DNA from: an uncultured Saprospiraceae bacterium
GTDB taxonomy: Bacteria > Bacteroidota > Bacteroidia > Chitinophagales > Saprospiraceae
NCBI GenBank assembly: GCA_937934275.1
Contig: CALHAM010000012.1
Location: 1-64,000, forward strand
Direction: 5' to 3'
Length of the DNA: 64,000 nt
In this document: positions 1 through 64,000 of the stretch, piece after piece
Layout: each line of letters begins with the position of its first letter
How positions within the stretch are numbered: the first letter of the stretch is position 1
Position numbers and translations under genes: made by a program
Notes under the pieces: model-generated
The model's input: the letters and a program-made list of their open reading frames with translations, nothing else
What the model was told of the DNA's origin: nothing
Databases searched by the model: none

Positions 1-1230
1 CACTACCGTGTTGCCCGTGCCCAACACCACACCGTTCCCATCGCGCCATACCTTCGTCCCAGGAGACGGCGCCGAACCCAGCGTAACCGTCGGAGTCGAG
101 CACGTAATCACACCACCACCCGTAATCTGCGCCACCGGCTCTACCACCACTATCCCAAAATTAATCACACTGTCGCAGCCCTGATACGACTGGCATACGT
201 AGGCGTAGTTCCCAGCATCGCAAAACTCCTCACCACATACCGTAACGCACGAACCCGCGCATATGGACTGTATACCCAAATTCCTCATCAACGGAGCCTT
301 CACCGTAACCTGCTGCCGAACTACACTGTCGCAGCCCTGGTACGACGTGTAGGTGTGCTGATACGTCCCGCTCACCGAAACTTCCTGCCCCCACGGCAAC
401 AAGTACGGTGCATCCTCATGACATACCACCACCGGCGAAAGTATGGTCGGTGGTATCGGAACTACATTCACCGTCCGGCACACTTGTACGCCCGTATTGC
501 ACGAACTGATCGGAGTCACGCATATCTGACCACCCGTAGAACCCGCCGTCACCGTCACCACATTCCCTCCAGGAGCTTCCACCACTACAGGAGGCGTCTG
601 CCCGTTGATCAGCCACCCCCCAGGAGCGTTCCACTCATAACCACCCGCTCCATTCACCGTCGGTATGCTGAACGTGAAGGACCCACCAGGGCACATCGTC
701 GCCGGACCCTGTATCGCTCCAGGAGGCGCTATCGGTGGGGCCTGCGCGGCCAGAGGTGGCGTTACCGTTACGACAAAGTCGCACTGATCGCCCGCATAGC
801 CGTCGATAAGCAGGAAGTAATTCACCCCTGGCGTCAGGTTAGCCGTAATAGAGACCGGATTGTTTCCATTGCCGGAACTCCCTCCGTTACACGCAACAGG
901 GTTGCTGGTGCAACTGGTATAGAGCGCTATTTGCAGGCCATTGCCGTTTTGGCAGTTGGAGGGCGTCACCGTAAAGGTGCCCACAGTGGCACCCGCGATA
1001 AAGCCCAGCCATTGCTCATTTTCAATGGTGCCGCAGAAACCCGGAGGCGTCTGACCTGTGTAACCCGCAGAGCTGCCTGTATAACCATTGAAGTTGCAGT
1101 AAATACAAATATTCTGACAGAAGTCTTCAGCAGGGTGGTTATTGCTGGGGCACTGAGGCGGGAGCTGGGCATAAAGGCTGCTGGCTCCCAAAAAGGCGAA
1201 CAATAAAAAAAGAAGCAGTAACCTAATCAT
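1..1230 (-). CDS. Partial secreted cell-surface protein with PKD/Ig-like modules
   Basis: Only the first 410 codons lie in the window; the frame is open through base 1, so the C-terminus is missing. The ATG at 1230 is followed by a signal peptide (about residues 1-21, ending LYAQ). Residues ~22-155 form a Cys-containing domain with the motifs NGYTGSSAGYTG, ENEQWLGF and TVTPSNC. Residues ~175-260 look like a PKD/Ig-like module (CPGGSFTFSIP, YEWNAPGGW). Short Ig-like units follow that share YQGCDSV. This build is typical of large Bacteroidota surface proteins exported by the type IX system, but the sorting domain that would prove it is outside the window. Ligand and role are unknown. The opposite strand has a long Arg/His-rich open frame here, which I read as a shadow. 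Confidence 0.75.
   Translation of the reverse strand, partial: MIRLLLLFLLFAFLGASSLYAQLPPQCPSNNHPAEDFCQNICIYCNFNGYTGSSAGYTGQTPPGFCGTIENEQWLGFIAGATVGTFTVTPSNCQNGNGLQIALYTSCTSNPVACNGGSSGNGNNPVSITANLTPGVNYFLLIDGYAGDQCDFVVTVTPPLAAQAPPIAPPGAIQGPATMCPGGSFTFSIPTVNGAGGYEWNAPGGWLINGQTPPVVVEAPGGNVVTVTAGSTGGQICVTPISSCNTGVQVCRTVNVVPIPPTILSPVVVCHEDAPYLLPWGQEVSVSGTYQHTYTSYQGCDSVVRQQVTVKAPLMRNLGIQSICAGSCVTVCGEEFCDAGNYAYVCQSYQGCDSVINFGIVVVEPVAQITGGGVITCSTPTVTLGSAPSPGTKVWRDGNGVVLGTGNTVV
167..346 (-). repeat. Two copies of a 24-bp coding repeat (167-190 and 323-346)
   Basis: The two copies differ at one base and encode the shared YQGCDSV peptide in the partial surface protein. They mark successive Ig-like units rather than a mobile or regulatory repeat. 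Confidence 0.7.
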
Positions 1231-1578
1231 TGAGCGTAGTAGTTTGAAGTGTTGAGTCGGCTGCTTGACGACATCTGGCTTTTTGTCTGAGCAGTACTGT
1301 AAAGGTTTGCAAAGGAAGCAAAAAAGTTCATTTTGGAAAAGGTGTCTTGAGCCGATGGAGCGGTCTTGTTCTGCGGAAAACCGGTATTCACCCATCAAGC
1401 AAGAGTTTCGTGTGCTCAGCTCTTCTGCTTCATTTATCCCTTAATTTAAGACGCGCCGAGCAGTCTTAGGCGCTGCCTGTTCTTCTTCGCTTTGGCTATT
1501 ATTAGCATTTAAGCAGAGGGTGTCCGGCGACTTTTATTGCGGCGCATACCTTTGTGCAACTTGATGGCCAAGGATGCT
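1231..1578. other. Divergent intergenic region between two secreted-protein genes
   Basis: 348 bases without a convincing gene. It should hold the promoters of both the minus-strand surface protein and the plus-strand protease. The one recognisable element is a TACCTTTG box at 1547-1554. On the minus strand, TTCCTTTG around 1310-1320 is a one-mismatch relative of the same box. No RNA gene was recognised. Confidence 0.6.
1547..1554 (+). promoter_or_regulatory. Bacteroidota -7 box (TACCTTTG)
   Basis: Exact match to the TAnnTTTG -7 consensus, 24 nt before the ATG at 1579. No good -33 element was seen at the usual spacing. It argues against the longer reading that would start at 1537, because that start would be upstream of the promoter. 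Confidence 0.45.
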
Positions 1579-4251
1579 ATGAGGAAATATACGCTTCTAC
1601 TTGGATTGAAGATTTGCCTGTGGAGTTGGATATCGGCGCAGCCGGCACACGTGCCTAGTCAAGCACTTTTTCAGGTGCAATCGGCCCGCACGGTGCCGAT
1701 GCTCATGCAGCGCATTCAGGCGCACCCCTGGGCTAGAGGCTCGACCTGCTCCCTGGTGTCGGAGGCGATGAATATTTGGCTTTGGGCCGTTGACTCTTCC
1801 GCAATAGGGTATGAAGCGGAGCTATTGGCTTGGCTAAAAGCCCAACCGGAAGTGCTTGTCGCTCAGTACAATCATCGGCTCGAACTGCGTGGGCAACTGC
1901 TTCCGCCCATGCCCAATGACCCCCTGTACACCAGTCAGTGGCATCACCGGAATGTTAGCGCTCCAGAGGCAGATTTGGCCTCTGAGCAGGCTTGGGACAT
2001 CACCACCGGAGGGCTGACGCCACACGGAGATACCATCGTCATCGCCATTGTAGACAGCGGCATAGACGCGCAGCACGAAGACCTTATGCCCAACTTGTGG
2101 CGTAATTGGAGCGAAATACCGAACAACGGCGTAGACGATGACCAAAACGGATATGTAGACGACTTTCGAGGCTGGAACGCCCTGGCCAAAAACGACCAAA
2201 TAGCCGGCATCTCGACCACACACGGCACTCCTGTAGCTGCCTTAGCTGGCGCACGCGGCCACAACAACACAGGAATAGCGGGTGTGAACTGGGAAGTCAA
2301 GCTGCTCTTTGTGGTCGGCAACAACACTGAGGCGGTCATCCTAAGCGCCTTCGACTATGTATTGCGCGCGCGAAAACGCTATAATGCTACTGAGGGGCAA
2401 CAGGGAGCTTTTGTGGTTGCGCTCAACTGCTCGTGGGGTATTAACGGCGGCAAGCCTTCGGATGCGCCGCTGTGGTGCGCGGCTTTCGACTCTTTGGGTG
2501 CTGCCGGCATTTTGAGCGTAGGCGCTACTGCTAACATCCCGGTAAATGTGGATGTCTTTGGAGACTTACCTACGACCTGCCCGAGCGATTATTTCATCGG
2601 CGTAACCAGCCTCACGCGCCAAAACCAGAAGGCGCTCAACGCCGCCTGGGGGCCTGCATCCGTAGACTTGGGAGCCTATGGGGAAAACGTCTTTTCCGCC
2701 CGACCCAACAACAACTACGGCACTGCAGCCGGCACCTCCTTTGCCGCTCCTCTGATTAGCGGCGCCATTGCTCTGCTCTATGCTGCTCCGTGTAACAACC
2801 TCATTGCCATGGCCAAAGCCAATCCGGCAGCCGCCGCTCTTTGGGCGAAAAACCTCCTATTACAGAGCGCCCTGCCGCTGCCCGCTCTGGAGGGCATTAC
2901 CCTCACTGGCGGACGGCTGCACCTGGCTCGTTTGCTTCAAACCTACGAGGAACAGTGCGCAACCTGCCTTCCGCCTTTTGGCGCAGCCGCCCATCCCGTG
3001 TTCAAAGACAGCCTCCAACTCACCTGGTCGGTTGCAAGCGACTCGTTGCTCATCAATGTCCGCTGGCGCCAAAAAGGCACAGCCTTTTGGAATACGATCC
3101 CAAATGCCAAAAACCCCTTAGGGCTAGGAGCGCTCAACGCATGTACTGACTACGAGTTTTCGCTGCAAACGCGCTGCGGCCCTAACGATACAAGTCTCTG
3201 GACGCCACCAATAACAGCCACTACTTTAGGCTGTTGCACGCCTCCTCAAGACTTTAGTGCCGCTTTTATTAGCTCTTCTGAAGTGGTCCTTTCCTGGAAG
3301 GGGCCTGAGGCGGCCACAGGATACTCGGTGCAGATTACTCGACCAGACGGAACCACTAGCCACTTTTCCACTTCTGAAAACAGCCTCTTAGTGAGCAATC
3401 TGCTGCCCTGCACCTATTACAGCGCAACAGTAGTGGCCCTTTGCCAGCCCGACGCAGAGTCGTCGAGCGCAACATTCACCTTTCTCTCCGGCAATTGCGG
3501 CCCTTGTTTAGACCAGCAGTACTGCTCTGCCAGCGGAGCTAACGCCGACCAGGAATGGATCGCCAGCATTCGAATAGGAGCCTGGACACATGCTCCTGCT
3601 CCGGGCAAAGGCTATCAGAATTTTGCTGCTGCCACAAACGAAGCACCCGTTCTGCCCATCGGTACGCTCGTGCCTGTAGTGCTTAAACCCGGATATGCCG
3701 CCCAAACATACCGCGAGCATTTCCGCGTGTATGTGGATTACAACGGCGATGGCGATTTCCTCGACCCCGACGAGTTGGCCTTTGACCCGGGTTTTCCAGT
3801 AACCGAAGCCGTGGAAGGCCTCATCACGGCCCCAGCAACGGCCCAACAAGGGCTAACGCGTCTGCGCGTCCTGATGAAGTATCGAGGAGTATCGGGGGCA
3901 CCGCCTGCGCCGTGCGAGCAATTTGAGTTTGGTCAAGTGGCCGATTACTGCGTGCGCATCGAGGCCGCCTTAAGCACACGGCTCACCGAGCGTTGCTTGC
4001 CTTTGCGCTTGTACCCCATTCCAGCGCAACATCGGCTCTTCCTCAATTGGCAAGGAGCAAGCGCCGAAAACTTGCGCCTGCGTTTCTTCGACGCTGCCGG
4101 CCGGCTCGTCCTCGAACAAAGGACTTTGCTGAACCCTCACAGCACGGCCACCGTAGACCTTGCAGCCCTCTTCAACGGGCTATTTTGGTTAGAAATAACT
4201 ACCCGAATGGGTTCTTTTTGGGAAAAAGTTTGGGTTGTCAAACATCCTTAA
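1579..4251 (+). CDS. Secreted subtilisin-like serine protease (S8) with T9SS sorting domain
   Basis: Subtilase of 890 residues from the ATG at 1579. The frame is open from 1537, but the signal peptide (MRKYTLLLGL onward, ending WISAQ) and a -7 box at 1547 favour 1579. The catalytic triad is visible: Asp in AIVDSGID (~159), His in STTHGTPVA (~215), Ser in GTSFAAP (~387), with the oxyanion Asn in ALNCSWG (~283). Two fibronectin-III-like segments follow (~470-640). A GEVED-type domain comes next (YVDYNGDGDFLDPDE, FGQVADYCV). A C-terminal T9SS type A sorting domain of ~75 residues (LRLYPIPAQ, FDAAGRLV) ends the protein. It is probably an extracellular or cell-surface protease exported by the type IX system. 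It converges on the FemAB-like gene, 22 bp away. Confidence 0.9.
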   Translation: MRKYTLLLGLKICLWSWISAQPAHVPSQALFQVQSARTVPMLMQRIQAHPWARGSTCSLVSEAMNIWLWAVDSSAIGYEAELLAWLKAQPEVLVAQYNHRLELRGQLLPPMPNDPLYTSQWHHRNVSAPEADLASEQAWDITTGGLTPHGDTIVIAIVDSGIDAQHEDLMPNLWRNWSEIPNNGVDDDQNGYVDDFRGWNALAKNDQIAGISTTHGTPVAALAGARGHNNTGIAGVNWEVKLLFVVGNNTEAVILSAFDYVLRARKRYNATEGQQGAFVVALNCSWGINGGKPSDAPLWCAAFDSLGAAGILSVGATANIPVNVDVFGDLPTTCPSDYFIGVTSLTRQNQKALNAAWGPASVDLGAYGENVFSARPNNNYGTAAGTSFAAPLISGAIALLYAAPCNNLIAMAKANPAAAALWAKNLLLQSALPLPALEGITLTGGRLHLARLLQTYEEQCATCLPPFGAAAHPVFKDSLQLTWSVASDSLLINVRWRQKGTAFWNTIPNAKNPLGLGALNACTDYEFSLQTRCGPNDTSLWTPPITATTLGCCTPPQDFSAAFISSSEVVLSWKGPEAATGYSVQITRPDGTTSHFSTSENSLLVSNLLPCTYYSATVVALCQPDAESSSATFTFLSGNCGPCLDQQYCSASGANADQEWIASIRIGAWTHAPAPGKGYQNFAAATNEAPVLPIGTLVPVVLKPGYAAQTYREHFRVYVDYNGDGDFLDPDELAFDPGFPVTEAVEGLITAPATAQQGLTRLRVLMKYRGVSGAPPAPCEQFEFGQVADYCVRIEAALSTRLTERCLPLRLYPIPAQHRLFLNWQGASAENLRLRFFDAAGRLVLEQRTLLNPHSTATVDLAALFNGLFWLEITTRMGSFWEKVWVVKHP

Positions 4252-4273
4252 GGGTCAGAGCCAATAGACAATT

Positions 4274-5203
4274 TCAAAACCAAGCCCACGAGGGGCGCAT
4301 CACTTGCAAGTACGGCCGCGGCTGCCCGCCCAAGGCGCGAAAAACGCGCTCAACGCCGGGCAACATGCTGCCCTCTAAGTCAAGCGTCAAACCGCGTTCG
4401 CTGCAAAAGCCCATCGCTTCCCAATATAAGCGGTAAAGTGCGCCCGAAGGCACCCCCTCATACGCGCGCCCAGCCACTACCACAGCAGCCCGATGCTCCT
4501 CAAAAGCCAACAGCAACCCAGCCACATCCGCACCGCTCTGGCGGCAGCGCGCTACCCAACCGATGCCTTGGCCCCGATCTTGTAGAGCCGCTACCAACCG
4601 CTCTAACGGCGCTCGAGGACGCCGCAATCCTCGCCTATGCATTGAAGCCCGGTACAGGGCAAACAGACGCTTGGCATCGAGGACGCATTCTACCTCCACA
4701 GCCCTATCGGCACGGCGCAATTCGGTGCGCACGGTGTTCTTCAAGCGGGCATAAGCGCGTTCTAGCCGCTGCTCAGCGGCTATTTCGTAGGTGTAGCGAG
4801 TGGTCAGGCGAAAACCAGCCCACACCAACGGCAACCCGTTGGTCAGCTCTGGCCGACAATTCTGCTTAAAAAAGCACACTCGCGGCAATTGCGCCGCTAA
4901 GTCAAGAAGCGCCCGTTGCTCCCAACGCAGGCGCTTGGGCAAAGGCCAGTGCGCCGGCATCGCCTTCAACCACGGCCCGGCATATGTCGTGTAGGGCGGC
5001 AATTGAACGACGGGTATCCCCCAACGCCGCAAGCGATAATAGGGCCATACGCCGCCCTCGACCACTGCCGCCCCCCAGCCCAAAGGCGCGCAAACGGCGT
5101 CTAACCACCAAGGCTGTAGCGTCAGCGGAACGCTGTGGTTAGCGCAGAATTCTCGGTAAGCCCATTGCCCACCCTGCTCCGACAACCTACTTTTGCTGCT
5201 CAT
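4274..5203 (-). CDS. FemAB/GNAT-like acyl- or aminoacyltransferase
   Basis: 309-residue cytoplasmic protein with no signal peptide. The second half carries a GNAT-fold core like that of FemAB and BioF2-like proteins: a helical TVRTELRRADRA segment, LFALYRASMHRRG, then VVVAGRAYEGVPSGALYRLYWEAM and the terminal DLEGSMLPGVERVFRALGG. The motif 'glycine-rich start, F/Y, G in the last strand' is typical of proteins that move an amino acid or acyl group onto a cell-wall or glycan acceptor, but the true substrate cannot be read from sequence. It is divergent from the membrane gene at 5236, with only 32 bp between starts, so the two promoters must overlap. Confidence 0.7.
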   Translation of the reverse strand: MSSKSRLSEQGGQWAYREFCANHSVPLTLQPWWLDAVCAPLGWGAAVVEGGVWPYYRLRRWGIPVVQLPPYTTYAGPWLKAMPAHWPLPKRLRWEQRALLDLAAQLPRVCFFKQNCRPELTNGLPLVWAGFRLTTRYTYEIAAEQRLERAYARLKNTVRTELRRADRAVEVECVLDAKRLFALYRASMHRRGLRRPRAPLERLVAALQDRGQGIGWVARCRQSGADVAGLLLAFEEHRAAVVVAGRAYEGVPSGALYRLYWEAMGFCSERGLTLDLEGSMLPGVERVFRALGGQPRPYLQVMRPSWAWF

Positions 5204-5235
5204 CTCCTCGTTCTTGGCGCCAAAACTCGATAAAA

Positions 5236-5742
5236 ATGACCTTAGGCGATTTTATACGCTCCGTCGGCGACGACCCCGTGCCCGCCACCCTCTACTTCTT
5301 GATGCTGCCCACCTTGGCGCTGCTGACCAACTGGATTGCCGGCAAACAAGCCTTCCAGGCCCCGTGGAAGTACTTCTACGCTTTGCTCGTGTATGCCGCT
5401 TGCATTCCGGGCATCTTCGCCGCCTGCCTAAGCGTTTACCTCTTTCTCTTTCAGCGCGGCGGCAGCATTTTCAACGTCAACCTCATTGCCCAAGTGTTGC
5501 CCATCTTATCCATGGTCCTGACGCTGGCTGTCATCCGACAGCGCGTGTCTTTTGCCTACGTTCCCGGTTTTAGCAAACTCTCTAGCCTTATGCTGGGCCT
5601 GAGCGTTATCTTTTTCCTAATGTACTTGCTCGATCGCACCCGCATCATCGCGTTTGTCTATATGCCGGTGCAGTACTTGCTGCTCATCGTCATTGGCTCG
5701 CTCTTGGTGCTGCACTACACCTTTCGCCAGCTTATCCGATAA
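5236..5742 (+). CDS. Conserved small integral membrane protein
   Basis: 168 residues, almost all hydrophobic, with about five predicted membrane segments (~20-36, 45-70, 80-98, 113-130, 137-160) and a basic C-terminus (FRQLIR). I do not recognise a named family. It lies 9 bp upstream of lptC in the same direction, so it is likely co-transcribed with an LPS-transport gene. That is the only clue to its role. The start at 5236 is the first ATG after the divergent FemAB-like gene. Confidence 0.75.
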   Translation: MTLGDFIRSVGDDPVPATLYFLMLPTLALLTNWIAGKQAFQAPWKYFYALLVYAACIPGIFAACLSVYLFLFQRGGSIFNVNLIAQVLPILSMVLTLAVIRQRVSFAYVPGFSKLSSLMLGLSVIFFLMYLLDRTRIIAFVYMPVQYLLLIVIGSLLVLHYTFRQLIR

Positions 5743-5751
5743 GTTCTGCAC

Positions 5752-6369
5752 ATGTCGAGCGCTATAAGGCAGTGTTTGCTTCCGTTGAAAAGTCCGAAGA
5801 AGGCAGTGCTCGTCGGCTGCGCCATGGCAGGGGCGCTCTTGGCGCTCGTTGGGTGTGGGGAAGGCTTGCCCAAACGAGCCGATATTTTCTACACGGCCGA
5901 CGACGCGGCAGTGGAGATCGCGCGCGGAGTAGAAATCCTGTACTCCGACAGTGCTGTGTTGCGCGTGCGCGTCAAAGCACCTACGCTTCACCATTACTTA
6001 GACCCCGACAACCCGCGCCAGGAGTTTCCCGACGGCATCCATATTGACTTTTTCACCCCCGACGCTCTGCACATCAACAGTGTGCTGACTGCCCGCTTTG
6101 CTGTGCGCTATACCGACAGAGGCCTCATCACCGCCCGCGACAGCGTGGTGCTCATTACCGCTAACCGCGAGGTGCTCGAAACGGAGGAACTTATCTGGGA
6201 CGAAAACAAAGAGCAATTGCGCACCGACAAATTTGTCAAGATTACCCGCCCGGGCGAAGTCATCTACGGCTTCGGCTTAGAGGCCAACCAGGATTTTTCC
6301 TTCTGGAAAATCACTGTGCCCAAAGGCGTCATTCGAGCCGAACCGCTGGACGAGGCCCTGCAACAGTAG
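5752..6369 (+). CDS. lptC: LPS export periplasmic protein LptC-like lipoprotein
   Basis: 205 residues with a lipoprotein signal (ALLALVGC, Cys ~35). The body is all-beta and resembles the LptC family. It has FYTADDAAVEI, a long run of alternating strands, ITANREVLETEELIWDENKEQLRTDKFVKI, then GFGLEANQDFSFWKI, the region that in LptC/LptA-type folds carries the LPS-binding jelly roll. LptC passes lipopolysaccharide from the LptBFG transporter to LptA in the periplasm. The Bacteroidota form is often a lipoprotein with this 'TEELxWD' signature. It follows a membrane protein by 9 bp. The family call rests on motif recall. Confidence 0.75.
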   Translation: MSSAIRQCLLPLKSPKKAVLVGCAMAGALLALVGCGEGLPKRADIFYTADDAAVEIARGVEILYSDSAVLRVRVKAPTLHHYLDPDNPRQEFPDGIHIDFFTPDALHINSVLTARFAVRYTDRGLITARDSVVLITANREVLETEELIWDENKEQLRTDKFVKITRPGEVIYGFGLEANQDFSFWKITVPKGVIRAEPLDEALQQ

Positions 6370-6392
6370 ACCCGCTGCACCTTAGAAGCACC

Positions 6393-7397
6393 TCAAAGGC
6401 GGACAAGGCGCCCTACATACGGACCGGAGTCCGTCATCACGTGAACGAGGTAGGCTCCTGCCGGCAGCGTTTCGAGGGACAAGCGCACGAGGTCGGCTGC
6501 CGTCGTGTATTCGACGGCGTAGCGCTGCCCGCTGAGCGAAAAGACCTCGACGGAGTGAATGCGCTGGCCCGGCAAGAGGGCCGAAGCAACCTCTGTCACT
6601 GGGTTGGGCGACCACTGTACAACGCGCGCCGCAGGGGCCTCCGCCGCACGGGTAAACACGGGGTCGAAGCGCGTGCCGCTATTGAGTACGGCCTTTGTAT
6701 TGGTCTCTTGCACGAAAGCCAGCACGTAAAGCGAGTCGAAGTTCGACGTCCAGCCGTTGGGTTGCGTGTGGGTGTAGGAGAAGTTGAACGTTGCCGACCC
6801 GCCTGGCGCTGGTAGGCTGATGTCTTGTCCATTGATGTCGGTAAGCATCGCCCGAAACACATCGTAGTGCTTGCTCTCGCCGTTAGGCGCGCTGTAGTTC
6901 ACCGTGCTTTCTGCCACAGCCACAAAGAGTTTATAATTGCCTGAAGGAGCGGAGCCAAAGGCGCGCACCGTTACTTCTGCTGTTTTGGTAGGCGCTACAC
7001 CGCCTTCTTTCACTTCAATGGCGATAGGGCTGGTCTTGCCCAAAGCCGCTTCGAGCGCAGCCGCCGGCAACAGGGGGTTGCCCGCAGGTAACAGCGCGCC
7101 GTTGAGCGCTACGCGCGGCGTACCGTTGATGCCGTACACGTTGGCCCGAGCGCTGTTGTGCGTCGGGTTGGCCTGATAAAACACGCAGTTGCTGTACGGC
7201 ACAGAGGGGTGGATGGCTAAGTGATGTACATCGTGCGGATACTGCTGAATAAGGGAGTAAAAGGCCGGATTTCGGCTGGCGCAAATGCCGCAGCGCGAGT
7301 TAGTGAAGTGCTCAATGAGCACGTACTGTTTCGGCTGCTGCTGCGCCCAGAGTACTTGGACAAACAACCAGGCGGACAGGAGTAGTAATTTCTTCAT
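6393..7397 (-). CDS. Omp28-related secreted/outer-membrane protein with T9SS sorting domain
   Basis: 334 residues from the ATG at 7397. The frame is open upstream, but the signal peptide (MKKLLLLSAWLF...LWAQ) fixes this start. After the signal comes YVLIEHFTNSRCGICASRNP, a thioredoxin-like segment with a CGIC redox pair, as in Omp28-family proteins of Porphyromonas and relatives. A beta-rich domain follows (~150-255). The C-terminal ~75 residues (VVQWSPNPV, VEVFSLSGQRYAV, LPAGAYLVHV) form a T9SS type A sorting domain. It is probably surface-exposed; function beyond a possible thiol-redox role is unknown. A TATCTTTG box lies at 7452-7459. Confidence 0.85.
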   Translation of the reverse strand: MKKLLLLSAWLFVQVLWAQQQPKQYVLIEHFTNSRCGICASRNPAFYSLIQQYPHDVHHLAIHPSVPYSNCVFYQANPTHNSARANVYGINGTPRVALNGALLPAGNPLLPAAALEAALGKTSPIAIEVKEGGVAPTKTAEVTVRAFGSAPSGNYKLFVAVAESTVNYSAPNGESKHYDVFRAMLTDINGQDISLPAPGGSATFNFSYTHTQPNGWTSNFDSLYVLAFVQETNTKAVLNSGTRFDPVFTRAAEAPAARVVQWSPNPVTEVASALLPGQRIHSVEVFSLSGQRYAVEYTTAADLVRLSLETLPAGAYLVHVMTDSGPYVGRLVRL

Positions 7398-7785
7398 GTT
7401 TAGAAAACTCAGGTTTAAAAATAAAAAAGAAGCCAACGGGAGCCTCAGCGACAAAGATAAGAGACGCATGCAAACAGCCGGTGCCTTCGGGCATGTGTTT
7501 TGCCGCCTTTGTCGGTCAGCCAACAAGCGTTGACTCTTCGCTGCGCCGCTGCGCGTCAGAGGCTACCGACCGCTCCCTGCCTTGGCAAAGCGCAGGGCCT
7601 TAACGCTGTACTTTTTACATCACTCCTCCTTTTAAAAATTAAGTTTTCGTAAAAACCGACGGCACAATCACCTGAAAAACCGCTCTAAATGAGCTACTAA
7701 GCCCTGCCGTGCCTGCAACGGCTGCCGCCCAACCTCGGCTGAATATGGCCGATAGACTTATTTTTAGGCCGCAAATGCGCTGCTT
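7398..7785. other. Divergent intergenic region
   Basis: 388 bases separating the divergent Omp28-like and PhoD-like genes. It contains a minus-strand -7 box (7452-7459) and an A/T-rich stretch at about 7610-7660. No gene, RNA or hairpin of note was seen. Before the PhoD start, TATTTTTA near 7760 is a one-mismatch -7 box. Confidence 0.5.
7452..7474 (-). promoter_or_regulatory. Putative promoter of the Omp28-like gene
   Basis: Minus-strand TATCTTTG (7452-7459) matches TAnnTTTG, 54 nt before the ATG. A TTTG lies 11 nt further upstream (7471-7474), closer than the normal ~19-nt -33 spacing, so only the -7 box is credible. Confidence 0.35.
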
Positions 7786-9618
7786 ATGAAAAGATTAGCC
7801 CTTACGCTCTTGACCTGTGCCGCCTTGTTGCGCGGTGCTACTACGGCCCAAGACAGCCGCTCGATGCCCGACAGCACACTGGCCCCCTTCTACCACGGGG
7901 TAGCTTCGGGCGATCCGTTGACCGACCGCGTCATTTTGTGGACGCGCCTGACTTTAGAAGAAGCGGTGCCCTCCGCTACCCTGAGCTGGCGCGTGGCCAC
8001 AGACACGCTCTTTCAAAACGTAGTCAGCTCCGGATGGGTGAGCACGAACGCCGACCGCGACTACACGGTAAAGGTAGACGCTACTAGCCTTCAGCCCAAC
8101 ACTTGGTACTACTACCAATTCGAATACAACGGCATGCGCTCCATTATCGGGCGCACGCGCACCCTACCCGAAGGCCCTCTGGACCGCCTGCGCTTAGCGG
8201 TCGTCTCTTGTGCCGACTACCAAAACGGCTACTATCACGCCTACCGCGACCTGGCGCTGCGCAACAGCGTGGATGCCGTCATCCACCTGGGCGACTACAT
8301 CTACGAATACCCGGCTGCCTCCTTGCTCTTAGACAGAAACCACCAGCCGGCGCATGAAATCATCACTCTGCAGGACTATCGCCTGCGCCACTCCCTGTAC
8401 AAACTGGATAAAGACCTACGCCTGCTGCACCAGCAATTGCCCATGATCGCCGTATGGGACGACCATGAAACGGCCAACAACTCCTGGACCGACGGCGCCC
8501 AAAACCACCAACCCGACACCGAAGGCCCTTGGGAAGACCGCAAACGCGCCGGCAAACAGGCCTACATCGAATGGATGCCCATTCGGGAAAACGCTACCGC
8601 TGACGACGAGATCTACCGCAAGTTTGCCTTTGGCGATTTGTTGTCGCTGTACATGCTCGACACGCGCTTGGAAGGCAGAAGCCAACAGGTGCCCAACACC
8701 AGCCCAGAACTCAACAACCCCGAACGCACCATTATCAGCCCTGAGCAGTTCGACTGGCTCACCGGCCACATTCGCCGAGACTCTGCCCGCTGGATAGCAC
8801 TGGGCCAACAGGTCATGATGGCACCGCTTCAGGCCTTTGGCCAAGTACTCAACACCGACCAATGGGACGGCTACCCCGTACAGCGCCAACGGCTCTACGA
8901 CAGTCTGCTGCACTACCAAACGGATAACCTCATCGTGCTGACGGGCGACATTCACACGGCCTGGGCTAACGACTTACCCCTGGCCAACTATTCGCCCGCT
9001 ACCGGAGCCAACGCTATTGGAGTGGAGTTCGTAGCTACGAGCATCACTTCTGCCAAATTTTCCGTGCCGGGCGGGCCTGCCATCGTCCAATCACTCAACC
9101 CACACGTAAAATTCGTAGACTTAGTGCGCTACGGTTACTTTATCCTCGACCTAACGCGGGAGCGCGCTCAAGCGGAATTTGTCTTTATTAACGACGTGAA
9201 AAGCGCTAATTACACCGTGGAAGTCGGCCCGGCGTGGGCGACCCTTCACGGCTCGCGCCGCCTGAGCGCCTCTACCCCCTCTACGCCGCCACCCTATCCG
9301 CCTTTGGCACCCATGAGCAGCGGCAATGTCGGTGTGCGCCGTCCCAGCAGCAACCTCGTCAGCCTGGTGGCTGCCCCCAATCCTTTTGCTCAGCAGGTCG
9401 TGCTGCAGTTCGCACTGCTGTGGCCAGAGGAGGTTACCCTCGAAATTAGCGATATGCAAGGACGGCTGTGGCAGCACCGCGCCCTGAATCAATTGCCAGC
9501 AGGCATTCATTACGCTCACTTCGATGCCACCGGTTGGCCCGCAGGGCAATACCTCGCTACACTGCGCACCCGTACGGGTCAGTCTTCGACCCGACTATTG
9601 CGCATTGCAGCGCCGTAA
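7786..9618 (+). CDS. Secreted PhoD-family alkaline phosphatase/phosphodiesterase with T9SS sorting domain
   Basis: 610 residues with a signal peptide (MKRLALTLLTCAALLRG...AQ). An N-terminal PhoD_N beta domain (~30-125; HGVASGDPLTDRVILWTRL) precedes the metallophosphatase domain. Metal-binding motifs are visible: SCADYQNGYYHAY, HLGDYIYEYP, VWDDHETANNSW and LTGDIHTAW. Such enzymes hydrolyse phosphomonoesters or diesters outside the cytoplasm, usually with Ca/Fe cofactors, to scavenge phosphate. The last ~85 residues after a Pro/Ser linker (SLVAAPNPFAQQV, ISDMQGRLW, LPAGIHYAHF) form a T9SS sorting domain, so it is probably surface-bound or released. No Pho box was recognised upstream. Confidence 0.92.
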   Translation: MKRLALTLLTCAALLRGATTAQDSRSMPDSTLAPFYHGVASGDPLTDRVILWTRLTLEEAVPSATLSWRVATDTLFQNVVSSGWVSTNADRDYTVKVDATSLQPNTWYYYQFEYNGMRSIIGRTRTLPEGPLDRLRLAVVSCADYQNGYYHAYRDLALRNSVDAVIHLGDYIYEYPAASLLLDRNHQPAHEIITLQDYRLRHSLYKLDKDLRLLHQQLPMIAVWDDHETANNSWTDGAQNHQPDTEGPWEDRKRAGKQAYIEWMPIRENATADDEIYRKFAFGDLLSLYMLDTRLEGRSQQVPNTSPELNNPERTIISPEQFDWLTGHIRRDSARWIALGQQVMMAPLQAFGQVLNTDQWDGYPVQRQRLYDSLLHYQTDNLIVLTGDIHTAWANDLPLANYSPATGANAIGVEFVATSITSAKFSVPGGPAIVQSLNPHVKFVDLVRYGYFILDLTRERAQAEFVFINDVKSANYTVEVGPAWATLHGSRRLSASTPSTPPPYPPLAPMSSGNVGVRRPSSNLVSLVAAPNPFAQQVVLQFALLWPEEVTLEISDMQGRLWQHRALNQLPAGIHYAHFDATGWPAGQYLATLRTRTGQSSTRLLRIAAP

Positions 9619-9684
9619 CCTCGGCGTTCTGGTACGGATTTTGGCAAGGGGCAGCCACTACTCGGTATTTTCCAATACTTACCT

Positions 9685-10734
9685 ATGAAATGCCTATTAC
9701 TCGCCCCCTTGCAGTATCCGTTTCTGCAGTCCATTATTGCGGGTTTGGAAGCCAATGGCGTAACCCTAAAGGCGGTGGATTACCAGTCTTTCTTCTCACC
9801 GCGCACCAACGCCCGGTACAACAACTACACTACGCTGCCCATGCGCCTGCGAAGGCTGTGGGAGGAGCCGTACGTGCGCAAAGCAAACGCCGAATACTTG
9901 CGCCTCTTTCGCGAGTTTCAGCCCGAGCTGGTGTTCATCTACAACAACCAGCTGGCGCGACCAGCCCTGCTGAAGGAGATGCAACGCTCGGCTAAAATAG
10001 CCTTCATGCTGGGCGATAACCCGCTGTATACGCCTTCGAACATTTACAATTTGCACCTCCTCTTTTACGCCGACTACATTATTAGCCCGGACTCGCTGTG
10101 GTGCGAGCAGCTGACGCAAATGGGGGTGCCCAACATGGTCTTCGATTGTTTTGGCTTCAACAGTCAAGTGTATTACCCTATGGAAGTACCAGAAGTGGAG
10201 CGGCAGCGCTACCGCTCCGATTTCATCTATATAGGCAGCGCCAGCAAGACGAACTGGGGCTATAAGCGCATGCTTTTTTTGGATTTGTTCAAGAACTTTG
10301 ACTTCAAGGCCTACATCAGCGGCAGCATGGAACGCTGGTACGATCTCTTTCCTGGTGCAGCGAGCAAGATTGTGCCCCACGACCGATTCGATGCAGCGTT
10401 CAACAACTTGGTCTACAACTGCAGCAAAATCGCCCCCGTCGAGTTGGTACCTTCCCTGTTTCGGGGCATCCACGTGCGGGTATTTGACATCTTGGGGGCG
10501 GGCATCTTGCCGCTGTGTGAATACAGCGCTGACCTGGAGCGGGTCTTTGAGGGAATGGAGTTACCGGTTATTAAAAACTATCGCGAGGCTGAGGATGTGG
10601 CGCAGTTTTGGCTTGACGATGAGCAGCGCCGCAGCGCTTGTGTGGCCGCCATGCGCGCCCGCGTACAAGAGCGCTATACGCCCGCCATGGTTATTCGGCG
10701 CATGCTGGACGCGCTGGGTTTCTTTTCATCTTAA
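9685..10734 (+). CDS. CgeB-like glycosyltransferase (GT-B fold)
   Basis: 349 residues without a signal. It begins MKCLLLAPLQYPFLQSI and has the overall pattern of CgeB/Glyco_trans_1_2 proteins: an N-terminal half ending in FQPELVFIYNN, LGDNPLYTPSN, then DFIYIGSASKTNWGYKRM and a C-terminal nucleotide-sugar half (FRGIHVRVFDILGAGILPLCEY, followed by an acidic residue and ADLERVFEG). The donor and acceptor sugars are not predictable. It opens the co-directional polysaccharide locus, with 27 bp to the next gene. Confidence 0.75.
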   Translation: MKCLLLAPLQYPFLQSIIAGLEANGVTLKAVDYQSFFSPRTNARYNNYTTLPMRLRRLWEEPYVRKANAEYLRLFREFQPELVFIYNNQLARPALLKEMQRSAKIAFMLGDNPLYTPSNIYNLHLLFYADYIISPDSLWCEQLTQMGVPNMVFDCFGFNSQVYYPMEVPEVERQRYRSDFIYIGSASKTNWGYKRMLFLDLFKNFDFKAYISGSMERWYDLFPGAASKIVPHDRFDAAFNNLVYNCSKIAPVELVPSLFRGIHVRVFDILGAGILPLCEYSADLERVFEGMELPVIKNYREAEDVAQFWLDDEQRRSACVAAMRARVQERYTPAMVIRRMLDALGFFSS

Positions 10735-10761
10735 TCTTATCTTCCTCACTGCGGACTTACG

Positions 10762-12165
10762 ATGATACGCAAACTCGCTATTTATTTCTTTTGGCTGGTC
10801 GTAGCCTTGGCAGCTACGTACTACCTGCCGGAGTTTGCGCGCACGCCTCTGTACGTGCTCATGCTCATCGCTTACGCGCGCTCGTCGAACGAGCCGATGT
10901 GGTTGGCGCTCTTCTTGACGATTGCCGATGGTTTTATCGGCTTTTTCAACCCCTACGAGGCGGTGACCCGCCTGCTACCCGGGCTTCCGGGGATAGAATT
11001 TGAGCAATTGTACATATTGGTGGCTTTTGTCAAAGCGCTGCGCAAAGAGCCTCCAGAACCGCTTTTTCACCGCGGGATTTTGCGGATGATGGGCATTTAC
11101 ACCTTTGTGCTGGTCCTGCAGGGCTATGCCATGGGTCTGTCGCCTGAGCTGAACGTGCAATTCCGACTGGTGAAGTTTCTCCTGCCCCTGACGCTGCTGT
11201 ACTCGGTTCCGCGTCTGTTGCGCACCGAAGAAGACTATCGGGAGCTGTTCTTTTACGTCTTCATCATGGTATTCTTCGCCCTGTTTGCGCAAGTGTTTAC
11301 CATCACCACCAGCGTTACGCCCTCGCAAGCCTTGGGAGTGATGAAGAAGTTCTGGTTTGCGGTGGACGTGAAAAAGGGCTACACCTACCGCGGCTTTTAC
11401 AGCGACAACAGCGTGTTGTTGGGCTATTTCGGCGCTTTTTATTGGTTGACGCGCCCGGGCTTTTTCGACCGCCGCTATTTGTTTGGCATCCTTGCCGCGG
11501 CCATGTTGTGTGTGGTGCTTTCGGCAACGCGAGGCTGGATCATTGGCTTCTCGATATCGCTGGTACTGTTTCTGATTTTGATAGAGAAACTGAGCCTCAA
11601 GCAGAGTTTTTCTCTGGGCATGGTCGGCACGGTGGCGGTGGTGCTTCTGCTGCAAATACCGGTAATTGAAAAGCAGTTTGCCAACGCCCTGGAGCGCTTT
11701 TCTACCGTGCAGAAATTGGCGGGGGGCGACGTTACAGCAGGTGGCACACTCTCGCGCCTCAACGAGCGCAGCCCGCGCGTGATGGACAAGTGGAGCGAGG
11801 CACCTATTTCGGGCTGGGGCTTTTCCGATGAGTTTTTCAGATACGGCGACTTCCACGTGGGCAACCAGAACATCCTCCTGCACGCCGGCATCATTGGGGC
11901 CATCTTGATGTTGGTGTTTATTTTGGTTTACCACGCAAAGCTCTTCTTGCGCAGTTGGCAAATGCCGCGAGGAGCGCCTTTTGAGAAGTCTTTGTTGGTT
12001 TGGTGTACCTTCTTCCCAGGGTGGTTTTTCATTCACTCTTCCTCGGGGCAAAAGTTTGCCTTTTACGCTGACCCCACAGCGGCCATGGTGATTGGCGTCT
12101 ACCTGTCGTTGGGAGCGCTAGCGTATCGGCTTTCTTTTAATCCATCACAAGGCGATGGCCACTGA
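10762..12165 (+). CDS. O-antigen ligase/polymerase-like membrane protein (Wzy/WaaL type)
   Basis: 467-residue polytopic membrane protein with about 11 hydrophobic segments. It has the Wzy_C pattern: a long periplasmic loop between the late segments (about residues 295-370, containing LSRLNERSPRVMDKWSEAPISGWGF) preceded by LSATRGWIIGFSISL. In this family the protein polymerises lipid-linked repeat units or ligates the glycan to its acceptor in the periplasm. Which of the two applies cannot be told from sequence. It lies between glycosyltransferase genes, consistent with polymerase or ligase of this locus. Confidence 0.8.
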   Translation: MIRKLAIYFFWLVVALAATYYLPEFARTPLYVLMLIAYARSSNEPMWLALFLTIADGFIGFFNPYEAVTRLLPGLPGIEFEQLYILVAFVKALRKEPPEPLFHRGILRMMGIYTFVLVLQGYAMGLSPELNVQFRLVKFLLPLTLLYSVPRLLRTEEDYRELFFYVFIMVFFALFAQVFTITTSVTPSQALGVMKKFWFAVDVKKGYTYRGFYSDNSVLLGYFGAFYWLTRPGFFDRRYLFGILAAAMLCVVLSATRGWIIGFSISLVLFLILIEKLSLKQSFSLGMVGTVAVVLLLQIPVIEKQFANALERFSTVQKLAGGDVTAGGTLSRLNERSPRVMDKWSEAPISGWGFSDEFFRYGDFHVGNQNILLHAGIIGAILMLVFILVYHAKLFLRSWQMPRGAPFEKSLLVWCTFFPGWFFIHSSSGQKFAFYADPTAAMVIGVYLSLGALAYRLSFNPSQGDGH

Positions 12166-12234
12166 GTCTTTGCCTCAGCGCCAGCGCGTCTTTGTTTCCC
12201 TCCGCCCGCTAAAATATTTTATCAAAAACCTCTC

Positions 12235-13332
12235 ATGTGCAGCGCGTCTATGCATCAGAAAGGCGGGGTATTGCAAAAGAAGCGGCCCATTCACTACGTG
12301 GTATGGGAGGCCCTTCCAGGGGGCATGGAGTCGTACATTACGCATTACACGGAATACTTGGAAGGGCGGCGTTCTACTTACATTTACAGCCTGCGCCCGA
12401 CGGGCAATCACCTGAACCCGCGTCTGAATGGGCATTTTTCTGAAGGTTCGCGCAGCAATTGGAAGTGCTACACGGGCTTCTTTCAGTATGCGCGCCGGCA
12501 TCGCCGCGATATTTTTCATTTAGTCAATAGCGGGCCGGTGATCTTGCTGTTAGCCTTGTTGGCGGGGGTGCGCTGCCCGGTGTACCACATTCACGGCACG
12601 AAGTACTGGAAGAGGTGGAAGGACCGGCTGTATTTGAAAGCCGCCTGGCGCTTAGCAGGTCTATTTAGGGTGTGCTATGTGGCCAACTCGCAGCACAGTG
12701 CTGCTGTCTTCAGCCGCGACGCCTTGCCGCTAAAGCCGCGCGTGGTCTACAACGGCTTTCCGCTACAGCGCTTCCTACAGTACCGACATCAGCGCACTCA
12801 ACTGCGGCGCATGGCTTACATTGGCCGCCTCGACCCGGGCAAAAATGCGCACTTGGTCGTTCGCCTTTTCGAGGAGTTGGCCGCCCAACGGCCTGAAGTG
12901 GAGCTGCATATTGCCGGTACCGGCACTTTGGAAAAAGACATCCGCCGACAGGTGGAGCAAAGTGCTTTTGCCCATCGGATTTTCCTACACGGCTGGGTAG
13001 AGGACATCGCCTGCTTCTACGCGGAAGTGGACCTCTTTGTTTTTCTGAGCGCCCACGAGTCTTTTGGCAACGTCGTCGCGGAGGCGTTGCTCACAGGTTT
13101 GCCGGTGTTGGTTAGTGATGTGCCGGTTTTTGAGGAAATCCACGGCGATGTACCCAGCTTCTGCTTGGGCAACCCCACCGACTACGCACAGGTAAGCCGC
13201 CGCTTTTGGGCAGCCGTTGAAGACTTCCCGGCGCTAGCCCAAAAGGCCTATTTATCGGCAGAGCGTTTGCAGCAACTTTTTGACCTCAACATCCATCTCA
13301 GAGACATCGAAGCAGTGTATGCCCAACTGTAG
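12235..13332 (+). CDS. GT4-family glycosyltransferase
   Basis: 365 residues. N-terminal acceptor domain with WEALPGGMESYITHY, then the conserved GT-B C-terminal half: MAYIGRLDPGKNAHLVVRLFEEL, VELHIAGTGTLEKDIR, HRIFLHGWVEDI, and the ESFGNVVAEALLTGLPVLVSD donor-binding stretch with its conserved Glu residues. It is a retaining, NDP-sugar-dependent enzyme of the polysaccharide pathway. A second ATG at 12250 is possible. The 3' end overlaps the deacetylase start by 14 bp, suggesting translational coupling. Confidence 0.88.
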   Translation: MCSASMHQKGGVLQKKRPIHYVVWEALPGGMESYITHYTEYLEGRRSTYIYSLRPTGNHLNPRLNGHFSEGSRSNWKCYTGFFQYARRHRRDIFHLVNSGPVILLLALLAGVRCPVYHIHGTKYWKRWKDRLYLKAAWRLAGLFRVCYVANSQHSAAVFSRDALPLKPRVVYNGFPLQRFLQYRHQRTQLRRMAYIGRLDPGKNAHLVVRLFEELAAQRPEVELHIAGTGTLEKDIRRQVEQSAFAHRIFLHGWVEDIACFYAEVDLFVFLSAHESFGNVVAEALLTGLPVLVSDVPVFEEIHGDVPSFCLGNPTDYAQVSRRFWAAVEDFPALAQKAYLSAERLQQLFDLNIHLRDIEAVYAQL

Positions 13333-14482
13333 CCCACCCGTCTTGTACTTCCATTCGGTAGCACCGCGCCCATTTGTCGGCTGGCCGCTCCGCTTCCTGA
13401 CCATGCGCCTCGACCGCTTCGAGCAGCAGATGCGCTATTTGCGCGACCGCGGCTACCGCGCCATTTTTTTGGAGGAATGGCTGGCCATGCGCCGAGGTGA
13501 GCAACCCTTAGACAAGCGCGCCATCTGTCTAACTTTCGACGATGGCTTGCTGGACAACTGGGTGTATGCCTTCCCGGTGGCTAAAAAATACGGAATGAAA
13601 ATCACGCTCTTCGTCTGCCCGGAGCTCATTGAGCCAACCGACCACGTGCGCCCTAATTTGGAGGATGTCTGGGAGGGGCGTTGCCATTTGGCCGAAATCA
13701 ACGGCCTGGGCCAGCTGTCGTGGGGCGAATTGCGGCGCATGCAGGCATCTGGCTTTGCAGATGTGCAATCGCACACCATGAGCCATACGAAATACACCGT
13801 CAGCGATCAGCTGCGCGGTTTTTATTACGGCGATTTCGGCGGCTTTTACCCTACGCTAAATACGTACGACGTTTCGGAAAAGCCTTTCTACAGCCGAGAC
13901 AAGCGCTTCGAGCAGCGCCTGCCCTTAGGCACGCCTCTTTTTGAGGAGCAGTCGGCCGTAATTGCGCGCCGAAAGGTCATTTCGAGTGCTTTTGTGGAGG
14001 AAATTACCGGATTAGCGGAGAAATTTGATTTGACCATTCCCGAACATCGCCCTAATTTTGAGCGTAAAGCCAAGCAGATTTACCAACAGTGGAAATCTAC
14101 CCAAAAACTGGTTGTTGGCGAAGAAACGGAAGCGGAATACGGCCAGCGGCTTCGCTACGAAATTGTTCAATCCCGCCAAATTTTAGAAGAGCGCCTCCAA
14201 AAGCCCGTGTCTTTTTTGTGTTGGCCCCACGGCGATAACAGTTTGTCGGCCCATTTAATCGCCTTAGAGGCGGGCTATCGGGCAACGACGGTGGGAAAGA
14301 TGACCACCGAAGTGCACCAGCCTGACCGAATTCCCCGCTTGGGCACCGACTGGGGCGACTTACCTCCTTGGTGGATGTATCGCAAGTTGGACTACAAGCT
14401 GGGCAGCCACTATGGCCGACAACCCTACTATGCGTTGTGGTTGGCCAACGAATGGAAGAACAGAATACTCACGAGGATTTAA
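13319..14482 (+). CDS. Polysaccharide deacetylase (NodB/CE4 family)
   Basis: 387 residues from the ATG at 13319, which overlaps the preceding gene by 14 bp; the frame is open to 13280, but that start would reach further into the upstream gene. The NodB fold is shown by VLYFHSVAP, ICLTFDDGLLDNW (metal-binding Asp pair), SHTMSHTK (His-x3-His metal ligands) and a late SFLCWPHGDNS catalytic-His motif. A ~120-residue insertion with DFGGFYPTL and a coiled IYQQWK stretch separates the motifs. The enzymes remove N- or O-acetyl groups from a glycan. There is no signal peptide, so it may act on a cytoplasmic lipid-linked sugar. Confidence 0.87.
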   Translation: MPNCSPPVLYFHSVAPRPFVGWPLRFLTMRLDRFEQQMRYLRDRGYRAIFLEEWLAMRRGEQPLDKRAICLTFDDGLLDNWVYAFPVAKKYGMKITLFVCPELIEPTDHVRPNLEDVWEGRCHLAEINGLGQLSWGELRRMQASGFADVQSHTMSHTKYTVSDQLRGFYYGDFGGFYPTLNTYDVSEKPFYSRDKRFEQRLPLGTPLFEEQSAVIARRKVISSAFVEEITGLAEKFDLTIPEHRPNFERKAKQIYQQWKSTQKLVVGEETEAEYGQRLRYEIVQSRQILEERLQKPVSFLCWPHGDNSLSAHLIALEAGYRATTVGKMTTEVHQPDRIPRLGTDWGDLPPWWMYRKLDYKLGSHYGRQPYYALWLANEWKNRILTRI

Positions 14483-14484
14483 CC

Positions 14485-16278
14485 ATGTTTGCTTATCTAA
14501 ACTACCGTTGCCAGCCCGATGCGCCGCCGGTGCGCGTGGTGATGCTCTCTTCGCCGAAGCTGAGAGAGCCAGCGATCCACACGCTATACCTATATGCCGG
14601 TGTGCAACGGATAGAGGTGCTGGATTTGCCCGATAGCAGCCGTTTGTATTTGCTGGGCGATCCGGTTTTTGGCGATCGGCAACGCGCCTCAGGGCGAGTA
14701 ACGGACTGGCACGACGGGGCCCTTAACTTGCGCGCCTTGTACACCGAAGTGCGCGGCCACTACTACTGGTTTTTGCTCAAAGACAACTTCGTGCGCTGCG
14801 GTACCTCGTTTGGCGGCATCTATCCGCTCTATTGGCAAAAGGATGCAGGGGAAGTTTACGTATGCTCTTCGTCGTTCTACTTGGCTCGCCACCACAATCC
14901 CGGGGCACTCAACCGCCGAAATTTGCTGGAGCGTCTGCTTTTTAATTACTCGCTGTTTGACTCGACGTGGTGGACGAACATTCGCCTGCTGGGTAGCCAT
15001 CGGTGGCTGACGCTGGGCAAGGAGTGCGCACGCGAAGAGCGCGCTTTAGGGCTGGAGAATTATTTCGGCCACGGCGTTCTGAGCGGTCGGGAGGTGCTGG
15101 AGGAACTCACGGAAGTGTTTGAGCGCGAAAGTCGACTGTTTTTGCCCGACGAGCCGTTTGCCGTGTCGTTTACAGGTGGCTTCGACGGGCGCACGTTAGT
15201 GGCGGCGGCGCGCCAAGCGTATCGCGACGATTTTCTGACCTACAGCTTCGGCATGCCGGGCGAGTCGGACATTGCCCTGCCGGCCAAGCAATCGCAGCAG
15301 CTGGGCGTCCCCTTTTTGCCCATATACTTAGACGAGGCCTACGTGCGCGACCACGCCCTGACCTCCGCCTTAGGGTTCATGCAGCGCTCGGAGTACAACG
15401 GCAATTTTGGACGGCCTCATTATTTCTACGCCGCCAATGTGCTCTCTAAGCGCACGCGGTATATCCTGACCGGCAACTTTGGCAGCGAGCTTTTCCGAGC
15501 CATGCACAACCCGGGCGTGATGATGACGCAGGCGCTCATTCAAGTGTTCGAAGCCCCCGACGACTCTTGGAAAGACTTCTTACGGCAGGCCGCCGGTCGC
15601 CCCATAGCTCTGCACTTCCGAACCGAATTGGACGCACTCATTAGCGACTTTGAGCGCTTCTTGCGCGCAAGGGCTGACTTAGACATCAACCAGCAATTCT
15701 ACTGCTTTGTCCTGGAGGAGATATTTCGCAAATACTTTGGCCCAGAATTGGTGATGCAGAGCTACGTGCTGTGCAACCGAACACCCTACCTCTCGCTGCC
15801 TTTCTTCGAGGCACTCAACAAAACGGTATGGTCGGGCTTGCATGCGCGCCTGTTCGACAAGCAAAAAAATCGCCGCATGAAAGGGCAAATCTTTTACTCA
15901 GCCTTCTTGCGCCGCACCGACCGGCAGCTGTATCGCATGCTAACCAACAAGGGCTACAGCCCTGCCGACGTGCTGGAAAGCTACCGCCGCCCGCTGTTGG
16001 TAGCGCGAGTGATTTATCAAAAGCTCTTTCGAAAAGAGGTCGGCGACTCTAACGCAGTAGAAACGTACTTCCGCCGCTACCAACACGAACTGCTTCGCTA
16101 CATCCGCCCCGAAGACCACTGCGAACTGCTCCAGTCGGGTATCGCCTACTTGATGGAATCGGGGCTGACGCGCAACACCTTGTCGATAGACGAACTCATT
16201 CGCCTATATTCCGTTAGCGCCGGCTGGACGGCCGCTGCACAACCTGTTCATCCACTCGAACCCTCGCTGAGCCTATGA
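14485..16278 (+). CDS. Asparagine-synthase-like amidotransferase/ligase of the polysaccharide locus
   Basis: 597 residues starting at the ATG at 14485, 2 bp after the preceding stop. The C-terminal two-thirds resembles the asparagine-synthetase ATP-pyrophosphatase domain, with a PP-loop SFTGGFDGRTLVAAA (~227-241) and TYSFGMPGESDIALPAKQ. The N-terminal ~200 residues recall the class II glutamine amidotransferase fold but lack the Cys directly after Met that serves as glutaminase nucleophile. It may therefore use free ammonia or another amine. Homologues sit in capsule and exopolysaccharide loci, where they are thought to amidate or amino-acylate sugar acids. Here the substrate is unknown. It overlaps the next gene by 4 bp (ATGA). 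Confidence 0.8.
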   Translation: MFAYLNYRCQPDAPPVRVVMLSSPKLREPAIHTLYLYAGVQRIEVLDLPDSSRLYLLGDPVFGDRQRASGRVTDWHDGALNLRALYTEVRGHYYWFLLKDNFVRCGTSFGGIYPLYWQKDAGEVYVCSSSFYLARHHNPGALNRRNLLERLLFNYSLFDSTWWTNIRLLGSHRWLTLGKECAREERALGLENYFGHGVLSGREVLEELTEVFERESRLFLPDEPFAVSFTGGFDGRTLVAAARQAYRDDFLTYSFGMPGESDIALPAKQSQQLGVPFLPIYLDEAYVRDHALTSALGFMQRSEYNGNFGRPHYFYAANVLSKRTRYILTGNFGSELFRAMHNPGVMMTQALIQVFEAPDDSWKDFLRQAAGRPIALHFRTELDALISDFERFLRARADLDINQQFYCFVLEEIFRKYFGPELVMQSYVLCNRTPYLSLPFFEALNKTVWSGLHARLFDKQKNRRMKGQIFYSAFLRRTDRQLYRMLTNKGYSPADVLESYRRPLLVARVIYQKLFRKEVGDSNAVETYFRRYQHELLRYIRPEDHCELLQSGIAYLMESGLTRNTLSIDELIRLYSVSAGWTAAAQPVHPLEPSLSL

Positions 16279-17474
16279 TGACCTGCACGCTCTCTTACCA
16301 AAAGCCCAATGCTGACTTTTGGGCTGAATACGCCCAACTGTGGCGGGAGAGTAGCCACCCGTCGCCCTTCCAGGCGCCGACTATTCTGCGCTACTACACC
16401 GAAAAACAAACCCAAAACGTGGCGCTCTTTGCTGCCCGAAAAAACGGACGCCTCGTGGGCGCTACTCTCTTGCGCTCAAGCAACGACCACTGGGGATTCC
16501 TCAGCGACCTGAAAACAGATGCCAACTTCTGCATCCTGCACCAAGACCTCAGTGCCGAACAACAGTACTGCTATTTCGAACGGCTGTTCCAAACCGCCTA
16601 CAGCGAAAACTGGAGGCTGATGCTCAACCACAAGCCCGCTTGGGCCACCTACATGCCGGCCCTCGAAGCCGCCCTCCAGAACAGTCCACTGTACTTCCTA
16701 AGCCTCGACTACTCGGTATGCCCCATCGCTGAAGCGCCTACTCCACAAGCACTCTTCGACGAAGTCCGCGCCTCTCAAAACACCCGCCGGAAGCTGAATA
16801 AGTTTGTCAAGCAAGAACAAGGTACCTTCGAAGTCCTCACAGACGACAGCGACCTCGACGGCTGGACCGAAGACTTCTGCAACGCCCACGTGCTGCGCTG
16901 GGCCTCCACACCTACCCCTTCGACCTACCGCGACTCGCGTAAACGCGAGTTTCTGAAAAACTGCTTGCGCGCTTGGCAGCACGATGGGCTGCTGGTGCGC
17001 TTTGCCCTGCGCACCCCTAAGGGAGGACGGGTCGGCCTGATGGCTGGTCTTCTCGAAGGCGAAACGCTTGTCTACCACGCCCCTACGTTCCATCCCAGCT
17101 GCGCTCACGTTAGCCCAGGCCGCGTGCTTATCTATTACATCGCCCAATGGATGGCCGAAAACGGACTGCGCCGGCTTGACTTTGGCGACGGCAATGAACC
17201 TTACAAATATTATGTGGCCTCGCAAAATCAGGTATTGCGCCGCGTGTTCGCCGCCCGCAAAAGCCATCTGAACTTCATCCTGAAGACGCGCTTCATCCAA
17301 GCGGTGCGCGAAAATGCGCGCTTGTACGACCTCTATCAAAGCCGCCTTAAACCCCTGTATCGGAATCTACGCGCCAAAATCGCTTTCCTTTTCGCCCTTC
17401 TCACAACCCTTGACGGTTGTGAGGCTCCGCCTGCCAACGCCTTCGGTTCGTTACTCACCCCCCTGCTTTCGTAA
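16275..17474 (+). CDS. GNAT/FemAB-like transferase, paralogue 1
   Basis: 399 residues. It has the Acetyltransf_6/FemAB-like GNAT pattern: an N-terminal LWRESSHPSPFQAP, GFLSDLKTDANF, LRRLDFGDGNEPYKYYVASQNQVLRRVFAARK and a C-terminal basic tail. The protein at 18370 shares the motifs LSDLKTD, CNAHxxRWAxTPTPS and LDFGDGNEPYKY, so the two are paralogues. Family members transfer acyl or aminoacyl groups onto glycans or cell-wall precursors. The last ~18 residues (DGCEAPPANAFGSLLTPLLS) have no counterpart in the paralogue and are encoded over a 9-bp perfect hairpin. Starts at 16275 or 16278 are both possible. Confidence 0.72.
   Translation: MMTCTLSYQKPNADFWAEYAQLWRESSHPSPFQAPTILRYYTEKQTQNVALFAARKNGRLVGATLLRSSNDHWGFLSDLKTDANFCILHQDLSAEQQYCYFERLFQTAYSENWRLMLNHKPAWATYMPALEAALQNSPLYFLSLDYSVCPIAEAPTPQALFDEVRASQNTRRKLNKFVKQEQGTFEVLTDDSDLDGWTEDFCNAHVLRWASTPTPSTYRDSRKREFLKNCLRAWQHDGLLVRFALRTPKGGRVGLMAGLLEGETLVYHAPTFHPSCAHVSPGRVLIYYIAQWMAENGLRRLDFGDGNEPYKYYVASQNQVLRRVFAARKSHLNFILKTRFIQAVRENARLYDLYQSRLKPLYRNLRAKIAFLFALLTTLDGCEAPPANAFGSLLTPLLS
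17400..17423 (+). terminator. Intragenic perfect 9-bp inverted repeat (possible attenuator)
   Basis: Arms 17400-17408 (ctcacaacc) and 17415-17423 (ggttgtgag), loop of 6. It lies inside the 3' end of the first GNAT gene. No T-tract follows, so it is not a classical terminator; an RNA structure slowing transcription or stabilising the upstream message is possible. Confidence 0.35.
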
Positions 17475-17517
17475 ACGGCTCAGCGCCATTTTTTCACCCG
17501 TCTCAATTCCTCGTGTT

Positions 17518-18303
17518 ATGAACATTATTGACGCCGTTAAAGACAAGCAGGTATGGAACTCCGACGAGGTTATTCGCACATACGCATCGGTAGCTAACCT
17601 GCAAAAGCCTGAACAGGCCATCCTCAACGCTCTGCGCAACCACCTGCCCAACTGGCGCATGCTCGACTTAGGCGTCGGTGGTGGGCGCACTACGGTGCAC
17701 TTCGAGCCAATCGTCTACGAGTACCACGGCACCGACTACGCTGAGCGCATGGTGGAGGCCTGCCTTCAGCGCTTCCCGAGCGCTGGTCCGCGAACGCGCT
17801 TCTTCGTGCTCGATGCCACTGACATGAGCGGTATCCCCAACCAATACTATGACTTCATCCTGTTTAGCTTCAACGGCATTGACTGCATAGGCCCTAACGA
17901 CCGCGAAAAAGTCTTCCGCGAAGTACAGCGCGTGTGCAAGCCAGGCGGATATTTTGCTTTCTCAAGCCACAATTTGCTCTATCTGCCCAAGATGTATCGG
18001 CTGAAGTGGTATCGCCGCTGGCGAGAACTGCTCTACCAGTTTTACCGCATCGCTATGCTAACGTACTACAATGGCCTGCCGGGAAAGTACGCCGACAAAA
18101 AGTTTGCAGTCTTGCGCGACGGCGTAGAGCACTTCTCTTTGAGCATCTACTACATTCAGCCGGAATACCAGGTGTGGCAACTGCAACGCTTAGGCTTCCG
18201 AAATGTACGCGTGTTTTCTTACAAAACAGGTCAGGAAATCGATCACTCGCGCCTGAACACCCTGAACGCCGACGCCTGGGTGTACTATTTGTGCGAGGTC
18301 TGA
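17518..18303 (+). CDS. Class I SAM-dependent methyltransferase
   Basis: 261 residues from the ATG at 17518. The frame continues upstream into the GNAT gene, but the start after the 43-bp gap fits the protein. SAM-binding motif I is MLDLGVGGGRTT (~48-59) and motif II ends the next strand at YHGTDYAERM; an acidic residue follows the strand DFILFSFNGIDCI. The C-terminal CKPGGYFAFSSHN is motif VI of class I enzymes. It probably O- or N-methylates a sugar or a small precursor, given its place between two GNAT genes. The exact acceptor is unknown. Confidence 0.8.
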   Translation: MNIIDAVKDKQVWNSDEVIRTYASVANLQKPEQAILNALRNHLPNWRMLDLGVGGGRTTVHFEPIVYEYHGTDYAERMVEACLQRFPSAGPRTRFFVLDATDMSGIPNQYYDFILFSFNGIDCIGPNDREKVFREVQRVCKPGGYFAFSSHNLLYLPKMYRLKWYRRWRELLYQFYRIAMLTYYNGLPGKYADKKFAVLRDGVEHFSLSIYYIQPEYQVWQLQRLGFRNVRVFSYKTGQEIDHSRLNTLNADAWVYYLCEV

Positions 18304-18369
18304 GCCAACGAATGCTTCCCTTGAGCCGATAGACGGAGGACTCGAATTAGTTCCCTTTTTTAAATTCTT

Positions 18370-19524
18370 ATGTCTCGCACATCACTGTTATCTGCCGAAC
18401 GACTCTCGGACGACTTCTGGGAAGCTTACCAACAACTCTGGCAAAACAGCGCGGAGCGCTCGCCGTTTGAAGCCCCGCAATTGCTGCGCTACTTGGCGGC
18501 CAACACCTCGAAGACGGTAACAGCCTTTGCCTATTATCGGGGCGACGCAATGCGCGGCGCTGTGGTGCTCAAGGAGCGACACAAGGTATGTACTTTCCTA
18601 AGCGACCTAAAGACAGACGTCAACACCTTTGTATTTGCTCAAGACTGCTCACTCGCAGAGCAGCGAGTTTTTTTTGAGAAGCTCTTGACGGTGCTTGGCA
18701 GTAGAGGTTGGTCTTTAGAACTAAACCACTATCCGCTGCAGGATCAGTTTACCGCTGCCCTCGAAGCGGCAGCACGCACCCGAGGCTTGCATTGGACGCT
18801 TGTGCCACATTCAGTGTGCCCGCTCTTGACGGCTGAAAACCCGTCTAAACTGGAGGAGTACCTGCGCAAAAACCAGCGCTATCGCTACTATGCCCATCGC
18901 TTAGGCACCCAATTCGGCGCTGTTTTTCGGGCGCAACTCGACGCTGGGGACCTTGAAGCGTGGGTATTGAGCTACTGCAACGCCCACATCCAGCGCTGGG
19001 CAAACACACCTACTCCTTCGGCGTTTCGGGAAGCGAAGCGACGAGCCTTCTTGTTGGGCTGCCTGCGCGCGTGGCACCAAGACCTCCTCCTCGTGCGCTT
19101 CTCGCTGCACCTGCCCGATAACAAGCCCATTGCTTTCGCCCTTGGGCTGTTGCAACCTCCAGCCCTTATCTTTCACGCTACTACCTTCGACCCCACCTTT
19201 GCCCGCTATAGCCCAGGCAAAGCCCTCATCTTTCACATTGGAGCTTGGATGGCACAAAACCACCTGTCGGTGTTGGACTTTGGCGACGGCAATGAGCCTT
19301 ACAAGTACGATGTCGCCACTACAGAGCGTTCCCTGTGCCGCGTATTCATCTGCTCACCCAGACATCTGCGCTGCCGCACCAAAGCTCGCTCGTTCCAATG
19401 GCTGAAGGCACACCCACAAGTAGAGCGCCTCTATCGCTTTAACATAAAGCCATGGGCTGCTAAAATAGCCATCTTTCTGCACGCTATGCGGGAAATGCTG
19501 GAAGCCCTCCTAGCCGGTATTTAA
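18370..19524 (+). CDS. GNAT/FemAB-like transferase, paralogue 2
   Basis: 384 residues, same architecture as the gene at 16275: LWQNSAERSPFEAP, TFLSDLKTDVNTF, CNAHIQRWANTPTPS, VLDFGDGNEPYKYDVA, RSLCRVFICSP. The shared motifs run the length of both proteins, so they arose by duplication, now separated by a methyltransferase gene. The two may act on different acceptors or form a heteromer. No signal peptide, so it probably acts in the cytoplasm on an activated precursor. Substrate unknown. Confidence 0.72.
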   Translation: MSRTSLLSAERLSDDFWEAYQQLWQNSAERSPFEAPQLLRYLAANTSKTVTAFAYYRGDAMRGAVVLKERHKVCTFLSDLKTDVNTFVFAQDCSLAEQRVFFEKLLTVLGSRGWSLELNHYPLQDQFTAALEAAARTRGLHWTLVPHSVCPLLTAENPSKLEEYLRKNQRYRYYAHRLGTQFGAVFRAQLDAGDLEAWVLSYCNAHIQRWANTPTPSAFREAKRRAFLLGCLRAWHQDLLLVRFSLHLPDNKPIAFALGLLQPPALIFHATTFDPTFARYSPGKALIFHIGAWMAQNHLSVLDFGDGNEPYKYDVATTERSLCRVFICSPRHLRCRTKARSFQWLKAHPQVERLYRFNIKPWAAKIAIFLHAMREMLEALLAGI

Positions 19525-19538
19525 AACAACTTTCATCC

Positions 19539-20612
19539 ATGCCACATGTCGCCATCTTGCAAAATGAAGTGCCTGACGACCACCTTTTGTGGATCCACGC
19601 TTGCGCTGAGCGCGCCGAAGAATTGACTTGGGAAGTCGTAGACCTCACTCGCGCCGATTGGCTGGAGCGCATGCACCGAGGCCGCTTCGATGCGATGCTG
19701 GCTACTCCCCCGGGCTGGAACACTGCTTTTCGCATTCTCTTCGACGAGCGCTTGACCATCCTGCACCACGTGCTGGGCATACCGGTGTATCCTTCTTTCG
19801 AGGAAATTCAAATTTATGAAAACAAGAAGTACCTCGCTTACTGGCTAGAAGCCCGCGGTATTCCACACCCAAAGACGTGGGTATTTTATTACCGCGAGGA
19901 GGCCCTTCATTTTCTGAACCAAGCGACCTTTCCGCTGGTGGGCAAAACCAGTATAGGCGGTGGCGGCAGTGGGGTGGTGATGTTGGAAAACGAAAAGATG
20001 GCCCGCCAATACGTAGAAAATGTTTTTTCAGGCCGAGGAGCTCAACTGCGGGTAGGGCCTAAATGGCGGAAGAAGGGCTTCTTTAGCCGAGCGCTGCGCA
20101 AGTTGCTGCGGCCGCAGGAGTTGCAGCAAAAGCTGCAGCAATACCGCCTTCAGCGCTCCGATGTGCAGCGCGATTTCGTTCTCTTGCAAGCGTATGTGCC
20201 GCATGCCTATGAATGGCGCGTAGTGCGCATTGGCGACTCCTTCTTTGCCCACAAAAAGCTCAAGAAAGGCGCCATGGCCAGCGGCAGCCTACTCAAGAAC
20301 TACGACAACCCACCGCTGGATCTCTTTGACTTTGTAGAAGCCATCACCGAGCCGTACGGTTTTCTCTCGCAGGCGGTAGACCTCTTTGAGGCTCCTGACG
20401 GGAATGGGTATTGGGTCAATGAGATGCAGTGCATTTTCGGACAATCGGACCCCTATCAGATGTTGGTAGACGGCCAGCCCGGGCGCTATCGGCGCATGGA
20501 GGGACGGTGGGTGTTCGAGCCGGGCGATTTCAATCGCTTGGAGTGCTTTGCGCTGCGCGTAGAGCACGTATTGCAGCTGTTGCACGAGCGAAAAGCGGAG
20601 GTGTGCCCATGA
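19539..20612 (+). CDS. ATP-grasp ligase of the polysaccharide locus
   Basis: 357 residues of ATP-grasp type. The nucleotide-binding part is seen in YENKKYLAYWLEARGIPHPKTWVFY, FPLVGKTSIGGGGSGV (Gly-rich loop), QRDFVLLQAYVPHAYEWRVVRIGDSFFA and YWVNEMQCIFG (metal-binding Glu-x-x). It resembles RimK/CPSase-like ligases that join a carboxylate to an amine using ATP. In this locus it could add an amino acid to a sugar or an acid, complementing the asparagine-synthase-like and GNAT genes. It is 14 bp after paralogue 2 and overlaps the next gene by 4 bp (ATGA). Confidence 0.75.
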   Translation: MPHVAILQNEVPDDHLLWIHACAERAEELTWEVVDLTRADWLERMHRGRFDAMLATPPGWNTAFRILFDERLTILHHVLGIPVYPSFEEIQIYENKKYLAYWLEARGIPHPKTWVFYYREEALHFLNQATFPLVGKTSIGGGGSGVVMLENEKMARQYVENVFSGRGAQLRVGPKWRKKGFFSRALRKLLRPQELQQKLQQYRLQRSDVQRDFVLLQAYVPHAYEWRVVRIGDSFFAHKKLKKGAMASGSLLKNYDNPPLDLFDFVEAITEPYGFLSQAVDLFEAPDGNGYWVNEMQCIFGQSDPYQMLVDGQPGRYRRMEGRWVFEPGDFNRLECFALRVEHVLQLLHERKAEVCP

Positions 20613-21655
20613 GGGTGCTGTTTGTGTTTAGCGGCAATTCTAAGGCCTTTCCAGTGTCGCCCTTCACCCACGCGCAAGCGGAGTCTTTGCGGGCGCGCGG
20701 CATTGAGGTGGATTATTTCCCCATCCAAGGCAAGGGGTGGAAGAATTACTGGCGCAACATCGGGCCGCTGCGCCGGCATTTGCGCACACAGCGCTACGAT
20801 CTCATTCACGCCCACTATTCGCTGTGCGGCTGGGTGGCCGTGTTGGCGGCCTTAGGGCGCGTACCAGTAGTGGTGTCGCTCATGGGCGACGATGCACAGG
20901 GTACGTTTGTGGCCCCTGGACGCATTGAGTGGAAAAGCCGTATACCGATTGCGCTAACCCGCCTACTACAGCCCTTTGTGAGAGCGATGATTTGCAAAGC
21001 GCCCGACCTGACGCGGGTAGTGTGGCGCAAGCGCATCGCACATGTCGTTCCCAATGGCGTTCGCTTAGAACAATTCCAGCTCATGCCGGGCGGCTGTCGC
21101 CAGGCTTTAGGCTGGCACCCAGGACGACAATACGTATTGTTCTTAGGAAACCCGAACGACCCCAACAAGAACATCCGCTTGGTTCAGGAGGCCATGCTCC
21201 TACTCGAGCACCCCGATGTGGAGTTGGCAGCTCCTTATCCGGTCAAGCACGAACAGGTGGTGCGGTTGCTCAATAGCGCTGATGTGCTGGCGCTGTGTTC
21301 CTTTGGCGAAGGCTCGCCCAACGTCATCAAAGAAGCCATGGCCTGCAACTGCCCCATTGTGAGCACGCCGGCGGGAGATGCGCCTTGGGTGTTGGGCACG
21401 ACACCGGGCTGTTATTTGGCCGGCTATGACCCCGCCGATTTTGCCGAGAAGCTGCGCCGGGCGCTTCAATTCGCTCGCGAAAAAGGGCGCACGCGCGGGC
21501 GCGAACGCCTCCTTGAGTTGGGCCTCGATGCAGAGAGTGTGGCTCGGCGCATCGAGGGCATCTACAGGCAGGTACTAGGGTGGTCGCCTCTTGGTCTTGA
21601 GCGGCAGGGAGCCGAAAAGCAAAGCCAGGTCCCTGGCGACGCTACTCTGAAATAG
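20609..21655 (+). CDS. GT4-family glycosyltransferase
   Basis: 348 residues from the ATG at 20609, overlapping the ATP-grasp stop by 4 bp. Longer readings into the ATP-grasp gene are not supported. GT-B pattern: MRVLFVFSGNSK, DLIHAHYSLCGWVAVLAAL, VVSLMGDDAQGT, ARVVPNG-like HVVPNGVRLEQF, VLFLGNPNDPNKNIRLV, ALCSFGEGSPNVIKEAMACNCPIVSTPAGDAPWVL. It is probably the last sugar transferase of this locus, retaining, with an unknown NDP-sugar donor. Pairs of glycosyltransferases of this type frequently build the repeat unit of a surface glycan. Confidence 0.88.
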   Translation: MRVLFVFSGNSKAFPVSPFTHAQAESLRARGIEVDYFPIQGKGWKNYWRNIGPLRRHLRTQRYDLIHAHYSLCGWVAVLAALGRVPVVVSLMGDDAQGTFVAPGRIEWKSRIPIALTRLLQPFVRAMICKAPDLTRVVWRKRIAHVVPNGVRLEQFQLMPGGCRQALGWHPGRQYVLFLGNPNDPNKNIRLVQEAMLLLEHPDVELAAPYPVKHEQVVRLLNSADVLALCSFGEGSPNVIKEAMACNCPIVSTPAGDAPWVLGTTPGCYLAGYDPADFAEKLRRALQFAREKGRTRGRERLLELGLDAESVARRIEGIYRQVLGWSPLGLERQGAEKQSQVPGDATLK

Positions 21656-21680
21656 CCATTGCCGCGCTAAGGTCGCCCAA

Positions 21681-21727
21681 AGGTTGCGAGAGATGTCGCA
21701 CTCATTTGGGGCGGCAACCTATTTTTG
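21681..21727 (+). terminator. Possible terminator after the polysaccharide locus
   Basis: Arms 21681-21687 (aggttgc) and 21714-21720 (gcaacct), with a smaller nested tgcga/tcgca stem, followed by ATTTTTG. The loop is large, so the call is modest. The T-run is also part of the -7 box below. Confidence 0.35.
21720..21727 (+). promoter_or_regulatory. Bacteroidota -7 box (TATTTTTG)
   Basis: Exact TAnnTTTG match 39 nt before the ATG at 21767. A TTTG lies 11 nt upstream (21705-21708), not at the usual ~19 nt. It makes a TTG start at 21725 unlikely for the phosphatase-like gene. Confidence 0.35.
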
Positions 21728-21766
21728 GGGGAAGTCGTGGTTTCATCTGTACAACCTTACGCAGAC

Positions 21767-22414
21767 ATGCACTCACCGCTTTTTCCTCGCCTAGAACAAT
21801 ACACGCGCTCTGTGCGCCAAGGCGATATTGCCTCCGAACGACTGGTGCTGCTAAACGCCTTGGCCTCGTACGCAGCTGATGTGCTGCGCTCGGGCCGTAC
21901 TGCTCGCCTCATCTTCATCTGCACCCACAATTCGCGCCGCAGCCATTTAGCCCAAGTATGGGCGCAAGTGGCGGCCCATGCGGTTGGCGCAGCGCCGGTA
22001 GAGTGCTATTCAGGTGGCACGGAAGCGACGGCCTGCAACCCGCGTACGGTAGCGGCTTTAGAGCGCGCCGGCCTGCAGACAGTGCGCATTACGGAAGGTG
22101 AAAATCCAGTTTACTTGATTAGCTACGCCGAAGGCGTTGGGCCTATCGTTGCCTTTTCTAAAGTTTACCACCAGCCCCCCAATCCCCGCGAGGGCTTTGC
22201 CGCCGTGATGACGTGCACCCAGGCGGAGGAAAACTGCCCTGTCGTTTTTGGCGCTGAGCGGCGCTTTGCGCTCGCATACGACGACCCCAAGGCCGCCGAC
22301 GGAACGCCCGAAGAAGCGGCCATCTATGATGCGCGCTGCCGCCAAATAGCCACAGAAATGTTTTACGTCTTCGAGCGCATCGCCGCAGCATTGGCTTCCT
22401 CTCAGATAAGTTGA
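21767..22414 (+). CDS. LMW protein-tyrosine-phosphatase / arsenate-reductase-like protein
   Basis: 215 residues from the ATG at 21767; a possible TTG at 21725 falls inside a -7 promoter box. The P-loop CTHNSRRS (C-x5-R-S, Cys ~52) after the strand ARLIFI is the signature of low-molecular-weight phosphatases and thioredoxin-linked arsenate reductases. A C-terminal LAYDDPKAADGTP contains the general-acid Asp pair. Cys residues in AACN and TCTQ could form redox relays, as in ArsC, so both activities are possible. It is not clearly part of the polysaccharide operon, because a terminator and promoter separate them. Confidence 0.72.
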   Translation: MHSPLFPRLEQYTRSVRQGDIASERLVLLNALASYAADVLRSGRTARLIFICTHNSRRSHLAQVWAQVAAHAVGAAPVECYSGGTEATACNPRTVAALERAGLQTVRITEGENPVYLISYAEGVGPIVAFSKVYHQPPNPREGFAAVMTCTQAEENCPVVFGAERRFALAYDDPKAADGTPEEAAIYDARCRQIATEMFYVFERIAAALASSQIS

Positions 22415-22498
22415 AGCCGCAAGCGAGCGCCTTCAGCAGCTCGCCGCCCAAGGTGCTATACGGGCACAGCCTAAAACCGAGCCAGTTCGTCGGAGGGT

Positions 22499-23782
22499 TT
22501 ACAGGGCTTCGAAAAGCCACTCGGCGAGCAGTTGGCGGTTGCGCGGCTTAATCAGGCGGCGCTGGTCCCAGCTGTTTCGAATGTTGCCCAGTTCGATGTA
22601 AACAGCAATCGGGATTTGGGTTTCGCGCAGAGTAAGCAGCCCGCGCTCAGAGACGGAGCCTTTGTAGTTTTTGTGCGCCCGATAGCGCGAATACTTAATC
22701 TGCATGATGCGCTGCATGTTCAAGGCCAGGGCTTTACTTTGTTGACAACCCGGGCGGTAGTAGAAGAAAACGTCGATCTCTTGGGTTTGATGGCGCGAGT
22801 CCACGTGAATTTCGATGAGGGTTTGCTTTTTAGCCCCCGTTTTTTGGTGTGCTTCGGCCAATTGGTTGACGAGGGTAGTGCGCTGCAGAAGGCGTTCTTT
22901 TTGGTCGAAAGGGATGGGCTGGTCGCCCCAGACGACCTCGTCCTTATCGCAAGGCAGGAAGGCGTCGTTTCGGATGCCGTCGTTGTTGTCGCGCACGATT
23001 AGGTACGCAGTGGCGCCGTGGCTGATGAGCAGGCGGGCCAACCGGAGCGTTACATCGTAGGCATACTCATCTTCACATAAGATATGGCCCTCGCGTTTGC
23101 CTTCAGCGCCTACGTCGGGGCCTCCGTGGCCGCTGATGAGGTAGAAGACTTGTCCTTTGAAACGCTGGCTAAGCAGGGGCACGTGTTGGTAGCTAGGTCC
23201 GAAGATAGGGAAAATACGCTTGCTGGAGGCAGCAGCTGCGGCTTCTTTTTTCATTTCACCCGAAAGGGCGGCCGGCACAGCCAAGGCAGCAGCAGCGGCC
23301 AGCTGTTCATCGCGGCAGTGCAGTTCGTGCCAGGGCACCCAGAGTTCTTTGTCGTCGAGAAAACTGCGGTCGCGGAGGCCCTTGGCCAACGCTTGTTTGT
23401 TGAATTCGACGATGCTCGAGGCCACCTGCCAGTTGTCGATACCCAAGGTAGAGCGCACGGTTTTGCCGTCATAGGTAACAATTTGTATGGGCAAGAGGTA
23501 GGCTGTTTTATCTTTCAAGCGATAGTCTTCCTTGAGGCTGTTGATGCGGAAAAACTCTGTGGCATTGCAGGTGTAGCCATCTAATCCGAAGCGAGCCAAT
23601 AAGTCGGGCACCGTTTCGCCGGGCTGAGCGACAGCCTCTACGTAGCGCGCGTCTGCGATGCGCGCACGCGTAGCCGCTACTGCCTTAGGCTGGCCAAACG
23701 CTTTAGCCGTCGACAAGGAAAAAAGAGCAAACACTATCCAAGGCCACCTGAGTTGCAGAGCGAAAAGAACGTGAGCTTGCAT
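22499..23782 (-). CDS. Secreted N-acetylmuramoyl-L-alanine amidase (Amidase_3-like)
   Basis: 427 residues with a signal peptide (ends near KAFG, ~30). The N-terminal half has a LysM-like QPGETVPDLLARFGLDG and a second FFRINSL segment, likely peptidoglycan-binding. The C-terminal half (~210-427) has the zinc-amidase motifs YLISGHGGPD (His ~219), CEDEYAYDV (Glu ~237), IEIHVDSR (His) and the catalytic Glu of YIELGNIRN. Such enzymes cut the amide bond between MurNAc and the stem peptide in the periplasm. The insert between the motifs (IVRDNNDGIRNDAF) is longer than in typical AmiC. A CATATTTG box lies 3-10 nt before the ATG. Confidence 0.83.
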   Translation of the reverse strand: MQAHVLFALQLRWPWIVFALFSLSTAKAFGQPKAVAATRARIADARYVEAVAQPGETVPDLLARFGLDGYTCNATEFFRINSLKEDYRLKDKTAYLLPIQIVTYDGKTVRSTLGIDNWQVASSIVEFNKQALAKGLRDRSFLDDKELWVPWHELHCRDEQLAAAAALAVPAALSGEMKKEAAAAASSKRIFPIFGPSYQHVPLLSQRFKGQVFYLISGHGGPDVGAEGKREGHILCEDEYAYDVTLRLARLLISHGATAYLIVRDNNDGIRNDAFLPCDKDEVVWGDQPIPFDQKERLLQRTTLVNQLAEAHQKTGAKKQTLIEIHVDSRHQTQEIDVFFYYRPGCQQSKALALNMQRIMQIKYSRYRAHKNYKGSVSERGLLTLRETQIPIAVYIELGNIRNSWDQRRLIKPRNRQLLAEWLFEAL

Positions 23783-23911
23783 TTAGGCAAATATGGAAAA
23801 AAATTTTGGTTGTCGAACTCAAAGAAGTGACTTTTAAAGCTATAAACGCTTGCTTTGCTGCTGCTGAGCCACAGCGAGCCGTTCCTTTGTTCACAAAACC
23901 AACCTGCGGTC

Positions 23912-24457
23912 ATGCCTACGAGCAATGCACACCTCTTAGAAGCTTACGCTACCTACCAACAGCGCGTGGAGACGCTGCTGCACCTGATGGCCTCCTACGG
24001 CAGTGAACAGCTCAACCGCTCCCCAGGTCCTGGACAATGGTCAGCCATACAGGTGGCCCATCACCTGCTGCTGGTAGAACAGTTAGCCTTGCGATACGTT
24101 AAAAAAAAGCTGAGCTTTAGGCCGGTCTTGCGAAAAGCGGGGCTGCGAGAAGCGGCCAATCGGTGGTTTTTACAGCTGTATCTGCGCACACCGCTCCGTT
24201 TTCGAGCGCCCGATGCCGTGGGCGAACAGCATCTGCCAGCTTTTGCCACGCTGGCCGACACGCGCCAGCAGTGGGAAGAGGTTAGGGAGGCTTGGCGGAA
24301 TTTCTTAGAGGAAATGCCGGAAGAGCTGAGCGATAAAGCCATTTTCCGACATCCCAGAGTGGGTCGGTTGAGTTGGCTGGGAACGTTTGCTTTTTTAAAA
24401 GCGCATCTAGAGCGCCACCGTCGGCAAGTGTTTAAAGCTCTGCAGAGGCAACGTTAA
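23912..24457 (+). CDS. DinB-like four-helix protein
   Basis: 181 residues from the ATG at 23912; the upstream reading at 23855 adds residues not expected. The pattern is a DinB/YfiT-like bundle: an N-terminal helix YATYQQRVETLLHLM, then SPGPGQWSAIQVAHHLLLVEQ (His of the metal site), a second histidine-bearing region, and a C-terminal KAHLERHRRQV with the third ligand (H-x3-H). Family members are metal-binding and include thiol transferases, but most have no known role. It converges on sdhB across a hairpin. Confidence 0.7.
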   Translation: MPTSNAHLLEAYATYQQRVETLLHLMASYGSEQLNRSPGPGQWSAIQVAHHLLLVEQLALRYVKKKLSFRPVLRKAGLREAANRWFLQLYLRTPLRFRAPDAVGEQHLPAFATLADTRQQWEEVREAWRNFLEEMPEELSDKAIFRHPRVGRLSWLGTFAFLKAHLERHRRQVFKALQRQR

Positions 24458-24463
24458 AGATTG

Positions 24464-24501
24464 GGTGCCACCTTCGACGCCTTAACGTTGAAGATGGCAC
24501 C
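24464..24501. terminator. Bidirectional terminator between convergent genes
   Basis: 16-bp stem with one mismatch and one wobble (arms 24464-24479 and 24486-24501, loop of 6). It lies 6 bp after the DinB-like stop and 19 bp before the sdhB stop, as expected of a shared terminator. T-runs on either side are weak. Confidence 0.6.
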
Positions 24502-24520
24502 TATCCGTAGAGCCGCCGGC

Positions 24521-25273
24521 CTAAGCAATGGTTTCGCTGGCCACTGCGGCAAAGAGATACTCGCGATTCATGCGCGCAATGTTGCTCACCGAGATTTCCT
24601 TAGGACACTCGGCCTCGCAGGCTTTGACGTTGGAGCAGCGGCCAAAGCCCTCTTTGTCCATTTGAGCGACCATGCGCAACACGCGGCGTTTGCGCTCGAC
24701 CTGGCCTTGCGGCAGCAAGGCCAAATGGCTCACCTTGGCCGCTGTGAACAACATGGCGGAAGCGTTGGGACACGCCGCTACACAAGCGCCACAGCCAATA
24801 CAGGCAGCCGCATCGAAAGCGCGGCTAGCCACCTCTTTCTCAATAGGTATGCTGTTGGCTTCAGGCGCTTGACCCGTATTCACGCTGATGTAGCCACCGG
24901 CCTGAATGATGCGGTCGAAGGCCGAGCGATCAACCACAAGATCGCGGATGACCGGAAAAGCCTTAGCGCGGAACGGCTCAATCACGATGGTCTCGCCGTC
25001 TTTGAAGGTCCGCATGTGAAGCTGGCAAGTTGTCGTACCTTTTAATGGGCCATGCGGACGACCATTGATGACCAAAGAGCAAGTGCCGCAAATCCCTTCG
25101 CGGCAGTCGTGTTCAAAGGCAATAGGCTCCTCTCTTTGGCGGATGAGCTGCTCGTTGAGCACGTCGAGCATTTCCAGAAAGGACATGTGCTCATTAATGT
25201 TGTCGAGCGAATAGGTAACAAATTCGCCTTTGTATTTGCCGCCCTGGCGCCAGATTTTGAGCGTGAGTTTCAT
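24521..25273 (-). CDS. sdhB: Succinate dehydrogenase/fumarate reductase iron-sulfur subunit
   Basis: 250 residues. Plant-type [2Fe-2S] ligands in [19 protein letters not shown], then [4Fe-4S]/[3Fe-4S] clusters in [16 protein letters not shown] and [15 protein letters not shown]. It passes electrons from the SdhA flavin to the membrane quinone site. It is the last gene of a minus-strand sdhCAB operon and starts 95 bp after sdhA. The cluster spacing fits the Bacteroidota type. Confidence 0.95.
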
Positions 25274-25368
25274 AGCGTTGAAATCTTATTTTTAGCAACA
25301 GATGATGCCTTTATCGGCCTCTCTTCGAAAGGGCTGTTGTCTTGCGCTTTAGTTACTTGTGTGGCTTT

Positions 25369-27303
25369 TTACTTGTAGCTGCGCTGTGCGATCTCGACCT
25401 CTTCGTAAACCAGCGGCTCTTTGTGCAGCACGGGCTGTTCATCTTCGCCACGCCATTCCCAAGCGGCGACGTACTTGTAGTTTTCGTCGTCGCGCAAGGC
25501 TTCGCCATCGGCGGTTTGGTACTCTTCTCGGAAGTGGCCGCCACAGCTTTCGTTGCGATGCAAGGCGTCGATACACATCAGTTCGGCCAGTTCGAGGAAG
25601 TCGGCCACACGCCAGGCTTTTTCGAGTTCGGGGTTGAACTCGTCGCTACGGCCGGGTACGTATAGGTTGGTCCAGAACTCCTCTCGAAGCGCGCGAATTT
25701 CTCGAATGGCTTCTTGCAGGCCTTTAGCATTGCGGGCCATGCCGCATTTGTTCCACATGATTTTGCCCAAGCGGCGGTGCAGCGACTCGGCGCTTTCCTT
25801 GCCACCGATGCTCATTAGGCGGTGAATACGGTCGGCGACCTCCTTTTCGGTGCGTTCAAATTCGGGAGTGTTTGTGGGAATGGGGCCGGTTCGGATTTCT
25901 TTGCTCAGATAAGCGCCGATGGTGTAAGGCAACACGAAGTAACCATCAGCCAAGCCTTGCATAAGGGCGGAAGCGCCGAGGCGGTTGGCGCCGTGGTCGC
26001 TGAAGTTGGCTTCGCCGGCAGCATAGAGGCCTGGTACAGTGGTCATGAGCTCGTAATCTACCCACAAACCGCCCATGGTATAGTGCACGGCCGGGTAGAT
26101 GCGCATGGGTACCTCGTAAGGGTTGTCGCCCGTGATTTTCTCGTACATCTCGAAGAGGTTACCGTAGCGGGCAGCAATGGTATCGCGGCCATAGCGCCTG
26201 ATGGCGTCGGCAAAATCTAGGTAAACCGCTAAGCCAGTAGGGCCGACCCCCTTGCCTGCGTCGCATTCTGCTTTGGCAGCTCGGCTCGCGATGTCGCGCG
26301 GCACCAAGTTGCCAAAGGACGGATACCGGCGCTCCAGATAGTAGTCGCGCGCCTCTTCAGGTATGTCGTTGGGGTGTTTTTTGGCATCGGCAGGGTCTTT
26401 GGGCACCCAGCAGCGCCCGTCGTTGCGCAGCGATTCCGACATGAGGGTGAGTTTCGACTGGTAATCGCCCGAAACAGGGATGCACGTCGGGTGTATCTGC
26501 GTAAAACAGGGATTGCCAAACAGGGCGCCGCGTCGGTGTGCGCGCCAAGCCGCCGTGACGTTGGTTAGCATGGCGTTAGTGCTCAGGTAGAAAACATTGC
26601 TGTACCCGCCCGAGCATAAGACCACAGCATGGGCGCCGTGGCGCTCGAGCTCACCCGTCAGCAAGTTGCGCGCGATGATCCCTCGACATTTGCCGTCTAC
26701 GATGACCACATCAAGCATTTCGTGGCGGTTGTACAGTTTCACAGTGCCGAGCGCTACCTGGCGGCTGAGGGCCTGATAAGCGCCAATGAGCAACTGCTGG
26801 CCTGTTTGGCCCCGGGCATAAAACGTGCGCGAGACCAGGGTACCGCCAAAGGAGCGGTTGTCCAGCAGACCGCCATACTCGCGCGCAAAGGGCACGCCTT
26901 GGGCAACGCACTGGTCGATGATGTTTACCGAAACTTCGGCCAGTCGGTATACGTTGGCCTCTCTAGCTCGGTAATCGCCGCCCTTAATGGTATCGTAAAA
27001 GAGGCGATACACCGAGTCGCCGTCGTTGCGGTAATTCTTAGCAGCGTTGATGCCGCCTTGTGCCGCGATGGAGTGTGCCCGACGCGGACTGTCGTGAAAA
27101 GTAAATACCTTGACGTTGTAGCCCAACTCACCCAAAGAGGCCGCCGCTGACGCCCCTGCTAAACCCGTACCCACGACAATCACATCGATGCGGCGCTTGT
27201 TGTTGGCCGATACCAACGGTACATGGCCTTTATAGCTTTCCCACTTTTCGGCCAACGGCCCTGCGGGAATCTTGGCGTTCAACTTAATGTCGGCTGATGT
27301 CAT
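25369..27303 (-). CDS. sdhA: Succinate dehydrogenase/fumarate reductase flavoprotein subunit
   Basis: 644 residues. N-terminal FAD motif [19 protein letters not shown], and the covalent-flavin His in [15 protein letters not shown]. The substrate and proton-delivery region is seen in [22 protein letters not shown] and in [18 protein letters not shown]. The C-terminal [15 protein letters not shown] is the typical SdhA tail region. It oxidises succinate to fumarate (TCA cycle and respiratory complex II). It lies 51 bp downstream of sdhC and 95 bp upstream of sdhB. Confidence 0.96.
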
Positions 27304-27354
27304 ATTCCTACACTTTAAAAAAGAGTTGCTGTTGATACAAAAAAGAACATGGCC

Positions 27355-28044
27355 CTATCCAGCTCTAAAATACATGATGACCGGAATGATGGCAAAGAGA
27401 AAAGGGATGACTATCGCATAGGCCATGCCGATAAGTCGGACAGCAGGCACATATTTGCGATGCCCCAAACCCAAGGTGTGAAAAGCCGACCAGAAGCCGT
27501 GCCACAAATGAACGCCTACCACAGCCATGCTAATCACATAAAAGACTACGAAAAAGGTGTCCCGATAAGTGGCGCTCACCAGCGAGTACAAGTCCTTTAC
27601 TGCGTGCGGGTAGGTGGCGTAGTTCACCGTTTGGAGCTCGCCCCAGTGCATTTGAAACCAAAACTGGTAAAGGTGAATGAGGATGAAGACAAAAATGATA
27701 ATGCCCAACCAGGCCATACTGCGGGCCGGGCGCTCGCTGGGGCGGGCAAACGACACAGCATAGCGCTGGGGGCCGCGCGCCGCGCGATTGTAACGCCAAA
27801 GCAACAGACCTTGCACGCTGTGCAGTAAGATGGAAGCATAAAGCAGATAAGACACCGTCTTGATGAGCGGGTTCGTGGTCATAAAATGAGCGTAAGTATT
27901 GAACGCTTCGCCTCCATCCTGTTTAAGCAATTGGAGATTGCCGGCCAAATGCACGGCCAGAAACAAGATCAAAAACAGCCCCGTTAAGGCCATCACCACT
28001 TTTTGACCTATCGAGGACGTGATGAATCGAGCAAACCAATTCAT
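27355..28044 (-). CDS. sdhC: Succinate dehydrogenase cytochrome b subunit (b558 family)
   Basis: 229 residues from the ATG at 28044; a TTG further upstream would add nine residues and is less likely. Five membrane segments (for example ~14-32, 60-85, 110-130, 165-185, 205-225) with His residues suitable for two b-type hemes (AVHLAGNL, LHSVQGLLLW, GVHLWHGFWSAFH). It anchors SdhAB and reduces the quinone, probably menaquinone as is usual in the phylum. A single membrane subunit without sdhD matches the Bacteroidota/Bacillus-type operon sdhCAB. Confidence 0.92.
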   Translation of the reverse strand: MNWFARFITSSIGQKVVMALTGLFLILFLAVHLAGNLQLLKQDGGEAFNTYAHFMTTNPLIKTVSYLLYASILLHSVQGLLLWRYNRAARGPQRYAVSFARPSERPARSMAWLGIIIFVFILIHLYQFWFQMHWGELQTVNYATYPHAVKDLYSLVSATYRDTFFVVFYVISMAVVGVHLWHGFWSAFHTLGLGHRKYVPAVRLIGMAYAIVIPFLFAIIPVIMYFRAG

Positions 28045-28099
28045 GCTTATCGTTGCGTTTTGAAAAGCCAAACCTTTGAGATTAGATGGTTTCAGGCGG

Positions 28100-28107
28100 C
28101 AAAACTA
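28100..28107 (-). promoter_or_regulatory. -7 box upstream of sdhCAB (TAGTTTTG)
   Basis: Minus-strand match to TAnnTTTG, 55 nt before the sdhC ATG. The expected -33 position shows no clear TTTG. The 12-bp string around it (GGCAAAACTAAC on the plus strand) recurs at 34102-34113. Confidence 0.35.
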
Positions 28108-28175
28108 ACAGGGAAACGCAAAGGCTCTGAGGCAGTTTGAACGGAACGACGCGGGCGGCTCAATTTAGACCGACT

Positions 28176-28664
28176 CTAAATCCGTTGGAGCGTTTCAGGG
28201 CCAAAGGCGAAAGGCAGCAAGTCGCTTGCGCGCTCGAATACCCAGACGGGGCCGCTTTGGCCCTGCAAGACGAGCCGAATGGAGTGACCGTACTTTTGCT
28301 CAAATTCAAAGAGCACCTGCCGACAGGCCCCACAAGGCATGGCCGGCGAGTTCACTGCCATTCTTTCGGTGGCAGCAGTTACTGCCAATGTCGTTACGCG
28401 CGCCTCTGGGTATTGGCTTACGGCTGCTGCCAGAGTGGAGCGCTCGGCGCACAGACACATAGGATAGGCTGCGTTCTCAAAATTGGCGCCGCTAACGATG
28501 GCGCCGTTAGAAAGCAAGGCAGCAGCCCCTACGCGAAAGCCAGAATAAGGTGCGTGTGCTTTTCCTAAGGCCTGACGAGCCTCCATAAGCAACTGGCGGT
28601 CATTGGGCGAAAGCGCCTCTGGCCCTTCATATTCAGCAAAGATGATGTGGTGGGTTTGGCGCAT
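28176..28664 (-). CDS. cdd: Cytidine deaminase
   Basis: 162 residues from the ATG at 28664. The pattern is that of tetrameric cytidine deaminases: HAPYSGFRVGAA, GANFENAAYPMCLCAERST (zinc Cys of CAE with the catalytic Glu) and MPCGACRQVLFEF (the other two zinc Cys residues). It converts (deoxy)cytidine to (deoxy)uridine in pyrimidine salvage. It lies 131 bp upstream of sdhC on the same strand. A TACGTTTG box at 28686-28693, 21 nt before the ATG, gives a likely promoter of its own. Confidence 0.94.
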   Translation of the reverse strand: MRQTHHIIFAEYEGPEALSPNDRQLLMEARQALGKAHAPYSGFRVGAAALLSNGAIVSGANFENAAYPMCLCAERSTLAAAVSQYPEARVTTLAVTAATERMAVNSPAMPCGACRQVLFEFEQKYGHSIRLVLQGQSGPVWVFERASDLLPFAFGPETLQRI

Positions 28665-28685
28665 GCTAGAGCCTTTTCCGAACCG

Positions 28686-28693
28686 CAAACGTA
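28686..28693 (-). promoter_or_regulatory. -7 box upstream of cdd (TACGTTTG)
   Basis: Exact minus-strand TAnnTTTG match, leaving a 21-nt gap before the start codon. No clear -33 element. Confidence 0.35.
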
Positions 28694-28742
28694 GATATTT
28701 GTCGCGTTTCCTGATGCATTTCAGGCGTTAGAGAGCCCTAAA

Positions 28743-28760
28743 CGAGGAGCCGCCTCCTCG
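28743..28760 (-). terminator. Stem-loop after the Kazal/PKD protein gene
   Basis: Perfect 7-bp arms (cgaggag 28743-28749, ctcctcg 28754-28760) with a 4-nt loop, 30 bp past the stop codon at 28791. The minus strand continues with a short TTT, so termination is plausible but not strong. Confidence 0.45.
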
Positions 28761-28790
28761 GCCAGCCCTCTTAAGCGCGCAGGCCGACGC

Positions 28791-31115
28791 TCAAAGCACG
28801 ACCAGTCGTTTTTCTACTACTCCATCACGCGTATGAATGCGCAGAGTATACAGCCCTTTGCGCCAACTATAAGTCTCTAAACGCGTGGTACGTAGGCCCG
28901 TTGGGCGGTGGTTTTCCACTGGGCGCCCCAACATGTCAAACACCTCTACGCGCTCCAGCAGTGTGTGACTCACGGCCACCCATGCTTCTCCGACCGCAGG
29001 GTTGGGATATACAATAGCCTGTACCTCAAGCGTATAATCGGAGGTCTGGCTACTGACCGACGGGGCTAAGACAATCCACAGCGTATCGAGCGTCGCGCCG
29101 CGCAGGGCTACGGGTTGCCCTTGCGCATCAATGCCGCGGACACCCACGATCGGTACGGTAAACGGCAGGCGCAACGAGCCCGTGCGCTCAATGACGTCGA
29201 TGATGATAACAAAATCAGCCGTGAAATTAATGCGAGCAAGACTGCCGTAGCCCGACACGGCCTCTCCGTTTTTGCGAGCAAAGCCCAAGTCCATTTGGCG
29301 GCGGGCGTAAATGTCTTTGCTGAGCAGCAAGACGTCGCCTAGCGCGCCGAAAAAAGAGCTGTTGCTATACAATACCTCTGGGTCGTGTAAGATGAATTCC
29401 GGGTATTTAAGTGCGAAAGCCAGCCCGTACAACTGATGGAGGGGCGCTCCGATATGGCCTATCTTGATATCGGCGGCAATCAGGAGCGGCGTCGGATGTT
29501 GCGGGTTGATGACGATGGAGTCTTGGGCGAAATGAAGCCACACCGGCGCGCCAGCACTTCCTGTTGAGGGTTCGGCAGCCTCAATGGGCGTGTAGTTTTG
29601 TTCGATGGCAGTGCGGTCAAACTCGTTGATGACGCCGTTTCCGTCTGTGTCAGCGTGTTTGAGGTTGACAGGCAAGAGCGTTGCTGCCGACCAGTTAGGC
29701 GCGAATTGGGGCACCCAAGCCGTAGTGGCAAAAGGGCGAGGTGGACCCGTTTGAGCAAAGCCTAAGCCTAGCTGGAGTAAATCGTAAGCATTGGCTCGGC
29801 GGTCGCCGTTAGCATCGCCCGGAAAGACGTAATCTGTTAGCGGCAAGTTCTCCTCTGTTTGCCAGCTGGCAGCATCTGTGGCCACAATGCGCTCTAAAGA
29901 GGAGACGCACTGTTGGTTGCGCCAGACGGTCAGATTAACGCGATAAAGGCCACTTTTGGCGTAGTAGTGCTCAATGATGGTGTCCACAGCCGAGCCTGTC
30001 CACAAAGGGGTACCGTCGCCAAAATCTACCTGGACAACTTGGTAAGGGCCTGCGGAGCGATTGTGGAAGCGCATCCAATAGCCATTTGCGGGCGCCCCGG
30101 AAAGCACATCTACCTTCAGATCGGCGGCGCAGTTGCCGTTGCCCGGAGCACCACACTCGCCCGCCCACCACTGGGTGATGCCAGCAGCCATAGCCGCACA
30201 CTCGTTGGGGTAGGTAATGCCGTTGCACCCACAAACCGGCGAAAAAAACGACGGGCACAGCTGGTTAACCATGAGCTGCGCTAACGAGGGTTGTAAACAC
30301 TGCGGCGAGGCAATGCTGACCAACTGGCAACGCGTGGTTACACATGCAGGATTAGAGGTCTCGTACTGCGCACAAATGTAGTAAGCGCCCTCGGAGGGAA
30401 GGGTCGCTGTGAAAGTAGGTGTATTCGAGAGGACTGCTCCCGTCTTGGCCAAAAACCACTGCACTGATTGCAGGGCTGATGATGCCGAACTCAGCGGCAC
30501 CAACTGGCCATGCACTTTGGCGCCCACCGCCGTCAACTGCACCTCGTAGCCGCATGTGTTAGCGTTGGCTGCGCTCACCCACACCGACCGGCATTGCTGG
30601 GTCTTGCAGCCGTAGGTGTCCGTAAGCGTCAGGCACACGTCGTAATAGCCCTCTTGGCTGAACGTATGCTGTACAGAACGCCCCTCCGCAGTGGCACCGT
30701 CGCCAAAAGACCAGCGGCACTTTTGCACGTTGGCATCATAAATGAGGGCTTCAAAAAACAGCCGGAACGCATTCTGAGGGCTAACGGTGTAGGTAAAGCT
30801 CGCTTCGCACGGCAGTGTATCCGATGTGCATGTAAGGGTAACTAAAGGTAAACCTTCGGGCGGGCAGCCCGTCGGCAGAGCAGCTGGCATCGCCGAGAAG
30901 CGGAATACTTTGCCCGCAGGTAAGGCCTCTGCTCCCGACACGGCCAACAGCAGCTGACCGTTGTTCAAATCCACAATGCGCGCTCCACAGCCCACATCGG
31001 TAGCCGCTACCCAACCCACGCGTTGGCATTGAGCCGATAAGGTCATACCCCCCTGAAAGGTCAATGCAAAAACGCAAAAAAGACTCACCATCCGGCGAAT
31101 TACCTCATCTCTCAT
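28791..31115 (-). CDS. Secreted PKD/Kazal/dockerin-like protein with T9SS sorting domain
   Basis: 774 residues from the ATG at 31115, signal peptide ending near TLSAQ (~29). Order of domains: PKD 1 (~125-182; SFGDG, HTFSQEGYYDV); an Ig-like segment; a Kazal-type inhibitor module (~287-321; CPSFFSPVCGCNG, TYPNEC, GEC); PKD 2 (~345-410; VDFGDGTP, HYYAKSGLYRV); a dockerin-like pair of Ca-binding loops (~433-508; DANGDRRANAYD and DTDGNGVINEFD); a cohesin-like beta domain (~525-680); and a T9SS sorting domain (~700-774; IVYPNPAVGEAWV, VFDMLGRPV). Probably surface-attached, perhaps inhibiting an external protease. Its target is unknown. Confidence 0.85.
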   Translation of the reverse strand: MRDEVIRRMVSLFCVFALTFQGGMTLSAQCQRVGWVAATDVGCGARIVDLNNGQLLLAVSGAEALPAGKVFRFSAMPAALPTGCPPEGLPLVTLTCTSDTLPCEASFTYTVSPQNAFRLFFEALIYDANVQKCRWSFGDGATAEGRSVQHTFSQEGYYDVCLTLTDTYGCKTQQCRSVWVSAANANTCGYEVQLTAVGAKVHGQLVPLSSASSALQSVQWFLAKTGAVLSNTPTFTATLPSEGAYYICAQYETSNPACVTTRCQLVSIASPQCLQPSLAQLMVNQLCPSFFSPVCGCNGITYPNECAAMAAGITQWWAGECGAPGNGNCAADLKVDVLSGAPANGYWMRFHNRSAGPYQVVQVDFGDGTPLWTGSAVDTIIEHYYAKSGLYRVNLTVWRNQQCVSSLERIVATDAASWQTEENLPLTDYVFPGDANGDRRANAYDLLQLGLGFAQTGPPRPFATTAWVPQFAPNWSAATLLPVNLKHADTDGNGVINEFDRTAIEQNYTPIEAAEPSTGSAGAPVWLHFAQDSIVINPQHPTPLLIAADIKIGHIGAPLHQLYGLAFALKYPEFILHDPEVLYSNSSFFGALGDVLLLSKDIYARRQMDLGFARKNGEAVSGYGSLARINFTADFVIIIDVIERTGSLRLPFTVPIVGVRGIDAQGQPVALRGATLDTLWIVLAPSVSSQTSDYTLEVQAIVYPNPAVGEAWVAVSHTLLERVEVFDMLGRPVENHRPTGLRTTRLETYSWRKGLYTLRIHTRDGVVEKRLVVL

Positions 31116-31281
31116 GGTGCAAGGTTTCCTCAATTGCCTTTGTGAGTGTAAAAATGAAGACCTTCCTTTGCGCGAACATCAACTTTTTGCGAAACTTGTC
31201 GGCGAAAAAAAAGTTGCGCGAATACGCGTTTTTCACTGAAAAACAGAGCGGTATTTCTACCTCTCGCTACGCTTTCTCATC

Positions 31282-32724
31282 ATGCTAAGCGACAAACTGC
31301 TCTCGCTGTTGGGTGCGCTGTCAAAGCCTGAAAGAAATCGCCTGCGAAAATTTGTGCACTCTCCTTACCTCAACGAGCAGGGCGACGTGTGTCGTCTGTT
31401 CGATGTGCTCGATGCCGCCCTACGCAAAACCTCAGACAAGAGGCCTGCCTTAGACAAAAACGCTGTCTGGGCGATGCTCTATCCTCATCGCCCTTACGAC
31501 GACGCTCACCTGCGCCGATTATTGTCTGACTTGACCCAACTGACCCAACGCTTCTTAGTGATGGAATGGCGCGAACAAGACCCTCTGAGCGAAGCCCTCG
31601 ATCTGCAGCGCGCCCTGGAGCGCTTCGACTTGCCCAAACACATGGTCGCTACTGAGCGAACCATTGACCGCCTGCTCGACGAATATCCGGGCAAATCCGT
31701 CGAGTACCACTTCGCCCAATACCGCAAGCACTGGAACATCTTCGCGCGCGCTTCCAAGCAAGTGGCTACTGCTGGCTTTTCGGAAAAACTCGTCGCCGCC
31801 GACTTCCATTTGGAGTGCTTTTACCTGGCGCAAAAACTCAAACTTTACATCGACTGGCTCCTCTATCGCGGATTCCGCGTTAGCGAACACGAATTGCCCC
31901 TCGTCTCCGGCTTTTGGGACTACCTCAATGACCCGCGTTTCGACGAAGCTCCGCTCATCCGCATCTTTCAAAAAATCATTCTCTGCTTCACACAAATAGA
32001 AGAGGAATCGCACTTTGAAGAACTCCTCCAACGCCTAAACCAACCAGACAGCCCGCTTGCCCGCACTGACCTGCGCGAATGCTTCTTCATTGCTCAGAAC
32101 TACTGCGCCCTCAAAATAAACCAGGGCAACACGCGCTATTACTATCGTTATTTTGATCTTATTAAAAGTATGGTGGATCGAGACCTGCTCATCGAGAACC
32201 ACCAAATCCCTGAAGCTGTGTTCAAAAACTTTATCACTGTCAGTCTTGGCGCGGGGCAATACGAGTGGACCGAACAATTTATTCATCGGTATGCCGAGTA
32301 TTTGCCCAGCCGTATCCGCGAAAACGCCCGCATCTTCAACCTTGCTTACGTCTACTTTTATCAAAAAAACTACGAGCGCGTCATTGAGTGTTTGCGCGAC
32401 GTGGAATATAGCGACGTCGTGTACGCTTTGGGCGCCAAGTCCATCTTGCTGCGCACCTACTACGAAATGGGTGAACAGCTCGCCTTGGAGTCACTCATTG
32501 AAAGCTTTCGCGTTTTTTTACTGCGCAACAAAGTCATCTCTAAAAACCTGAAACGCGAGTATATGAACTTTATTAGCCTGGTCAGAAAGCTCGCCACCAT
32601 CGCCCCCTCCGACAAAAAGGCCCTCGACCGACTGCGCCAGCGCGTCAGCCAAACTTCTTACACCATGCCTAAAAATTGGCTCTTAAAAAAACTCGCCGAA
32701 ATAGAGGCTGGCCGCCGGTACTGA
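31282..32724 (+). CDS. Conserved all-helical protein of unknown function
   Basis: 480 residues, almost entirely helical by pattern, without a signal or membrane segment. It begins LLSLLGALSKPERNRLRKFVHSPYLNE, a pattern I recall from uncharacterised Bacteroidota proteins of similar length, but no function is known to me. The middle looks like repeated helix pairs similar to TPRs (ARIFNLAYVYFYQKNYERVIECLRDV, AKSILLRTYYEMGEQLALESLIESF), suggesting a scaffold role. It stands alone between a divergent secreted-protein gene and the pseudouridine synthase gene. Confidence 0.7.
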   Translation: MLSDKLLSLLGALSKPERNRLRKFVHSPYLNEQGDVCRLFDVLDAALRKTSDKRPALDKNAVWAMLYPHRPYDDAHLRRLLSDLTQLTQRFLVMEWREQDPLSEALDLQRALERFDLPKHMVATERTIDRLLDEYPGKSVEYHFAQYRKHWNIFARASKQVATAGFSEKLVAADFHLECFYLAQKLKLYIDWLLYRGFRVSEHELPLVSGFWDYLNDPRFDEAPLIRIFQKIILCFTQIEEESHFEELLQRLNQPDSPLARTDLRECFFIAQNYCALKINQGNTRYYYRYFDLIKSMVDRDLLIENHQIPEAVFKNFITVSLGAGQYEWTEQFIHRYAEYLPSRIRENARIFNLAYVYFYQKNYERVIECLRDVEYSDVVYALGAKSILLRTYYEMGEQLALESLIESFRVFLLRNKVISKNLKREYMNFISLVRKLATIAPSDKKALDRLRQRVSQTSYTMPKNWLLKKLAEIEAGRRY

Positions 32725-32849
32725 GGGCCTCTTCGTGCTGGGTTAGAAAAATTTCACAACTCCTGCCATAAATTAACACCTACGCCCCGGCCTTTTGGCA
32801 GATATTTGCCTACTCGTACAGCTACTTATTTTCTAAAGGTATTTCATCC

Positions 32850-33992
32850 ATGGAGGAAAAAAAGCGCCGACCGCGCATCCAAAGACCCTCAGAATCACCG
32901 CTGAAACAGCGCCCTGAGTTGGAAAGACCCATCTCCCCTCGCCCTTATCGCGACAGCAGCGAACGACGACCCTATGAGCGGCGCAATAGCGACGAGCGAC
33001 GACCTCGGCAAGACCGAAACAACAATGCGGAGTATGAACCGGGCAAACGCCCCTTCCGCGAACGCGCAGACAGCGGGTACCGAAAACCGTTTTCGCTAGA
33101 CCGCGGTGGTTTCAAGAAGAAGCCCTTTGGGCGAAAACCCGCTCCGAAAGAAACCTTCCACGTCGAACGCAAACCCAAGCCGCCCCTTCCCACGGGTGTA
33201 GGCATGCCGCTCAACAAATACCTATCGCATTGCGGTTTGGCTTCGCGCAGAAAGGCAGTGGAATACATCGAAAAAGGGCTTGTTACCGTCAACGGAGAAG
33301 TTAAACTCGAGCCGTACTACCGCATTCAGGAAGGCGACGTGGTGTATTGCGATGGCCAACAGATGCAGATTCAAGAGCGGATGGTGTATGTGCTGCTCAA
33401 CAAGCCTAAAGGGCTGATCACTACTACTTCCGACGAACATGGTCGCCCAACCGTCCTCGATTTGGTGGACCCCAGCTTCCCCGAGCGCATCTACCCTGTA
33501 GGACGCCTCGACCGCGATACCACCGGCTTGCTCTTGCTGACTAACGACGGCGAACTGGCCGCTAAACTGACGCACCCCAGCAGCCAGGTGCAAAAACAAT
33601 ACCGCGTCGGCCTCGACCGGCCGCTCACGCAGGCCGATTTTGAGCGTATCGCTCAGGGCGTCGAACTCGAAGACGGCCCCCTACAGGTCAATTGGATCCG
33701 ATATTCCGTGGAGCAGCCCAAAAAAGACGTCGTCGAACTTGAGATCACGGAGGGCCGAAACCGCGTCATCCGCCGCCTCTTCGAAACCCTGGGCTATCGC
33801 GTCCGAAAACTCGACCGCTTCTATTTTGCCGGCCTGACTAAAAAAGACCTGCCACGCGGCGCTTTCCGCGAACTCACCCAGCGCGAAATCATCATGCTCA
33901 AACACTTTACCGGGCATCCCTCAACTGCTCGCAAGGCCTCCCCTCCCGACGACAACCCAGACAAAGAACCGACAGAAATCTACAACAACTGA
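32850..33992 (+). CDS. rluB: RluB/RsuA-family 23S rRNA pseudouridine synthase
   Basis: 380 residues. The first ~110 residues are a low-complexity Arg/Pro/Glu-rich extension (many RRPYERR-like repeats) that is probably disordered and RNA-binding. An S4 domain follows (PLNKYLSHCGLASRRKAVEYIEKGLVTVNG). The synthase domain has VLLNKPKGLITTTSDEHGRPTVLDLV, GRLDRDTTGLLLLTNDGELA with the catalytic Asp, and EGRNRVIRRLFETLGY, the RsuA/RluB signature. It isomerises a uridine in the large-subunit rRNA (position 2605 in E. coli RluB). The exact target site is inferred from family. Confidence 0.88.
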   Translation: MEEKKRRPRIQRPSESPLKQRPELERPISPRPYRDSSERRPYERRNSDERRPRQDRNNNAEYEPGKRPFRERADSGYRKPFSLDRGGFKKKPFGRKPAPKETFHVERKPKPPLPTGVGMPLNKYLSHCGLASRRKAVEYIEKGLVTVNGEVKLEPYYRIQEGDVVYCDGQQMQIQERMVYVLLNKPKGLITTTSDEHGRPTVLDLVDPSFPERIYPVGRLDRDTTGLLLLTNDGELAAKLTHPSSQVQKQYRVGLDRPLTQADFERIAQGVELEDGPLQVNWIRYSVEQPKKDVVELEITEGRNRVIRRLFETLGYRVRKLDRFYFAGLTKKDLPRGAFRELTQREIIMLKHFTGHPSTARKASPPDDNPDKEPTEIYNN

Positions 33993-34092
33993 ACAGGTGC
34001 AAGGCCCTTGCTCCACCAGCAGTCGATAACACTGATGAGGCATTGGGCAGGCTTCTCACCGATAGGCCCTTTAATGGCCGCCGTAAAGCGAG

Positions 34093-34113
34093 GTTAGTTG
34101 TGGCAAAACTAAC
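34093..34113. promoter_or_regulatory. 7-bp inverted repeat, possible operator
   Basis: gttagtt (34093-34099) and aactaac (34107-34113), 7-nt spacer, 130 bp upstream of the lipoprotein gene at 34244. It includes the GGCAAAACTAAC string that is also found before sdhC. Chance cannot be excluded. Confidence 0.25.
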
Positions 34114-34243
34114 TTTCCTCTACAGGTGTTTCAAACGTGGGTAATGTTGTACCTTGCTGAAGCAGCCGATTTCGCACAGACATTAAGTACAATCGTTTTT
34201 TGTCTAACCTCTACAATCCCTCATTCATTTTTTTATTTTAGCC

Positions 34244-34642
34244 ATGAAGCAATCTTTCGTTCTTTACAGTTTGTCCATCATTGGCGTGCTCCTGTTGGCC
34301 CACTGTCACAAACACGACAGCCCAAATGAGGCCGATGTAACCATCGCCATCACCTCCCCGCGCGAAGGGCAGCAGTTTCACGGCGGCGAGCAGGTGCCTA
34401 TTCGAGCCACTATTACCAGCTCGGTAATGCTGCACGGTTGGGCTGTAGAGATTCGCAAGAAGTCGGACGGGCAAATCCTATTCACAGAGGACTCGCACGA
34501 CCACAAAAAGTCATTCACCTTAGAAAGCTCCTGGAAGAATACCCTGAGTGAGCATGCCGACTTGATTTTGGAGGTATTTGCCCAAATAGACCACGACGGC
34601 AAGAAGACTTCCAAACAGGTAATGTTTCACGCTCATCCCTAA
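34244..34642 (+). CDS. Small Ig-like lipoprotein
   Basis: 132 residues with a lipoprotein signal (LLLAHC, Cys ~21). The remainder is a single beta-sandwich-like domain (VTIAITSPREGQQFHGGEQVPIRA, LHGWAVEIRKKSDGQ, SEHADLILEVFAQID) with a His-rich character. The 'I-SP-x-G-x-x-F' opening resembles bacterial Ig-like domains of the DUF4625 kind; exact family not certain. It is 23 bp upstream of the TraB/GumN-like gene and co-directional, so probably co-transcribed with it. Confidence 0.7.
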   Translation: MKQSFVLYSLSIIGVLLLAHCHKHDSPNEADVTIAITSPREGQQFHGGEQVPIRATITSSVMLHGWAVEIRKKSDGQILFTEDSHDHKKSFTLESSWKNTLSEHADLILEVFAQIDHDGKKTSKQVMFHAHP

Positions 34643-34665
34643 CCGTTCTTCAACCTAAGAGTTTT

Positions 34666-35586
34666 ATGTGGTCTGTGTGGCAAATGCTTGCCATGCTCTT
34701 GGCAGGGAGCTGTGTTTGGTCGTGTAGCTCTGCTCACAAGGCGCCTTCTGCCTCTGAGGCTTTTGTTCCTTTAGAGAAAGCACTGCTGTGGAAAATCAGC
34801 GGGCAAGGTCTAAAACAACCTTCGTACCTGTTGGGCACCATACACCTGCTCCCGAAGGAGCAGTTTCAGTTATCGGAGGGAACACAACAGGCCTTGAGCC
34901 AAGTAAGCCGCATAACCTTTGAAATCGATCTTCAGGAGATGGGTGGGCTTGGGATGCTCAAAGTGATGAACAAGACATTTATGAGCGGAGGCAAAACGCT
35001 GCGCGATCTGCTCTCGGAGGAAGACTACGCCTTCGTGCGCGAGCGCATGTCGCAACACGGCATGTTCCCCATGTCCACTTTGGAGCGGATGAAGCCCATG
35101 TTTGTCGCCTCCTTGCTGACGAACAAAGACGGCGAGGCGCTGGGTAGCAATAGCCGCATGACTTCGATTGAGATGGAGCTATATCAGTTGGCCCGCAAGA
35201 AGCGGCTGGCCACAGCCGGATTGGAAACCATAGACTATCAGCTCAGCCTTTTTGATACCATTCCCTACGCGCTTCAGGCCCGCATATTGGTAGAGCAATT
35301 GCGGCAGTATGAGGATATGAACAGTGAATTTGACCGCATGGTCACCCTGTATCGGCAAAAGGATCTACAAGCCATGGAGGCGATGACGCGCGAGGCATTT
35401 AAGCATGAGCCTTTGATTCAAGAAACACTCATCTATCGGCGCAACCGCGATTGGATCCCTATCCTCGTGCGGATGATGCGCGAGCAGCCAACGCTTTTTG
35501 CCGTTGGCGCAGGCCATTTGGGCGGAGCCAATGGGGTCATTGCTTTGCTGCGCCAAGAGGGCTATCGCGTGGTGGCTGTTGATTGA
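34666..35586 (+). CDS. TraB/GumN-family protein (putative lipoprotein)
   Basis: 306 residues. Signal-peptide-like start (MLAMLLAGSC, a lipobox-like LLAGSC). The TraB/GumN pattern is clear: LLWKISGQGLKQPSYLLGTIHLLP (conserved GTIH), EIDLQEMG, and the C-terminal RNRDWIPILVRMM with LFAVGAGHLGGANGVIALLRQEGYRVVAV (conserved GAGHL). Some Tiki/TraB relatives are metalloproteases that use the two conserved His motifs, so a protease activity is possible, but most bacterial members are uncharacterised. Converges on the minus-strand gene 18 bp downstream. Confidence 0.85.
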   Translation: MWSVWQMLAMLLAGSCVWSCSSAHKAPSASEAFVPLEKALLWKISGQGLKQPSYLLGTIHLLPKEQFQLSEGTQQALSQVSRITFEIDLQEMGGLGMLKVMNKTFMSGGKTLRDLLSEEDYAFVRERMSQHGMFPMSTLERMKPMFVASLLTNKDGEALGSNSRMTSIEMELYQLARKKRLATAGLETIDYQLSLFDTIPYALQARILVEQLRQYEDMNSEFDRMVTLYRQKDLQAMEAMTREAFKHEPLIQETLIYRRNRDWIPILVRMMREQPTLFAVGAGHLGGANGVIALLRQEGYRVVAVD

Positions 35587-35604
35587 GCTTGGCCTACCAA
35601 ACGA

Positions 35605-36507
35605 TTATTCTACCACAAAAATGGATAGACGCCCATCCGGGCTAATGGCTATTCGGCTGATGGTTCGAATGCCATAAGGCGACAGATCCGTTACAGGCAC
35701 CCAGTCTCTTTGTCGGTGCGGATGAAATTGCAACAAACGGCTGCCGTGACCTACCCAATAGGCGCCGTCGGGCAGCAGGGCGAAATCTTCGGTGCCCTCC
35801 GGCATCCGAATAAGTGTTTCGGCAACACCGCGAGTTGGATCATAGGTTTTTAAATACGCTCCCTGACCGACTATTTTTTGAACAAAAGATAGGCGGCCAT
35901 CCGGTGTCTTTTGCAAGCAACGCCCAATGCCGACAGCCACTTTGCGGAGGCCTAAGAGAGGAATACTCGCCAAGGCGAGAGCATGCGCATACTCACTGTC
36001 GCCTACTAAAAAAAGCGCCAGTAAAGTATCGCGCAGCCAACAGTAGTAGCCAATATTGTTCACATCGGACAACAGAGGATATCCGGCCGACGAGCGGTCT
36101 AAGGGAAGTGCCCACAAACGCTGCTGACCGTTGGCCTCCACGCGCACGGCCGAGAAATGCTTGCCATCGGGCATACGCGCAGGTGAGTATTCTGAGGTAG
36201 TCGTAGCCGTTACTCGCGTTATGGTGTTCAACAGCAAATTGAGGGCATAGAGGTCGGTCTGGGTGGTATCGGGCGGTTGTTGTACGGTTAGATAGACTTC
36301 GTGAGGCGAAAAGAAGCACGGCTGGTTGTTGTATCCCTCTGGGTTAAAGGCCGTTAGAAAACGCGGCGCAAAAGGATGCCAAAGGCTATCGAGGCGCTGG
36401 TTGATGGAGAAAAGCAGCAGATCGTAGTGAGGCAACCGCTGTGCAGACAAAAGCACCGCCCAACCCATACAAAGTACTTCGAGGCACAAGAACCGTAGTT
36501 TTCTCAT
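35605..36507 (-). CDS. Secreted TolB-like beta-propeller protein
   Basis: 300 residues with a signal peptide (ends ~LLSAQ, 23). Internal repeats of WD/PD40 character: FSPHEVYLTV, YSPARMPDGKHFSAVRVE, KTPDGRLSFVQKI, LLPDGAYWVGHGSRLLQF, ISPDGRLSIFVVE. These form propeller blades as in TolB, used to bind partners rather than to catalyse. No neighbour gives a function. Upstream on the minus strand a well-spaced promoter is visible (36512-36542). Confidence 0.7.
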   Translation of the reverse strand: MRKLRFLCLEVLCMGWAVLLSAQRLPHYDLLLFSINQRLDSLWHPFAPRFLTAFNPEGYNNQPCFFSPHEVYLTVQQPPDTTQTDLYALNLLLNTITRVTATTTSEYSPARMPDGKHFSAVRVEANGQQRLWALPLDRSSAGYPLLSDVNNIGYYCWLRDTLLALFLVGDSEYAHALALASIPLLGLRKVAVGIGRCLQKTPDGRLSFVQKIVGQGAYLKTYDPTRGVAETLIRMPEGTEDFALLPDGAYWVGHGSRLLQFHPHRQRDWVPVTDLSPYGIRTISRIAISPDGRLSIFVVE

Positions 36508-36511
36508 GCAG

Positions 36512-36542
36512 CGAAATTACACCGATGGGAAACAAACGCAAA
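36512..36542 (-). promoter_or_regulatory. Promoter of the propeller gene (-33 TTTG, 19 bp, -7 TAATTTCG)
   Basis: Minus strand: TTTG at 36539-36542, 19-nt spacer, TAATTTCG at 36512-36519 (one mismatch to TAnnTTTG), 4 nt before the ATG. The spacing fits the Bacteroidota consensus; the very short leader implies a nearly leaderless message. Confidence 0.45.
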
Positions 36543-36560
36543 GGCAACAGCGCAGTGCCT

Positions 36561-37181
36561 TTAAGTTTTGTAATCTAAAATGGACAGGGTGTGGGTGCAA
36601 GAGCGCAAGTCTTCCGGGATGTTGGAGGCAATAACGATAAGGCGCCCCGCACTGTGGGCCTGCAGCAGTTCGGCAAACCAACGCGCCCCTGCTGCATCCA
36701 GATTGGTCGTTGGCTCGTCTAACAGCAACAAAGGCGCCTCCGTACAAATGGCCAATGCAAGCCGAACGCGTTGTTTCATGCCCGAACTGAAAAAGCGGAT
36801 GGCCTTGTGGTGCGCGCCTTTCAAGCAGAGGAGGTCCAGCACGGCTTCGGCCTTCAAATGGTTGCGGAAGGGCCTCATCTGCTCGTGAAAATGCACCAGC
36901 TCGCTTAGCGTGAGCTCCTCGATCAGTTCAATGTAGGGCGCCGCCATACTCACTCGGCGATAAACAACATTAGGTTCCAAAAATCGACCGCTTTCTTCAA
37001 AGGAAATTTTGCCCTTCGACAAAGATAAATGCCCTGAAAGGACCCGCATCAGGGTGGATTTGCCGGACCCGTTGGGGCCACACACACCGTAGCACATACC
37101 CGATTCGAAGCGGTAGGTTATCCCCCGAAAAATCCACTCGTATCCGAAGCGTTTGCCGGCTTGGGTTAGAACAATGGTCAC
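36561..37181 (-). CDS. Orphan ABC transporter ATPase
   Basis: 206 residues, GTG start at 37181 that overlaps the lpxA stop by 4 bp. Walker A GPNGSGKSTLMR (~34-45), signature FSSGMKQRVRLA (~129), Walker B LLLLDEPTTNLD (~150) and switch His-like IVIASN. No permease or binding protein is encoded next to it, so it may pair with a distant membrane protein. Its co-translation with lpxA suggests an envelope-lipid or envelope-protein transport role, but the substrate is unknown. Confidence 0.85.
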   Translation of the reverse strand: MTIVLTQAGKRFGYEWIFRGITYRFESGMCYGVCGPNGSGKSTLMRVLSGHLSLSKGKISFEESGRFLEPNVVYRRVSMAAPYIELIEELTLSELVHFHEQMRPFRNHLKAEAVLDLLCLKGAHHKAIRFFSSGMKQRVRLALAICTEAPLLLLDEPTTNLDAAGARWFAELLQAHSAGRLIVIASNIPEDLRSCTHTLSILDYKT

Positions 37182-38035
37182 TCTTGGTCGTATTTTTCCA
37201 TAACAGAGGAGTCGGCTTGGCTTCCTCCGGTCATGGGCTGATGATTCATATAACGAAGCCCCCTAATCAAGCCGCGCTTACTGGACTGGACGAAGGCCAA
37301 CACCTCATCGCGATAATCAGACTTTTCGATTTGCTCTTCGATGAGGCGAACGGCTTTTCGAACGCTCAAACCGCGCACAAAAAGGAGGCGATAGATGTCT
37401 TCCAGATGATGAATAACTTGGCGAGAAAAGATGCTCCGATGTAGCCCTACCCGATTGACCCCCATGTAGGACAGTGGCTCGCGCGCAGCCATAATGTATG
37501 GCGGAACATCCTTGCGCACTAAGGAGCCGCCACTGATCATCACATACTTACCAATTTGAACAAACTGGTGTACTGCCGTCATGCCGCCTAAACGCGCATA
37601 GTCATCAATGCGAATGTGCCCTGCCAGAGTCGTATTGTTGGCCAGAATACACGACTTTCCAATAAAGCAATCGTGGGCCACATGCACGTAAGCCATAAGC
37701 AGACAGCGGTCACCAATCACCGTGCGCCACGCCTCTTTAGTACCGCGATTAAGGGTGCAGAACTCGCGGACAATCACCTCGTCGCCAATCTCAAGCGTGG
37801 TATTCTCGCCTTGATATTTTAAGTCTTGTGGAATAGCTCCTACGACAGCACCTGGAAAGACCTTACACCCGTTCCCTATACGAGAGCCATTCATGATGGT
37901 AACATTGTTGCCTATCCAGCAATTGTCGCCGATAACAACATCTTCCTCAATGACACTAAAAGGCCCAATAGTTACATTTTTCCCAATGCGCGCCTTGGGA
38001 TGCACGTGGCGCAAGCGCTTAGACAAGAAGAACAT
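37178..38035 (-). CDS. lpxA: UDP-N-acetylglucosamine acyltransferase LpxA
   Basis: 285 residues from the ATG at 38035. A TTG at 38113 overlapping the upstream stop would add 26 hydrophobic residues not seen in the family. Left-handed beta-helix hexapeptides (IGKNVTIGPFSVIEEDVVIGDNCWIG, IGNGCKVFPGAVVG) and the catalytic His in YVHVAHDCFIG identify it. It transfers a hydroxyacyl chain from ACP to UDP-GlcNAc, the first step of lipid A synthesis. The C-terminal ~20 residues (MTGGSQADSS onward) are an extension. It follows lpxC/fabZ as in other Bacteroidota. Confidence 0.93.
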   Translation of the reverse strand: MFFLSKRLRHVHPKARIGKNVTIGPFSVIEEDVVIGDNCWIGNNVTIMNGSRIGNGCKVFPGAVVGAIPQDLKYQGENTTLEIGDEVIVREFCTLNRGTKEAWRTVIGDRCLLMAYVHVAHDCFIGKSCILANNTTLAGHIRIDDYARLGGMTAVHQFVQIGKYVMISGGSLVRKDVPPYIMAAREPLSYMGVNRVGLHRSIFSRQVIHHLEDIYRLLFVRGLSVRKAVRLIEEQIEKSDYRDEVLAFVQSSKRGLIRGLRYMNHQPMTGGSQADSSVMEKYDQE

Positions 38036-38109
38036 GTATGGGAAGATAAAATTTGAAGTTATGAGTAAAACGGGCACTAATATGGTCGCGCATATTCGAC
38101 CGTGTGCGA

Positions 38110-39513
38110 TCAAGGCTCAGGTTCTTTGGTCCGGCGAATGATTTGAGCCGTTAGTTCGCTTTCTGACACGATTCTGCTGCCCACGTATGCGGCACCCTGC
38201 ATGTGTACAATGCCCCGCCGAATAGGTTCGAGCAGTTCCATCTTCAAAATAAGCGTGTCGCCCGGCACTACTTTAGATTTGAAGCGGGCATTTTCGATTT
38301 TCAGAAAATAGGTGTCCCAGTTTTGAGGGTCGTCTACAGCGTTGAGCGCCAGGATACCGCCTGTTTGAGCCATCGCTTCTATTTGTAGAACTCCGGGGAA
38401 TATAGGATTGCCCGGAAAATGCCCTTGGAAAAAAGGCTCGTTTATCGTAACATTCTTCACCCCCACCACGTGAGTATCGGTCAGCTCAATGATCTTATCC
38501 ACCAGAAGGAACGGATAGCGATGCGGCAGCAAGCGGCTGATGCTGTTGATATCGAAAAGCGGCTCCTTGTCGGGGTTGTATTTGGGCACCCCAAAAAGGC
38601 GGCGCTGCTCCATAAGGTTTTTCTTGAGCAGCTTGGCAAACTCAATGTTGGCCGTATGACCGGGTTTCGTTGCTACGATTTTTCCTCGGATAGGCCGACC
38701 TATTAAGGCCAGATCGCCGATGATATCGAGCAGTTTGTGACGGGCAGGCTCGTTAGAGAAGCGCAGTTGAACGGTATTAAGCACTCCTTCTGACTCGACG
38801 CGGACGGAGGGCTTGCCCATTTTCCGGGCTAAGCGATCCAGTTCGTCAGGGTCTACTGGCCTATCGGCAATTACGATGGCATTATCTAAGTCGCCGCCGC
38901 GGATCAGACCCATATCCAACAGTTTTTCCAACTCGTGCAAAAACACAAACGTTCGGCAAGGAGCAATCTCTGTGCGATACCCCTCTAAATGAGACAGCGT
39001 AGCATATTGAGGACCTAACACTTTGGAGTTGAAGTCAATCATAACGGCCACCTCAAAATTCTCGGAGGGCAGCGCTAGCAGTTCCGTTCCAGACACTTCG
39101 TCTTTGTAGGCGATAGGCTCCGTAATCACAAAGCACTCCCGTTCGGCATCTTGCTCGACCCGACCGGCCTGGTCGAGCGCTTCGACGAAAGGCAGCGCCG
39201 TACCATCGGCAATAGGAATTTCAGGGCCGTTAACTTCCATGAGGATATTATCTATGCCCGACCCCATCAATGCCGATAGGACGTGTTCAACAGTAGCCAC
39301 CTGAGCATTCCCTTGGCGCAGCGTGGTCCCTCGGTTGGTGGAAGCCACCAGCTTAACATCGGCAGGTAGGATGGGCTGATCGGGTAGGTCGATGCGCTGA
39401 AAGCGATAGCCGTGATTGGGCGGGGCGGGCTTAAAGGTCAGCGTTACCGGCTTGCCAGTGTGCAAACCTACGCCTCGAACGGTTATCGGATGCTGAATGG
39501 TGGTTTGTTTCAT
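38110..39513 (-). CDS. lpxC/fabZ: Bifunctional LpxC/FabZ
   Basis: 467 residues from the ATG at 39513; an upstream TTG reading adds unrelated residues. Residues 1-~300 are Lpx[11 protein letters not shown] and [12 protein letters not shown] supply the zinc His and Asp ligands. The C-terminal ~140 residues are Fab[14 protein letters not shown] (catalytic His) and [22 protein letters not shown] (catalytic Glu). LpxC deacetylates UDP-acyl-GlcNAc, the committed lipid A step; FabZ dehydrates hydroxyacyl-ACP in fatty-acid synthesis. The fusion is a hallmark of Bacteroidota and joins competition for the shared hydroxyacyl-ACP pool. Confidence 0.96.
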
Positions 39514-39608
39514 TCTGTTGTGAACGGTCGTCCTTTTTAAAACGCGAAGGTAGTGAACACGTTGTTTTAAGCTACCCAATGCCTGAGCGCTGGCTTCTGT
39601 TCACCCTG

Positions 39609-42182
39609 CTAAAACTCCGTAGATAGGCGAATGCGCACTCCCCATTTCGCCACAAAGGGGTGCTCGGTGTAGGTGAAACGCCGCAATAGGTCAATGCGAA
39701 CGATTCGGAAGATGTTGGCCACTCCCACGCTGCCTTCTACATAGGGAGGCTTGTCCAAAGCATAGGTCGCGGGAGTACCATCTTCATACGTAGGCAGATG
39801 CAGCAGCTGATTGTGTTCGTTGGGCCGATTTCGCTCGCTTAAACCTCCCCATAACGCCTTAATGGTAAACACTTCGCGCCATTTGAGCCGGCGCAAAAGT
39901 GGCACGCGCCCGAAGAACCACCCCCCGAAATTGTGGTAATAGCTAACGGCAGCATAACGGTCGCTGATAAACTCTAAAAAGTTCATGAGGTTGTACGACT
40001 CGCGCTGGTAGGTATACGTTTGGTTGGCGCGATGGATGATCAGCATCGGATAGGGCGCCTGCCCAAACACCTGCCCCGCCTCAACGATAGTATAGCCTTG
40101 TCCGAGAATAGGGTAGAAGAATACCTTGCGAACGTTGGCGCGCAGGATGTGGTAATTGTACTCACTGCCCAATACGCCGCGTATGCCGACGTCGTAGGCC
40201 AACTCCCAAACCGGGTATTTTGTCAAAATAGGTGTGCGGTAGTTCGGCCCGTCGTAAAACTTCTCATTGGGCGCGTAGCGCAGGCGAATCCCCACTTCAC
40301 TGGCCATGAGGTCCGTTTTATAGCGCGTTTCGCCCTGATCAGTGTAGTCGAAAAGCAAAACACCTGCTGGATTCTGACGCGTGTTCCGAAGCGTAAGGCG
40401 CCACGAAAAGCCGCTCAAAAACTCGCGTCGGTACTCCAAGCCATAGGTGTTTTTGTAGATCATTCGATTGTTTAAGCCGCGCTTGAGCGATAAAAAGAGA
40501 TTGTCTTCGTTGACGAATTGCAGCCCTTGCCCCGGGATCTCAATGTCGTTCTGATGCCATAGCCGAAGATGGTGAATGGGGAAGAGCCGCACTTTTTCTG
40601 GGCCAAACGAATAGGTGATGGCCTCCATGCCCTTCCAGCGCTGATCGCCCATCCCATAGGCGGCATAGCCTTCAAATGCTAAACGCGTGCTGAAGTGGTA
40701 ATTGGTACGGCCTCCAAAGCGCAAACGCAATCCCTCAATAGGGTTGAAGCTATAAAAAGCATTGGCCGGTCCCACGTCTATCCCTCCTATTGTGGTATAG
40801 CCCTCGAAAAGAAAACGCACACTCTTGACGAGGCGCTTGAACCTGCGGTCGCGGTTGAGGCTATCTATGGTTTGCTTCAGACCGATTTCGCTGCGGTTTA
40901 GCTCAATATGGCGGTTTTGGCTCCAAAATCCCTCGTCGCGCAGCAGAGCGTCTGCATCGCGCACTACCGCCTGCAGCGGCACAAATAGCGAGTCGGCTAT
41001 TGCCTCACAGAGACGGTAGGCGCGATAGCTCGTTACCTTGTTGCCCAGCAGCGACCGCGCCTTTGCGCTGTTCGAAAAGCCAAACTCAATAGATACTTCC
41101 TCGCGACTGGGCATAAGCACTCGGCTACCATCGGCCGAAGTTATCCAGGCGTACTCCTGAGTCAGCTGCATGTTATTGACCCAGTTGAGATTGATCTCGG
41201 GCGGCACACCAACTTCAATGCGGCGCAGGGCATAGGAAGAGTCAAGGGTTATCCACAAGTGCCCTGTAAAAGCTATGTCCGTTTTCACCCGCGGAGCAAA
41301 GTACACGCGCGCACAAGGTGTATCCTCCACAAGGGTAGTGTCTTGAATGTAAAAACGGTAGATCTGAGGCGAAATCGGACTGAGCGGGCCTACGAAACGC
41401 ATATTGAGCAGCTCTACAGCGCCGTCGTAAAAATCGGCCTCCGCATAAAGGGCATCGATAAAATTGGAAATACCTATCACATTGAACGCCTCTTCGAAGA
41501 CTACATGCCGCTCCGCGCGCACGTACTCGCGCCGAGTACTCGGAGTACTGCGGTAATATACGTCGGAGAGCAGCTCGCGCATGTAGAGTAAAACATTGAC
41601 TTTCTTATCGATCTGGCTCGTATCGGCATTGTCAAAAATGACTTTGAAGCGGCGTAGCAAAGGGTTGTTGCGCGTCTTTTCCGTAACATTGTTCAGCGCA
41701 AAGCCAATCTTTTCGTACTTCTCGCATTGGTAATACGAAAGCGCCTCCGGCCGGTTTTTGCTCTTATTCTCAATGGCTTTTCGGATGAGGGCTACTGCCG
41801 GGTTATCTTTGTTTCGGTAGTGCTCTACTCGAATAGTTACCTCTTGAAGCATTGAGGAGGCTTCCCGCAAGGAGATGACCAAATCGTTGTCGGCTCCAGG
41901 GCGCAGCGGGAGTTCTTGGGGCGCGTATCCAACATAAGTAACGCGCAGCGTCAGCGGGCCGGGCACTGTCGTTTGGAGGGCAAACCACCCGCTCGCATCG
42001 GCGCGAGTGACCGCATTGACCTCTACGATCCGAACGGTGGCGAAGGGAAGCGGCTCCTCCGTCAGCGCATCTAAGACGCGCCCGCGCACAGTTGTAAATT
42101 GAGACGACTGGCCAGTAGAAACAAGGGGGAGTAAAACAAGCGAGATTAACTCAAAAAAAAATAGAAATGGTTTTATTCGCAT
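39609..42182 (-). CDS. DUF5686-family outer-membrane beta-barrel with carboxypeptidase-regulatory-like domain
   Basis: 857 residues from the ATG at 42182; an ATG at 42200, six codons earlier, is possible. Signal peptide ends ~STGQ. An N-terminal CarboxypepD_reg-like domain (~27-110; VRGRVLDALTEEPLPFATV, LRVTYVGYAPQELPL) is followed by a segment with VEHYRNKDNPAVALIRKAIENKS and YYQCEKYEKIGFAL, typical of the DUF5686 family, and a long C-terminal barrel ending in an aromatic residue (LSTEF). The family is Bacteroidota-specific and uncharacterised; an outer-membrane location is likely. It ends the minus-strand operon that begins with the sphingolipid genes. Confidence 0.82.
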   Translation of the reverse strand: MRIKPFLFFFELISLVLLPLVSTGQSSQFTTVRGRVLDALTEEPLPFATVRIVEVNAVTRADASGWFALQTTVPGPLTLRVTYVGYAPQELPLRPGADNDLVISLREASSMLQEVTIRVEHYRNKDNPAVALIRKAIENKSKNRPEALSYYQCEKYEKIGFALNNVTEKTRNNPLLRRFKVIFDNADTSQIDKKVNVLLYMRELLSDVYYRSTPSTRREYVRAERHVVFEEAFNVIGISNFIDALYAEADFYDGAVELLNMRFVGPLSPISPQIYRFYIQDTTLVEDTPCARVYFAPRVKTDIAFTGHLWITLDSSYALRRIEVGVPPEINLNWVNNMQLTQEYAWITSADGSRVLMPSREEVSIEFGFSNSAKARSLLGNKVTSYRAYRLCEAIADSLFVPLQAVVRDADALLRDEGFWSQNRHIELNRSEIGLKQTIDSLNRDRRFKRLVKSVRFLFEGYTTIGGIDVGPANAFYSFNPIEGLRLRFGGRTNYHFSTRLAFEGYAAYGMGDQRWKGMEAITYSFGPEKVRLFPIHHLRLWHQNDIEIPGQGLQFVNEDNLFLSLKRGLNNRMIYKNTYGLEYRREFLSGFSWRLTLRNTRQNPAGVLLFDYTDQGETRYKTDLMASEVGIRLRYAPNEKFYDGPNYRTPILTKYPVWELAYDVGIRGVLGSEYNYHILRANVRKVFFYPILGQGYTIVEAGQVFGQAPYPMLIIHRANQTYTYQRESYNLMNFLEFISDRYAAVSYYHNFGGWFFGRVPLLRRLKWREVFTIKALWGGLSERNRPNEHNQLLHLPTYEDGTPATYALDKPPYVEGSVGVANIFRIVRIDLLRRFTYTEHPFVAKWGVRIRLSTEF

Positions 42183-42219
42183 GGCATTCTTTATCTTCAT
42201 AAGAAAGAACGGGAAAGCT

Positions 42220-42615
42220 TTAAGGTTCGTTGGGTAAAGTAAATACGAAATGGCGGTTAAACAAAAAAATGACATACCAAGCCAGGAGGGCTACACTAAT
42301 GCGCGAAAACCAAGGCGACAGGCCCAGCTCGTCGCAAAGCAGCCAAACTCCGCCAGCGTTTAGGCCCAAGCCCAACAAAACACCGGTGCCATACCGAGCA
42401 CCTAACTTCTGCCAAGGAGTGGCGTCGCCCAGGCCAAATACCCAGTGTTTTTGAAGGTAAAAAGCTACTACAGCACCTACCGACCAACCGACAAGCGTTG
42501 ACCCTCCCGCATGCGCCGTAGCGCAAAAAAGCGCGTAAAACAGCCCGAAATCTACAATCGTTGAGCCGAGTGAACTCAGCGAATACTTGAACAACAGGTA
42601 CCTATTTGGGTGCAT
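42220..42615 (-). CDS. GtrA-family membrane protein
   Basis: 131 residues with four membrane segments. Characteristic YLLFKYSLSSLGSTIVDFGLFYAL, YLQKHWVFGL, a Gly-rich third segment and FNRHFVFT. GtrA proteins are thought to flip polyprenyl-phosphate-linked sugars across the membrane or to assist in transferring them. In this operon it could serve sphingolipid or lipid A glycosylation, but that is inference. It lies 8 bp after pgpA. Confidence 0.85.
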   Translation of the reverse strand: MHPNRYLLFKYSLSSLGSTIVDFGLFYALFCATAHAGGSTLVGWSVGAVVAFYLQKHWVFGLGDATPWQKLGARYGTGVLLGLGLNAGGVWLLCDELGLSPWFSRISVALLAWYVIFLFNRHFVFTLPNEP

Positions 42616-42623
42616 GTATTATA

Positions 42624-43100
42624 TTAGCGACATATCCACCAAAAAACCTGCCACGATAAAAAGGCATAAGCCCCTGCCAAGATGTCATCTAACATTACAC
42701 CCCATCCGGCCGGCAGGTTTTCTAAAGAACGAATGCCCAATGGTTTGGTTATGTCGAACAAGCGAAACAATAAAAAGATAATCACCCAAGCCTCCCCTTC
42801 GACCGGCGCTGCCCAAAGGGCGAACCACATGCCCACCATTTCGTCTAACACCACTGGAGAAGGGTCTTTGCCCCACAGCGCCTCCGCGCGCGGCACGCCC
42901 AATATACCTACACCCATAGCAACAAAGATGACTACCCCTAACAAGATCGGGAAAAACGCAGGCGCAACCCAAGCAAGCCCTGCAGCCAGCAGCCAAGCCA
43001 GCGCAGCCCCCCAAGTACCCGGCGCTATCGGCAGCCAGCCAGCACCAAAACCACACAGCACCCACAAGAGCCAACGGTGCCTTTGTTCAGAGCCAGCCAT
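42624..43100 (-). CDS. pgpA: Phosphatidylglycerophosphatase A-like protein
   Basis: 158 residues from the ATG at 43100, 14 bp before the end of the upstream reductase gene. An alternative ATG at 43139 is less likely. The family pattern is visible: FGAGWLPIAPGTWGAALA, PSPVVLDEMVGMWFALW with the catalytic acidic pair, and FRLFDITKPLGIRSLENLPAGWGVMLDDILAGAY. PgpA removes the phosphate of phosphatidylglycerophosphate. In a sphingolipid operon it might act on a related lipid phosphate, but there is no direct evidence. Confidence 0.85.
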   Translation of the reverse strand: MAGSEQRHRWLLWVLCGFGAGWLPIAPGTWGAALAWLLAAGLAWVAPAFFPILLGVVIFVAMGVGILGVPRAEALWGKDPSPVVLDEMVGMWFALWAAPVEGEAWVIIFLLFRLFDITKPLGIRSLENLPAGWGVMLDDILAGAYAFLSWQVFWWICR

Positions 43101-44079
43101 GTTGACGATACCAAATGACGGTCTCCCTAAGCCCTCCATGTAAGTCGTACTGAGGCCTAAAGCCTAGGTCTTGAAACGTTTCTGAGGTGTCGCACCACCA
43201 ACTCACTCGCGACAACTCGCGCAACTTCTCCCGATTGAGCGCCGGCATTTTGCCATGCCACTGGCCCACCAGCTCATTTAAGGCAGCAATAGCCTTTACT
43301 CCGGACACAGGCAGGCGCAAACGCAGGACGCGCCGCCCAAGGGCCAGGCGCGCGGCTTCGCCCAAGTCTTCCGTCGTGTAGTCGCGCCCATCAGCAGCAA
43401 TATACTTCCGACCGCGCACACCGCGCTCTAAAGCAGCCAGCATCAACTCAACCAAATCGCTTACATGAATGAAGCTGGCGCGCTGAGGGCGTAGGCCAAT
43501 GTGCAACTCCAGCCCATAGTTGACCAACCGCACAAACTGGAACAAGTCGCGATCGCGCGGCCCAAAGACAGCAGTAGGTTGTACTACTACCCAAGGGAGC
43601 TGATCTGAAAGGGCTTCTAAATGCCTTTCAGCCGCCAACTTGCTAGCCCCATAAGTTGTTACTGGGGTAGGCTTTTGGTCAGGGCGCACGCGCTCTGCTG
43701 ATGTCGCTGGCCCCAAAGCAGCCAAGCTGCTTAAGAACAGAAAGCAACGCGGCCGTAAGGACTCTTCCGACAAAGCTTCGGCCAAATGACGCGTATATTC
43801 CGCATTTATTCGGAAATAATCCGCAGGCCGCAGCGCTTTTGTCGTGCCGGCAATATGCGCCACATAGTCGAAGCGCCCTTGCTGGCGCAGCACTTGGGCC
43901 AACTGCTCGGGCGATTCGTAGGGCAAATGAACAAAGCGCAGGCGCTTATCCTGCAAGTAAGAGCGGTCGCTGTTAGGGCGTATCGCTGCTGTTACCTCCC
44001 ACCCTTGTGACAGCGCTTTGTCGGTGAGGGCGCTCCCAATAAAGCCATTAGCTCCTGTAACGAGCAGACGACTCCTCAT
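43087..44079 (-). CDS. NAD-dependent epimerase/dehydratase-family reductase, candidate ceramide reductase (CerR-like)
   Basis: 330 residues with a Rossmann SDR fold: GANGFIG near the N-terminus (LLVTGANGFIGSALTDKAL), YVAHIAGTTKALRPADYFRINAEYT and the catalytic Tyr-x3-Lys in YGASKLAAERHLEAL. Its ATG overlaps the stop of the desaturase gene by 4 bp. In Caulobacter and Bacteroides, an NAD-dependent epimerase-family protein (CerR) reduces the 3-keto intermediate of ceramide synthesis. This gene fits that position within a sphingolipid operon, but specificity is not provable from the motifs. Confidence 0.65.
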   Translation of the reverse strand: MRSRLLVTGANGFIGSALTDKALSQGWEVTAAIRPNSDRSYLQDKRLRFVHLPYESPEQLAQVLRQQGRFDYVAHIAGTTKALRPADYFRINAEYTRHLAEALSEESLRPRCFLFLSSLAALGPATSAERVRPDQKPTPVTTYGASKLAAERHLEALSDQLPWVVVQPTAVFGPRDRDLFQFVRLVNYGLELHIGLRPQRASFIHVSDLVELMLAALERGVRGRKYIAADGRDYTTEDLGEAARLALGRRVLRLRLPVSGVKAIAALNELVGQWHGKMPALNREKLRELSRVSWWCDTSETFQDLGFRPQYDLHGGLRETVIWYRQHGWL

Positions 44080-45086
44080 GCGGATTTTTCGATAAGGGCT
44101 ATGTCGGGCGTAGATTCATCGCTCAAGGGCACACCACCGCGGTCTTTGCGCACGATGCGCGAAAACAAGCTGATCTCCTGACTGAACAGAAAACGCAACA
44201 GCAGCCGAGTGTACGACTTGTGGTGTTTCAGAGAGTTGTAGAACTCTGGCGCCATCGCTCGCAGCTTGGGCAGGTTGTTCCACGGCACCGACGGCATGTC
44301 GTGATGCTCGTTGTGATAGCCTACGTTCAAGTTAACTCTGTTGAGCGGACCGTAATAACTGTACGTCTCTTGGTCGGGGTCGAGCACCAAATAGTGCTCC
44401 TGTATCCAACGCGCCCCTAAGGGGTGTAGCCCTATGGAGAACATCAAGCTCAGCCCCAAATAGGCAAAAGCCTTCCAGCCTAAAAAGTAAACAACCGCTA
44501 CATCGAAGGCCAACTGCACCCCCACATTGAGCAACACCCAGCGGTCAATGAGCATCGCTTCGCGGCAGCGCAACACGCGCAACGCCTGAAAAAAGGGATA
44601 GAACAACAGCCACAAGGCCTTGCCAATGAAATAATTATTGATCAGACGGGCTTCCCAGCGCGACGGCAGGTCGGCATCTAGCTCGTGCACTCCTTGGAAA
44701 ACGTGGTGCTTGAGGTGGTAATTCTTGAACGAAATCGCCGAGGGCAAAAGGGTGGGCAGATTGGCAAAAATACCCGCGTAGATGTTCCACTCGCGTTTGC
44801 GAAAGATCAAGTGATGCGCCGCCTCATGGATGCACACAAAGAGCACGTGCGCCGGAAAAGCCCCCACAAACCACGCTACCCCTACAATCCACCACCAGCT
44901 CTGCTCGCGCAGCAAATAGGCCATAACTATTTGAAAGATAACGCACCCTAAGATAATCAGCGCTGTCCAGGGGTTCTTGCCGATCAAGTGGCGAACTTCT
45001 GGATGGCTTTCCAAAAGGGCTTTCGTGCGTTGGCGATGCGGCTCTGGGCCTGTTTTGTAGCGAAAATCCGTATACTGCAAGTCCAT
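44076..45086 (-). CDS. Sphingolipid delta-4 desaturase-like membrane desaturase (DES1-like)
   Basis: 336 residues. His boxes HEAAHH (87-92), HLKHH (124-128) and HNEHH (258-262) are those of the fatty-acid desaturase family. The segment EPHRQRTKALLESHPEVRHLIG resembles the N-terminal lipid-desaturase domain of eukaryotic DES1, and ISFKNYHLKHH, ETYSYYGPLN and NVGYHNEHHDMPSVP match DES1 motifs closely by memory. Animal DES1 puts a 4,5-trans double bond into dihydroceramide. The gene sits between a GNAT protein and a reductase in the sphingolipid operon, which supports that role. It is 8 bp after the GNAT gene. Confidence 0.78.
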   Translation of the reverse strand: MDLQYTDFRYKTGPEPHRQRTKALLESHPEVRHLIGKNPWTALIILGCVIFQIVMAYLLREQSWWWIVGVAWFVGAFPAHVLFVCIHEAAHHLIFRKREWNIYAGIFANLPTLLPSAISFKNYHLKHHVFQGVHELDADLPSRWEARLINNYFIGKALWLLFYPFFQALRVLRCREAMLIDRWVLLNVGVQLAFDVAVVYFLGWKAFAYLGLSLMFSIGLHPLGARWIQEHYLVLDPDQETYSYYGPLNRVNLNVGYHNEHHDMPSVPWNNLPKLRAMAPEFYNSLKHHKSYTRLLLRFLFSQEISLFSRIVRKDRGGVPLSDESTPDIALIEKSA

Positions 45087-45094
45087 ATTTCAAG

Positions 45095-46222
45095 TTAAAG
45101 TGTTTTTTCGTAAAGGCGATATTTCCTGTACACGCGACCGCCGATGCGCTCTAAGGCGCGATTCATCAGCGTATTGTTTTCTAAAATCCACGAGGCCTCG
45201 CCTGCGATAATCCCCCGCTGAATGCCCGCTCGTAAGGTACGAACGTAGAAACACACGTCAATGCCTAAGCGCCTATACTCTTTGAGAGTGCCTAGCGCAA
45301 CAACCCTTGCCGTGCGTATACGCCGAAGGCCTAAGAGCAAGTGGAAAATGCCCCAAGGAAAAAGGCGCCCCCGCTTTAAGCGGATGAGCACCTCGTTAAG
45401 GTTAGGTATGGTAAGCGAAACGCCGATGGTTTGCCCCTCTTTTTCGGCAAAAAAAACCAATTCTGGGTCAATAATCGGGCGCAGGTCTTTGGCAATCTGA
45501 CGGATCTCAGCCTCTGTCATCGGGACAAAACCCGTATTCTCGGCCCAGGAAGCATTGTATACCGGTAGAAACTGCTCCAATTCTTCCTTAAATCGCTTCA
45601 TGTTCATTTTCCGAATTACAATGCCTTGCTTGGCCAAGCGCTCCTCCAAGCGATGGCCCGTCTCCTGTAGAGAAGGTGGCGCATCATCGGGGGTTATCCA
45701 GTAACACAGCAAGTCAATGTGCTTAACAAACCCCTGCCTTTCTAAGAGGTCTCCATAATAGGGCGCGTTGTAGGTCATCATCACCATGGGCGGCTGGTCG
45801 AAGTTTTCCACCAACAAGCCACAGGTTTCGTTGGTCGAAAAATTGGTTGGCCCAATCATCTTTACTACCCCTTGTGGGCGCAACCACTGTTCGGCAGCCT
45901 CAAAGAGTGCAGCTGCCGCACGCGCATCGTTGACCACGTCAAAAAAGCCAAAGAAGCCCTCTTGGCGCCCTGTAAAGGCGATGTGGTTGCGGTTCAGGAT
46001 GGCAGCAATGCGCCCTAAGGGGCGGCCGTTGTCGTAAGCCATGAAATACTCCGCCGCCGAGTGCAGGAAGAAGGGCGACTTCTTCGGATTGAGTAACGCC
46101 TCTTGCTCCAGGTAGAGCATCGGGACATAGTTCGGATCGGCAGTGTATAGATCGTGTGGAAAGTCAATAAAGGCCCGTAATTTCCGGCGATTAGCCGGGT
46201 CTATCCGCTCTACCCTTATCAT
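45095..46222 (-). CDS. GNAT-family protein, candidate bacterial ceramide synthase (bCerS-like)
   Basis: 375 residues. Family pattern: FIDFPHDLYTADPNYVPMLYLEQ, NPKKSPFF, AYDNGRPLGRIAAILN (GNAT-like), GPTNFSTNETCGLLVENFDQ and YGDLLERQGFVK. Bacteroidota members of this family are usually called hypothetical; the Caulobacter bCerS that N-acylates sphingoid bases is a GNAT-type protein. It overlaps the serine palmitoyltransferase stop by 4 bp (ATGA), so the two are likely translationally coupled. A ceramide-synthase role is inferred from context and family. Several paralogues occur in some genomes, so other acyl acceptors are possible. Confidence 0.65.
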   Translation of the reverse strand: MIRVERIDPANRRKLRAFIDFPHDLYTADPNYVPMLYLEQEALLNPKKSPFFLHSAAEYFMAYDNGRPLGRIAAILNRNHIAFTGRQEGFFGFFDVVNDARAAAALFEAAEQWLRPQGVVKMIGPTNFSTNETCGLLVENFDQPPMVMMTYNAPYYGDLLERQGFVKHIDLLCYWITPDDAPPSLQETGHRLEERLAKQGIVIRKMNMKRFKEELEQFLPVYNASWAENTGFVPMTEAEIRQIAKDLRPIIDPELVFFAEKEGQTIGVSLTIPNLNEVLIRLKRGRLFPWGIFHLLLGLRRIRTARVVALGTLKEYRRLGIDVCFYVRTLRAGIQRGIIAGEASWILENNTLMNRALERIGGRVYRKYRLYEKTL

Positions 46223-47445
46223 ATCGCTGCGGCCTCTACTTCGTCCATCTGGCGGTCTAAAATACCTAAGCCCTTGGCGTGGCGATACAGAATATCAACC
46301 GCGCGCTCGATTTGCTCAAAGGTATGCGTAGCCATCAGCGAGAAGCGAATGAGCGACTCTTCGCTAGGTACTGCCGGCGACACTACAGGGTTGATGAATA
46401 CGCCATCGTCGAAGGCCATCTTCGAGAGCGCAAAGGTTTTCATGTTGTCGCGCACGTAAAGCGGTATGATGGGCGACTGCGTATGCCCAATTTCAAAACC
46501 GGCTTCGCGGAAGAGTTTCATCGAGTGACGGGTGTTTGCCCACAAGCGGTCGATGCGCTCGGGCTCTTCCTTCAAAATTTCGACAGCCGCCAATACGCTG
46601 GCAGCAGCGGCTGGCGTCATGCTGGCACTAAAGATGAGTGAGCGCGAGTGATGCTTGAGGTATTCAATCACCGAACGAGAAGCGGCAATAAAGCCACCCA
46701 ACGAGGCCAGCGATTTGCTAAAGGTGCCGATCTGGATATCTACTGCCTCGTGTAAGCCGAAATGCGAGCCGGTTCCGATGCCTAACTCGCCAATGACACC
46801 GATGGAATGCGCATCGTCGCACACCACTACGCAATTGTATTGCCGAGCAATCCGCACAATATCGGGCAGCGGGGCAATGTCTCCTTCCATGCTGAAAATG
46901 CCGTCCACCACAATGAATTTCAACACCTCTTCGGGCGCTTGAGCAACTAGGCGCTCCAAGTGCTCCATGTTGTTGTGCCGAAACTTTTGCACCCTATTGG
47001 TCAAGCACAGCCGCGTAGCGTCAATGATGGAAGCATGTACGCGTTCGTCAATGAAGATGTAGTCGTGTCGGCTAACTAAAGGTGCCAGTGCTCCGAGGTT
47101 CGCTTGGAAGCCTGTACTGTACAACAGCACGGCCTCCCGTTTCAGATAATCGGCCAGCACCTCCTCTAATTCGATGTGGATGCTGAGCGTGCCGTTAAGA
47201 AAGCGAGAGCCAGCGCATCCGCTGCCGTAACGGTCAACCGCTGCTTTAGCCGCTTCCTTAATGCGCGGGTGATTGGTTAGGCCTAAGTAGGAATTGGAGC
47301 CAAACATTAGCACAGGCTTACCGCCAATAAGCACTTCAGTATCCTGTTCTGACTCGATCACCCTGAAATACGGATATACCCCTTGCCGGCGGGTTTCTTC
47401 AGCAGCAGTGTAAGCTTCCGTGCGCGAGCGTAGCGTTTGATTCAT
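46219..47445 (-). CDS. spt: Serine palmitoyltransferase (alpha-oxoamine synthase family)
   Basis: 408 residues, a PLP enzyme of the alpha-oxoamine synthase family: MFGSNSYLGLTNHP, GSGCAGSRFLNGT, VVCDDAHSIGVIGELG (cofactor Asp and His) and the PLP Lys in GTFSKSLASLGGF (Lys ~244). Relatives include 8-amino-7-oxononanoate synthase, but the early SNSYLGLTNHP and SGCAGSRFLNG strings and the gene neighbourhood favour the sphingolipid enzyme. It condenses serine with a fatty acyl-CoA or -ACP to give 3-ketodihydrosphingosine. It is followed by the GNAT gene with a 4-bp overlap and preceded by the hydroxylase gene, 51 bp away. Confidence 0.87.
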   Translation of the reverse strand: MNQTLRSRTEAYTAAEETRRQGVYPYFRVIESEQDTEVLIGGKPVLMFGSNSYLGLTNHPRIKEAAKAAVDRYGSGCAGSRFLNGTLSIHIELEEVLADYLKREAVLLYSTGFQANLGALAPLVSRHDYIFIDERVHASIIDATRLCLTNRVQKFRHNNMEHLERLVAQAPEEVLKFIVVDGIFSMEGDIAPLPDIVRIARQYNCVVVCDDAHSIGVIGELGIGTGSHFGLHEAVDIQIGTFSKSLASLGGFIAASRSVIEYLKHHSRSLIFSASMTPAAAASVLAAVEILKEEPERIDRLWANTRHSMKLFREAGFEIGHTQSPIIPLYVRDNMKTFALSKMAFDDGVFINPVVSPAVPSEESLIRFSLMATHTFEQIERAVDILYRHAKGLGILDRQMDEVEAAAI

Positions 47446-47496
47446 GCTAAATACTTCGTTTTTAGAAAGGTGAGAAAAAGAGCGGAAAAACAGCTC

Positions 47497-48132
47497 CTAC
47501 CTAAACGGCGACCTTTTTTCCATGACAAAAGTAGTTTTAAAAACAAAATCCCATAATGGGCTACTGACTCCAAAACCTTTATCAGGCTGCTGAAAATGAT
47601 GCAACATGTGATGCTGCTTTATGCGCTGCCACAGCGGATGCCTCCAATTTAGGTGATGTATGGCGTAGTGGGTCATGTCGTAACATAGATAACCCACTAA
47701 AAAGCCGCCGAAGAAAGGATAGACGGAAGGCTCGCCCAACAGCAGCCGATATAGGCTAAAGAACAGCACAGCCAGCGGAAGGCTTACGACCGGCGGCATC
47801 ACTAAGCGCAGCCGATCGTTCGGATAAGCGTGGTGTACGCCGTGAAAAATGAAGTGGATGCGCGCCCCCCATGCCCCAGGCGGCGTCCAGTGAAAAACAA
47901 AGCGATGGAGCACGTACTCCACAAACGTCCAGCTCAGTAGGCCAGCTGCCCACCATCCTACCGACGACCAATGGGCCTCCGAACGCCATAAGCACCAGCC
48001 AACTACCGGTAAATACAACAACAGCGGCACCGTAAAATGCACCTTCGATAGAAACTCCATCCAGTCTTTTTTAAACATACGGACCGATTCTTGGCTATTC
48101 GAGATAAATAGCCGCTGATTTACCCTATTCAT
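47497..48132 (-). CDS. Fatty-acid 2-hydroxylase-like membrane enzyme
   Basis: 211 residues from the ATG at 48132. A TTG upstream and an ATG at 48078 are alternatives, but the RLFISNSQESVRM segment resembles the N-terminus of bacterial hydroxylases. Di-iron His motifs of the sterol-desaturase superfamily: HRFVFH, HFIFHGVHHAYPNDRLRLVMPP, HYAIHH and HHMLHHF, then GFGVSSPLWDFVF. This is the catalytic pattern of FA2H/Scs7, which 2-hydroxylates ceramide acyl chains, without the cytochrome b5 domain that many eukaryotic forms carry. It is the first gene of the sphingolipid operon. Confidence 0.85.
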   Translation of the reverse strand: MNRVNQRLFISNSQESVRMFKKDWMEFLSKVHFTVPLLLYLPVVGWCLWRSEAHWSSVGWWAAGLLSWTFVEYVLHRFVFHWTPPGAWGARIHFIFHGVHHAYPNDRLRLVMPPVVSLPLAVLFFSLYRLLLGEPSVYPFFGGFLVGYLCYDMTHYAIHHLNWRHPLWQRIKQHHMLHHFQQPDKGFGVSSPLWDFVFKTTFVMEKRSPFR

Positions 48133-48321
48133 ACTCTTCAAGATTTTGTCAACTACTGCCTTAAGCCAACTATGCTCCCAACCACACTAGCCAAGCGCAA
48201 GAGCACTTTCGGATTTAAATAAACGTTGGAAAGATGAAAGACACAACAGGCATCCTGTAAATGCTCGAGACTTAAATGTTTTCAGCGTTTAATGTACCAC
48301 ATTACGTACAATTCCGCTGGG

Positions 48322-48329
48322 CAAAGTTA
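48322..48329 (-). promoter_or_regulatory. Possible -7 box of the sphingolipid operon (TAACTTTG)
   Basis: Exact minus-strand TAnnTTTG match, 189 nt before the hydroxylase ATG and just beyond the recR stop. The leader would be long and no -33 element was seen, so this is a weak call. If used, it would drive hydroxylase through the lipid genes. Confidence 0.25.
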
Positions 48330-48362
48330 CAGCGAATCTCAGCATGCACTCTCCACTCCCTC

Positions 48363-48968
48363 TCATTTGGAATACGGAAGGCGCGCCAAAATCGAACGCG
48401 CCAGCGTAATCTCGTCGGCGTATTCCAGTTGTCCTCCAAACGCTACGCCTCGCGCAATGGTGCTGACGAATACGCCCAAGGGCGCTAATTGCTGCGAAAG
48501 GTAAAAAACCGTTGTTTCGCCCTCAATGGTAGGGCTGATGGCCATGATGACCTCCTTGACCTCACCCTCCGACACGCGCCGAAGCAAAGAGGCGATGTTC
48601 AGCTGGTCTGGCCCTACACCCTCCATAGGAGAGATGACACCTCCCAACACGTGGTAAAGCCCTCGGTATTGCCCAGTATCTTCGATGGCCATGAGGTCGC
48701 GGATGGTTTCTACCACACACACCAACGTGCGGTCGCGCCGCGGATCCAAACAGACGCGGCAAACCTCAGCATCCGACAAATTGTGGCAGATGCGGCACTC
48801 CCGAATGCCCGCGCGCATAGTCAGTAGGGCCTCGGCAAAACGCTCTGTAAACGCCGGCTCTTGCTTGAGCAGGTGTAAAACCAAGCGAAGCGCCGTCTTC
48901 CGCCCAATACCGGGTAGGCTAGCAAACGCCTCAACGGCTTTCTCGATCAGTCCAGAGGTGAAGTTCAT
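48363..48968 (-). CDS. recR: Recombination protein RecR
   Basis: 201 residues from the ATG at 48968. Features: helix-hairpin-helix (ASLPGIGRKTALRLVLHLL), a C4 zinc finger (ECRICHNLSDAEVCRVCLD), a Toprim domain (TLVCVVETIRDLMAIE, YHVLGGVISPMEGVGP) and a C-terminal VFVSTIARGVAFGGQLEYADEITL typical of RecR. It works with RecF/RecO in loading RecA onto gapped DNA. A TACCTTTG box lies 8 nt before the ATG. Confidence 0.96.
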   Translation of the reverse strand: MNFTSGLIEKAVEAFASLPGIGRKTALRLVLHLLKQEPAFTERFAEALLTMRAGIRECRICHNLSDAEVCRVCLDPRRDRTLVCVVETIRDLMAIEDTGQYRGLYHVLGGVISPMEGVGPDQLNIASLLRRVSEGEVKEVIMAISPTIEGETTVFYLSQQLAPLGVFVSTIARGVAFGGQLEYADEITLARSILARLPYSK

Positions 48969-48976
48969 ACGCACTG

Positions 48977-48984
48977 CAAAGGTA
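48977..48984 (-). promoter_or_regulatory. -7 box of recR (TACCTTTG)
   Basis: Exact minus-strand TAnnTTTG match with 8 nt before the recR ATG, implying a very short leader or a leaderless message. No -33 element was recognised. Confidence 0.4.
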
Positions 48985-49034
48985 CGCCAGCTGCACCCTC
49001 TCTAAGCCTGCTCCGGCAAGGGGCGATAAGAACA

Positions 49035-49060
49035 GCGGCCCGCCTATTGCAGGGGGCCGC
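49035..49060 (-). terminator. Possible terminator of the universal stress protein gene
   Basis: 7-bp perfect arms (gcggccc 49035-49041, gggccgc 49054-49060) with a 12-nt loop, 35 bp past the stop. The T-tract that follows on the minus strand is weak. Confidence 0.3.
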
Positions 49061-49094
49061 CACATGGAAAACTACCCTGTCATGTCCTGTCTAT

Positions 49095-49949
49095 CTATCT
49101 CTTGAGCTTGAGCGGAATGCTGAGCACGGGAATGTCCGAGTGATTAGCCATGTCCTCTGTTAGGCTGCCAAACAGCAAGTGCGAAAGCCCCTGCCGCTGA
49201 TGGGTCCCCATCGCAATGATGTCGGCGCTCTGCTCACGCGCCACTTCCAGAATGGCCAACTCCTCATTGAACGTATTGCCTCCAATCAGCACAGTACAAT
49301 CTCGAAGCCTCGCCTCCGCGGTCATCGCATGCGCTTTTGCCTCAATGGCGTCGCTGCTCCCTAAACCCAGCGGGTCGTTTAGGTAAAGAACAGTTACGGA
49401 GAAGGGGGAGAAGGACTGCCACTGTGCCAAATGCTCAAATACTCGCAATTGTTCGGGCCTAAGCGTAGTGGGAACCAATACTTTCTGCAGTTGAAACTCC
49501 CGCGCGCTTTCGGGTACTGCCAGCACTGCACACGGCGCCGTTCGAATAACCTTTTCAGTATTAGAACCCAAGAAAAACTCTACCGCACCCGTTGCACCTT
49601 TGGTGCCCATGACCACCAAATCTACTCCTTCTTCCTCCGCGATGCGCCGAATAGCATGGTGCAAAAAACCTTCCTCCACCCTACTTTCAAAGGGAACCTC
49701 CGAAAACTCAGGTCTTCCTGCGAGTTCATTCTTCAGCGCATGAAGCGCTTCTGCGGCGTTTTCGCGGTAAGCGTCCAAGTCGAACGCCTGCGGCACGCTG
49801 TAATCCGGCAATGGTGGGGTGTAAGCAATCGCCGTATTCACATGTAGCAACATCACCCGTCCCTTTGTCTGACAAGCAAGAAAAGCCGCCGTTTGAGCCG
49901 CATGCTTGGAATTAGCTGAAAAGTCGGTCGGAACAAGAATTTTTTTCAT
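49095..49949 (-). CDS. Tandem universal stress protein (UspA)
   Basis: 284 residues from the ATG at 49949 (a second ATG directly upstream is equally possible). Two Usp domains: N-terminal KKILVPTDFSANSKHAAQTA, VVMGTKGATGAVEFFLGSNTEKVIRTAPCAVLAVPE (ATP-binding G-x-x-G-x9-G-(S/T) pattern), and a second domain ending IIAMGTHQRQGLSHLLFGSLTEDMANHSDIPVLSIP. Such proteins bind ATP or act in stress resistance. Exact role not predictable. Confidence 0.9.
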   Translation of the reverse strand: MKKILVPTDFSANSKHAAQTAAFLACQTKGRVMLLHVNTAIAYTPPLPDYSVPQAFDLDAYRENAAEALHALKNELAGRPEFSEVPFESRVEEGFLHHAIRRIAEEEGVDLVVMGTKGATGAVEFFLGSNTEKVIRTAPCAVLAVPESAREFQLQKVLVPTTLRPEQLRVFEHLAQWQSFSPFSVTVLYLNDPLGLGSSDAIEAKAHAMTAEARLRDCTVLIGGNTFNEELAILEVAREQSADIIAMGTHQRQGLSHLLFGSLTEDMANHSDIPVLSIPLKLKR

Positions 49950-50023
49950 CATATGCAAAGCAAAAATGCCTGTTCCTTTTGCCTTGGTTCAATGATGTGG
50001 GTCAGAAACTCCCATGAGTGATA

Positions 50024-50773
50024 TCAAAAGATAGCATAAGGGTAGTGAACCTCTGTAAGGGCTAGCCCTTGAGGTGGTGCGCTGAAGGCCTTAGGGAGCG
50101 GAGTTTGCTCCTCGAGCGCCTGCTGAACGGCTTCGATCGAGAGGGTTCCATTTCCAACGGCTATGCAAGTACCAACGATGAGGCGTACCATGCCGCGCAA
50201 AAAGCGATTGGCCGCAATGTGAAACACCCACTGCGCATCGTCGGCCAGCCGTTCCCAGCGCGCTACGCGAATGGCGCACCGATAGTGGCTGTTGCCGCCC
50301 TCCGTTTTGCAAAAGGGCAAAAACGCCTCGTATTGAGGCAGCAAATCCGCCACCGCTTGCAAGGCGCCTATTTCGAAGTGCGCCGCCTGCGGATGGAGCC
50401 AGGCCGTCTGCAGAGTGAAAGGATCTTTGCGCAAGGCGATGCAATACCGGTAGTGCCGCTCAGTGGCATCGTAGCGCGCGTGAGCATCGGAAGGCATCGC
50501 TTTGATCGTGTACACGGCGATGTCGTCGGGCAGCATGCCGTTGATGTTTCTTAGAAACGTCTCCGGCAGAGCGCCCTGAGCGTCGAAGTGTGCCACGTAG
50601 AAGCGCGCGTGCACCCCCGCATCCGTCCGACCACAGCCCACCACCTCAATAGGCTGGCGCAATAAAACTGACAGCGCCTTCTCCAATACCTCCTGTACGC
50701 TTAATGCGTTGGGCTGGCGCTGCCAACCTGCGTATCGAGTGCCCCGATAGGCTAATGAAAGAAAATAACGCAT
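50024..50773 (-). CDS. truA: tRNA pseudouridine(38-40) synthase TruA
   Basis: 249 residues from the ATG at 50773, with eight additional residues possible upstream. Motifs: YFLSLAYRGTRYAGWQRQPN, the catalytic Asp in GCGRTDAGVHA, RHYRYCIALRKDPF and NRFLRGMVRLIVGT. It isomerises uridines 38-40 of the anticodon stem of tRNAs. A near-match CATCTTTG lies ~45 nt upstream. Divergent from the MORN lipoprotein gene across 424 bp. Confidence 0.95.
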   Translation of the reverse strand: MRYFLSLAYRGTRYAGWQRQPNALSVQEVLEKALSVLLRQPIEVVGCGRTDAGVHARFYVAHFDAQGALPETFLRNINGMLPDDIAVYTIKAMPSDAHARYDATERHYRYCIALRKDPFTLQTAWLHPQAAHFEIGALQAVADLLPQYEAFLPFCKTEGGNSHYRCAIRVARWERLADDAQWVFHIAANRFLRGMVRLIVGTCIAVGNGTLSIEAVQQALEEQTPLPKAFSAPPQGLALTEVHYPYAIF

Positions 50774-51197
50774 GAATCGTAAAATAAACGGCACCACAAG
50801 AATGATCTGCCCGCAAAGATGTTCGTAAAAAACTGTGCTCTGAAAGGTCTTCCACCAACCATTGAAATCGAAAACTCACCCACAGCCGTGTAACCATTCA
50901 AAATTTATCGCGATAAACCAGAGATTCGTTGCCCTAATCGGCCACTTTTTTGGCCCGAGGAACCGTAAAAATTAACTCTGCAGGAGGCGACCTCATACCG
51001 AAGGACAGTCGTCAGAAGATTTTTTAGAGAACCTTAGAAAAAGAAGGCCAAAAAGCAGTTTTATCACTTCAGTTAAGATGAAGGCGAGCTTTTACGCCCG
51101 TTGTCGGCATTTTGCCAAAATGCCGAGCGAAGCGGCGAGTAGAACCGATTTTCGGCGATTTCACGATGTTTGCAAGGCAAAAATGCTCAAATAACCT
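50774..51197. other. Divergent intergenic region
   Basis: 424 bases between truA and the MORN lipoprotein gene. The truA side has a CATCTTTG near-match to the -7 box at about 50813-50820. The middle (50880-51060) shows no gene or RNA that I recognise. A strong 10-bp inverted repeat lies at 51104-51126, and GATGTTTG at about 51165-51172 is a one-mismatch -7 box for the plus-strand gene. Confidence 0.5.
51104..51126. promoter_or_regulatory. Perfect 10-bp inverted repeat (possible operator)
   Basis: tcggcatttt (51104-51113) and aaaatgccga (51117-51126), separated by 3 nt. Because the flanking genes diverge, a terminator role is unlikely. It could be a binding site for a dimeric regulator of the plus-strand gene. 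Confidence 0.4.
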
Positions 51198-51830
51198 ATG
51201 CCTTCGACGACGTTCCACAGCATGCGTTCTTTTCACTTCTTCTTAGTCTTTCTCCTCTTGAGCACCTGTGTTGGCGATGTAGAGACTGTAGAAGTGCGCA
51301 ACGAGCACGGCGAGCTAGAGCGCTTTGCGCGCCACAAGAAAGACTACGCCCGCCATGGCCTGTATCAGCGCTTCGATGCTCAAGGACATTTGCGCGAAGA
51401 GGCTCACTACGAGCGCGATACTCTGCACGGGACGCGCACGCTCTTTTATCCGAATGGCCAGCCCGAAATGGTCGAACACTATCGCCGAGGCATACACCAC
51501 GGCCCCGTAGTGCTTTATTTCGAAAATGGACAAAAACACTTAGAGCAAACCTTCGAAAATGGCAAGTTACAAGGCCTCAGCCTTCGGTGGTATCCCAATG
51601 GCGTGTTGCGCGAACAGGTAACTCTGCGCGACAACGAGGAGAACGGCCCCTTCACCGAATGGTATGAAAACGGTCGTTTGAAAGCCCAAGGAACCTACTT
51701 GGAAGGCGACAACGAGCACGATACTTTGCGATTATACGACATCAACGGGCAACTTGAACGCCTAATGTGGTGCCAAAGAGGGCGATGCCGCACCCTATGG
51801 CGTCGCGACTCTGCAGCCACCGACGAATAA
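51198..51830 (+). CDS. MORN-repeat lipoprotein (YwqK-like)
   Basis: 210 residues. A lipoprotein signal is visible (FLLLSTC); the ATG at 51222 (MRSFHFFL) would be an equally good start. The body has several MORN-2 repeats: LFYPNGQPEMVEHYRRGIHHG, LYFENGQKHLEQTFENGKLQG, WYPNGVLREQVTLRDNEENG, WYENGRLKAQGTYLEG. Such proteins are often called antitoxin-like (YwqK), but the repeats mainly suggest a binding surface. It lies 40 bp upstream of porQ in the same direction, so may be co-transcribed. Confidence 0.8.
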   Translation: MPSTTFHSMRSFHFFLVFLLLSTCVGDVETVEVRNEHGELERFARHKKDYARHGLYQRFDAQGHLREEAHYERDTLHGTRTLFYPNGQPEMVEHYRRGIHHGPVVLYFENGQKHLEQTFENGKLQGLSLRWYPNGVLREQVTLRDNEENGPFTEWYENGRLKAQGTYLEGDNEHDTLRLYDINGQLERLMWCQRGRCRTLWRRDSAATDE

Positions 51831-51870
51831 GGCCCTACTCCCTTTTTTTCCTGTCTCTCAGAAATTGACC

Positions 51871-52941
51871 ATGCCGATGCCATCGTTGCTCTCTTTTGCC
51901 AATTGCTTTTGGGCGCTTATGTTTCTCATAGACATGTCCGCGCCCGCCGCCGCTCAAATTACGGGTGGACAACACGGCTTTAAGTTTCTGAGCCTATCGC
52001 CCTCTGCGCGCGCCACATCGCTGGGCGGCCTTGTCCTCTCTGTGCGCGACGACGACGCAACCCTGGCTGCCTTCAACCCCGGTGCCCTCAACCCAGCCAT
52101 GAACGGCCAAGTGTCGCTACAGCACAACTTCCTGTTGGCCGGCATACAACACAGCTACGCCGCTTATGCCCATCACGTCGAGGCGCTGGGGGCGACGTTT
52201 CACGCCTCCATCCAGCATGTAGGCTACGGCGAGATTCCCATGGCGGATGCCTTCGGCAACCTGCAGGGCCAAGTGCGCGCTGCTGAGACGGCTTTTACTT
52301 TAGGTGCTGCGCGTATGCTCAGTGCCAAGTGGTCGCTCGGCCTCAACGCACGCGTAGCGATGTCAGCGCTCGATAGCTACCGTGCCTCGGCCTTGAGCAC
52401 CGACGTGGGTGTGCTCTACGAAGATACGGCTAGCCTGATGTCTATGGCGGCTGTAGTGCGCAATGCTGGCACCCAACTGGCTCGCTACCAAGAGGTGCGC
52501 GAAGATCTGCCTTTTGACCTGCAAGTAGCCTTCAGTAAGCGCCTGCGCTATCTGCCTTTTCGCTTTACCGTCATCGCTCATCACCTACACCAGTGGGACA
52601 TCCGATACGATGACCCTGCCCTACGCCCTCGAAATTCGCCTCTTTTCGACGGCGGAGAGCCTACTGGAGGAAACCCTGCTGTAGACAATTTCTTTCGGCA
52701 CCTGATCTTCAACGGGGAATTCCTCCTAGGCCACGCCGAAGCCTTTCGCATCCGCTTCGGCTATAATCACTTGCGCCGAAGCGAGCTCACCGTGCGCAAC
52801 TTCCGCAGTCTGGCTGGCTTTTCTGCGGGTGTGGGCTTCCGCGTCAGCCGTCTGCGCGTAGACTTTGGCTACGCGTCTTACCACATCGCCGGTGGTGTCG
52901 TCCACTTCGGGCTAAGGGCCAATGTGCGCGAACTGTTCTGA
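51871..52941 (+). CDS. porQ: Type IX secretion system protein PorQ
   Basis: 356 residues from the ATG at 51871 (an upstream TTG is less likely). The N-terminal signal region ends near APAAAQ. The pattern GGQHGFKFLSLSPSARATSLGGL, then NPGALNPAMNG and a beta-strand barrel through to the terminal HFGLRANVRELF is that of PorQ, a member of the PorV/PorQ FadL-like outer-membrane proteins. With PorU, PorV and PorZ it belongs to the complex that attaches T9SS cargo to the surface. The cargo with T9SS domains in this window (1.6, 6.4, 7.8, 28.8 kb) would be its natural partners. Confidence 0.88.
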   Translation: MPMPSLLSFANCFWALMFLIDMSAPAAAQITGGQHGFKFLSLSPSARATSLGGLVLSVRDDDATLAAFNPGALNPAMNGQVSLQHNFLLAGIQHSYAAYAHHVEALGATFHASIQHVGYGEIPMADAFGNLQGQVRAAETAFTLGAARMLSAKWSLGLNARVAMSALDSYRASALSTDVGVLYEDTASLMSMAAVVRNAGTQLARYQEVREDLPFDLQVAFSKRLRYLPFRFTVIAHHLHQWDIRYDDPALRPRNSPLFDGGEPTGGNPAVDNFFRHLIFNGEFLLGHAEAFRIRFGYNHLRRSELTVRNFRSLAGFSAGVGFRVSRLRVDFGYASYHIAGGVVHFGLRANVRELF

Positions 52942-52950
52942 GCTGCCCCT

Positions 52951-54084
52951 ATGCTGCTCGCAGGTGCTTGCTTACTCGTAGCCCTTGGTTACGTCTTGTG
53001 GCTACACGCCGTGCTAAGAACCTGGCGTTCTCTACCGCTATGGGAAACACCGCCCGACTTTGAGCCGACGACTCGAGTTTCCGTCGTCGTAGCTGCGCGC
53101 AATGAGGCGGAGCGCATCGAAGCCTGCGTGCGCTCCATATTGGCCTGCGACTACCCAGCGGAGCTGCGCGAAGTCATAGTCGCCGACGACTACTCGGAGG
53201 ATGAAACCGCCGAACGCGTAGCGGCATGGGCAGCGGCATATCCCGATGAGGTACGCCTCCTGCGCTTGAGTGAAACGCAGCCCCCCGCGCCGCCCGGTAA
53301 AAAGAGCGCTCTGACGCAAGGCATTGCCTGCGCGCGAGGAGCACTCATTGCGACAACCGACGCCGACTGTTTAGTGCCGCCTCACTGGCTAAAGTTGTTG
53401 GTTTCAGCCTATGAAAGAGTGCGTCCTACAGCTATCGTTGCGCCCGTCGTCCTCGAAGTGCAGCCTAACGGTTGGGAGCGCTTTCAGGCGCTCGATGCAG
53501 CAGCTACAACGGCCATTGCGGCTGCTGCCCTTGCCCGTCGGTGGTTTGCTATGGGGAGTGGAGCCAATCTGTGTTACCCCAAAGCCGCTTTCGAGCGCAT
53601 AGGCGGATTTGCCGGCAATGAGCACCGCGCTTCGGGCGATGACATGTTTTTGCTCGCTAAATTTCCAATGGAAGAAGTGTTTTTCCTGAAAAATGCGCAG
53701 GCTGCCGTCCAAACGCGCCCCTGCCCTACCCTGTCGGCCTTTTTCCAGCAACGCCTCCGTTGGGGCACCAAAAACATAGGCTGGCGCAACCAGGCGCTAA
53801 AGGCTGCTTTGGGGCTGTTGTGGGCGCTGCCGTTTGCCGTCGTCCTCTGCACCCTGTTGGCTTTTTGGCATCTTCCTTTGGGCGGCATTGCCCTGCTGTT
53901 GTTGGGCGCTAAAGCTTGGGCCGACTGGAGGCTGTTGCGCGAGATGAGCGCCTTTTTTCATCAGTCTCAAAACCTACGCCACTTCTGGCCGGCATTAGGA
54001 GGACATGTGCTGTATTTAGTCGTTGTGGGATTGACAGCGGTGGTCGTTCGGCGTTATTCGTGGAAGGGGCGGCGCTGCCGCTGA
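52951..54084 (+). CDS. Membrane-anchored GT2-family glycosyltransferase
   Basis: 377 residues. One N-terminal membrane segment, a GT-A domain (TRVSVVVAARNEAERIEACVRSIL, VIVADDYSEDETAE, TTDADCLVPPHW with the DxD-like motif, and QRLRWGTKNIG as QxxRW), then two C-terminal membrane segments (~290-335, 345-370). It resembles processive or lipid-glycosylating family 2 enzymes. It lies 9 bp after porQ, perhaps co-transcribed, though a link between the two functions is not clear. Substrates unknown. Confidence 0.85.
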   Translation: MLLAGACLLVALGYVLWLHAVLRTWRSLPLWETPPDFEPTTRVSVVVAARNEAERIEACVRSILACDYPAELREVIVADDYSEDETAERVAAWAAAYPDEVRLLRLSETQPPAPPGKKSALTQGIACARGALIATTDADCLVPPHWLKLLVSAYERVRPTAIVAPVVLEVQPNGWERFQALDAAATTAIAAAALARRWFAMGSGANLCYPKAAFERIGGFAGNEHRASGDDMFLLAKFPMEEVFFLKNAQAAVQTRPCPTLSAFFQQRLRWGTKNIGWRNQALKAALGLLWALPFAVVLCTLLAFWHLPLGGIALLLLGAKAWADWRLLREMSAFFHQSQNLRHFWPALGGHVLYLVVVGLTAVVVRRYSWKGRRCR

Positions 54085-54150
54085 CGGCCGATACCCGCAA
54101 GCAGATGCCCTCCAGGAAAGGGAAAGAACCAGTGCGACCAACTTCCCCGC

Positions 54151-54633
54151 TCAACAAGGCTCATAGGTCTGCTCAAATTCGGCTCGCGCAATGCGATAGA
54201 CTTCCGAAAAATTCTCCGGACAGGCTAAAAAATCACCTTGCTGCGCTGACATAGGGCTGCCCCAAGCGGCTATAAATTGGAACTCGGCGGGCAACTGTAA
54301 GGCTTTGAGCCGTTCAGGTGTGAGCTCAAGCGCTCGGACACACCCTACAGCCTCGTATTCTGCCCAATCGCCTTCAACCGGGTGGAGATAGCGGTAGCGC
54401 TGAGCAAACGTCGGCTCCGAGATCAGATACATTTCAGCCGCTTCGGTTTGGTTGCGCACCAGCCAATCTCCTGCCTTGGCGACGTTCGCGGTCTCAAGAC
54501 CGTCAGAAGTAACGGTCTCGACCACCTCCCCCTGAAGCGCTCGACGAGCAAAGACGCGCGTAGTTTTTCGATAAAGGCGGCCTTCGCGCTCTAACAAAGG
54601 GCGAGCCTTGAGCAGCAATTCTTTTTGAGTCAT
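54151..54633 (-). CDS. Conserved hypothetical protein
   Basis: 160 residues from the ATG at 54633. Pattern: KTTRVFARRALQGEVVETVTSDGLETANVAKAGDWLVRNQT, which resembles a small family of uncharacterised bacterial proteins (PGDYG-type) by memory, but I am not sure. No signal or membrane segment. It lies 8 bp after the ATP-grasp gene on the same strand and is probably co-transcribed with it. Function unknown. Confidence 0.6.
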   Translation of the reverse strand: MTQKELLLKARPLLEREGRLYRKTTRVFARRALQGEVVETVTSDGLETANVAKAGDWLVRNQTEAAEMYLISEPTFAQRYRYLHPVEGDWAEYEAVGCVRALELTPERLKALQLPAEFQFIAAWGSPMSAQQGDFLACPENFSEVYRIARAEFEQTYEPC

Positions 54634-54641
54634 CACAGCCG

Positions 54642-55862
54642 TTAGCCTAAGTATACGCGCACGACAGACACGATGCGCGACAGGGCCTGGCGCACCACTT
54701 GCGTATCGGGATGGCGTACGATGATGAAACCTTCGCCTTCATAGTGCCCGTGGGCCTCTTGCCCTATTTGCGGGATTTTGAAATCGGTGATTAAAGATCC
54801 TAGCTCGCGCTCAACGATGTCTAAGCCTTGCACAGCGCGCACGCGCCCTCGCCCTTGACCGCGCAGGTAGGCAGCGCCGACGGCATACTGGCGTTGCGGG
54901 GGGGTGAATTCGCCAAAGATCACCAACCGCGCCCAGGCCTGCACGGCATCGAAGTCAGCGGCGCGCCCAGTTAAAGTCATAAATTGCGCGCCCGGTGGGC
55001 GAGCCGCTACCTCAGAGATGGCAATGCTGCCGTCGGGTCGGCGAAACCACTCCAGGTGGCTCACTCCTGTTTGCATACCCAAAACTTCGAGGGCGCGGAA
55101 AGCAAGGGCGCGGATGTCGTCGTACTGAGGAGCGTCTACCTCGCGTGGAGTTACGACCTGCCATTGAATCCAAGGCTCGCGCATAACCTCCAAGGGATTG
55201 GGATAGTAGCAGGCAATGGAATGGTAGAGCGGTTGGCCTGCTCGCGAGAAAGTATCAAACGCGTGTTCTTGCCCGACGATGAATTCCTCCAGGAGGACCT
55301 CACCGCTGGGCATCTGCCGGAGGGCATCGTCCAACTCCGCTGGCGTGCGCACCTGAAAGGTGGTCAGCGAGCCAGCACCGTCGGGCGGCTTGACCACCAC
55401 AGAGTAGCCGCAGGCTTCGGCAAACTGGTGGGCCTGGCGGCGATCAGTTACCTTGCTGGAGCGCGCACAAGGAATACCCGCCTGGCGAAATAGGTCTTTC
55501 ATCCGCTGTTTGTCGCGAAAATTGAGCACTGTGGAGGGCAGCATACCCGGAATACCCATGCGCTCGCGAACAACAGCAATGGAAAGTTGAAGCGACTCTA
55601 CGGCTCCCATTATGCACTGAACCGAGCCGCCTAATTCCTTCTCCAAAGACAACGCCGAGCGGGTGAGCACGTCAGGGTGAAACACATCGGCTACCTGCCG
55701 AAAAGTAGCTAGGCGCTGTTGAATCGACGGGGGCAACAAGGAGGCTGGCTCTTGTGAAATCACCCCCAGACGAACGTCGGGCTGGCTGCTAATGACTTCA
55801 ATGAAGCGCACTGCATTGGCCGTAAAGTTGGGGCAAGTGTAAAGAACAAATGCATTGGCCAT
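54642..55862 (-). CDS. ATP-grasp ligase-like protein
   Basis: 406 residues from the ATG at 55862. ATP-grasp pattern: RDKQRMKDLFRQAGIPCARS, YSVVVKPPDGAGSLTTFQV, GEVLLEEFIVGQEHAFDTFS, and the metal site HLEWFRRPDGSIAISEVAARPPGAQFM. This family joins a carboxylate to an amine or thiol and includes carboxylate-amine ligases and biotin-carboxylase-like enzymes. The exact reaction is unknown; it is followed by a small hypothetical gene. A TATTTTTG box lies 9 nt before its ATG and a terminator of rplY overlaps that box. Confidence 0.75.
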   Translation of the reverse strand: MANAFVLYTCPNFTANAVRFIEVISSQPDVRLGVISQEPASLLPPSIQQRLATFRQVADVFHPDVLTRSALSLEKELGGSVQCIMGAVESLQLSIAVVRERMGIPGMLPSTVLNFRDKQRMKDLFRQAGIPCARSSKVTDRRQAHQFAEACGYSVVVKPPDGAGSLTTFQVRTPAELDDALRQMPSGEVLLEEFIVGQEHAFDTFSRAGQPLYHSIACYYPNPLEVMREPWIQWQVVTPREVDAPQYDDIRALAFRALEVLGMQTGVSHLEWFRRPDGSIAISEVAARPPGAQFMTLTGRAADFDAVQAWARLVIFGEFTPPQRQYAVGAAYLRGQGRGRVRAVQGLDIVERELGSLITDFKIPQIGQEAHGHYEGEGFIIVRHPDTQVVRQALSRIVSVVRVYLG

Positions 55863-55871
55863 AAGACAAGG

Positions 55872-55879
55872 CAAAAATA
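55872..55879 (-). promoter_or_regulatory. -7 box of the ATP-grasp gene (TATTTTTG)
   Basis: Exact minus-strand TAnnTTTG match, 9 nt before the ATG at 55862. It is also the T-tract of the rplY terminator, so the same bases may end one message and begin the next. Confidence 0.35.
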
Positions 55880-55880
55880 G

Positions 55881-55924
55881 AGCAGCTAACGGCAGCCCAT
55901 TCGAGAAAGGCGCCGTTAGCTGCT
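55881..55924 (-). terminator. Rho-independent terminator of rplY
   Basis: 13-bp perfect stem (arms 55881-55893 and 55912-55924), 18-nt loop, 20 bp past the rplY stop codon, followed on the minus strand by CTATTTTTG. The stem and T-tract make this the best terminator of the window. Confidence 0.65.
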
Positions 55925-55943
55925 GTATACCATTCGGATTTAC

Positions 55944-56513
55944 TTACTTACCGCCGCGCAAAGCCCGCGGAATTTCGATAAGCGCGACGGGAATAGCAGC
56001 GTTGTTGACGATGCTGACGCCTTCGGAAGGACGAATATCGCGTATACGAATGGTGGAGCCTAATTCCATCCCTGAAATATCGGCCACTACTTCATCCACA
56101 ACATGCTCCGGCGTGGTCATGATGTTCACTTTGCGCAAGGTGGCAATAAACTTACCGCCCGCTTTAACGCCCGGCGCTTGCCCTGTAAAACGCAGCGGAA
56201 CCGAAGCCCTAAAGGGAACCCCAGGCACCAAGCGCAGAAAATCAATGTGGATAATCTGCTCAGTCACTGGGTGAAACTGAATATCCTTGACAATGCAGCG
56301 GTATTTGGCGCCTTCCAGGTCAATCTCACCCAATTTGAATTTAGAAGTGTACACCAAAGGGCGCAAAGACGCTGGTGACACCGCAAAGTGCATCGGATTG
56401 CCTCCGCCGCTCTGATACATAACTGCCGGCACCCAACCTTCGCGCCGCAGGCGCTTAGCCGCTTCCTTTCCACCCGCTTCCCTAGGCCGGGCCGTTATCG
56501 CAACAATTTCCAT
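55944..56513 (-). CDS. rplY: 50S ribosomal protein L25 (Ctc-type)
   Basis: 189 residues from the ATG at 56513. Residues ~1-95 are the 5S-rRNA-binding L25 domain (TARPREAGGKEAAKRLRREGWVPAVMYQSG, HIDFLRLVPG), and the rest is the beta-rich CTC domain (VPLRFTGQAPGVKAGGKF, PEHVVDEVVADISGMELGSTIRI, RDIRPSEGVSI). It binds 5S rRNA in the central protuberance of the ribosome. A TACCTTTG box lies at 56551-56558. Confidence 0.96.
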   Translation of the reverse strand: MEIVAITARPREAGGKEAAKRLRREGWVPAVMYQSGGGNPMHFAVSPASLRPLVYTSKFKLGEIDLEGAKYRCIVKDIQFHPVTEQIIHIDFLRLVPGVPFRASVPLRFTGQAPGVKAGGKFIATLRKVNIMTTPEHVVDEVVADISGMELGSTIRIRDIRPSEGVSIVNNAAIPVALIEIPRALRGGK

Positions 56514-56550
56514 GACAAAAACTACCGTTTGTTTTGCTAAAAAAGGCCCG

Positions 56551-56558
56551 CAAAGGTA
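56551..56558 (-). promoter_or_regulatory. -7 box of rplY (TACCTTTG)
   Basis: Exact minus-strand TAnnTTTG match 37 nt before the ATG; a TTTTTC stretch lies about 19 nt upstream where a -33 element would be expected. This is a good candidate promoter. Confidence 0.45.
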
Positions 56559-56618
56559 GGGCGAGCATTCGAAAAAGAAAATCACTGTTTGAAAGTTTTT
56601 CGCAGGCTCCAAAAAGAG

Positions 56619-56650
56619 CGGGGCAGTAGCGCCTCGGCACTACCGCCCCG
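56619..56650 (-). terminator. Terminator of the susCD operon
   Basis: Hairpin with arms 56619-56631 and 56638-56650 (cggggc/gccccg plus gtag/ctac, two mismatched positions), 38 bp past the SusD stop. On the minus strand it runs into CTCTTTTTGG, a proper T-tract. Confidence 0.55.
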
Positions 56651-56688
56651 TCACTCCTATCAGCCGAAGGCGACTGATAATGCCTGGG

Positions 56689-58071
56689 TTAGTAACTCTC
56701 GTTTTGCTCCAATTCGCTGTTGGCGCGGATTTCACGTTCTGGAATCGGGAAGACCAGTTTGGGATGGTCAAACGGGAACGAACCCGTACTCCGCTCAGTG
56801 CGCTTCAAGTCGTGAATGCGCAGCCCTTCGAAACACAGCTCTAAGCTGCGCTCCTTGAGGATGTTGTCTAAGGTAACCTCAGTCAGAGGGGTCGTACGAG
56901 CGCGACGACGGATGAGGTTGATATCGTCGAGGGGAGTATTGCCCACCGCAGAGCCGAGGCGGAAGTTGCACTCTGCACGCGTGAGGTACATTTCGGCCAG
57001 CCGAATAACGGGTATGTTCTGCTCGTACTGGGTCCATTTGCCGGTCTGGCGCGAGCCTGGCCGGCGACCAGTGCCAATGTAGATGAGCTCCGTGAGGCGC
57101 TCGTCATCGGGTTCATACTGGTTAGCAAACGGCGCCAAAATGCGCACATCGGAACGGCCAATACCGGGCAGGCTCGCGTAGAAAGTCGTCAGACCATCGT
57201 TGGCAGTACCGGCATTGTTCTGCTCGTTCATGTACAACTCGAAGATGGTCTCGCTGGTAAACTTGTTTCGGAAGGCGCTGGTTACCGAAGCATTTAGGCG
57301 ATAAAGGCCGCTTTCGATGACCTCATTGGCTTTTTGCAAGGCCTTATCATAATCTTGCTTCTGGAGGTATACTCGCGACAAGAAGGCCTTAGCCGTGTAC
57401 GTCGTCGCCCGGAAGCGATTATTGCCATTGCGCGACTCGGGCAGGCCGGCCTCGGCTTCTTGCAGGTCTTTAATGACTTGGGCATAGACCTCCTCAATGG
57501 TGTTGCGGCGTACTTTAACACTGGCACTAGCCTCGTTCGCGGTAGCCGTGAGCATAATAGGTACTCCTAAGCGGCTCTTTGGTCCCGTATTCGGAGCATT
57601 CCAAGGCTTGGCATATAGGCGCACCAGCTCAAAATGCAAAATGCCGCGAATGAACTTGGCTTCAGCCTCCAGCGCGCTGCGCACATTGGCATCGGTGATC
57701 TTGCTGGCGTTCGCCAGCACATTGTTGGCTACATTGATGGCGCGGTAGGCCGCAATCCAGGTTCGGGTAGCTTCGGCGTTGTCAATGGTCATGTTTTTAT
57801 TCATGATTTGCCGATAGCTCTGAAAAGTGCCGCGCCACTGGCAATAGTCGGCCGAGCCAAGCAATTCGGAGACTAAGTTGAGGTTAGTCCCGTACAGCGC
57901 ACCGCCGTGCATAATGCTGTACGCCCCTACAATGGCCGACTCCAGGTCTTCGGCCGACTCTAAAGCCGTGCTAGCATCGATGGCATCGAGCGGTTGAATG
58001 TCTAATTGTTTGACACAGCCGCTAAAAAAGAGGGCTACTGCAGTGCTTATCAATAGGAGTATTTTTTTCAT
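56689..58071 (-). CDS. SusD/RagB-family outer-membrane nutrient-binding lipoprotein
   Basis: 460 residues with a lipoprotein signal (LFFSGC, Cys ~19). SusD/RagB pattern: ALESAEDLESAIVGAYSIM, YRAINVANNVLANASK, FIRGILHFELVRLYAKPW, helical TPR-like pairs, and the C-terminal PVIRLAEMYLTRAECNFRLG and EGLRIHDLKRTERS. It caps the SusC barrel at the cell surface and binds its nutrient. It follows the SusC gene by 21 bp. No glycosidase or protease gene is adjacent, so the substrate (glycan, peptide or other) cannot be inferred. Confidence 0.94.
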   Translation of the reverse strand: MKKILLLISTAVALFFSGCVKQLDIQPLDAIDASTALESAEDLESAIVGAYSIMHGGALYGTNLNLVSELLGSADYCQWRGTFQSYRQIMNKNMTIDNAEATRTWIAAYRAINVANNVLANASKITDANVRSALEAEAKFIRGILHFELVRLYAKPWNAPNTGPKSRLGVPIMLTATANEASASVKVRRNTIEEVYAQVIKDLQEAEAGLPESRNGNNRFRATTYTAKAFLSRVYLQKQDYDKALQKANEVIESGLYRLNASVTSAFRNKFTSETIFELYMNEQNNAGTANDGLTTFYASLPGIGRSDVRILAPFANQYEPDDERLTELIYIGTGRRPGSRQTGKWTQYEQNIPVIRLAEMYLTRAECNFRLGSAVGNTPLDDINLIRRRARTTPLTEVTLDNILKERSLELCFEGLRIHDLKRTERSTGSFPFDHPKLVFPIPEREIRANSELEQNESY

Positions 58072-58092
58072 GGTGAGCGGTTGTTGAAATGT

Positions 58093-61089
58093 TTAGAAAG
58101 TAGCGTTTAGGCCCAGGGTCAGGATGCGCGCTTGAGGTGGCGTGTAGAAGTCGTGTCCCAAATTGACGGAACTGATGTAGGTGGCGTTCACCTCTGGGTC
58201 ATAACCTTCGTACTTGGTGAAGGTGAACAGGTTTTGGGCGGCTAAGTAAACGAACAAGTTTTCCATGCGCACCCGCGAGGTGAGGCTTCTCGGCAGGGTA
58301 TAGCCAAAGGTGAGGGCGCGAACGCGCAGGTAAGAGCCGTCTTGCACCCAACGGCTCGATTTGATGGCCCCATTGCCGCTGTACAGGCGAGGCTCCGGAA
58401 TTTTGGTGATTTGGCCGGGCTGGCGCCAGTAATCGAGCTGGTCCTTCGATTGGTTGTCGAAATAGTCGCCGTTGACCGACTGGAAGAAGCCAGCAATGTT
58501 GTACAAGTCGTTGCCATACACGAATTGCAACTGCACATCCAAAGAGAAGCCCATGAAGCTGAAGCGGTTATTCATGCCGCCGAAAAAGTCGGGGTGTGGG
58601 TTACCCACGATTTGGTTGCGTTTTTCGTCGGGCAGGGCCAAAAAGTCGTCCTGGTCTAAGATGTTGCCGTCGGTGTCGAAGTATTGAGCATTGCCGTTGT
58701 CGGGGTTTACTCCGGCGTATTTAGGCCCCCAGAAATAGCCGAAAGGCTGCCCTTCGGACACCCGACCGAGCTGGCGCGAACCGCCGTCAATGGTGGAGCC
58801 GTTCATGTTGGTTACTTTATTCCGATAGGTGCTCAGGTTGAAGCTCGTGGTCCAGCGGAATTTGCCTACGAGATTTTGGGTGGTGAGCACAAACTCAAAG
58901 CCGGTGTTCGTCATGTCACCAATGTTTTTGGTGATGCTGGTAAAGCCATTAGAAGCAGGCAGGGGCAGGTTGAGCAGTAGGCCTTTCGTGCGCTTGTCGA
59001 AATAGTCCACGCTTGCTGAAATGCGGTCGTTGAAGAAACCAAAATCAACGCCGACGTTAAGTTGGTCGGTGGTTTCCCACGTCAAGTTCTCATCGCCGAT
59101 GCGGGTGGGCACAATGCCCGACAAGTCGCCCACGAAGCTAGCCCCCCACAGTGAGCGCCAGGCAAAGTTCCCGATTTCGGCATTGCCAGTGCGACCATAG
59201 CTCGCGCGCAGCTTAAGGAAGTTAATGGTGCGACTGTCGCGCAAAAACGACTCATTGCTCAAGACGTAGCCCACGGAGCCGGCCGGGAAAAAGCCAAAGC
59301 GATTGTTTTTGCCGAAACGCGACGAGCCGTCTACGCGTCCGCTGAGGCCGACCAAGAAGCGATCAAACAGCTTTAGGTTGGCCCGAGCAAAGTAAGAGGT
59401 AAAGGCGTATGCCGACTCGTTTGAAGAGGCCTGCACAATTTTAGCGGCAGAGGCAATCTTCGTGAAGCGGTCGTTGGGCAAGCCCTCCCCCGTGCTGCTC
59501 GTCGAGCGCGTGTTGCCGCTCTGGTACTGCATGCCCAAAGTCGCATTGAGGTCGAGGTTTTGCCCAAATTTTTGCACGTACTGGAAGAAGCTGTTGACGT
59601 TTTGGTTCAATACGTTGACCTGGTTGCTGTAGCTTTCGCCCGTAGGTGCTCCGTCAAGCGTTTGGCGACCGCGGAATTGCTCCTCTTGTAGGTTCAACCA
59701 GTCGATGCCGTATTCCGTGCGGAACGACAGGCGGTCGGTGATATCCCATTGCCCATAGAGGGTGCTGAGCGAGCGATAGGTTGTGGCATTGTTAAAGCCG
59801 TTTTCCAGGTCGATGAGGTTGTTGTAGTACAGCGTATTCTGGTTGAGCTTGCCGGTGGCCGGGTCAATTTTGGGCTGAATGGGCGGCAGAGCATTCAACT
59901 GCAGAGGATTGGAGAAGGCATTGTCGCTGGGCACGCGTTGGTTGAGGCTCTTGATGAGGCTCAGGTTGGTGCCGAAACGCAGGCGGTTAGAAGCCTTGTG
60001 CTCCAGGTTGATGCGGCCCGTTAGGCGGTCGAGCGCATTGCCGCGCAAAATACCCACTTGGTCGTTCCAAGTACCGCTCACCAAAAAAGTCGTGCGTGCG
60101 TCGCCGCCGGTAATGCTCAGCGAAGCATTGCGCACGCTCCCCGGCTGGAAGGCCTCACTGGCCCAATCGGTGTCGTAGTTGCTGTTCCAGTCGTCGGTGC
60201 CCGTCTCGCCCGCAAACTCCTCGGCAGCGTCGAGCTCGCCAAAATCGGAGTGTTGTGCAGCATAAGAGAAGAGCTCGCGGTACTCGGCGGCATTGAGCCA
60301 TTGGCGCTTGCGGGTGGGGCTTGACCAACCGCCGTAAAGGCCCAAAGAGACCTTAGTGCGCCCGGCCCGCCCATTCTTGGTCGTAACGAGCACCACGCCA
60401 TTGGAAGCGCGTGCGCCGTAAATAGCAGCAGCCGCAGCGTCTTTCAGAATTTCAATCGACTCAATGTCTTCGGGCGCAATCGTCGCCAGCGGGTTGTCGG
60501 GCTCGGTAGCACTGCCTACCCTCTCCGAAATGACGGGCACTCCGTCAATGACGAACAGCGGCTGGTTGCCTGCCGACACCGATGAAATACCCCGAACGCG
60601 GATGTTTAGCCCTTGACCCAACTTACCGCTGCCTGAGTTGATGAAAACCCCAGCCGCACGGCCCTGAATGGCATTCTCAAACGTCTGCACTGGCTGAAAT
60701 TCGAACTCGCGCGAACTCAACTTCGCAATAGAGCCGGTCAAATCTTGGCGATAGGCCGTACCAAAACCCACCACTACGACTTCACCTAATGCTGAGCCGC
60801 TTTCGACCATCACCACATCCAACTCGCGCTGGGCATTCACCGGAACCTCCAACTGACCGTAACCCGTATACGAGAAAACCAGCACGGCATCCGGCCCTGG
60901 CACTTGTATACTAAACTTGCCATCATTGCCCGTAGAAGTCCCTCTAATGGTGTTCTTGACCACCACCGTAACTCCAGCAAGAGGCTCGCCGGCTTCGTCT
61001 TTAACTTGGCCAGCAACTGTATAGCTCTGCGCTAACAGCAGTGAGGTGGTGCCAAGCCAAAGGCATAAAAAAGTAATTAATTGCTTCAT
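58093..61089 (-). CDS. SusC/RagA-family TonB-dependent outer-membrane transporter
   Basis: 998 residues. Signal peptide (ends ~LLLAQ), CarboxypepD_reg-like domain (~22-100; VAGQVKDEAGEPLAGVTVVVKN, FSYTGYGQLEVPV), plug with the SusC signature (VVVGFGTAYRQDLTGSIAKL, NIRVRGISSVSAGNQPLFVIDGVPV), TonB-like interaction region and a long barrel (~210-998) ending LTLGLNATF. It imports a bulky ligand delivered by SusD using TonB energy. No ECF sigma/anti-sigma pair is visible next to it. Confidence 0.95.
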   Translation of the reverse strand: MKQLITFLCLWLGTTSLLLAQSYTVAGQVKDEAGEPLAGVTVVVKNTIRGTSTGNDGKFSIQVPGPDAVLVFSYTGYGQLEVPVNAQRELDVVMVESGSALGEVVVVGFGTAYRQDLTGSIAKLSSREFEFQPVQTFENAIQGRAAGVFINSGSGKLGQGLNIRVRGISSVSAGNQPLFVIDGVPVISERVGSATEPDNPLATIAPEDIESIEILKDAAAAAIYGARASNGVVLVTTKNGRAGRTKVSLGLYGGWSSPTRKRQWLNAAEYRELFSYAAQHSDFGELDAAEEFAGETGTDDWNSNYDTDWASEAFQPGSVRNASLSITGGDARTTFLVSGTWNDQVGILRGNALDRLTGRINLEHKASNRLRFGTNLSLIKSLNQRVPSDNAFSNPLQLNALPPIQPKIDPATGKLNQNTLYYNNLIDLENGFNNATTYRSLSTLYGQWDITDRLSFRTEYGIDWLNLQEEQFRGRQTLDGAPTGESYSNQVNVLNQNVNSFFQYVQKFGQNLDLNATLGMQYQSGNTRSTSSTGEGLPNDRFTKIASAAKIVQASSNESAYAFTSYFARANLKLFDRFLVGLSGRVDGSSRFGKNNRFGFFPAGSVGYVLSNESFLRDSRTINFLKLRASYGRTGNAEIGNFAWRSLWGASFVGDLSGIVPTRIGDENLTWETTDQLNVGVDFGFFNDRISASVDYFDKRTKGLLLNLPLPASNGFTSITKNIGDMTNTGFEFVLTTQNLVGKFRWTTSFNLSTYRNKVTNMNGSTIDGGSRQLGRVSEGQPFGYFWGPKYAGVNPDNGNAQYFDTDGNILDQDDFLALPDEKRNQIVGNPHPDFFGGMNNRFSFMGFSLDVQLQFVYGNDLYNIAGFFQSVNGDYFDNQSKDQLDYWRQPGQITKIPEPRLYSGNGAIKSSRWVQDGSYLRVRALTFGYTLPRSLTSRVRMENLFVYLAAQNLFTFTKYEGYDPEVNATYISSVNLGHDFYTPPQARILTLGLNATF

Positions 61090-61160
61090 AAGATAGCGTA
61101 ATTTAGTGAATAATTGCGAAAAAAGTAATTAACCAACGCCCTTGAAAACACAGGGCGTAG

Positions 61161-61170
61161 CTTTGCAAAG
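61161..61170. promoter_or_regulatory. 10-bp palindrome (ctttgcaaag) between divergent susC and htrA
   Basis: Perfect palindrome overlapping TAGCTTTG on the plus strand (61158-61165, exact -7 box, 191 nt before htrA) and GACCTTTG on the minus strand (one mismatch, ~77 nt before susC). It may combine two back-to-back -7 boxes of a divergent promoter. Confidence 0.3.
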
Positions 61171-61356
61171 GTCACATTTTTTTAATTTCTAAAAAACTCT
61201 GAGTTTAACCTTCCTGCAGCTTGTCGTTTTAGTAAATGCCTCATCTTTCCTCTCAAACGGCGGGCATACCACAAGCAAAAACGGACGCGTTAAGGCGCCG
61301 TGAGCGACCTTTATGGTCGGGTGTTTGTTTATCTGTAGAAAAACCGCTCAACCACT

Positions 61357-62802
61357 ATGCGCACAGTAGTTCAAATGATCATCGTCGGTCTGCTCAGCGC
61401 CTGGGCAGCCGTGTTTTGGTATCGATACAGCGAACAGAAGGACACCTCTTCGGCTTGGGGAAGTAATCAGGACGGCGAAGCACGCTACACTCGCTTAGTC
61501 GAGACGTTGTTCAATGCCCGTTCGAGCACACCCATGCTGTCGGCCACACCCACTAACTTTACCCTCGCTGCAGAAATCTCTACGCCGGCGGTAGTCAATG
61601 TAAGAGCACTTGTTGAGATGGAACGCGGACTGTGGGGGCGCTCGCTGAGCAACTCCTCCGGCTCAGGCGTTATTCTTTCGCCCGACGGCTACATCGCCAC
61701 CAATCACCACGTCATTGAGAACAGCCGCGACATTAAGGTTACCTTAGCCGATAAGCGCGTTTTCCCAGCCCGCCTGGTCGGCTCCGACCCTTCTACCGAC
61801 ATTGCCCTACTAAAAATCGATGCCGTGGAGCTGCCCTTCTTGGTGTTTGGCAATAGCGACTCGGTGCGCGTAGGCGAATGGGTGCTGGCTGTGGGCAATC
61901 CCTTCAATTTAGAGAGCACCGTAACGGCGGGCATCGTCAGCGCCAAAGGTCGAAACATCAATATTTTGGGCGGCGCCACCAGCATCGAGTCATTCATTCA
62001 GACGGATGCCGCCGTCAATCCAGGGAATAGCGGCGGGGCACTGGTCAATACTTTTGGAGAACTCATCGGCATCAACACTGCCATCGTAACCGAGTCGGGC
62101 AGCTACGAGGGCTACTCTTTCGCCGTGCCGTCCAATTTAGTCCAAAAGGTCGTGCGCGACCTGCGCGAATTTGGTGAGGTACACCGCGCTTTTTTGGGCG
62201 TGAGTATCGAAGACCTTAACAGCGAAATCGCACAAGATTTGGGACTGCCCAATGCCGACGGCGTGCGCGTCACGCGCGTCAGCCCTAACGGCGCCGCCGC
62301 CGATGCGGGGCTACAAGCCGGCGACGTCATCCTGAGCATCAACAACATCGCTATGCGTCGGACGCCCGAGCTGCAAGAGTACATCGGACGCATGCGCCCG
62401 GGTGAGCGCGTGGCTATCGAATACTGGCGCCACGGCATTCGACGCCGCGCCGACGCCGTGCTCAAAGACCGCAACAATTCTACCGCTTCCATCCCGCGCG
62501 CTACCGGCTTAGAATTCAGCCAGCAACTGGGCTTTGAACTGCGCGAACTAACGCCTGAAGAAAAGCAGCGCATGCGCATCAAGGGGGCCATGGTGGTCAG
62601 CGTCCGCAAGGGCAGCATCATCTACGACACCAACATGGTGCCCGGCTACATCATCACCAGCGTCAACGGCAGCCGCGTGTCTAACGTCGCCGAAGCCATA
62701 GACTGCATCCGAAATGCCTACAACCTTGTCGTGTTGGATGGCTATTACGAGGGCGAACCCGACCTATACTCTTATCGCTTCCGGAAAGACCCTAGCAAAT
62801 AG
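61357..62802 (+). CDS. HtrA/Deg-family periplasmic serine protease with PDZ domains
   Basis: 481 residues with an N-terminal membrane segment or signal (~4-22). Trypsin-like domain: GSGVILSPDGYIATNHHVIEN (His ~118), GSDPSTDIALLKI (Asp ~148), AAVNPGNSGGALV (Ser ~225). A PDZ domain follows (~262-350; FLGVSIEDLNSEIAQDLGLP, GAAADAGLQAGDVILSINN), and the C-terminal ~85 residues (GFELRELTPEEKQRMRIKGAMVVSVRKGS) look like a second PDZ-like domain. It degrades or refolds damaged envelope proteins. Converges on asnB with a 6-bp gap. Confidence 0.95.
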   Translation: MRTVVQMIIVGLLSAWAAVFWYRYSEQKDTSSAWGSNQDGEARYTRLVETLFNARSSTPMLSATPTNFTLAAEISTPAVVNVRALVEMERGLWGRSLSNSSGSGVILSPDGYIATNHHVIENSRDIKVTLADKRVFPARLVGSDPSTDIALLKIDAVELPFLVFGNSDSVRVGEWVLAVGNPFNLESTVTAGIVSAKGRNINILGGATSIESFIQTDAAVNPGNSGGALVNTFGELIGINTAIVTESGSYEGYSFAVPSNLVQKVVRDLREFGEVHRAFLGVSIEDLNSEIAQDLGLPNADGVRVTRVSPNGAAADAGLQAGDVILSINNIAMRRTPELQEYIGRMRPGERVAIEYWRHGIRRRADAVLKDRNNSTASIPRATGLEFSQQLGFELRELTPEEKQRMRIKGAMVVSVRKGSIIYDTNMVPGYIITSVNGSRVSNVAEAIDCIRNAYNLVVLDGYYEGEPDLYSYRFRKDPSK

Positions 62803-62808
62803 TTCCTC

Positions 62809-64000
62809 TTACTGCGCGGCCTGATGAACGGAACGCACCGACCGACCCGAAGGGTCGTTCATGCGCCGAAAAGACTCGTCCCAAGCCAAGGCCTCGGGTG
62901 TGGAGCAAGCCACCGAGGGCACCGAAGGGACGCAAGCAGCAGCAGCATCTGAGGGAAAGTGCTCGGCAAAGAGACAGCGATAATAGTATTCCTCCTTGGT
63001 CATGGGCGGGTTAATCGGAAAGCGATAGTGCGCATGAGCGAGCTCCTCGTCCGATACGGCTTGAGCCGTAATCTGCTTTAAGGTATCAATCCAGCTATAG
63101 CCCACTCCGTCTGAAAACTGCTCCTTTTGCCGCCAAGCAATGTCGGGGTGCAAGATGTCTTCAAAGGCCTTCCGAAGCACCCACTTTTCCATGCGGCCAT
63201 TGGCTGGGCGCTTATCTTCCGGATTGAGGCGCATGGCCACATCCATAAACTCTTTGTCTAAGAACGGCACGCGCCCCTCTACTCCCCAAGCAGCCAATGA
63301 CTTGTTGGCCCGCAGGCAGTCGTAAAGGTGCAACTTACTCAGCTTGCGCACCGTCTCCTCATGAAAAGCCCGTGCGTCCGGGGCCTTATGAAAATACAGA
63401 TAGCCGCCAAAAAGCTCGTCGGAGCCTTCGCCCGAAAGCACCATCTTGATCCCCATGGCCTTAATGGCCCGCGCCATCAGATACATCGGCGTAGAGGCGC
63501 GCACGGTGGTAACGTCGTAGGTCTCTAAGTGGTAAATAACCTCTCGCAAGGCATCCAACCCCTCTTGTATGGTGAAATGTATCTCGTGATGCACCGTCTT
63601 GAGGTAATCCGCCATTTTACGCGCTGCCGCCAAATCAGGCGAGCCTTTTAGCCCTACGGCAAAAGAATGCAACTGAGGCCACCACGCCTCGCTGATGCTC
63701 CCCGTCTCGATGCGCCTCGGCGCGTACTTTTTAGCTATAGCTGCAATGATAGACGAGTCTAACCCACCCGACAGCAATACCCCATAGGGCACATCGGACA
63801 TGAGCTGCCGCTCCACAGCGCGCTCCAAAGCGTAGCGCAAAGCGCGGAGGTCGGTAGGGTTGTCCTGGACGGCTTCATACGCAAACCAGTCGCGCTCGTA
63901 CCAGCGCCGAGGCTCCGCCCCCTCAGGACTGTACAGATAATGCCCGGGAGGAAACTCCCGAAACTGCCGGCAAATGCCTTCAAGCGCTTTCAATTCGGAA
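62809..64000 (-). CDS. asnB: Asparagine synthase (glutamine-hydrolysing), 5'-truncated by the window edge
   Basis: About 397 C-terminal residues; the frame is open through base 64000 and the N-terminal glutaminase domain lies outside. The internal SELKALEGICRQFREFPPGHYL aligns with the AsnB middle region by memory. The synthetase PP-loop is LLSGGLDSSIIAAIAKKY, with VLSGEGSDELFGGYLYFHKAP and RVPFLDKEFMDVAMRLNPEDK downstream, all typical of bacterial AsnB. It makes asparagine from aspartate, glutamine and ATP. Contrast with the divergent asparagine-synthase-like gene at 14485. The TTG at 63993 is not its start. Confidence 0.93.
   Translation of the reverse strand, partial: SELKALEGICRQFREFPPGHYLYSPEGAEPRRWYERDWFAYEAVQDNPTDLRALRYALERAVERQLMSDVPYGVLLSGGLDSSIIAAIAKKYAPRRIETGSISEAWWPQLHSFAVGLKGSPDLAAARKMADYLKTVHHEIHFTIQEGLDALREVIYHLETYDVTTVRASTPMYLMARAIKAMGIKMVLSGEGSDELFGGYLYFHKAPDARAFHEETVRKLSKLHLYDCLRANKSLAAWGVEGRVPFLDKEFMDVAMRLNPEDKRPANGRMEKWVLRKAFEDILHPDIAWRQKEQFSDGVGYSWIDTLKQITAQAVSDEELAHAHYRFPINPPMTKEEYYYRCLFAEHFPSDAAAACVPSVPSVACSTPEALAWDESFRRMNDPSGRSVRSVHQAAQ

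Follow-up and report, generated by a model that had tools for sequence, protein, structure and literature searches.

Whether one bacterial operon can both build a ceramide and finish it is the question raised by a 64,000-nucleotide stretch of contig CALHAM010000012.1 from an uncultured Saprospiraceae bacterium (hereafter the window). For Bacteroidota, the ceramides usually described are saturated dihydroceramides; in animals, it is the 4,5-trans bond that separates ceramide from dihydroceramide. Within the phylum, 2-hydroxy ceramides are known from Sphingobacterium and a 4-ene sulfonolipid from Flectobacillus. In the window, five closely packed minus-strand open reading frames code for an FA2H/Scs7-type hydroxylase, a serine palmitoyltransferase, a tandem-GNAT acyltransferase, a Lipid_DES desaturase and an epimerase-type reductase, and three genes follow on the same strand:

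47497..48141, minus strand: FA2H/Scs7-like fatty acyl 2-hydroxylase (FA2H; 214 aa, or 211 aa from the ATG at 48132)
46219..47445, minus strand: serine palmitoyltransferase (SPT; 408 aa)
45095..46222, minus strand: tandem-GNAT acyltransferase (GNAT), predicted bacterial ceramide synthase type (375 aa)
44076..45086, minus strand: sphingolipid delta-4 desaturase-like membrane di-iron enzyme (DES; 336 aa)
43087..44079, minus strand: extended SDR (epimerase family), predicted CerR-type 3-keto reductase (330 aa)
42624..43139, minus strand: PgpA family phosphatase (PF04608, 124 bits; its first start overlaps the SDR gene by 53 bp)
42220..42615, minus strand: GtrA family membrane protein (PF04138, 56 bits)
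39609..42275, minus strand: DUF5686/CarboxypepD_reg protein (PF18939, 175 bits; its first start slightly overlaps GtrA)

Successive genes of the five-gene set are separated, in order, by a 51-bp gap, a 4-bp overlap, an 8-bp gap and a 4-bp overlap. A gene-order survey across Bacteroidota, proposed in an earlier note on this DNA, found the same packing throughout the group, in 9 of 9 distinct genomes including the window's own, as well as in locus L033, with DES-SDR or SDR-DES as the only change of order, and the wider cluster described below in two other families. Such conservation argues against chance packing. The note's description of five co-directional, tightly packed genes is therefore borne out by coordinates, families and conservation. 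Its delimitation of the unit to these five genes (43087-48132) has to be revised, since PgpA, GtrA and DUF5686 follow on the same strand and are part of the conserved cluster; the gene arrangement supports a transcription unit that would run on past SDR through all three (39609-48141). An Rfam search of positions 40000-52000 gave nothing at the gathering score, and the Bacteroidota promoter consensus TTTG-N17-23-TANNTTTG has two matches in the window, a chance level, neither of them near the operon.

The best NCBIfam model for SPT is NF047600, which it matches over its full length with 638.6 bits, 1.4 bits short of the curated cut-off of 640. Across 395 genomes, the 17 proteins above this cut-off score at least 666, and the next one below scores 526. 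Comparison with the solved SPTs 8guh and 3a2b gave an E value of 5e-148 and 497 bits, versus 215 bits for the cysteate acyltransferase 28eh. Cysteate transferases have Lys281 (SulA numbering) after Lys251; the window's enzyme has Ala274, within the motif FSAS and 30 residues past the PLP-binding Lys244, at that position. Because of this alanine, we identify the enzyme as an SPT, as the earlier note had proposed, and reject the sulfonolipid synthase identity. The alternative named beforehand, 8-amino-7-oxononanoate synthase (BioF), and more generally a BioF/Kbl identity were discarded as well, with scores of 368 bits for bioF and 312-382 bits for the glycine C-acetyltransferase models. The absence of an acyl carrier protein (ACP) gene is confirmed by the small spacing, the largest gap among the five genes being 51 bp, and this is no puzzle: for SPTs of Bacteroidota, acyl-CoA is the reported acyl donor (PMC11324152), so that a missing carrier protein is expected.

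At 0.001, neither Pfam nor NCBIfam gave a family match for the GNAT protein. A search with its predicted structure (pLDDT 74, built from 7 sequences) revealed the tandem GNAT fold expected of a ceramide synthase-like protein, with a Z score of 23.1 to 7q3a and an rmsd of 3.9 over 300 residues. A full-length homologue with 39% identity is encoded on a Klebsiella plasmid beside genes for a PLP-acyltransferase, an ACP, an epimerase and an acyl-AMP ligase, and in at least 11 of the 18 genomes with a high-scoring SPT, no more than 150 bp separate the GNAT gene from SPT. These data support its prediction as a bacterial ceramide synthase (bCerS/CerS) type enzyme. The family is broad, with some match in 378 of 395 Bacteroidota, and an Escherichia coli plasmid gene annotated YghO is also a member. 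SDR belongs to the Epimerase family (PF01370, 126 bits, cut-off 20.9) and directly follows GNAT in 7 of the 11 clusters fetched. Its identity is 38% with the G311 cluster's SDR and 29% with the epimerase of the Klebsiella cluster, a modest similarity that supports a predicted CerR type. Homology and gene order thus agree with the Spt, bCerS-like and CerR-like steps suggested earlier. The Caulobacter ceramide set is described as spt, acpR, cerR, aasR and cerS (PMC11324152). Likened by family, the operon shares with it the SPT, the SDR and the GNAT-type acyltransferase; it lacks acpR (ACP) and aasR (acyl-ACP synthetase), whereas FA2H and DES are added.

The FA2H-like assignment made from the letters alone holds for the hydroxylase, with 77.6 bits for FA_hydroxylase (PF04116, cut-off 31) and an E value of 7e-28 to Scs7 (4zr1) over residues 26-204, the His-rich motifs being aligned. 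It thus has the hydroxylase domain and motifs in common with yeast Scs7. An N-terminal cytochrome b5 domain is typical of the fungal and animal form; no such domain was detected in the operon enzyme, PF04116 being the only domain found in its 214 residues. Of the 11 SPT or GNAT clusters fetched, 6 have FA2H together with SPT on one strand and 5 have no FA2H; it occurs within the cluster in two further families. FA2H is part of the wider cluster.

DES combines Lipid_DES (PF08557, 42.3 bits, cut-off 23) and FA_desaturase (PF00487, 93.2 bits, cut-off 29.7) domains with three His boxes, HEAAHH, HLKHH and HNEHH, starting at residues 87, 124 and 258. PF08557 was found in 25 of 25 aligned relatives, and all 103 alignment rows, copies among them, match loose His-box patterns. 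Both domains and the three boxes are shared with eukaryotic DES1/DEGS1 (PF08557), from which the window's enzyme differs in being bacterial and operonic. A phmmer search against PDB sequences gave nothing at 0.001; the structure search indicated an AlkB/stearoyl-CoA desaturase-like predicted fold (Z 15.3 and 5.8, respectively). The top ranks for this model went to two chains of the chloroplast Ycf2/Orf2971-FtsHi complex, ahead of both. Of the initial reading of DES as a DES1-like delta-4 desaturase, the family assignment stands; the substrate is not given by the family, DES being found also without high-scoring SPT.

Among the 395 genomes, 40 have DES. FA2H, counted at E ≤1e-48, is present in 24 of these versus 85 overall (p 2e-8), high-scoring SPT in 9 versus 18 (p 1e-5), and any SPT-like match at 1e-140 in 34 versus 225 (p 1e-4), p values to which related genomes contribute non-independently. 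SPT, FA2H and DES are all present in the genomes G157, G319, G149 and G311. Of the 31 DES genomes devoid of a high-scoring SPT, 25 have a lower-scoring SPT-like synthase and 6 have neither; Flectobacillus and Hymenobacter likewise have DES but no high-scoring SPT. None of the 20 Cytophagales-type DES genomes tested (matches at 1e-100 or better) has a high-scoring SPT, and the desaturase alone is therefore no proof of ceramide. All 9 distinct group genomes with this type of DES, the window's own among them, have it at most 1.5 kb from GNAT, and so does L033. Outside Saprospiraceae, it is found away from SPT wherever both places are listed, as in G091 and G319, where the two genes share a contig, and in 48 Cytophagales-type loci none of the nine genes of the window that were searched for is next to it. 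The DES clade adjoins Cytophagales proteins, and the gene looks to have been inserted into the cluster later.

In larger-genome relatives and two other Bacteroidota families, the cluster also includes genes for an inositol-phosphate synthase (MIPS), a CDP-alcohol transferase and a PAP2_3 enzyme. Queries for these three had matches in 9, 8 and 9, respectively, of 15 distinct genomes searched, the relatives serving as a positive control in the MIPS search, and had none in the window's genome. We therefore rejected an inositol head group for this organism; as the genes for its synthesis and attachment are without a match here, the head group should differ or be absent. The operon retains the PgpA-GtrA pair; in relatives, the order is MIPS-PgpA-GtrA, with GtrA at the same place. 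The DUF5686 protein, whose family is present in 7 of the 11 clusters fetched, is 50% and 38% identical to its equivalents in the L167 and L157 clusters, respectively. The PgpA-GtrA pair and a CarboxypepD_reg neighbour are in common with the reported inositol lipid cluster BT_1522-1526 of Bacteroides thetaiotaomicron, and the relatives' clusters also share MIPS, the CDP-alcohol transferase and a PAP2-type enzyme with it (PMC9246714). By family and gene order, PgpA is the predicted counterpart of BT_1525, described as a phosphatidylinositol-phosphate phosphatase, and GtrA that of BT_1524 (PMC9246714). Unlike BT_1522-1526, the window's set is joined to SPT, GNAT, SDR, FA2H and DES, and its genome lacks matches to the three head-group enzymes. 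Judged by gene content, the window's operon represents a reduced version of a larger inositol-phosphoceramide cluster of the Bacteroidota. The larger version suggests that in several families of the phylum the genes for ceramide synthesis, for 2-hydroxylation and for the inositol head group move together, and that their head-group half was lost in a compact lineage.

Our main reading, to which we give a probability of about 0.72, is that this single operon, a reduced inositol-phosphoceramide cluster, would build and finish a ceramide. We infer enzyme activities, substrates and product from protein families, motifs, gene order and the presence or absence of genes. SPT would condense serine with a fatty acyl-CoA, the FA2H-like enzyme would hydroxylate C2 of the amide-linked acyl chain and the DES-like enzyme would introduce the 4,5-trans double bond, with a 2-hydroxyacyl-4-sphingenine ceramide as the likely product. 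The families agree with the 2-hydroxylated, 4,5-trans ceramide predicted in the earlier note; its label 'animal-like' is only one option, because plants and fungi have both modifications.

It is rather unlikely that the operon makes a ceramide on which the DES-like enzyme acts as a C4 hydroxylase (DES2 type, leading to phytoceramide) or a bifunctional enzyme and not as a pure delta-4 desaturase. DEGS2 gives phytoceramides (PMC11765627), the DesA-family desaturase/hydroxylase CC_0202 of Caulobacter is reported to hydroxylate an amide-linked acyl chain (PMC11324152), and the DES model is nearer to the alkane hydroxylase AlkB than to stearoyl-CoA desaturase; however, PF08557, common to all aligned relatives, is a delta-4 desaturase model, and the operon already has a separate hydroxylase, FA2H. 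Conserved packing, the presence of FA2H within the cluster in two further families and the ceramide-type family signatures make it improbable that SPT, GNAT and SDR make ceramide while FA2H and DES are accidental neighbours acting on other membrane lipids, despite the separation of DES from SPT in other families, its isolation in the Cytophagales-type loci and the clusters without FA2H. A sulfonolipid (capnine type) in place of ceramide appears most improbable: Bacteroidetes are reported to contain sulfonolipids (PMC9304779) and Cytophagales-type genomes can have a DES homologue but no high-scoring SPT; on the other hand, the SPT scores, the SPT-type alanine and the inositol-lipid genes in the relatives' clusters all speak against it.

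With ceramide as the product, this compact Saprospiraceae (Bacteroidota) cluster should equip it with two features familiar above all from eukaryotic ceramides, the hydroxyl group and the double bond, and the coupling of ceramide synthesis to a DES-type enzyme offers a directly testable bacterial route to the 4,5-trans bond. Such a route would matter for ceramide data from environmental or host samples, in which 4-sphingenine tends to count as a eukaryotic mark. Among the top-listed results of literature searches, the titles and abstract openings held no report of a bacterial delta-4/dihydroceramide desaturase or of a bacterial FA2H in sphingolipid synthesis; they stem mostly from non-subscription literature, so an earlier report may exist.

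A further proposal, of low probability, is that true 2-hydroxy-4-sphingenine ceramides are formed in some Bacteroidota by means of a desaturase acquired from a Cytophagales-type family, whose own substrate is a sphingoid-like lipid that arises without this kind of SPT. If true, delta-4 desaturation of sphingoid-type lipids would be an old, widespread bacterial chemistry from which eukaryotic DES could descend. Flectobacillus major is tabulated with sphingophospholipids in a review (PMC10626005) and included in a panel of sphingolipid producers (PMC9246714); the Cytophagales enzyme may therefore serve ordinary sphingolipids. An in-frame TGA suspected in two DES homologues (L016 and L018) turned out to be their terminal stop.

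The earlier note's putative ceramide operon is real and was mostly well read in its families and gene order. Its five genes, between which lie gaps of 51 bp and 8 bp and two overlaps of 4 bp, are as follows:

43087-48141, minus strand: all five genes
FA2H, minus strand: FA_hydroxylase
SPT, minus strand: alpha-oxoamine synthase
GNAT, minus strand: protein without a Pfam family
DES, minus strand: FA_desaturase plus Lipid_DES (PF08557)
SDR, minus strand: epimerase-type SDR

The end at 48132 that had been given corresponds to the ATG of the hydroxylase, a TTG at 48141 being the earliest start codon of that gene. Judged by DES, Saprospiraceae MAGs are the closest named relatives, with 90-91% identity in that protein. 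We regard the operon as one for bacterial ceramide synthesis into which a DES-type enzyme has been inserted.

The synthase scored 638.6 bits with the Bacteroidota SPT model (NF047600, cut-off 640), against 368 bits with the bioF model and 312-382 bits with those for glycine C-acetyltransferases, and both latter identities were rejected on these scores. It also matched the solved SPTs 8guh and 3a2b at 497 bits, against 215 bits for a cysteate acyltransferase. PMC9304779 identifies 3a2b as the S. multivorum SPT and reports a single clear active-site difference: where cysteate transferases have Lys281, their PLP lysine being residue 251, SPT has Ala. The window protein has its PLP lysine at 244 and, 30 residues further, at the Lys281 position, Ala274 within an FSAS motif also present there in 8guh, so the previous assignment as SPT holds. 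Among a sample of 395 Bacteroidota genomes, 17 score at ≥666 bits, the window's own 638 and 207 more ≤526, which by sequence places the window SPT within the high-scoring group, at its edge. The best matches in those 207 genomes are SPT-like synthases (E ≤1e-140), several of which adjoin a GNAT of the same family as the window's; all six inspected have Ala at the Lys281 position.

The GNAT was predicted as a tandem GNAT (pLDDT 74, model built from seven sequences), and its best structural matches are tandem GNATs (Z 23.1, rmsd 3.9, 300 residues), with N-myristoyltransferases lower at Z near 15. The family is broad, with some match at 1e-15 in 378 of the 395 Bacteroidota, and one member is a plasmid gene of E. 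coli that is annotated as YghO. It is gene position rather than family that sets the window GNAT apart: at least 11 of the 18 high-scoring SPT genomes, the window's own included, have their best GNAT ≤150 bp from SPT and in the same orientation. A 2024 paper repeats the finding that spt, bcerS and cerR are not neighbours in sphingolipid-producing Bacteroidota (PMC11334938); in the window they are. A 39% identical full-length homologue is found on a Klebsiella michiganensis plasmid typed as conjugative (NZ_CP106839.1, 1164-7125), next to genes encoding PLP acyltransferase, acyl carrier protein, epimerase and fatty acyl-AMP ligase; the window SPT shares 37% identity, and the SDR 29%, with the members of this set. 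By its gene content the plasmid set looks like the ceramide set of Caulobacter, which is reported to be made of such gene kinds (PMC11324152).

Residues 26-204 of FA2H can be aligned with yeast Scs7, with which they share the motifs LHRF.FH, HG.HH..P.D..RLVMPP and a final HH ahead of GFGV; a Pfam search found no cytochrome b5 domain in it. DES is above both Pfam cut-offs, and it is the only one of three PF00487 matches in its genome to carry Lipid_DES, a domain present in 25/25 aligned DES relatives. Three histidine boxes, as loose patterns, occur in 103/103 DES rows. The DES model (pLDDT 81.5) matches membrane di-iron enzymes, scoring higher with the alkane hydroxylase AlkB (Z 15.3) than with stearoyl-CoA desaturase (Z 5.8), while two chloroplast FtsHi complex chains rank above AlkB; this prediction fixes the enzyme class, not the reaction.

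In the pathway that we infer, with every enzyme activity a predicted one, SPT would condense serine with, probably, acyl-CoA. The acyl donor had been called unclear for want of a Caulobacter-type carrier; the missing carrier is expected, because Bacteroidota SPTs are reported to use acyl-CoA (PMC11324152). GNAT would then acylate and SDR reduce, steps whose order is described as disputed in Caulobacter, where the reductase is assigned to the periplasm (PMC11087976). FA2H and DES would oxidise the completed dihydroceramide. Enzymes of both types need oxygen and an electron donor.

The operon is richer than had been claimed, in its link to inositol-lipid genes and in the lack of matches to these in its own genome. 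PgpA, GtrA and DUF5686 continue it on the same strand. Two loci, L167 (genome G031) and L166 (G477, taken as identical to G008), have the order FA2H-SPT-GNAT-SDR-DES-MIPS-PgpA-(GtrA)-DUF5686-CDP-alcohol transferase-(DUF4833)-PAP2_3, with MIPS the inositol-phosphate synthase and brackets for genes called in one of the two. Two loci of another family within the same taxonomic order, L157 (G311) and L159 (G149), share the arrangement SPT-GNAT-SDR-MIPS-PgpA-GtrA-DUF5686-CDP-alcohol transferase-DUF4833-FA2H-PAP2_3, and L158 (G157) and L160 (G319), from a further family, are similar, with one to three genes missed by ORF calling. FA2H and MIPS are thus both present in six of the 11 clusters fetched, neither being found near the other five (L161-L165), and DES occurs only in L166 and L167. 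The window DUF5686 is 50% identical to the L167 protein and 38% to that of L157.

Searches for MIPS, CDP-alcohol transferase and PAP2_3 gave no match in the window's genome (99.93% complete by computed figure), in its relatives G010, G018 and G035 (3.6-3.9 Mb, DES 90-91% identical), or in G019 (5.6 Mb) and G061. The search covered 20 handles, five of which were treated as duplicates, and of the resulting 15 distinct genomes 9, 8 and 9, respectively, have the three. Because they are unmatched in its genome, the window is best taken as a reduced form of an inositol-phosphoceramide cluster, and as PgpA, GtrA and DUF5686 are kept, the inositol module was presumably lost rather than never gained.

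The two oxidative enzymes are less of an oddity than had been claimed: FA2H is part of this wider Bacteroidota cluster, and Lipid_DES occurs in 40 of the 395 genomes. With related genomes counted apart, high-scoring SPT is found in 9/40 DES genomes versus 18/395 overall (p 1e-5), any SPT-like match at 1e-140 in 34/40 versus 225/395 (p 1e-4) and FA2H at 1e-48 or better in 24/40 versus 85/395 (p 2e-8); six of the 40 have neither kind of SPT. Among 60 genomes from the search for relatives, the window's included, nine have this DES type at ≥73% identity, five a second type at 43-47% and four weak desaturase matches only. DES lies ≤1.5 kb from GNAT in all nine and in L033 (JAKLJF010000089.1, 1-11984). 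This last contig bears the label Thermoanaerobaculia (Acidobacteriota). It contains the operon of the Saprospiraceae, with the same upstream genes as the window, Usp and RecR, and its DES falls within the Saprospiraceae clade; it is most likely mis-binned.

In a midpoint-rooted tree of 99 rows, the 12 operon DES rows form one clade (support 100/99). This clade groups with 41 Cytophagales-type rows (100/96), and Hymenobacter falls outside. The eight other window genes searched had no matches in 48 Cytophagales-type DES loci (3-15 kb). Of 24 DES genomes without the operon (20 Cytophagales-type, one of these labelled Cellulophaga), all fall below 500 bits with the SPT model, at 338-354 bits in 17 and 472-481 in three, with no match at 1e-100 in four. 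On the simplest reading, DES joined the ceramide cluster a single time, within the Saprospiraceae line, and came from a family that serves in a different setting elsewhere. Cytophagales-type DES genomes may have an SPT of another kind, since Flectobacillus major is listed with sphingophospholipids (PMC10626005) and in a sphingolipid-producer panel (PMC9246714).

The Cytophagales-type loci L031-L083 have a recurring Lipid_DES neighbourhood without sphingolipid genes. Gene families C1, C2 and C4 occur there in 29, 27 and 25 of the 56 loci analysed; from their first residues, we take them to resemble glycoside phosphorylase, DnaK and HAD phosphatase. The DES of Cellulophaga sp. BC115SP (L058, NZ_JAAALB010000011.1) clusters with Flectobacillus DES, the branches between them being very short, and their neighbourhoods are alike; this genome may be misnamed.
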